Source of the DNA: a virus | Reading direction: 5' to 3' (one strand) | Virus record (IMG/VR): IMGVR_UViG_3300034067_000002 | Coordinates: 1 to 24,123 of that record | Length of the DNA: 24,123 nucleotides | Part shown: positions 1 to 24,123 of the stretch, in pieces | Layout: each line of letters starts with the position of its first letter | Position numbering within the stretch: the stretch's first letter is position 1 | Translations under genes and position numbers: made by a program | The notes under the pieces: generated by a model | The model's input: only the letters and a program-made list of their open reading frames with translations | Told to the model about the DNA's origin: nothing | Databases searched by the model: none

Positions 1-3000
1 TCCTGTATAGGGTTAACGTTATAGGTGCAGGATTATAGTTACTACCGGCGGCAGCCCCTACCGTTTTAGACATTATAACTCTGCAGTATACTGTAGTAGG
101 GTTACCTTGAGCATGTTCTAATGCAGGTAAAGCTATATTAAGAGGTATAGGGCTTGGCTGGTTAATAGACTTAACACCGCCACTATTAGAAGTAGCCCCT
201 ATCAAGTTAGTTATATAATCTATAGACTCAGCTGTAAACATACTAGGAGCTATAGATCTAGGTGTTATAGATTTACCGTCTATTATACCCTTTCCGTTGA
301 GCTTATTTATACCGAAGATTATGTCGTCTTCGTTTCTAGCCTCTATGATCATGTCATTACTTGGGCTTATTCTGACAGAGGTTGTACCCTCAATTACCTC
401 TAGTCTATCAGATACAAAAGTACCCTTAACTATAGCATCTCCAAATATTGTAAGAGCAAAACTATTCCATTTACCGGAAGCTCCTAGATCTCCACCCGAT
501 CCGACGTACCTACCAACAAACTTATGAGTTAAATCGCTAGGATTAGCTGAATCGAACAAAGTTACTATATCACCATATACAGGTACCCCACCAGTCACAG
601 CCGAGGCAGCTTCAGTATCACTCCAAGCAGTTAAGCCTGACACACCTTTAGTGAAGGACCCTGCTCCTCTATCGCCTTTAACAGAGTTACCTGCTTTAGC
701 CTTAGACACTGTGTAGGTCTTAGATATAGATTTTTGTGTAGGAGTATGCGTTGCAGTAAAAGTTACAGAAGCAGAATCTGTATTTAGTCCTGATACAGTA
801 TAAACACCTGAGGAATTTATTGATGCAGTTACAGTACCACTAGAAACAGCTTTAGTAAATGTGCAGGACCCTGTTACGTCAGTAGTTCCGAAGAACACCT
901 TAAACTGTCCACCAGTACCTGCGTAGCTAGTAACTGTTCCATCGCTTAAAGCTGGAACGGTAGCATTCTCATTTGTTAAATACCCAGATACTGACTGTTC
1001 TGCACTGAATCTCACGGGAGCAGACCAAGAAGACCCGGCAGACCATGTTCCTGAAGAGTCTTTAATATATGCTCTTTTTATTATATATACCACTTCATAC
1101 TCTGCAGGAGTGGGCGGAGTTACGCTCCAGCCTGCTGGTGGGGTTTCTGTAGTACCGTTATACGAACCATCATTAGTAGCTGGAGTGGTTACGGTATTTC
1201 CTATTTTTTCTTTCTTAAATACATGGCTAACGTACACACTAGTACCGTCGGAACCATCAACAGCCCCCATTACATATGGAGTAGCTTCGTTACCATATTC
1301 TAATTTTAGCCTTCTAGCGTATGCAAGACCTGTAGTTATACTACTAGGATAGTGATATACTCTAACATATACTTTAGCTCCTGCTGCGGTATTTGCAGGT
1401 ATAGTCATTGTAGCAGACTTACGTTCGTATGTTGTGCTACTAGAGGATACAGCTGCTGAAGCTGTCCAAGGATCTAGGTATACGTATAATCTAGATGAAG
1501 CACCTGCAGCTTGTGCGTCTGCGTCTACTTTCAAATCACCAGACACCGTCAATTGATCACCAGGATTAAAGTCTTTTCCTACTTCTCCTACGTAAATGCC
1601 GTAGAAGCCATAGGCATTACTAGACTTCTCTTCATGAGAATTTTTCAGAATATTAGCATTAATACCGTTAGAACCGTCTATAGAATACTTAGATATTAAT
1701 ACCACTTCACCTTCTACAGTGCTGCCATCAGATTTAGATATTTTACTATAATTCCATAAATAAGGATTAGACGCAGTAGGTTCTGAAGCTGTAATAGACC
1801 AACCTGAATCTGAAATAGCAGGTTTTGTATTAGTACTAGTGAGTAAGTAGTACTCCGTAACAGAATCTATCCCAACACCCTCAAATCGTACAAATGTAGT
1901 TGCATCTGCAGGTACAGTTGTTGGCTTACTTCCAGACCATTCGTAAAAATTAACAAAGCGTTTTGAAGGACTGTAATCAAATGAAGCATTAGTACCTGAT
2001 TCATCTTCTGCGTAAATAGGCACAACGCCTGCACTATCACCATCTTTAGCAACTAAAAGGGTGTATGTAAGATTTGAAGGTACTGTAGTAGGCTTTGTAC
2101 CGCTCCATTCATAGAAATTTACGTATTTCTTATTAGAGCTGTAAGTGAACGATGCCCCAGTACCTGCAGAATCTTCTGCATATATAGGAACTACACCGCT
2201 ACTTATACCATCTTTAACCTGAACAGCATTACCAAAACTATCAGTAATAGTGTACGTACCGTTACCATTGTCTGTAACAGTAACTACACCATCAGACCCT
2301 CTTGCAGCAATAAGAGTAGTAGTTGATGAACTAGATCCATCAGTATAGTTTACAGTGGTTTTATTCCACAAATACGGATTAGCTTCAGATATAGCTCCAG
2401 CCTCTGATACAGAACCTTTCCATGGGCCTGTTGGAGCAGTTACAGGGTCAGTGCCTAGTTGGTACTCTTCCACTATTTCGGATATGCCAACACCTGTAGC
2501 ACCGTCCTGAAGTTTATATATAGTTATAAAGTCATTAAGCCCTGAAACGGATCCAGATATTTTTACAGTATTTTTACCAGCGAAAGACGAGGCATTGTAT
2601 GTATATTGTGAAGTTAGTTTAACGCCTGTAGACACTCCGTCTACATACCAGTATCCAGAACTTAGGTCTACGTTATCTCCATACGCGGTAAATACTATAG
2701 AGCTAGGAGCTACTAAGTTCCCGTCCTTGTCGTACTTAAAGTAGTGGCCTGTTGATACTATTCTGAAACTTCTTCCGTCTTCACCCTTGACTAACATCCA
2801 AGTATAAAGCGATGGGTCAGTAGGTATAGATCCGTCAGTAACATACGCTATACCTAAGTACTTTTTGCCAGCTTTGTCAGTAGTGCTGAAGTCTATGGTC
2901 CCATCATCACTATTTGCGTAAGCAAATACAGGTACATATGTATCACCAGGATCACCTTTAATACCTGCTAGAGCTATCTGCACATTATCAAGTATGATAC

Positions 3001-5146
3001 CTCTACCATTTCCAGTAGTATCTGGTACTATTATAAGATAGTCTGTGCCACCAGAAATAGGGTCAGGTACTGTATATTGAAAACTTATTTTAGTAAATAC
3101 ATTATTCACTATAAAGTTCTGGAAGCCGCTACTCCCATTATCATTAGTAGAGTACGCGACAGCCATATCAGTACTTGGGTTAGCAGGATCTGCTTTTACA
3201 TACATAGACACTATTACAGTCTGGCCAGCAAAAGCTAAAGCACTAGATTCAGGTATTTCTAAATATATAGCATTACCTCTACCTGTAGAGTCTGGTGAAG
3301 CTATACTGCCAGACGCTCTCATAGCTTGAGATCCTGAGTAACTGTCCGAAGTAGCACTAACACTAAATCCAGTCTGAGCTACTAAAGTTGATACTTCTGC
3401 TGCAGATTCAAATAATATAGAGTATGATGCTGCAGAAGTAGAGCTACTGTTGAACACTCCAGGAGTGCTCCACGAAGGATCTTGCGGATCTTTTCCATCT
3501 GAGGTGAATAACCTAGAAGACGAATATACTGTTTGTCCTGGTAAAGGTTCTGGGGCAGTTAACTCCCATCCAGAAGGTTTTGGGCTAGAGTAAGATCCAC
3601 CTGATGGAATAACAGGAGTGCCTGTAGCAGCTTTATACACTGTTACTAGTTTTTGTTTCTGGCCTACAGTCCTGCCAGAACCTCCATCTATAACTACGTT
3701 TCCAGAAATAGCTAGAGTGCTTCCATCCCATCTAATATATTTGGTAGAATCTCCTAAGTCAAATTTAAATGTAGAAGAATCAGTGTACCCTGCCCATAAC
3801 CCTGAAACAGTACCTTCATATGTTTTTCCAACTGTATATAGGCTAGGAGTGTTACCACCAATCCAACCCAACTCGTAGCTTGCAGCTGTTATTTTGTCGG
3901 TTATAGTTCTACCATCTATAGATAGTATGTTGCTTGTTGCATCAAACAAGAATGGAGACGCTACAGTCTCTCCATTGTAAGTTCCTGACTTACCTATTGT
4001 AACGTTTCCTGTAGACGCATCAAAACCAAAAGTTTGGTCACCATTTTGGTCATAACCTAGTATATATCTACTATCTATGTATACCTTTGTATTATCTGCT
4101 AGAGCATTATATGAGGACACTAGGATGTATCCTGGCTCTGAACTTTCATCTGAATTGTCTGTTATGTATACTTTTTGGTATACATCTGTTGAGCTATTAT
4201 CGTTCCAGCCGTGTACAGTAACTTTAACAGCTAAAAAGGTTCTGAAAGGTACTCCAGTGAACATATGCTCATCTGATAGACTAGTCTCTGTCTTGGCACT
4301 AGACCAGTCAAGTGCAGCATAATTAGTTTCGTTCCTGGAAACAGGAATATATTGAACCGTAGTGGCTCGTCTATGGGAGCCGTCTGTACCTCTATCCCAA
4401 TTCCAGGACACTTTCATATTATACGAGGCAACATTAGACTCTACTTTATATGCTGTTATGTTCAAGTCAGTTACAGCCGTTGGTGGGGCAGTATTATTAG
4501 TTGTAGTTATCTCTCCACCGTACTCTGTAACACCCCCATCATCAACAGACCCATCAGAGAATACAAAAGATGATCTTATTCTAAACTTATGAGTACCAGC
4601 AGGTATAGTTAATACAATTTCGTCTCCATCAGCTACAGCCCCAGTAAATACTGTAGTATACGTAGACCAGTCATCATCAGACATTTCTATCTTGGCTAGG
4701 TTAGAGTCACCAGAAATAAGGAATACTGCAGCTGTAGGAGGAGAACCTATAGCTGCTGAATCTGAACTTATAGATGTAATATTAGATATAGTTGCTGGAG
4801 TTTTAGTTATTACATTTGTGTGTTCTACTATATCTAATACCGTTGCTTCTTGCAAATACTGTGCGTCCAATAAAGCATCGTTTCCAGATACAAATTCGTC
4901 TACAAAAGCAAGCGCAAAATCGTATGAAGTTCCAGTATCTAGACCGCCTATATACGTGGACCCCTCATTTCCAGCGACATCTATCCTAGTTGCCGAACTC
5001 TTAGGGTCTGTAGATTTCTTAACCCATACAGACCTATGTGAATAATCATTATCTACAGGAACGGAGTGAAGTATTTTAACGCGAGAGTATCCAATCTCAA
5101 AATTAGAGATTGTGAACGCATTAGGTTTTTTGTTATTTAATATCAT
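1..5146 (-). CDS. Giant modular tail fibre / tail-tip protein (C-terminus beyond the window)
   Basis: This minus-strand reading frame opens with ATG at 5146, in an ATGA overlap with the hub gene stop, and I read it without a stop to base 1. That is at least 1715 residues, with the C-terminus missing. Modules in order are: a fibronectin-III-like N-terminus (about 1-330), a beta-rich structural repeat, a carbohydrate-binding-like jelly-roll region (about 565-720, ending LDNVQIALAG), a KGDPGDTY collagen-like linker, two modules with a PYLWN motif (proline at 924 and 1128) flanking a 56-residue duplication, and an Ig-like domain at about 1383-1486. A segment ending IFGDAIVKGTFVSDRLEVIEG follows, typical of the chaperone-like tails of lambda gpJ relatives. 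Its position after DIT and hub suggests a central fibre or host-binding tip, comparable in place to T5 pb4 but far longer. The function is inferred; domain borders are approximate. Confidence 0.85.
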   Translation of the reverse strand, partial: MILNNKKPNAFTISNFEIGYSRVKILHSVPVDNDYSHRSVWVKKSTDPKSSATRIDVAGNEGSTYIGGLDTGTSYDFALAFVDEFVSGNDALLDAQYLQEATVLDIVEHTNVITKTPATISNITSISSDSAAIGSPPTAAVFLISGDSNLAKIEMSDDDWSTYTTVFTGAVADGDEIVLTIPAGTHKFRIRSSFVFSDGSVDDGGVTEYGGEITTTNNTAPPTAVTDLNITAYKVESNVASYNMKVSWNWDRGTDGSHRRATTVQYIPVSRNETNYAALDWSSAKTETSLSDEHMFTGVPFRTFLAVKVTVHGWNDNSSTDVYQKVYITDNSDESSEPGYILVSSYNALADNTKVYIDSRYILGYDQNGDQTFGFDASTGNVTIGKSGTYNGETVASPFLFDATSNILSIDGRTITDKITAASYELGWIGGNTPSLYTVGKTYEGTVSGLWAGYTDSSTFKFDLGDSTKYIRWDGSTLAISGNVVIDGGSGRTVGQKQKLVTVYKAATGTPVIPSGGSYSSPKPSGWELTAPEPLPGQTVYSSSRLFTSDGKDPQDPSWSTPGVFNSSSTSAASYSILFESAAEVSTLVAQTGFSVSATSDSYSGSQAMRASGSIASPDSTGRGNAIYLEIPESSALAFAGQTVIVSMYVKADPANPSTDMAVAYSTNDNGSSGFQNFIVNNVFTKISFQYTVPDPISGGTDYLIIVPDTTGNGRGIILDNVQIALAGIKGDPGDTYVPVFAYANSDDGTIDFSTTDKAGKKYLGIAYVTDGSIPTDPSLYTWMLVKGEDGRSFRIVSTGHYFKYDKDGNLVAPSSIVFTAYGDNVDLSSGYWYVDGVSTGVKLTSQYTYNASSFAGKNTVKISGSVSGLNDFITIYKLQDGATGVGISEIVEEYQLGTDPVTAPTGPWKGSVSEAGAISEANPYLWNKTTVNYTDGSSSSTTTLIAARGSDGVVTVTDNGNGTYTITDSFGNAVQVKDGISSGVVPIYAEDSAGTGASFTYSSNKKYVNFYEWSGTKPTTVPSNLTYTLLVAKDGDSAGVVPIYAEDESGTNASFDYSPSKRFVNFYEWSGSKPTTVPADATTFVRFEGVGIDSVTEYYLLTSTNTKPAISDSGWSITASEPTASNPYLWNYSKISKSDGSTVEGEVVLISKYSIDGSNGINANILKNSHEEKSSNAYGFYGIYVGEVGKDFNPGDQLTVSGDLKVDADAQAAGASSRLYVYLDPWTASAAVSSSSTTYERKSATMTIPANTAAGAKVYVRVYHYPSSITTGLAYARRLKLEYGNEATPYVMGAVDGSDGTSVYVSHVFKKEKIGNTVTTPATNDGSYNGTTETPPAGWSVTPPTPAEYEVVYIIKRAYIKDSSGTWSAGSSWSAPVRFSAEQSVSGYLTNENATVPALSDGTVTSYAGTGGQFKVFFGTTDVTGSCTFTKAVSSGTVTASINSSGVYTVSGLNTDSASVTFTATHTPTQKSISKTYTVSKAKAGNSVKGDRGAGSFTKGVSGLTAWSDTEAASAVTGGVPVYGDIVTLFDSANPSDLTHKFVGRYVGSGGDLGASGKWNSFALTIFGDAIVKGTFVSDRLEVIEGTTSVRISPSNDMIIEARNEDDIIFGINKLNGKGIIDGKSITPRSIAPSMFTAESIDYITNLIGATSNSGGVKSINQPSPIPLNIALPALEHAQGNPTTVYCRVIMSKTVGAAAGSNYNPAPITLTLYR
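1873..2197 (-). repeat. Tandem 56-residue duplication inside the giant fibre gene
   Basis: Two consecutive coding units each begin GVVPIYAED, with the first glycine codon at 2197 (residue 984) and the second at 2029 (residue 1040), a period of exactly 168 bp. Both continue with an aromatic segment KKYVNFYEWSGTKPTTVP or KRFVNFYEWSGSKPTTVP. The second unit is cut shorter and leads into the next PYLWN module. Protein identity is high while third codon positions differ, so the duplication is old enough to have drifted but is kept at protein level. Confidence 0.85.
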
Positions 5147-8100
5147 GTTATATACACCCATTCTGAATATGTGAAGTTAGGGTCTCCTTCAGAATATCCA
5201 TTAGTGGCACGTATTCTAAAGGTGAATTTTCTGTATGCACCTACCTTCCCTGTGTTTGTGTTGTAATCTTGCATATTATCTACTAGACCATACGTGTACG
5301 ATGAGTATGTAGTATCTAGTAGTACACTGCGTAATACTGTGGTTGAGTCTTCTGCCAATACCTGAATCTCGTAAGTACTGGTTCTAGGGCTAGGTGAACT
5401 AGTCCACTTAACTGTTACTTGACTGCCTGAGAACATGCCATCAGAAGATACATTATCGGACCAAAAAGACCCTACAGGGGCTAACCCTACAGGGACGTCG
5501 CTAGATCCTGCAGTGTAGTACAATACTGCGTACTTACTATACTTGCCGGAGGAGTCTAAGGCCCTTACTTTGAACCTATACGAGTTACCTACTTCAAGAC
5601 CTTTAATAGGTATGTAGTGCTTAACATCAGTGCCATCTTTTAATATTATAGTAGATATAGGAACTGTGTAATCACCTGACTCCTCCTTCCAATCTCTTAC
5701 ATCATATCTTATGATAGAAGGTGACGGAGAAGGATCCCATACCAGAAGGCCATACGTATCGTCCTCATTTACTGCATAAGGGTAAGAGTGGTTAGGTAAC
5801 TTTATATACTCTAGATTAGTAGGCGGTAGAGGAGATGGTGAAGGGTTGTGGTTATTCTCCCCCGACTCGTCCTGTGATTTTGTGTAAGAAAATACATCGC
5901 TATCATAATCTTCTAGAAACAGGGATACCTTACCGTCAGATTTTAGAGTAATTTCTGATACTCTAAACTTCTTAGCAGTGTCTCCCCAAAATCTAGGGTA
6001 TCTCAAAGTAACGTTAGAGTTAGGAAATAAGTAGCAATATTTATAATAAGTTGTTAGAGTTATTTTTCTGGAATATCTAGACTTATTTAATTGCCTTTGG
6101 GCCCATTCTCTAGCAGTGTAATAGTTAGTTATATATGGAAATGATACGTTTCCTTTATTTTGAACACCCTTATCTTGGCTCAGATACTCGGAATTAAAAA
6201 AATTAATTTGTGTACTAGACCACCCTTTGGCAGGATCTACTATATTAGCCTGTATAGAGTTCCATTTATCTTTTGATGTTTGGTCTTTTGTAGTTATAGA
6301 GCCTATAACTTCTGATATATCTATATCTGCGACTGGGGCATCATCAGTCTCAACTGATAAGTGATACTTACCACCCAATATATTTATAGTGCCATCGAAC
6401 TGATTTAACAAACTCTCAATGTTGGAGGTTACTGTATTAGACGTCTCCAAAACTACGTTTGTCTGCATGAAGGTTCTTAATGCTTCAGAGGCTGGGTCGC
6501 TAGGTCTAAGTTTCCACCCTAAGTATCTCCAGTATGTTAAAAAATTGTTCTCATATGACTCTGTTATAGAATCCATTATATCAGCAACCTGTTTAAAGGA
6601 TTTAAAATCTATAACATTCTTCGGTAGGCCTCCACCGCAGATTGGATCAGTCATGTAATCGAGTAATTGCCATACTGGATTTAATGTGTACTGGTTTGGT
6701 GTTTCATTCCCAAACTCATCGTATGTTGACACTAAACTACCCGAAACTACAGCGTCTATCTCTGGTAGGGTTGTCTCTTCTTCTGTTATAGAAAACTTAT
6801 ATACAATGTACGCTGTATTTAATAATCTAGTATTATTGTCCCAGTATTCTGAAGCAGGTCTTCCTGTTCTTACAGCCCATTCAGCCTGTCCAGCAAAATT
6901 ACCTGCTGCTGCTATTGATACTAATTCCTGAGCCGCGTTTTGATCTGGGTATCCGTGGAACGCTGTTATTTGTTTAACTCCAGTACTTCCAGTTATAGAG
7001 AACTTGTATACTGTTTCACTAGTACCATTTTTAGCATGACGTGTTCCACCTATCCTATCCTCAAATGTAGGTGTTGGTGGGGGTAGGAGTGGTACATAAT
7101 CCTCTCTATACTGGGAGTAGTAAGACCGATACCTTGCCTCTTCTATAGCATTTATATCAGGCTGTGCAGAATTAGACATAAATGCAGAGACAGTGTCTCC
7201 ATTTGCTTGGTTTCCTAAACATAATTCGCTATTGGACTCTTCAGCTGAGGAACATATAAGGCTTTGACCATCTAGGTAGAAGTTAAGGAATGCGTCTATA
7301 GGGCCTTCGCAGAACGCATAAACTACATATACTACACTGGGGTTGTTTTTTAGCGTGTCTACAAATACCGGTATACCTGGAACCTTGCGAACACCATAGA
7401 CTTTTGGTAGGTATTTAGCACTTAAGTCTATACCAAGTTCTACGGTTCTTTCTACGTCTACTTGGTACTCTTTTAACGAGGTCTTTAATCCGAACCAACT
7501 CTTTTTCAGCTTGTATCTAGTTTCTTTAGTAGTATACTTAGATACTAAGTCAACAGATCTAGCAGCGTGCTGAAATCCTGTGTCTGTTTGGTGCGCTGGA
7601 ACCCTAGCACCATCACCCGGAACTTCTTTTCCATAATTTGGGTTTGGTGTTACTCCATCCTCTAGAAACTGGTTAGTATCTGTCTCTAGTCCCCTATGAG
7701 ACTTATCGTCTGTAATCCTTCCATTAACCTTTTCAAAGTCCGAAAACTTACCTGCACATTCCCAAGTTACTGTAGAGTTTCCACTGACAACACCTTCAGA
7801 CACGTTAACGTTTGTTATATCACCAATAAAATACTGCATAGGGCCGTTAGTGTCTTTATCGAACGGTATTATACTATCCGTGTCGTCTAAGAATGCTCTA
7901 AGTACCTGTATTTCTCTTCCAACATAAGACTCATTAGTATTCTCTACTAAGGCTCTGTCAAGTTCTTCTTTGAACTCGCCAGCCACTGTAATACTTAGTT
8001 TATAGTTAGTTATTCCTGTGGTCTGTCTAACGTCTCCAACCCTACTAACTCTGCCAGCTTGATACACTTTACCGTCCCAGGTAACGTCAGAAGTATAGTC

Positions 8101-8229
8101 AGTTAAGTAGATATATACTTTAGACTCTTCTGTACTGGTAGTAAGTTCCAGTCTAACTAGGTGAGCTATCTTAACTGTTGAGGCTGTAGCTAGGTAGTCG
8201 ATAGCAGATGTTAATAGGTTTCTACTCAT
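5143..8229 (-). CDS. Tail tip baseplate hub, lambda gpJ-like / T5 pb3 position
   Basis: This 1028-residue protein should form the central hub closing the tail tube at the distal end. The N-terminal 180 residues (YIYLTDYTSDVTWDGKVYQ to FIGDITNVNVSEG) look like the small distal-tail domain found in gpL or DUF2163-type proteins. The middle (about 260-800) resembles the gpJ/hub core, including a TDPICGGGLP segment near residue 530 and a QFDGTINILGGKYHLSVE strand series. The last 230 residues hold two fibronectin-III-like domains (about 800-905 and 913-1028). The ATG at 8229 overlaps the stop of the distal tail gene as ATGA, and its own stop overlaps the fibre start the same way, so the three tip genes are translationally coupled. 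T5 pb3 is of similar length (about 950 residues) and lies at the same place. The role is supported by family resemblance and order; the exact family is less certain. Confidence 0.85.
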   Translation of the reverse strand: MSRNLLTSAIDYLATASTVKIAHLVRLELTTSTEESKVYIYLTDYTSDVTWDGKVYQAGRVSRVGDVRQTTGITNYKLSITVAGEFKEELDRALVENTNESYVGREIQVLRAFLDDTDSIIPFDKDTNGPMQYFIGDITNVNVSEGVVSGNSTVTWECAGKFSDFEKVNGRITDDKSHRGLETDTNQFLEDGVTPNPNYGKEVPGDGARVPAHQTDTGFQHAARSVDLVSKYTTKETRYKLKKSWFGLKTSLKEYQVDVERTVELGIDLSAKYLPKVYGVRKVPGIPVFVDTLKNNPSVVYVVYAFCEGPIDAFLNFYLDGQSLICSSAEESNSELCLGNQANGDTVSAFMSNSAQPDINAIEEARYRSYYSQYREDYVPLLPPPTPTFEDRIGGTRHAKNGTSETVYKFSITGSTGVKQITAFHGYPDQNAAQELVSIAAAGNFAGQAEWAVRTGRPASEYWDNNTRLLNTAYIVYKFSITEEETTLPEIDAVVSGSLVSTYDEFGNETPNQYTLNPVWQLLDYMTDPICGGGLPKNVIDFKSFKQVADIMDSITESYENNFLTYWRYLGWKLRPSDPASEALRTFMQTNVVLETSNTVTSNIESLLNQFDGTINILGGKYHLSVETDDAPVADIDISEVIGSITTKDQTSKDKWNSIQANIVDPAKGWSSTQINFFNSEYLSQDKGVQNKGNVSFPYITNYYTAREWAQRQLNKSRYSRKITLTTYYKYCYLFPNSNVTLRYPRFWGDTAKKFRVSEITLKSDGKVSLFLEDYDSDVFSYTKSQDESGENNHNPSPSPLPPTNLEYIKLPNHSYPYAVNEDDTYGLLVWDPSPSPSIIRYDVRDWKEESGDYTVPISTIILKDGTDVKHYIPIKGLEVGNSYRFKVRALDSSGKYSKYAVLYYTAGSSDVPVGLAPVGSFWSDNVSSDGMFSGSQVTVKWTSSPSPRTSTYEIQVLAEDSTTVLRSVLLDTTYSSYTYGLVDNMQDYNTNTGKVGAYRKFTFRIRATNGYSEGDPNFTYSEWVYIT

Positions 8230-8864
8230 AATATATTCTCTCTTAAATCAATAGTAAATGCTGTGTATATCCCATCAGCCGTCAACTGGGGTGGTGAAAA
8301 ATCTGACTTAAATCGTACCTTGAATTTAATATCGTTAGGATCTAATGTTGCAGAGTTCAGAGTGGATCTATTAACTACAGAGCAGTTAAGGTCTAGAGTA
8401 ACAGTAGTTCCACTTCTAGAATATCCTGTAATCATGTATATCTTGTGAGAGTTACTCAGCTTTATCATGTCCCCAACTTCTATAGTATGTGTATTAGGCC
8501 AGTTGGTAACTATTATCTGATTGCTTGAACCTCCTATAGTTATATTTCCTGCAACTATAGGGTTTGTGCTCCAAGCCCCAGATCTAGGGTTGGCGTATTG
8601 TGGTAACTGAACATAGAAGTCTGAGAATGAAGATCTCATAGAGTATAAGAAAGGCACGATAGTAGAGGCTTGTTCGATTGTGGTCTCTGGGAATCCTATT
8701 TGAATAGACCAGTAGTTTCCTTCAAATTTAACTGAAACAACTTGCCCGCCGTTCAGTTCATGAGACATTGCAGGGACAATGTCTTGGATATTTGCCGTAG
8801 AGAATCCAGGTGCGTTAGGATTTACTACAGGGTCTGGCATTCTAGCCAGCGAGTTGTCATACAT
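8226..8864 (-). CDS. Distal tail protein (DIT), T5 pb9-like
   Basis: This 212-residue protein aligns by eye, from memory, with T5 pb9 (about 204 residues). Both begin with a MPDPxxNPxxPG-type stretch and share YWSIQIGFPE (pb9 YWGINISYPE), LPQY, GDMIKLSNSHKIYMIT (pb9 GDLFKLSTHPKVYKIT) and a GIYTAFTIDLRE end (pb9 GTYSGISLSLRE). DIT forms a ring joining the tail tube to the hub. The ATG at 8864 has GGAG at 8872-8875 with 7 nt spacing; a second methionine at residue 9 has no such site. It is the first gene after the terminator that follows the tape measure and has its own promoter at 8896-8924. The stop overlaps the hub start. Confidence 0.88.
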   Translation of the reverse strand: MYDNSLARMPDPVVNPNAPGFSTANIQDIVPAMSHELNGGQVVSVKFEGNYWSIQIGFPETTIEQASTIVPFLYSMRSSFSDFYVQLPQYANPRSGAWSTNPIVAGNITIGGSSNQIIVTNWPNTHTIEVGDMIKLSNSHKIYMITGYSRSGTTVTLDLNCSVVNRSTLNSATLDPNDIKFKVRFKSDFSPPQLTADGIYTAFTIDLRENIL

Positions 8865-8895
8865 AATATTGCTCCAATTTCATTAATATATGATT

Positions 8896-8924
8896 ATTAT
8901 ACTAGCAAACCTTAGCTTCGTCAA
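8896..8924 (-). promoter_or_regulatory. Sigma70-type promoter for the DIT-hub-fibre genes
   Basis: On the minus strand, TTGACG (8919-8924) and TATAAT (8896-8901) are separated by exactly 17 bp. It lies in the 111-bp gap between the tape measure terminator and the DIT start, so it restarts transcription for the tail-tip genes. One mismatch from full consensus. Confidence 0.88.
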
Positions 8925-8944
8925 CTAAAAATTTTTTATATAGC

Positions 8945-8972
8945 AAAAGAAAAGGGGACATTCAGCCCCCTT
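8945..8972 (-). terminator. Rho-independent terminator after the tape measure gene
   Basis: Read on the minus strand, AAGGGG and CCCCTT (arms 8967-8972 and 8952-8957) form a 6-bp stem with a 9-nt loop, followed by TTCTTTT (8951-8945). It begins 3 bp past the tape-measure stop codon. Confidence 0.85.
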
Positions 8973-8975
8973 ATT

Positions 8976-11900
8976 TTAACCTAAGTTCTTAAGAGATAAA
9001 TTATTAGCGTTTAACTCACGCTCTAATCCCTCATATAACTCCCTACTGAACTTACTAAACAACTCCTCCATTCCAGACCCATCAATAGTTGATGGACTAA
9101 ATACTGGAGAGAACTGTATAGATACAGTAGACCCCCCAGCTTGACCGCTAGGAGATACATTTACTGGTATAGCTGGAGTTATGGTTTCAGCTCCTCGCTC
9201 GCCTACAGTTATTGAAGTTCCTGCAGGTACGTATCCACCAACTGCTCTAGAAGGTTTGAAGTTATTAGCTGTTCCTGTTCCAGCAGCTCCAGATAAGAAT
9301 GCGTACTCTCCAGCAGTTGCTGCTTTAGATACGTCAACAGAGTTGTCTCTAGTTCCGCCCGTTATCTTGAGTGCTGAACTAGCATCTGATGCATTAAGTG
9401 CAGCTATTTGTCCAGCTTCGGCTTTAGATATGTTTGCTAACTGCATAGCCCCCATAACACCTAGCGCTCCAGCCATGACAGTACCTGCTATAGGTCCCAG
9501 ATCTGCTACCGCTCTCATCATTGCTGATGCTGTAGATATAACTACAGAGGCTTTTTTAGCTTTAGCTTCTTCTTTTATTTTGGCCGCTTCTAATTTCTTA
9601 ATTTTAGCTAGAGATTCAGCTGATTTACCATCTCGTGCCTTTTCAGCGGCTATTTCAGCGTTTAATGCGTCTACTCTACCTGCTGATATAGCTTGAAACA
9701 TAGAGTTAGCAGAGTTAGCTAAATTTACTGCAAAATCTGTAAACCCTTGCCCATTTTTCTGTAAGAAATCAATAAAATCCATTCCAGACTCTTTTGCAGC
9801 TGCAAACGTATCAGAAAAAGCTTTAGCCATATCAAGTCCTGAAGATTGCAAATCTGTTAAACCGTTTAGGCTTGATAATGCATTTAAGGTGAAAGATGCG
9901 TCCTGGTAAGGCGCAGCGTCGCCTTGCCTGCTTACTTTTAACTTTTCAAGATCTAGCTCTTGTTGAGCTTTCTGCTGAGCTAGTGCATCTGTCATCATGT
10001 CTATCTCTTTTTGACGTAATGCTAGCTCTGCCACAGCTATTTCGTACTGAGCTTGTTTAGACATGGTAAGAGACTTTTGATAATCCAAATACTGTTTTGC
10101 TATAGATATTTGGTTCTGCTCCATTACCTTTCTTTCGTCTTGTCTCTTATAGTCTAAAGAGCTTCTAGTATCCGCTATTTGTCTGTCTATATCTCTAGTA
10201 TCTTTATTATTGCTTGCTAATATTGCTCTTTGAGTTTCTAACTGTTTTAGCTTTAACTCAAGCACTTCTGATTCTAGATGAACTTTGTTCTCTAACGCTC
10301 TAGTATCGAACTGAAGCTGAGCATTAGAGTTAGCTAATGCTTGTGAGATTTGATCCTCTAACTCTAACTTTTGTTTTGTTATGTTTAGGATAGCTAGCTC
10401 GTCCTTGTACTTACGTATCTGCTCCTTACTGTAGGCTCCCTCAACTCTAGAAATACTATCCAAAACAGTATTTAAGTTACGAATTTTAAGGTCAATTAAG
10501 TCCTGCTCTGCTCTATAGTTTCCCTTAGATGCTATAGATACCAACTTCTCTGTTTGCTTATGTTGTTGTTCATACTCTTTAACAACATTAACCGCATTTT
10601 TTAGTCTAGCAATATAGTCATCTAAGTCTGTTACATCTTTAGGTATTATACCTTTAATTTTAAGGTCAGATAAGTATCCAGACAAAGTTTTAGCAGTACC
10701 AGCTACGTTAGCTAGTCCTTTAGGTATTTGGCCTTCTGAGAACTTCTTCATCTCTTCATATAACTCCTCAGCCGGAGTTTTAGTTTCTTTTAGTTTGGCG
10801 CTTACTTCGGATAGCTTCAAAGACGCAGCTTTTAGAGAGTTACCCCATGCCACAGCTTGAGCAGCAGTTTGCTCATTGATAGGACCTCTCCAGCCAGCAC
10901 CTTCTAATGCCGCTTTCAAGTCTTCTGCACGCTTTTTAATTTCTTCGGCAGTTGGTGCCTTGCTAAGTGCTTTATCTGATTCTATCTGTTTATCTACTAG
11001 CACATCTATAGCTTTATTGGCTACAACACTAACACCTAATGCACCAAGAACAGTAGCTATAGCTGTAAGAGGGTTTGAGGCTGCTAATGCAACCATAGAG
11101 GCTGTAAGCGTTTTCACGGCCTTGACCATTACTCCTATAGCACCAACTATAGTAGTTATATTAGATACGACTAAAGAAACGGCCGCCTTGCCCCATAGAG
11201 CTGCACTTACACCAGAAAGTGCTACAATAGATCCATATAAGAGCTTCAGCGACTCTCTTTTATCTTCTATAGCTTTTTCCTCTTCTTTAGCTGTTGTAAT
11301 TCCTTCGCTAGATATTCTGTAATATTCGGCTAGTGCTGCAGACGCCTGAGCTACGTTTCCGCTCTTAATAGCTGTATTAAAAGTGCTAATACTATCATTA
11401 AGTAAATCTATTTTTGTCTTGGCAGGAGAGAATACCCTAATTATATTAGATAACTTCTCAGCTACAGGATCTAATGCTTTAGATAGTTTTACCAACCCAT
11501 TAGTTGTTAGGTCTTTTACAGCTACACCTAGCTTTTCCCATCCAGTAGCTTTTGGGTCTATGCCACTGTATTTATCACGTAACTGCGTCATTACTTCAAC
11601 AGCTAATGCTGTTTGACGTTCCATATCACTTAACTGGTCTGTCGTTTTACCTATCTGGGTAGCATACTTTTTGAATGCTGGTTCTAGACGAGTTACAACA
11701 CCCAATTCGTCTAAAATCTCAACTTCCATTTTAGAAATACCGCGAATTACCCTATCCATAGAGTCAGAGAAGTCTCTATTTAATGCGATAGACGCTTTGC
11801 GTACTTCTGTGGTGAAATCTCTAATCTGTGTAGGTGTAAAATTAAATGCTGTAGCTTTAGTCGCAAACTCTAGAGAGTCTTTAAAAGTTATTGCACTATC

Positions 11901-12779
11901 TGAAGCCTTTTGTATCTCTGAGGCCAAGCCCTGAACGTTTATACCAGATATTGCTGCAGAAAAGTTTGCAGCCTGCGTAGTCATGCGGTCTAAAGATGAA
12001 GCCTCTTTCAATACCCTGAACGCTTCACTTACTGCGTATATGTTAGCAACTATGAAGGCATAAGAACCAGCTAGACCGGACATTCTCTTAGTTAGAGACC
12101 CAAAATGCTTACCCATTCTTCCACTATTTCTTGATAGCCCTTCTATACCTTTACTGGCTCCTGTTACGTGGGAAGACATTCCGCTCATTCCACTAGAGAC
12201 GTTTTTTGTGTGCCTTACTAAGTCGGCCATCTCTTCGTTTACTCTACCAGTAGTTACGTCTAAGTCAGATATGTAATCCCTTGCCTGTTTAACGCGTGCA
12301 GAGGTTTTCCCTGTGTTCCTTTCTATCTTCTCCAATAGGTCGATGAGAACATATGAACGAAGATTTAATTTAGCTACGTTCTCAGCCATTTTATTAAATA
12401 CTTGAGAAGATTCTTTAGCCTTACTATCAGATGAACCGACGCTATTAAGAGCTGCAGCAGTTTTTGCAGCTGTAGTCTGTACGTCTTTAAGGTGGGACTC
12501 TAGAATCTCTAAATTCTCTATATAAGAATCTAACTTTTTCAAGTTTATAGAGCTAGTACCGTCTAGTGCTTTGTTTAATGACTGTATGCTCTTGGTTATT
12601 CCACCTAGCGATGTGCTTACGCCAGATAACTTACTTAAGCTAGAACCTAGCTTAAGAGCACTGCCAGACGCTGACTCTAGAGAGGAGTTTAGCGCTTTAA
12701 TAGTCGCTAGTGTCTCGTCTCCACCTTTAGACGTTACATTAATTATAACGTTTTTTATTTGTTGCCCTTTGCGAGCCAT
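8976..12779 (-). CDS. Tail tape measure protein
   Basis: This is the largest complete gene (1267 residues), in the fixed position between the tail chaperones and the distal tail gene. The tape measure sets tail length, recruits chaperones and is ejected with DNA. Visible features: alanine/serine/lysine-rich coiled-coil stretches over the N-terminal 250 residues and about 770-960; a hydrophobic block around 510-595 (VALSGVSAALWG, ATVLGALGVSVVA); and a second hydrophobic glycine-rich block near 1075-1120 (IAGTVMAGALGVMGAMQLAN), both usual for pore-forming tape measures. T5 pb2 has a similar size. At the usual rule of about 0.15 nm per residue the tail would be near 190 nm, an estimate only. The ATG at 12779 has TAAGGAG with 6 nt spacing. 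It sits between two terminators, so its transcript level should be lower than that of its neighbours. Confidence 0.95.
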   Translation of the reverse strand: MARKGQQIKNVIINVTSKGGDETLATIKALNSSLESASGSALKLGSSLSKLSGVSTSLGGITKSIQSLNKALDGTSSINLKKLDSYIENLEILESHLKDVQTTAAKTAAALNSVGSSDSKAKESSQVFNKMAENVAKLNLRSYVLIDLLEKIERNTGKTSARVKQARDYISDLDVTTGRVNEEMADLVRHTKNVSSGMSGMSSHVTGASKGIEGLSRNSGRMGKHFGSLTKRMSGLAGSYAFIVANIYAVSEAFRVLKEASSLDRMTTQAANFSAAISGINVQGLASEIQKASDSAITFKDSLEFATKATAFNFTPTQIRDFTTEVRKASIALNRDFSDSMDRVIRGISKMEVEILDELGVVTRLEPAFKKYATQIGKTTDQLSDMERQTALAVEVMTQLRDKYSGIDPKATGWEKLGVAVKDLTTNGLVKLSKALDPVAEKLSNIIRVFSPAKTKIDLLNDSISTFNTAIKSGNVAQASAALAEYYRISSEGITTAKEEEKAIEDKRESLKLLYGSIVALSGVSAALWGKAAVSLVVSNITTIVGAIGVMVKAVKTLTASMVALAASNPLTAIATVLGALGVSVVANKAIDVLVDKQIESDKALSKAPTAEEIKKRAEDLKAALEGAGWRGPINEQTAAQAVAWGNSLKAASLKLSEVSAKLKETKTPAEELYEEMKKFSEGQIPKGLANVAGTAKTLSGYLSDLKIKGIIPKDVTDLDDYIARLKNAVNVVKEYEQQHKQTEKLVSIASKGNYRAEQDLIDLKIRNLNTVLDSISRVEGAYSKEQIRKYKDELAILNITKQKLELEDQISQALANSNAQLQFDTRALENKVHLESEVLELKLKQLETQRAILASNNKDTRDIDRQIADTRSSLDYKRQDERKVMEQNQISIAKQYLDYQKSLTMSKQAQYEIAVAELALRQKEIDMMTDALAQQKAQQELDLEKLKVSRQGDAAPYQDASFTLNALSSLNGLTDLQSSGLDMAKAFSDTFAAAKESGMDFIDFLQKNGQGFTDFAVNLANSANSMFQAISAGRVDALNAEIAAEKARDGKSAESLAKIKKLEAAKIKEEAKAKKASVVISTASAMMRAVADLGPIAGTVMAGALGVMGAMQLANISKAEAGQIAALNASDASSALKITGGTRDNSVDVSKAATAGEYAFLSGAAGTGTANNFKPSRAVGGYVPAGTSITVGERGAETITPAIPVNVSPSGQAGGSTVSIQFSPVFSPSTIDGSGMEELFSKFSRELYEGLERELNANNLSLKNLG

Positions 12780-12793
12780 AAATCACTCCTTAT

Positions 12794-12828
12794 AAAAAAG
12801 CCCTCTAACCAAAAGTACGGCAGAGGGC
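12794..12828 (-). terminator. Terminator in the leader of the tape measure gene
   Basis: On the minus strand GCCCTCT (12828-12822) pairs with AGAGGGC (12806-12800), a perfect 7-bp GC-rich stem with a 15-nt loop, followed by TTTTTT (12799-12794). The U-tract ends 3 nt before the ribosome binding site of the tape measure gene (12786-12791). No promoter is visible between it and the gene, so read-through must supply the tape measure message. Confidence 0.85.
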
Positions 12829-12860
12829 GCGCAGAGGTATTTTCTGCATTTAGAGGATAC

Positions 12861-13268
12861 CTACTTCTTCTTGCTAGCCTCTCTAATGGCTTGTTTTCTT
12901 GCCTTAGAGTCTAAATACCGTATAACGTCCAGTACCTTCATTCTGTCGTCTTTATCTACATCATATAATTCTAGTAGTACTTGTAGTGCGGATAGATCCT
13001 TCCCGCAGTATATAGGCTGCATTCCACCAGTATAATTGTCTGGTAGTGAGTTAAAAATTTCAATACCAACATGCACATAAGAAGGGAAATCTTCATAATC
13101 AGGTGGCATTTTCTCGTAGTCTGGAGTATCCCCTAAGGCTTCGCACATGGCTAAGTATTTCTCCTTAGTCATGCCTATCTTAGAATTGTCAAACCACTTT
13201 CCTAGATAGTCTAAGGTAAGTTCGTGTCTATTCTTTTCGAAATCGGTCGATATTAAACACCTGCTCAT
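12861..13268 (-). CDS. Tail assembly chaperone, second frame (gpT-like extension)
   Basis: This frame overlaps the end of the upstream chaperone gene and is +1 relative to it. In lambda and relatives the second chaperone domain (T) is made only as a frameshift fusion to the first (G), binds the tape measure, and is absent from the virion. Here the frame carries an acidic, helical domain (EKNRHELTLDYLGKWFDNS to YLDSKARKQAIREASKKK). The frame is open up to an ATG at 13316, but neither that ATG nor the one chosen here at 13268 has a convincing ribosome binding site, which favours entry by frameshifting near 13240; the frame-specific part would then be 12861-13238. Position directly before the tape measure is diagnostic. 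The start is therefore uncertain while the reading frame is secure. Confidence 0.75.
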   Translation of the reverse strand: MSRCLISTDFEKNRHELTLDYLGKWFDNSKIGMTKEKYLAMCEALGDTPDYEKMPPDYEDFPSYVHVGIEIFNSLPDNYTGGMQPIYCGKDLSALQVLLELYDVDKDDRMKVLDVIRYLDSKARKQAIREASKKK

Positions 13269-13635
13269 TAATCCAAGTGTCAAATATTTGAGAATGTTTA
13301 AGCAGTAAAATAACATTCTCTTTAGAGAACTCTACCTCAGCCTCTGGGTCTTCAATTTTGCTTTCGTCTATAAGCATCAAACGATTTAAATATTTCATTT
13401 TCAGCCCTTTCCAGCCTTTGATAGATGCTTCAGCAAACAGTTCTAGGAATTTTTCCTCATCTATTTCCTGTACAGGTACTCGTAGTTTAGGATCTATTTT
13501 AGTAACTTCAGACTTTTCTCTAAGTCTACGAGATACTTCTCTAGATACTGCAGCTAGTGTTACTTCAAATCCTGGAAGTGAAGGGAATGGTACTACTACC
13601 GTTTTTGTGTCTACAATTATATCATGTAAATTCAT
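13228..13635 (-). CDS. Tail assembly chaperone, first frame (gpG-like)
   Basis: A 135-residue protein placed between a tail tube-associated gene and the tape measure, the standard place of lambda G and its analogues. Such proteins coat the tape measure during tail assembly. The sequence begins with a beta-type segment (VVPFPSLPGFEVTLAAVSREVSRRLREKSE), then a helical, charged body ending NIDRFRKE. The opening resembles the short tail chaperones of many siphophages that carry a similar F-P-G-F-E-V motif. The ATG at 13635 has AGAGGA with about 7 nt spacing. The last 40 codons overlap the second chaperone frame. The stop is TAG at 13228-13230, three codons after a TTT CGA pair that could serve as a +1 shift site. 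Confidence 0.82.
   Translation of the reverse strand: MNLHDIIVDTKTVVVPFPSLPGFEVTLAAVSREVSRRLREKSEVTKIDPKLRVPVQEIDEEKFLELFAEASIKGWKGLKMKYLNRLMLIDESKIEDPEAEVEFSKENVILLLKHSQIFDTWINEQVFNIDRFRKE
13237..13242 (-). promoter_or_regulatory. Candidate +1 frameshift site joining the two chaperone frames
   Basis: In the first frame the codons read CGA TTT CGA AAA GAA TAG. A tRNA-Phe on TTT can slip forward to TTC because the next base is C, and the waiting codon CGA is usually slow. After the slip, translation continues GAA AAG AAT AGA in the second frame. Only the base pattern is seen; shifting is inferred. Confidence 0.45.
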
Positions 13636-13645
13636 AAATTTTCCT

Positions 13646-14488
13646 CTAAATTTTAATGTATGATGCTGTTGATATTGGCAATAGTTTATAGTCTATATTT
13701 GTTGTGTGATAATTACCCATTTCCCACCTAGATGTTAAATTACAGTGGTCAAGGTTTACCGTTAAAATACTGCCGTATTTTATCAATAGCGGTGTGTCGT
13801 TATTCAATACCTGCGCATTATCAGTTTTAGGTACTACTATAGTACCCCCAATAGCTAGTCTTGATACTATAGGAGTATCAGATACATAGATACTGCCTAA
13901 ATGGTGTAGGCTCTTCTGCTGTAACCAGTCAATATCCCTAACTATTTCTAAAGTAGTGCTAACCACTCTAGGGTACGAGGGAATGTCTATGAATGAGTTG
14001 TAAAAGTTATTGTAATTTTGTGCAGAAGTTGCAGCTGGACTAGAAGCGGAGTCTTCGAGTAGGCTGCAGGTGGCTGTTATATCAGCTCTAAGAACCTCTC
14101 TAGGACTTATAATGAATGACATTGTTTGGGCTACGCAGTTACTTAACTTATACGTAGAGCCATTTGATTTGATATATCCTGTTATAGTTTTTAGGTCTCT
14201 ATTTAAGTTAAGAATATTCTTACCATCTATGTAAGGAAACCCAAACCATTCTAGTATAAACCTAGAGCACTCGCTGGACTCTAGGTAAACGGAAAAGGTT
14301 AGGGTTGCCCTACCCTTCTCCGTTACATATGTATCATCTAGAATTAATGGATTATGTATAGTCTTAACTTTTCTAGAACCTTCAGTAAAGGTTTGGGACG
14401 CTGTTGCTTTTGAAACAAGGTACTCAAAAACTCGAGTACCATCGTCTAATAGCAGAGTTGTCCCCTTTTCAAAAGTTAAGTTAGACAT
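13646..14488 (-). CDS. Tail protein in the position of T5 p140 (tail collar / minor tail)
   Basis: A 280-residue protein between the tail tube gene and the chaperones. I do not recognise its sequence with certainty. The composition is beta-rich (LTFSVYLESSECSRFILEWFGFPY, GSILTVNLDHCNLTSRWEMGNYHTTNIDYKLLP), with no membrane segment or signal peptide. In T5 the gene at this place makes p140 (about 300 residues), which encircles the distal end of the tail; gene order and length fit that. The central part is predicted to resemble tail-tube folds in p140-type proteins, but this cannot be shown here. The ATG at 14488 has GGAG within the end of the tail tube gene, 4 bp of intergenic space, indicating coupled translation. 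Confidence 0.65.
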   Translation of the reverse strand: MSNLTFEKGTTLLLDDGTRVFEYLVSKATASQTFTEGSRKVKTIHNPLILDDTYVTEKGRATLTFSVYLESSECSRFILEWFGFPYIDGKNILNLNRDLKTITGYIKSNGSTYKLSNCVAQTMSFIISPREVLRADITATCSLLEDSASSPAATSAQNYNNFYNSFIDIPSYPRVVSTTLEIVRDIDWLQQKSLHHLGSIYVSDTPIVSRLAIGGTIVVPKTDNAQVLNNDTPLLIKYGSILTVNLDHCNLTSRWEMGNYHTTNIDYKLLPISTASYIKI

Positions 14489-14492
14489 TAAT

Positions 14493-15635
14493 CTACTCCG
14501 CCATAAAGTCTAGTGAAATCTCGTCACCACTAGTTAAGTTGGTGCTAGAAGGTATACCTTTAAACTCGAATGAGGTTGAAACAACATCATCAACTGACAT
14601 ATCTGGAACAGATAAGTGAGCTTGTGGTATATTAATAACTATTCTAGGACCCGCAGAGCCTCCAACATTTAACGTGATGTTCGCAGCATTAGTTACAGCA
14701 CCTTGAACGTTGCTCAACATATGCTGTAATAACTCCGCAGCACCATAAGGATTTCCGGAAGTTCCTGTTGACCCTGGAGTAGTGCGTAAGTACGCCTCAA
14801 CAGAACCAGTAACCTCGAAACTACCAGTAAACGAGCCGATTGGAGAATCAACCTGAGCTAGTGTAGAAGGTGTTAAGTATGTTATGTTGTTGTTAATAGT
14901 TACAGTAGCTCCAGTAATAGGTATGTTATAGTTATCGTTAACACCAGGCGCTACATCAGCGTTCATACTCATTGTAGTAAGTTTGTTTACTAAGTAGTTC
15001 TTACTAGCAGGTATTTTAACAAAAGAGTCTGCAGTTGGAGTATCTTCATCTAAATCAAGTCCTGCCGAAGACATGAACGTAGGCGTAGGGATTGCCTCGT
15101 ATTTTAACGCTTGTCCAGACCATGCAGCTTGTGAAATGTCAGATATATCAACTGATATTTCTACTTGGTTCACTTGAGCATCACTAACTAAATATACTTG
15201 GTTGTCTATTTTGAAGTATAAGTATAGTTTAGTTAAAACGTGTGCAGAGTTGTTATTAAATCTAACTTTAAAGCTAGAAGAATCACCATATACTGTTGAA
15301 GTACTTGTTGAGTTATCGAAGTCTGTAGCTATTCCGTCTTTGTTAGCCAAAGAGTGCCACAGTAGCATATCTACAGTAAAATGGTCTGTATTTTTAAGGT
15401 ACGGAGTATTGTAAGTTGTAAAGCTCCATTCTACAGGGTCTAGAGACTCATTAAATCTCTTAGATCCGCGAGTTGGTGCTGGACCTGCTTCGTCTAAAGT
15501 TACGTCAGAAGTCGAAACTGATTGTGATAGTGAATACCCTTCTTGAATCGGTATCTCAAAAGTATTTGAGTTGTCGTGTCCAGATGTAACTGTACTAACC
15601 CAAAGTCTAGTATTCCTTGATAGGTTTATAGCCAT
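14493..15635 (-). CDS. Major tail tube protein, T5 pb6-like, without the C-terminal Ig domain
   Basis: A 380-residue protein that closely matches T5 pb6 from memory: NTRLWVSTVTSGHDNSNT, then DEAGPAPTRGSKRFNESLDPVEWSFTTY, LLWHSLANKDG, PITGATVTINNNITYLTP, PIGSFTGSFEVTGSVEAYL, and the closing DDVVSTSFEFKGIPSS. The pb6 family has two fused tube domains per chain, so its tail forms trimeric rather than hexameric rings. T5 pb6 is about 464 residues because of an extra C-terminal Ig-like (Big2) domain; here the chain stops after GDEISLDFMAE, so that decoration is absent. The ATG at 15635 follows AGGAG with 9 nt spacing. A perfect consensus promoter lies about 160 bp upstream inside the previous gene and would give it the high expression such a protein needs. 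Confidence 0.95.
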   Translation of the reverse strand: MAINLSRNTRLWVSTVTSGHDNSNTFEIPIQEGYSLSQSVSTSDVTLDEAGPAPTRGSKRFNESLDPVEWSFTTYNTPYLKNTDHFTVDMLLWHSLANKDGIATDFDNSTSTSTVYGDSSSFKVRFNNNSAHVLTKLYLYFKIDNQVYLVSDAQVNQVEISVDISDISQAAWSGQALKYEAIPTPTFMSSAGLDLDEDTPTADSFVKIPASKNYLVNKLTTMSMNADVAPGVNDNYNIPITGATVTINNNITYLTPSTLAQVDSPIGSFTGSFEVTGSVEAYLRTTPGSTGTSGNPYGAAELLQHMLSNVQGAVTNAANITLNVGGSAGPRIVINIPQAHLSVPDMSVDDVVSTSFEFKGIPSSTNLTSGDEISLDFMAE

Positions 15636-15648
15636 GTGTATTTATCTC

Positions 15649-16116
15649 CTAAAATTTTCGTATTTTCTCGTATCTAACATCTAGAATAATTTCACCTAGA
15701 CCATTTGGAGCTAATAGCCCTTCATCAGTAGAGATAGATACGATTGTATTGTCTATGGTGGTCTTTTTCTCCACCCCTGCCACTGTATTTATATTATATT
15801 CTAAATTTAAGTGTGTGTCAATGAAATTTTCTACATCAGATATGATAGATTCAAGTTCTGCCTGAGGGTCATTGTTATTTTCTACATATATTCTTATATA
15901 GACCTTTAGAGTAGATATTGAAACATTTGAAGGCATGTCCTGCCTAATCTCCGGCCCCGGAGTTACACTAATGTAAGGAAACTCCTTAACACCGTCAAGA
16001 GTTACAACTTTAGTATCTACGTTTCCATACACGTTGTTAATATAAAACCCAGTACCATTAAGTTCTTTTGCCAGCTTGTCTGCTATAGCTTTAGTTATTC
16101 CTGATCGTGCACTCAT
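15649..16116 (-). CDS. Tail terminator / tail completion protein (lambda gpU-like)
   Basis: A 155-residue protein just upstream of the tail tube gene, the usual place of the tail terminator that caps the growing tube and joins it to the neck. It has an N-terminal helix (RSGITKAIADKLAKELNG), beta strands (VYIRIYVENNNDPQAELESIISDVENFID) and a final strand ILDVRYEKIR, the alpha-beta pattern of gpU and the T5 p142 family. Its ATG overlaps the stop of the previous gene as TAATG and has AGGAG with 6 nt spacing. The codons for IDTHLNLEYN also spell a perfect minus-strand promoter (15793-15821). Assignment rests on order, size and the C-terminal strand. Confidence 0.75.
   Translation of the reverse strand: MSARSGITKAIADKLAKELNGTGFYINNVYGNVDTKVVTLDGVKEFPYISVTPGPEIRQDMPSNVSISTLKVYIRIYVENNNDPQAELESIISDVENFIDTHLNLEYNINTVAGVEKKTTIDNTIVSISTDEGLLAPNGLGEIILDVRYEKIRKF
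15793..15821 (-). promoter_or_regulatory. Perfect consensus promoter inside the tail terminator gene
   Basis: On the minus strand TTGACA (15816-15821) and TATAAT (15793-15798) stand exactly 17 bp apart. All 12 consensus bases match. The start point would be about 150 bp before the tail tube gene ATG at 15635, so it would boost that gene and those after it. It lies in coding sequence, so function is inferred. Confidence 0.72.
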
Positions 16117-16787
16117 TATTCACTCCTCTTTATATCTACCACACCTATCTGAGTGCGTACTATATCTCTTAATGCATCTCTTATAGCATTAGAGATTATC
16201 CGTCTAGGATCTCTCCCAGGCGAAGCCCACGGAGAAGTCTCTTCGAACACTATGTATGGGGATAGCATATAAGTGAACATTATGCTAGTGCCGTCAGTCA
16301 ACTGTTCTTGGAGTGTTTTACTACCTCTTATAGTTACGACTCTAGCACTTTTAGCGAACCTGCCGGTTTGGTATCTCAAATAATCTGGAGACGACGGAGC
16401 GTCGCTATCTCCCATCTGTTTCTGAACATAATCGTGCAGTACTAAGTTAAGCATCTGTGCTAAAGATCTAGGGCCTAGTAACTTACCTCTCTTGTCTCTC
16501 CATCCAAATGTACTACCAGACACATTGACTATTCCTGACGATTTTACAGATTTTTTAGATACTGACATTACAGCGTTATCTATTAGTTCTTCAACCTCAC
16601 GTAATGCAGCGTATTCTATATCTTGAATATCTTTATCGCTTAGACTAGCCCCATTGTCAGTGTACACACTATATTTAGCGTCTAATATACCGTAGCCTCT
16701 CTGCTCAATTATACTCTTATAACGTGCCTGGACCCCTCCCTGGGAGGAGAGTTTGGCAAGCTCTTGTTTGAATAGTTCGCTAGCCAT
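16116..16787 (-). CDS. Neck / tail-completion protein, HK97 gp10-like
   Basis: A 223-residue protein between the head connector and the tail terminator, where HK97 gp10-like neck proteins lie. The C-terminal part, YMLSPYIVFEETSPWASPGRDPRRIISNAIRDALRDIV, has the family's pattern: a Y-x-x-xVE/E-T segment, a glycine/arginine/proline loop, and a long amphipathic helix. The N-terminal 90 residues are helical and charged, longer than in small gp10 proteins, and may be an added domain. The ATG at 16787 is 1 bp past the stop of the connector gene and uses AAGG about 9 nt upstream. Its stop overlaps the next start by one base. It should sit at the head-tail joint and be needed for joining. Confidence 0.68.
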   Translation of the reverse strand: MASELFKQELAKLSSQGGVQARYKSIIEQRGYGILDAKYSVYTDNGASLSDKDIQDIEYAALREVEELIDNAVMSVSKKSVKSSGIVNVSGSTFGWRDKRGKLLGPRSLAQMLNLVLHDYVQKQMGDSDAPSSPDYLRYQTGRFAKSARVVTIRGSKTLQEQLTDGTSIMFTYMLSPYIVFEETSPWASPGRDPRRIISNAIRDALRDIVRTQIGVVDIKRSE

Positions 16788-16788
16788 A

Positions 16789-17301
16789 TTACAGTACCTT
16801 ATACTGCGTGAGTATAACCCGTATATGTGCAGGTATAAGCTCTGTAATATTTTGGTCTACGGTTTCACCTTTAACACTTATAGAAGTACTAAACTTACCA
16901 GATAAATAATACTTAGTAAGCTCTATAGCGGCCTGTAGTATATCTTCCGGAACTTCTGTATACCCGTAAGTGTAGTCCACCAGCACATTGTACCTTCCTA
17001 GAGTAAAAGGGGTTATGCTCTCTATGATCCCTTCCTCGTGCAGTAGCTCGAAATCTGTTACTTCATATCCGGAAATAGTCAATTTATCTACAGATATAAT
17101 TGGAGCATTAGGTAGTATTATGGAGCTAGAGTCTGTGCATGATAATCTTTTATTTGTTATAGTTACTGGAGTAAAAGAGGTATTACAGAATTTGACTATA
17201 AACTTGTTTACAAAGTCTATAATAAAGCCTAACCGTTCATCTGACTTAGGGTTTGTCATGCCAGTGTAGGATTTAAAATCCTCTAATAGCAATATTGTCA
17301 T
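16789..17301 (-). CDS. Head-tail connector (HK97 gp6-like / gp15-type adaptor)
   Basis: A 170-residue protein and the first gene after the major capsid terminator. The gp6-like adaptors bind as a ring under the portal. Visible signatures are the N-terminal helical pair (LLLEDFKSYTGMTNPKSDERLGFIIDFVNKFIVKFCN), a middle beta portion (VLVDYTYGYTEVPEDILQAAIELTKYYL) with the family's Y-x-x-GY-x-x-x-P-x-D-x-x-x-A core, and a C-terminal helix ending HIRVILTQYK. This is the pattern of the phage gp6 connector family. The ATG at 17301 is preceded by AGGGG. No promoter is seen between the capsid terminator and this start, so it depends on read-through. Confidence 0.85.
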   Translation of the reverse strand: MTILLLEDFKSYTGMTNPKSDERLGFIIDFVNKFIVKFCNTSFTPVTITNKRLSCTDSSSIILPNAPIISVDKLTISGYEVTDFELLHEEGIIESITPFTLGRYNVLVDYTYGYTEVPEDILQAAIELTKYYLSGKFSTSISVKGETVDQNITELIPAHIRVILTQYKVL

Positions 17302-17319
17302 TATTTTCCCCTATAAAGC

Positions 17320-17344
17320 AAAAAGGCTGACCGCAGGGTCAGCC
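17320..17344 (-). terminator. Strong rho-independent terminator after the major capsid gene
   Basis: On the minus strand GGCTGACC and GGTCAGCC (17337-17344 and 17325-17332) form a perfect 8-bp stem closed by a 4-nt loop, followed by TTTTT (17324-17320). It starts 15 bp after the capsid stop codon and precedes the connector gene. Confidence 0.93.
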
Positions 17345-17359
17345 TCTTGTTAAGTTAGC

Positions 17360-19288
17360 TTAAACAGCTGCGTAAGTTACCGCTGCAACACCTTTAGCAT
17401 TGTTAGAACCATCTAAGAATAATGCTTCTAAGTTAACGCGTTGAGTCGCTACAAATGCTGTGCGATCAGTCTCAATGTCAAACTGACTACGTAATGTTAG
17501 GTCGCGTTGGCGAGGCACTACGAAGTTAGTAGTATTAACAAGTACCGCGTACGCAGTGTTCACTGCAGCAGGAGCGAATTCAGAAGATACTAAAACACGG
17601 ATACCGTAGATATTACCTACTTCACCAACTAGTTTAGTAGCATTTTCAGCACCAACTTGTTGTACGTCATTCCATTCTGGGTCTAAGATTAAGTCCCAGT
17701 AAGCATCTTGAGAGATTATAACTACTAAGTCTTTCTTATTAACACCGTATAAGCCTAATTTCTTACGAGCTTCCATGATTTGAGCAGCTGTAACTTTAAC
17801 AGAACCATCTGCCTTAGCTGTTGATACGTGTTTAGCGTTAGCAGCTAATGCGTGAGTAACTAAACCTTTAGGTTTGTTAACACCATCACCTAATAAGAAT
17901 GCAGCGTCCATTTCAGCAGCATGAGCTTCAACTAATTGTTGACGAATTAATGGAACTAAAGATATGATTACGTCTTCATCAGTTTCTTCAGTTAAGTATG
18001 CTTTAGCAGCTAACTTGAATGTACGTAATGTACGTTCAGTGATGTTCATAGTTACTTCACCGCCAGTACGAGAAGAATCACTACCATCACCCATTGCAGC
18101 TGAAGATACCCAAGAGGCTTTAGAGCGGCCAGGGTTAATTGGTAATGTTAGACTAGCTGAAGTCATTGGAATTTCGTTAAATAGCGGAGCAACTACTAAG
18201 TTAGCTTGGATATCGCGAATCAAATTGGTTGAGAATACAGTTTCTAAACCTTCATTAGTAACTGCTATGCTTGAGCTAGTGTTTACAGCCTTGATAACGT
18301 TAGAGCCATATGCAGTTTCTAAAGGTTTAACACCTTTAACTACACCTAAGATAACTAATGTATCAATATCTTTCTCATTTAAAGAGCCTTGATGTTGGCG
18401 CATAGCTTTGCCAATAGTTGCAGCAGTAGGGGTACGAGATGAAACTACTTGAGCGATCTCGTCTTTTAATGCTACGATTTGGTCGTTTGTAGCCTTAACC
18501 ATTTCTTGGAATGATTCAGTGCTAACTTTCATTTCTTTTTGTAAAGCGGCTACTAAGTCTTCAGCCTCTTTACGAGCAGCTGTGCGGATTTGTTTTTCAC
18601 GTTCTTGAGCTTCTAACTCTTTAGCTTTGCGGGCAGCTTCTTCTTGTTGTTTTTGTTGTTCTACGCTAAGTACAGCGTCTTTTGCCGCTTGGATGCTAGC
18701 AGCTTGCATTTCTTGCAACATGGCTTGCATTTCTTCTTTAGTCATAATTTTATTTCCCTTTATATGTGTGCCAGTAGGCTTATTAAGATTAGATTTAAAT
18801 TTTTCAAAGTCTTCTGACTTCATGCTTTTTGCAACTGAGAATGTCGAGTCCTGGTTGCAAGGTATAGAAACTATTGATATTTCGTGTAGTTCTACATCCG
18901 TTATATAGTAAGTATCTGAATGTGAATCATAGCTAGCGTCTAATATTCTGAATCCTACGCTAAATGTTTTTAATATACCTTCTTTTACTAGATCGTATAT
19001 ATCGCCTGCAGCCTTGCTTACTACAGCTCTAATTTTAAGACCTATATCGGTAACTTCATAATCCACCATCTTACCTACAGGTCTAGAGTGGTCATGGTAC
19101 GCTAAAATTATAGGGTTCTTTAAATAGTTCTGCATTGCTGCTGGCTTTTCCCATGCAGACTTTGGAATAACATCTCCAGCCCTATCCTTAGAGGTGGTAT
19201 TAGCGTATCCTTCGATAGTTAGCGATCCGTCGTCATTCTCTTTAGTGCATGTTAGGTTGGTTAAGAGTTTAGCTGAATATACAGTCAT
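17360..19288 (-). CDS. Prohead protease fused to HK97-fold major capsid protein
   Basis: A 642-residue chain. Residues 1-160 are an HK97-type serine protease (S78): GYANTTSKDRAGDVIPKSAW, AYHDHSRPVGK with a likely catalytic histidine at 65, TFSVGF with serine 110, and VELHEISIVSIPCNQD with acidic residues at 133 and 136. Residues 182-300 form a charged coiled coil like the scaffolding delta domain, and the rest is the HK97 capsid fold (LETVFSTNLIRDIQ, LPLIRQQLVEAHAAEMDAAFLLGDG, IYGIRVLVS). An internal ATG at 18745 (M182) has AAAGGG upstream and would start a 461-residue capsid precursor without the protease. The main ATG at 19288 follows AGGAG and overlaps the previous stop. All 19 arginines after M182 use CGC or CGT, while the four before it use AGA or AGG. 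Confidence 0.93.
   Translation of the reverse strand: MTVYSAKLLTNLTCTKENDDGSLTIEGYANTTSKDRAGDVIPKSAWEKPAAMQNYLKNPIILAYHDHSRPVGKMVDYEVTDIGLKIRAVVSKAAGDIYDLVKEGILKTFSVGFRILDASYDSHSDTYYITDVELHEISIVSIPCNQDSTFSVAKSMKSEDFEKFKSNLNKPTGTHIKGNKIMTKEEMQAMLQEMQAASIQAAKDAVLSVEQQKQQEEAARKAKELEAQEREKQIRTAARKEAEDLVAALQKEMKVSTESFQEMVKATNDQIVALKDEIAQVVSSRTPTAATIGKAMRQHQGSLNEKDIDTLVILGVVKGVKPLETAYGSNVIKAVNTSSSIAVTNEGLETVFSTNLIRDIQANLVVAPLFNEIPMTSASLTLPINPGRSKASWVSSAAMGDGSDSSRTGGEVTMNITERTLRTFKLAAKAYLTEETDEDVIISLVPLIRQQLVEAHAAEMDAAFLLGDGVNKPKGLVTHALAANAKHVSTAKADGSVKVTAAQIMEARKKLGLYGVNKKDLVVIISQDAYWDLILDPEWNDVQQVGAENATKLVGEVGNIYGIRVLVSSEFAPAAVNTAYAVLVNTTNFVVPRQRDLTLRSQFDIETDRTAFVATQRVNLEALFLDGSNNAKGVAAVTYAAV
18743..18761 (-). 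promoter_or_regulatory. Probable internal ribosome binding site for the capsid-only product
   Basis: The minus strand reads AAAGGG (18761-18756), 10 nt, then ATG (18745-18743) in frame with the protease-capsid gene at residue 182. The following residues MTKEEMQAMLQEMQ start the predicted scaffolding coiled coil. Codon use changes at the same point. Internal initiation is inferred. Confidence 0.6.
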
Positions 19289-19515
19289 TTCTTAACTCCT
19301 TCTTTAGTAACTATCTTCTTGGTAGCCTTCTCATTTCGCTGAGATATAGCATAATTCTTATACTCTACCAAAAAATTTCTCCAATTTTTGAAGGCTTTAT
19401 TTATAGATAAAACCTCTACAGGCTTAGTAGTATACGCTCCGTAATCACTACGGGTCTGAGGCAAGTTATCGCCAAAGACGTTATATACTTCCTTTAATAT
19501 TTTTTCTTTATTCAC
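19285..19515 (-). CDS. Small protein of unknown function between portal and protease
   Basis: This is a 76-residue, lysine-rich basic protein I do not recognise. It appears helical, with KILKEVYNVFGDN at the start, KAFKNWRNFLVEYKNYAISQR in the middle and a basic tail NEKATKKIVTKEGVKK; there is no signal peptide or membrane segment. The start is GTG at 19515, backed by AGGAG with 9 nt spacing inside the end of the portal gene, and it overlaps the portal stop by 8 bp. Its own stop overlaps the protease start as ATGA. The coupled position between portal and protease suggests a role in head assembly, such as an internal or scaffold-like helper, but nothing in the sequence proves it. Confidence 0.7.
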   Translation of the reverse strand: MNKEKILKEVYNVFGDNLPQTRSDYGAYTTKPVEVLSINKAFKNWRNFLVEYKNYAISQRNEKATKKIVTKEGVKK

Positions 19516-20713
19516 TTGTATTATCTCCTATTGAAGGAGCTCCACCTTCTTGTCCAGATACTGCGCTAGCAGAGCCAGATACATTAGCTGGAATCCTTAT
19601 CTGATTCAGTAACGGATCGTCCAATTCTGGTAATCTTAGTATTTTCCTAGCCTCACTGCCTAGCATAAGTCCGTTGTTAACTAGAGATGTTAAATACTTA
19701 GCTTGTTTCTCTTTGTCGGGTTTTAATGCAGGGACATTAAATGTTGATAATTCGATATCAAACGCGAAGTAATATTCTAAAGCAGACTCAAACTTAACTA
19801 GTAAAGGCAAGATTGTAGTATAGAACATTAATTCTAGATTAGGCTTTATATTCGCGTTGTTTCCGCTATCTATCAAGATGTGAGGTACGCCTAGTGCGAT
19901 ACATATTCTTTTATCCATAGCCTCTATTGACGTATCGAATCCCATATCCTTGAAATTTGAGTTTGATACAGTCTTAGCCTTAGCATTATTATCAAGGATA
20001 AGAGGCCTTCCAGCACCGCCATTAGTTGGATTGAACTTGCTCATCCATTCACGTTCTTGGCGTTCTTTCATCTTGGCGCTCAAGATTTCTTCAACCTCAA
20101 TTATAACACCCATCACAGTACCGTTCTTAAAGAAGCTCTCTTGGAACTTTAACATAGCCTCTCTAGAAAGTATAGTCTCTAAAGCACTGTTTATTCTAGA
20201 ATCGCCTCTCAATACAGATTTTAAGCTGTTATCTCGTACGTGAATTATCTCTCTAGGTTTAAACGATACTTCGTTGCCATATATGTACTCAGATACTAGA
20301 CCTTTGTCATCTGGGACTATTTCCATTCTGGCAGCTGGTATATGATACAGCGCAGTGCCATCAAAGTAAATAAAGGCATTTCCATCTATTAAAAAGTCCA
20401 TTAAAAGGAGACGTCTAAACGTGTTCTTATCCATATAAGGATTAGGTCTATGATTTAGCAACTTATTAACAGTTTCAGGTTTTATTCTAGGAGCTAATCC
20501 AGTAAAATTTAAGGAATCACCAACATCATAATTAACTAGACTAGCATTATCTACTATAAGATTAACGCATCTATTTACAATCTCTACTAAGTCATACGCA
20601 TTAGTAATAGTTCGTATCTTTGTCTGGGTAGTAGGTTTTGAACGTCCCTCATCTTCAGCTATTATATGCTGGGCAGGATTTAATTTTTCTACTATTCGTG
20701 TCCAAAGGGACAT
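19508..20713 (-). CDS. Portal protein, HK97 family
   Basis: A 401-residue portal, the dodecameric ring at the capsid vertex through which DNA is packaged. Family signs: MSLWTRIVEKLNP start; VEIVNRCVNLIVDNAS; NHRPNPYMDKNTFRRLLLMDFLIDGNAFIYFDG; a clip/stem portion with PREIIHVRD and SREAMLKFQESFFKNG; then AMDKRICIALGVPHILID and a crown part with KYLTSLVNNGLMLGSEARKILRLPELDD. These match the PF04860 portal pattern and length. The ATG at 20713 uses AAGGAG (7 nt spacing) that overlaps the HNH stop. The C-terminal tail is Ser/Gly-rich and disordered (ANVSGSASAVSGQEGGAPS). Confidence 0.95.
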   Translation of the reverse strand: MSLWTRIVEKLNPAQHIIAEDEGRSKPTTQTKIRTITNAYDLVEIVNRCVNLIVDNASLVNYDVGDSLNFTGLAPRIKPETVNKLLNHRPNPYMDKNTFRRLLLMDFLIDGNAFIYFDGTALYHIPAARMEIVPDDKGLVSEYIYGNEVSFKPREIIHVRDNSLKSVLRGDSRINSALETILSREAMLKFQESFFKNGTVMGVIIEVEEILSAKMKERQEREWMSKFNPTNGGAGRPLILDNNAKAKTVSNSNFKDMGFDTSIEAMDKRICIALGVPHILIDSGNNANIKPNLELMFYTTILPLLVKFESALEYYFAFDIELSTFNVPALKPDKEKQAKYLTSLVNNGLMLGSEARKILRLPELDDPLLNQIRIPANVSGSASAVSGQEGGAPSIGDNTSE

Positions 20714-20723
20714 ATTCTTCTCC

Positions 20724-21182
20724 TTACCAATTTCTGGCTAGAGAGCCAAAACTTCGTCGAATCTCTGGTATTAGTCTGGAAAAATTACCACCACTGTAAG
20801 GTTGGGTGTCCATACCCGATAATTTATCCCTAAAACTTTTAACCCAGTGCTTTTGCTTTTCTGCAGTATTCAACGCCGGCTCTTTGCCATATATTTTATG
20901 CAATAGCTTATGGTGTTCGTTGCATAGTGTGACACCATCAGTAACAACCTCTTCCCAATGCGCTTCATAGAATTGATCCCGCATTGCTAGTACTTGTTCG
21001 TCAGTGTCTATAGGTATGCCATTCTCTTTAGCATACTTTTTAAGTAATATTGATAGGGTATGATAGTGGTGGTATTCTAAATCTTCGTGTGTACCACATA
21101 TCTCACATTCAGTACCTTTAGGATACTGGGACTTTATACCGTCTCTTATATGTTTCGTTGCTACCCTCTTGTTCTTTGCCAT
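20724..21182 (-). CDS. HNH endonuclease of the terminase region
   Basis: A 152-residue HNH nuclease. Zinc-binding pairs are CEIC (C26, C29) and CNEH (C87, H90); the catalytic part is EYHHYH (H38-H39) and HKLLHKIYG (H95). This is a compact, non-repetitive form without an intein or recognition domain, consistent with the HNH proteins of HK97 gp74 type that assist cos cleavage by the terminase. In HK97 the gene precedes the small terminase; here it lies between large terminase and portal. A homing nuclease is the alternative, but its own leader and close packing with the portal favour a packaging role. The ATG at 21182 has GGGGAG with 10 nt spacing. It has its own promoter and a structured leader (21183-21339). 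Confidence 0.82.
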   Translation of the reverse strand: MAKNKRVATKHIRDGIKSQYPKGTECEICGTHEDLEYHHYHTLSILLKKYAKENGIPIDTDEQVLAMRDQFYEAHWEEVVTDGVTLCNEHHKLLHKIYGKEPALNTAEKQKHWVKSFRDKLSGMDTQPYSGGNFSRLIPEIRRSFGSLARNW

Positions 21183-21197
21183 CTGTATGTTTCTCCC

Positions 21198-21286
21198 CTA
21201 TAAGTGCTCCAACCCATCTCTGTTAGTACGTTAATAAGTGTTTAATCTTACCTGTGTTATATGCTTAGGTCTTCACGCACTTATAG
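21198..21286 (-). ncRNA. Structured leader RNA of the HNH-portal operon with alternative pairings
   Basis: The transcript from the promoter at 21311-21339 has a leader of about 125 nt. Two arms, CTATAAGTGC (21277-21286 on the complement) and GCACTTATAG (21198-21207), are perfectly complementary over 10 bp and enclose 69 nt, ending right at the ribosome binding site of the HNH gene. Inside, CACTTAT (21234-21240) is a second partner for ATAAGTG of the first arm (7 bp), so the two pairings exclude each other. Short inner stems ACCT/AGGT and CTAAC/GTTGG are also possible. A regulatory switch or attenuator is inferred; no known riboswitch family is recognised. Confidence 0.5.
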
Positions 21287-21310
21287 TTCGGCGCATCAGA
21301 ATATAAAACT

Positions 21311-21339
21311 ATTATACTCAAAGTCGACGTGGATGTCAA
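21311..21339 (-). promoter_or_regulatory. Perfect consensus promoter for the HNH-portal-capsid operon
   Basis: The minus strand has TTGACA (21334-21339) and TATAAT (21311-21316) with a 17-bp spacer, all 12 consensus bases present. It lies in the 166-bp gap between the large terminase stop and the HNH start. It should make the head genes strongly expressed apart from the terminase genes. Confidence 0.93.
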
Positions 21340-21348
21340 CCACATAAT

Positions 21349-22641
21349 TTAATCCTCACTATAGCGTCTGTAACTATACAGGGCGTACCTAAAGGCATCC
21401 GCTAAATGCGAGTACTCATCGTGCTTAGGCCTTGGCTTAAACAGGGAAGGGTTTTCGTCCCATCTATAATTAAGCAGCATTTTTATCGTATCTTCACAAT
21501 CTGGATGAACTATAACCTTATCACTCTCGATCAATGACTGGCAGTAAGCTATACCATCTAGAACAGATTTTTTGGCTTTGGTTGATGGAACATCGTATTC
21601 CACTACTAAATCCTGCCTAAACTGGGCTGCAGCGGAATCGCAGAAGACCATATCAACATCTAGAGAATCGTATATACGCTTGAAAGTATTACCATGCTCG
21701 CTAGTAAGTTTCTGAGCTTTTTGATAGTCCCAATGAACATAAAACACGTCTAGGTCGTACAAATAACTTACAACTAGAGCACCTGTAGCATCTTTGTATC
21801 CAGGGTCTATTCCCATTATGTTATCTCTATATTTAGGAAGCTCTAAGACTTTTACATGCTTATCTGGGTCAAATGCTTCATATATTTGACCCTCAAATAT
21901 AGTAAACTCTGCCTCATATTCCTGCATGAATTCTGCTCTACTCATCCCCTTTCTAGCGTCTTCTATATCTTCTAAACTAACCCTAGGATTGTCTTTCCAA
22001 GTACTATGTATGCTTGCCCACGTTGGATACTCATCACTGAAACCGCGCATATAAAACTCGTGGAAGTAATTTAAACCACGAGGTGTTGAGATAAATATAG
22101 CTTTACTATTTTCTTTGTCTAGAGTAGGACGCAGTTGTACGTTAAAAGCATCTTTTCCAGCACTATCTAGAGCAGCCTCGTCAAATAGTACCAAATCGTA
22201 TGAATGACCTACTAAGCTATCTGGAGAATTGGTAGATCCAAATTTAATCATACTACCATTAGCTAGCCATATCTCTTTCTCAGTCTTATTCTTACTTTCT
22301 ACTTCAATTTTATGCTTGTTTAGTATACCTATCTGAGTATTCCAAGATATTTTTGTTAAGCTGAAGTTAGGAGATACTATTAGGGTTTTTGTTCCTGGTT
22401 CCATAGCTTTTAGGAATGCTATAGAGTTGGCTATAAAAGTTTTGCCAGTACGTCTAGATTGGCAAGCTACCACAAACCTGTATACAGGGTCATTTATAGC
22501 ATTTATTATAGCTATCTGAGGAGCTATAGGCTCTATGCCTTCCACTGCTAGATAGTTTTCTATTGGTAGTTTTAGGAAACGTTTAGAGACATCGAAATTT
22601 ACTATATTATCAGTTACTATTCTGTCTCTACTTACTAACAT
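21349..22641 (-). CDS. terL: Large terminase subunit (packaging ATPase and nuclease)
   Basis: A 430-residue terminase that pumps DNA into the prohead and cuts the concatemer. The ATPase half has a Walker A variant QSRRTGKT (61-68, lysine 67), Walker B LVLFDEA (D154, E155) and the coupling motif IFISTPRG (183-190). The nuclease half has GIDPG (D279), FCDSAA (D335) and HDEYSHLADAFRYAL (D415 likely), the RNase-H-type acidic triad. Size is close to T5 terL (about 440). It overlaps the small subunit by 14 bp. No frameshift or missing motif is seen. Confidence 0.97.
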   Translation of the reverse strand: MLVSRDRIVTDNIVNFDVSKRFLKLPIENYLAVEGIEPIAPQIAIINAINDPVYRFVVACQSRRTGKTFIANSIAFLKAMEPGTKTLIVSPNFSLTKISWNTQIGILNKHKIEVESKNKTEKEIWLANGSMIKFGSTNSPDSLVGHSYDLVLFDEAALDSAGKDAFNVQLRPTLDKENSKAIFISTPRGLNYFHEFYMRGFSDEYPTWASIHSTWKDNPRVSLEDIEDARKGMSRAEFMQEYEAEFTIFEGQIYEAFDPDKHVKVLELPKYRDNIMGIDPGYKDATGALVVSYLYDLDVFYVHWDYQKAQKLTSEHGNTFKRIYDSLDVDMVFCDSAAAQFRQDLVVEYDVPSTKAKKSVLDGIAYCQSLIESDKVIVHPDCEDTIKMLLNYRWDENPSLFKPRPKHDEYSHLADAFRYALYSYRRYSED

Positions 22642-23062
22642 TAGCTATCTTCTCCAATAGTGTGTTATAATTGTTTGTCTGTGTATTTATTTGAATGCTA
22701 GGACCTCCTTCCTTCTGAGCTTTTATAAGTTCTATCTGCATCTTCATCTGATCCATAGCGAACTTGTGCGCTTTCTCTAAGATCTCTACAATGTCTTTGC
22801 TAGAACCCATTCCCGTAGCTTCCATTTCTTCCAGTTTGGCTGCAATTATCTCGTCCCAAACTGCGGCTAGTCTGTCTCTATTACGAAACCCTGCCTCGTT
22901 GAACACTCTATCTATATAAGAAGTTACCTCGCGTTTGCTAAGATATTTATGTACTGTCTCAATAGGGAGGTTCAACGCTTCGGCTGTTTTTGCAACATCA
23001 CTACCATTTTGTAAATAGGCATGTGCAATATCTAAACCTTCTGGTGAAATTGTCATATTCAT
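22628..23062 (-). CDS. terS: Small terminase subunit
   Basis: A 144-residue protein overlapping the large subunit by 14 bp. It has an N-terminal helix-turn-helix (about 18-46, VAKTAEALNLPIETVHKYLSKREV), central helices (ILEKAHKFAMDQMKMQIELIKAQ) as an oligomerisation core, and a C-terminal tail (NTQTNNYNTLLEKIANVSK). It should recognise the packaging site on viral DNA and hand it to the large subunit. The ATG at 23062 has GGAGGT (23068-23073) with 5 nt spacing; a second ATG two codons later is also usable. The tandem repeat array 100-250 bp upstream is a plausible binding site, by analogy with phage cosB/pac sites adjacent to terS. Confidence 0.93.
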   Translation of the reverse strand: MNMTISPEGLDIAHAYLQNGSDVAKTAEALNLPIETVHKYLSKREVTSYIDRVFNEAGFRNRDRLAAVWDEIIAAKLEEMEATGMGSSKDIVEILEKAHKFAMDQMKMQIELIKAQKEGGPSIQINTQTNNYNTLLEKIANVSK

Positions 23063-23081
23063 ATGCTACCTCCATGATATA

Positions 23082-23110
23082 ATGATACCACCTCTAGAAT
23101 ATATCGTCAA
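23082..23110 (-). promoter_or_regulatory. Sigma70-type promoter for the terminase genes
   Basis: On the minus strand TTGACG (23105-23110) and TATCAT (23082-23087) have a 17-bp spacer. The -35 and spacing are the same as in the DIT promoter. The start codon of terS follows within 30 bp. Confidence 0.78.
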
Positions 23111-23163
23111 CAAGATATTTTTTATAGCAGATGAGTAAAGGCATTGATCAAGTCTCACGCACG

Positions 23164-23318
23164 CTGTATAATATAGTAGCGTCTGCTACAGTCCAGTGTG
23201 TAATATAGTAGCGTCTGCTACAGTCCAGTGTATAATATAGTAGCGTCTGCTACAGTCCAGTGTATAATATAGTAGCAAGTCTCGCGCACGAAGTGCGCTG
23301 TCTGCTACAGTCCAGTGT
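23164..23318. repeat. Tandem array of four 32-bp repeat units upstream of the terminase genes
   Basis: The first three units run 23164-23195, 23196-23227 and 23228-23259 and match almost base for base (variation in the first few positions). Each contains TATAATATAGTAGC or TGTAATATAGTAGC followed by GTCTGCTACAGTCCA, with an internal stem GTAGC-GTCT-GCTAC. The fourth unit (23260-23314) is split after TAGTAGC by a 23-bp insert, and the start of a fifth (GTGT) follows. The array lies in a 399-bp region without a gene, beside terS. It may be a protein-binding site for packaging or transcription; no function is shown. Confidence 0.9.
23277..23299. repeat. Hairpin-forming insert in the fourth repeat unit
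   Basis: The insert contains GCGCAC-GAA-GTGCGC (23284-23298), a perfect 6-bp stem with a 3-nt loop. Its first 14 bases (AAGTCTCGCGCACG) repeat, with one change, the left flank of the array at 23150-23163. So the flank element appears to have been copied into the array. Confidence 0.75.
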
Positions 23319-23461
23319 GCATTGCGCTCGCGAGAAGGCTGCGCCCTAAAAGGTTTTCAAAAATTGACCTTGCGTATATGATGGAGAGTCCCCAGGTCGG
23401 AGCGAAAAATTGGTCTGACAACCGCCCTGCTTATTGTCAAACCAATTTAAACTTTTAGGTC
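23315..23461. other. Gene-free flank between the repeat array and the HAD gene terminator
   Basis: No reading frame with a ribosome binding site is seen. It contains a palindrome CTCGCGAG near 23328, a loose AGGTC/GACCT pairing between 23366 and 23398, and GC-rich stretches (GCTGCGCCC, AGTCCCCAGGTCGG). With the array it makes up a control or packaging region. No cos overhang can be assigned from sequence alone. Confidence 0.5.
23405..23448 (-). terminator. Terminator / long inverted repeat after the HAD phosphatase gene
   Basis: Arms 23407-23421 and 23434-23448 are complementary over 15 bp with one mismatch, separated by 12 nt. Read on the minus strand the stem ends in a TTTTT run (23409-23405) counting the stem's last bases. 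It starts 14 bp past the HAD stop codon. The stem is AT-rich, so a protein-binding operator is a fair alternative. Confidence 0.68.
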
Positions 23462-24007
23462 TTACCGATTACCTGTAAACAATACGTTACACGTTGCAAG
23501 TTTTAATTTATTGGCTACTTCTTGACAATTGGCAATGCAATCATCAATCAAAATAGCGCGAGATTTTAACCGACTATTTAAGGTTGCAAGTTTATCGACC
23601 TTCAATAAGTGGTCTGATCTCTTATCATCTCCCCTATCGAATAAGTAAATCGGCTTTATGTTCAACTTGTCGAATAGTTCTAAGTTATAAGTATCGACAA
23701 CGCGCGCAGTACATACCGCGTACTTTATTGAATTATTGTTACAAAATTGTAACACTCTATAAAGTGGTAGTGTTTTATCTTTTAAAACATTATTGCGCGT
23801 TGTGTTTTTCCTGTAATGCGCTAAGTCTAACTGTCCAATCTGTTCACGCGAGCACGCCCCTCTAGCTAAGTCATTGAAATTAAATAATTTTATTCTATGG
23901 CTTGCGTCTAATATAACCCCGTCCAAGTCAAACACGGGAAACACTCCACATTTAATTTTATCAATTAAAAATTTTGAACCATTGAAATCATTACTTACTT
24001 TTAACAT
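23462..24007 (-). CDS. HAD phosphatase resembling the 3'-phosphatase domain of T4 polynucleotide kinase
   Basis: A 181-residue HAD-superfamily hydrolase. Motif I is FDLDGVILD (D27, D29), motif II CTAR (T100), the downstream lysine motif DHLLKVDK, and motif III ILIDDC (D155, D156). The stretch FDRGDDKRSDHLLK matches the region of T4 Pnkp where RREQGDTRKDDVVK-type residues lie, so a nucleic-acid or nucleotide 3'-phosphatase is the best guess. There is no kinase domain: no P-loop GxxxGKS is seen. T4-type enzymes repair nicked tRNA or DNA. Start is ATG at 24007 with AAGG 8-9 nt upstream, just beyond a hairpin. It is the only non-structural gene here and precedes the packaging region. Confidence 0.8.
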   Translation of the reverse strand: MLKVSNDFNGSKFLIDKIKCGVFPVFDLDGVILDASHRIKLFNFNDLARGACSREQIGQLDLAHYRKNTTRNNVLKDKTLPLYRVLQFCNNNSIKYAVCTARVVDTYNLELFDKLNIKPIYLFDRGDDKRSDHLLKVDKLATLNSRLKSRAILIDDCIANCQEVANKLKLATCNVLFTGNR

Positions 24008-24021
24008 TATATTAACCTTAG

Positions 24022-24040
24022 CCCTACAGCGTAGGGCTGT
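24022..24040 (-). promoter_or_regulatory. Perfect hairpin in the leader of the HAD gene
   Basis: AGCCCTAC and GTAGGGCT form a perfect 8-bp GC-rich stem with a 3-nt loop (24030-24032), ending 14 bp before the start codon and just upstream of the AAGG ribosome site. No U-tract follows on either strand, so it is not a terminator. It may stabilise the message or mark processing. Confidence 0.7.
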
Positions 24041-24123
24041 TGTAAATTACTTGTGAAATTTTAAAATTGGTGGGAAAGATTCAAATATAATAGAACTAGC
24101 TTGCCCCCAGCTACTACCGCCCC

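Follow-up and report, generated by a model that had tools for sequence, protein, structure and literature searches.

A 642-amino-acid (aa) open reading frame (ORF) in a 24-kb virus fragment joins a prohead protease to a scaffold domain and a major capsid protein, and we propose, with a probability of about 0.85, that this one open frame would be used as two nested genes. One would start at M1 and the other at the in-frame ATG of M182, with codons tuned for high output only after M182 and a small number of full-length fusions dosing the protease. The codon switch marks the second start, and the phage probably makes much shell protein and little shell protein that carries the protease. The first-pass annotation of this DNA had claimed two products from the gene, with the capsid made from an internal start; this claim gains support from a comparison of 47 fused lineages and from a second, unrelated family of fused genes.

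Gene organization and domains of the fusion

The fragment, 24,123 nucleotides in full and referred to below as the window, has a head and tail module of the T5 type on its minus strand, in the order terminase, HNH-type gene, portal, small gene, fusion, head-tail adaptor, neck, tail terminator, tail tube, tape measure, and hub. Between the tail tube and the tape measure lie two small genes (12861-13316 and 13228-13635, minus strand) that overlap by 89 nt in different frames; their place and layout are possibly those of a frameshifted tail-assembly chaperone pair. A 1,720-aa ORF with repeated collagen-like/hinge segments, a putative tail or fibre protein, runs off the left end (2-5161, minus strand).

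The features of the fused gene are collected in Table 1. Peptidase_S78 is the sole Pfam protease match in the fusion (6.6e-17), with a score of 62.6 bits that passes the Pfam gathering cutoff of 21; Pfam detected no S49/ClpP-like protease domain. Phage_capsid matches residues 350-620 (6.3e-16), and the PHROG assignments are head maturation protease (2e-45) and major head protein (2.8e-35). In an alignment of 62 rows, H65, S110, E133, E136, and S138 of the protease domain are invariant. K333, the last residue before the predicted mature capsid protein, is kept in 98% of the rows and aligns with the T5 pb8 site between K159 and A160; the pb8 precursor of T5 loses 159 residues. The reading frame from M182 spans the scaffold and the HK97-fold capsid. 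An AlphaFold2 model built with 12 sequences, whose overall confidence is low (mean pLDDT of 57.5, pTM of 0.31) and which was used for the domain layout only, places the protease ahead of a low-confidence linker at residues 168-183, followed by a long helix from residue 184 (pLDDT of 62 to 77 over most of its length and about 45 at its end).

Table 1. Features of the fused protease-capsid gene and its flanks (window coordinates)
Feature	Coordinates	Strand	Basis
Full-length ORF, 642 aa: S78 protease, linker, scaffold (delta) domain, HK97-fold major capsid protein	17360..19288	-	Pfam and PHROG
Shine-Dalgarno AAGGAG of the full-length start M1 (ATG 19288-19286)	19296..19301	-	Sequence; duplex energy of -8.8 kcal/mol
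Peptidase S78 domain, residues 16-156	18821..19243	-	Pfam; alignment of 62 rows
Linker, residues 157-181; low-confidence/unstructured in model; differs between lineages, always in frame	18746..18820	-	Alignment, model
Internal Shine-Dalgarno AAAGGG, 10 nt 5' of the internal ATG	18756..18761	-	Sequence; duplex energy of -5.5
Nested ORF from the internal ATG (M182, 18745-18743): predicted 461-aa scaffold-capsid precursor, codon optimized; counterpart of the T5 pb8 precursor (458 aa)	17360..18745	-	Sequence comparison, codon use
Predicted long helix, residues 184-297 (scaffold or delta domain)	18398..18739	-	AlphaFold2 model
Predicted mature capsid protein, residues 334-642, after cleavage between K333 and A334	17363..18289	-	Conservation; T5 pb8 alignment
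Intrinsic terminator right after the capsid stop	17321..17348	-	Sequence prediction; annotated terminator at the same place in T5

Codon use changes abruptly within the open frame

All arginine codons had been reported to change type at residue 182, and the count is exact: residues 1-181 contain three AGA and one AGG, and residues 182-642 contain 10 CGT and nine CGC. By hand calculation, the chance of this split (4/0 versus 0/19) is 1/8855 for arginine alone. Across the switch, ATA falls from 10/15 to 3/24 of the isoleucine codons and GGA/GGG from 5/10 to 0/23 of the glycine codons. Over all synonymous families, heterogeneity gave a chi-square of 108.8 against 34.4 ± 8.0 in permuted data (p = 5e-4, the floor of 2,000 permutations). 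An unsupervised change-point search placed the best break after codon 179, with a 95% interval of 158-188 that brackets the ATG at 182. A sliding codon score, trained on residues 320-642 only, ranged from -0.10 to -0.47 in all 40-codon windows up to residue 200 and from +0.29 to +0.43 from residue 181. By both measures the profile is a sharp step rather than a smooth one, and the claimed switch stands; the positions first given for the ORF, the internal ATG, and the AAAGGG 10 nt upstream of it are also right (Table 1).

Optimization is confined to the capsid part, as had been suggested. The protease part scores -0.41, like the 17 other genes in the window (-0.19 to -0.69), and when either half of the capsid part is scored against the other, the values are +0.21 and +0.23. 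The major tail protein (14493-15635, minus strand) has the second most capsid-like codon use in the window (-0.19), which is consistent with codon choice tracking copy number.

Start signals at the junctions of fused lineages

Two scans of viral contigs yielded about 150 loci. Both domains are present at 153 loci, 96 with one open frame and 57 with two genes, although these counts include duplicates and overlapping fetches. The fused genes fall into 47 lineages at <85% identity, all of them environmental sequence and drawn from many independent metagenomes. Bacterial genome contigs were also searched for fused relatives, and none were found by this search.

At the junction, 43 of the 47 fused lineages carry an in-frame ATG or GTG with a Shine-Dalgarno sequence (37 of 47 for ATG only), where the start codon was required to lie 4 to 12 nt past the Shine-Dalgarno match and GTG was allowed after GTG cases came to light. 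Six lineages have GTG in place of ATG as the internal start. Examples are AAAAAGGAAGAAAAA-ATG in L090, AAAGGAGAAGAACCT-GTG in L039, and ATTAAGGAGACAAAAAAC-GTG in L058. Size-matched regions drawn at random from these genes gave a mean of 4.4 lineages with ATG/GTG (maximum of 11 in 5,000 draws) and 3.8 with ATG only, and synonymous shuffling gave means of 18.9 (maximum of 26 in 300 shuffles) and 17.9 (maximum of 24), respectively. Permutation and shuffles thus rule out a chance origin of the start signal and the codon switch.

In the alignment, M182 falls where the capsid precursor begins in T5-like phages that have it as a gene of its own. Over 11 non-overlapping pairs of lineages, codons for unchanged amino acids differ in 12% of cases before the internal start, in 38% of cases in the protease domain (Fisher p = 1e-4 for these two values), and in 31% in the capsid; positions -5 to -2 show 3/184 synonymous differences over all pairs, which are not independent; and local RNA structure is weak at the internal start, which lies in the weakest tenth in 34 of 43 lineages and in the weakest 2% in the window, with the qualification that in several tests the internal start was picked by its Shine-Dalgarno sequence, itself favoring A-rich, weakly folded sequence and conserved codons. 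Anti-Shine-Dalgarno duplex energies are -6.4 for internal starts, -6.0 for the genes' own starts, and -1.2 for other in-frame ATGs. In the window, the internal Shine-Dalgarno sequence (-5.5) compares with a mean of -1.7 at the other in-frame ATGs of its ORF. It is weaker than that of M1 (-8.8), so any excess of capsid would need another cause: a more accessible start site, translational coupling to the upstream part, or processing of the mRNA.

The same nested products could also be placed under transcriptional control, by a capsid-only transcript from a promoter within the protease part, as for herpesvirus UL26.5. A capsid part with its own ribosome site and a terminator right after it would fit such a transcript. 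We consider it unlikely, as promoter-like matches occur at the level expected by chance (6 versus 5.8), an argument that is weak given that T5-like phages may use other promoter types.

It is very unlikely that the gene has a single 642-aa primary product, a self-cutting polyprotein in which the codon step would reflect folding or another local constraint. Such a product would leave unexplained the start codon and Shine-Dalgarno sequence in the linker of 43 of the 47 lineages, as well as the frozen synonymous sites and the codon change at the same spot, and hundreds of proteases per shell would presumably be wasteful. These points weigh against an open frame that is under selection throughout and the precedent of Gifsy-2 and MD8, which have been described as single fused genes.

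The full-length product and the history of the fusion

If the nested reading is correct, the protease would have to be supplied by the full-length protein. The linker is in frame in every fused lineage and varies in length, being too variable to align reliably. Its pN/pS is 0.49, compared with 0.15 for the protease and 0.40 for the scaffold, and because few synonymous changes occur at the start signal, this value is inflated and understates the constraint. Protein-level selection thus acts on the linker, which makes it probable that the full-length fusion is produced as well. Apart from the fused gene itself, a 106-kb fused relative yielded no S78 protease and no HK97-type capsid gene, and a 112-kb relative likewise has only one capsid gene of this family; the fusion must therefore be the source of the protease.

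Both halves of the fusion find their best phage-record matches in T5-like phages (Demerecviridae), where protease and capsid are neighboring genes in the same records and in the same order; separate-gene matches are T5 (210-aa protease, 458-aa pb8 precursor), Vibrio phage phi 3, and Serratia phage Slocum. Split loci all fall on the T5-like side, and T5 and all split lineages examined have a stop between the genes. In a tree of 62 rows, fused versus split needs one change (100/100), and one branch sets all the fused genes apart. Midpoint rooting nests the split clade among the fused genes. With very distant outgroups, the root falls between the two states with moderate support (split, 87/94; fused, 89/92), with one change for each. 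The tree would therefore mean either one fusion or one fission. In seven split phages (L001, L003, L164, L017, L147, L149, and L151), the capsid start is in the protease frame, with a stop and 3-15 bases between the genes, and one or two mutations would thus be enough to fuse or split them.

Split relatives such as phi 3, Slocum, and PR1, with both genes in the same frame and a stop and a few bases apart, make it conceivable that the fusion is accidental, through loss of the protease stop, or an assembly error, so that the internal start alone matters and read-through from the protease is neutral. We regard this as highly improbable, since the fusion is common to 47 lineages from many independent metagenomes that all sit on one side of a single branch and the linker pN/pS is 0.49.

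The codon step in fused and split relatives

The codon difference between protease and capsid parts is significant by permutation in 44 of the 47 fused lineages, the exceptions being L014, L052, and L055. Pooled over the fused lineages, AGA/AGG drops from 0.68 in the protease part to 0.16 in the capsid part and ATA from 0.31 to 0.06; the genes just upstream have codon use like that of the protease part. In each lineage, the change goes toward the usual high-expression set (CGT/CGC, ATC, GGT). A strong change-point was found in 25 fused lineages, at a median distance of 25 codons from the internal start; the codon step is near the internal start, yet not always at it. L052 and L055 lack both the codon step and the internal start (four lineages lack the start and three lack the step), and L036 and L048 have the step with no in-frame internal start, so the link between step and start rests on very few cases. 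At the junction of L036 and L048, near residue 177, a Shine-Dalgarno-like stretch is followed by an out-of-frame ATG (..AAT GTT..), which may be due to chance.

Comparison with separate-gene homologues, as proposed in the first-pass annotation, revealed the same contrast in 16 of 16 split T5-like lineages (AGA/AGG, 0.50 to 0.02; ATA, 0.23 to 0.01), so codon choice follows capsid abundance and not foreign origin. The T5 head needs 775 capsid copies (PMC5292684). That annotation had raised, as an alternative, a capsid half that came from a phage with different codon use and was joined to a resident protease. On this reading the step would be a recombination scar, and in one genome alone such a scar would indeed look like a sharp step at a domain boundary; but nearly all fused lineages show the step, as do all 16 separate-gene lineages, both halves best match T5-like phages in the same records and order, and the codons shift to the high-expression set lineage by lineage, which makes import scarcely credible. 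Because the split genes show the same contrast, a foreign origin of the capsid was rejected.

An unrelated family of fused genes

Phages JLK-2012 (E. coli), FSL SP-016 (Salmonella), RHph_X2_26 (Rhizobium), and PAJU2 (Pseudomonas) encode an S78-type protease in one frame with an HK97-type capsid of another kind, which, unlike that of the window, is not closely related to T5. The junction has a Shine-Dalgarno sequence and ATG in 4/4 (e.g., CATAAGGAAAAGACCATA-ATG and CGAAAGGAGTCCCGA-ATG). The codon difference between its two sides has p = 0.015, 0.004, 0.001, and 0.007, respectively, and the shift is weaker than in the window family; in JLK-2012, CGG makes up 7/13 arginine codons before the junction and 0/26 after it. 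The product name in the PAJU2 record is "prohead protease fused capsid protein." JLK-type genes lie far off in the tree, near the split relative Mcat7, which argues that their fusion was probably independent.

A JLK-type fused gene (L160, 3992-5929) is present in 1,245 of 5,426 complete E. coli genomes, and among the matches listed, the E. coli genes are annotated as a single "phage major capsid protein." The abundant product of the gene probably starts near residue 193. In a JLK-type relative, Stenotrophomonas phage SOVA965 (L168, 1501-3586), three genes are annotated (a protease and two capsid pieces), which looks like the result of frame breaks or sequencing errors.

Comparison with known systems

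The principle is that of the nested lambda C/Nu3 genes, in which an in-frame internal start with a Shine-Dalgarno sequence in the protease gene gives protease plus scaffold and scaffold alone (Shaw and Murialdo 1980, cited in PMC8508860). Mu I/Z and PaMx73 gene 27 (Val177) are nested protease/scaffold genes of the same kind (PMC4378225). As in lambda, the window fusion has an in-frame internal start codon and Shine-Dalgarno sequence 3' of the protease domain. Unlike in lambda, where the scaffold is nested and the capsid gene is separate, what is predicted to be nested here is the precursor of the major capsid protein, and the protease is of the S78 rather than the S49/ClpP-like type; on these two points the window fusion departs from the lambda type. 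In the literature covered, no codon step is described for lambda C/Nu3, Mu I/Z, or PaMx73.

Gifsy-2 is reported to have a fused protease-scaffold-capsid gene (Effantin et al. 2010), and in MD8 a single open frame encodes the protease, the scaffold, and the HK97-fold capsid (PMC8508860). The window shares this arrangement with them and differs in its S78 protease, theirs being ClpP-like. For MD8, gene fission is raised, and the covered part of the paper does not mention an internal start (PMC8508860).

T5 pb11 and the pb8 precursor resemble the window fusion in their homologous domains, terminase-to-tail order, near-equal precursor length, and start place, and in T5 the N-terminal scaffold domain of the pb8 precursor is removed by the protease (PMC5292684). 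Unlike T5, with two genes and a stop between them, the window has one frame without a stop. Our literature search, in which the T5 and Gifsy-2 head literature was covered only partly, returned no paper that combines prohead protease, capsid, fusion, and internal initiation. In herpesviruses, UL26/UL26.5 yield a protease-scaffold fusion and scaffold alone from nested, 3'-coterminal genes, and the scaffold carries the protease into the capsid. Separate transcripts give rise to these products, and the nested one lacks the capsid protein; the likeness to the window fusion is one of analogy.

Proposed mechanism and implications

Under the nested-gene reading, ribosomes that start at M1 would produce the 642-aa protease-scaffold-capsid protein, and those that start at M182, from the internal Shine-Dalgarno sequence, would produce a large excess of the 461-aa precursor, which corresponds to T5 pb8. 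Because both starts lead through the capsid part, it would make up most of the output, and the codons past M182 would be tuned for high expression, with the protease part keeping the ordinary codons of the genome. A minority of full-length subunits may then co-assemble with the short precursor by way of the scaffold and capsid domains that both possess, with the dose of protease in the procapsid set by the ratio of the two starts. Once in the procapsid, the protease would cut off the scaffold domains at the conserved lysine (K333).

We hold at even odds the broader view, drawn by analogy with lambda C/Nu3 and herpesvirus UL26/UL26.5, that a nested internal start is general for fused protease-capsid genes, having accompanied at least two independent fusions, that the start ratio doses the protease through a few tagged subunits in the shell, and that annotated capsid starts are wrong. 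The findings offer a sequence-level answer to how a phage may encode protease and capsid protein in a single gene and still avoid a head full of protease, and they make the idea of protease dosing testable. They also suggest that fused capsid genes of the JLK kind are misannotated and that a codon step within an open frame may serve as a usable marker of hidden nested genes.
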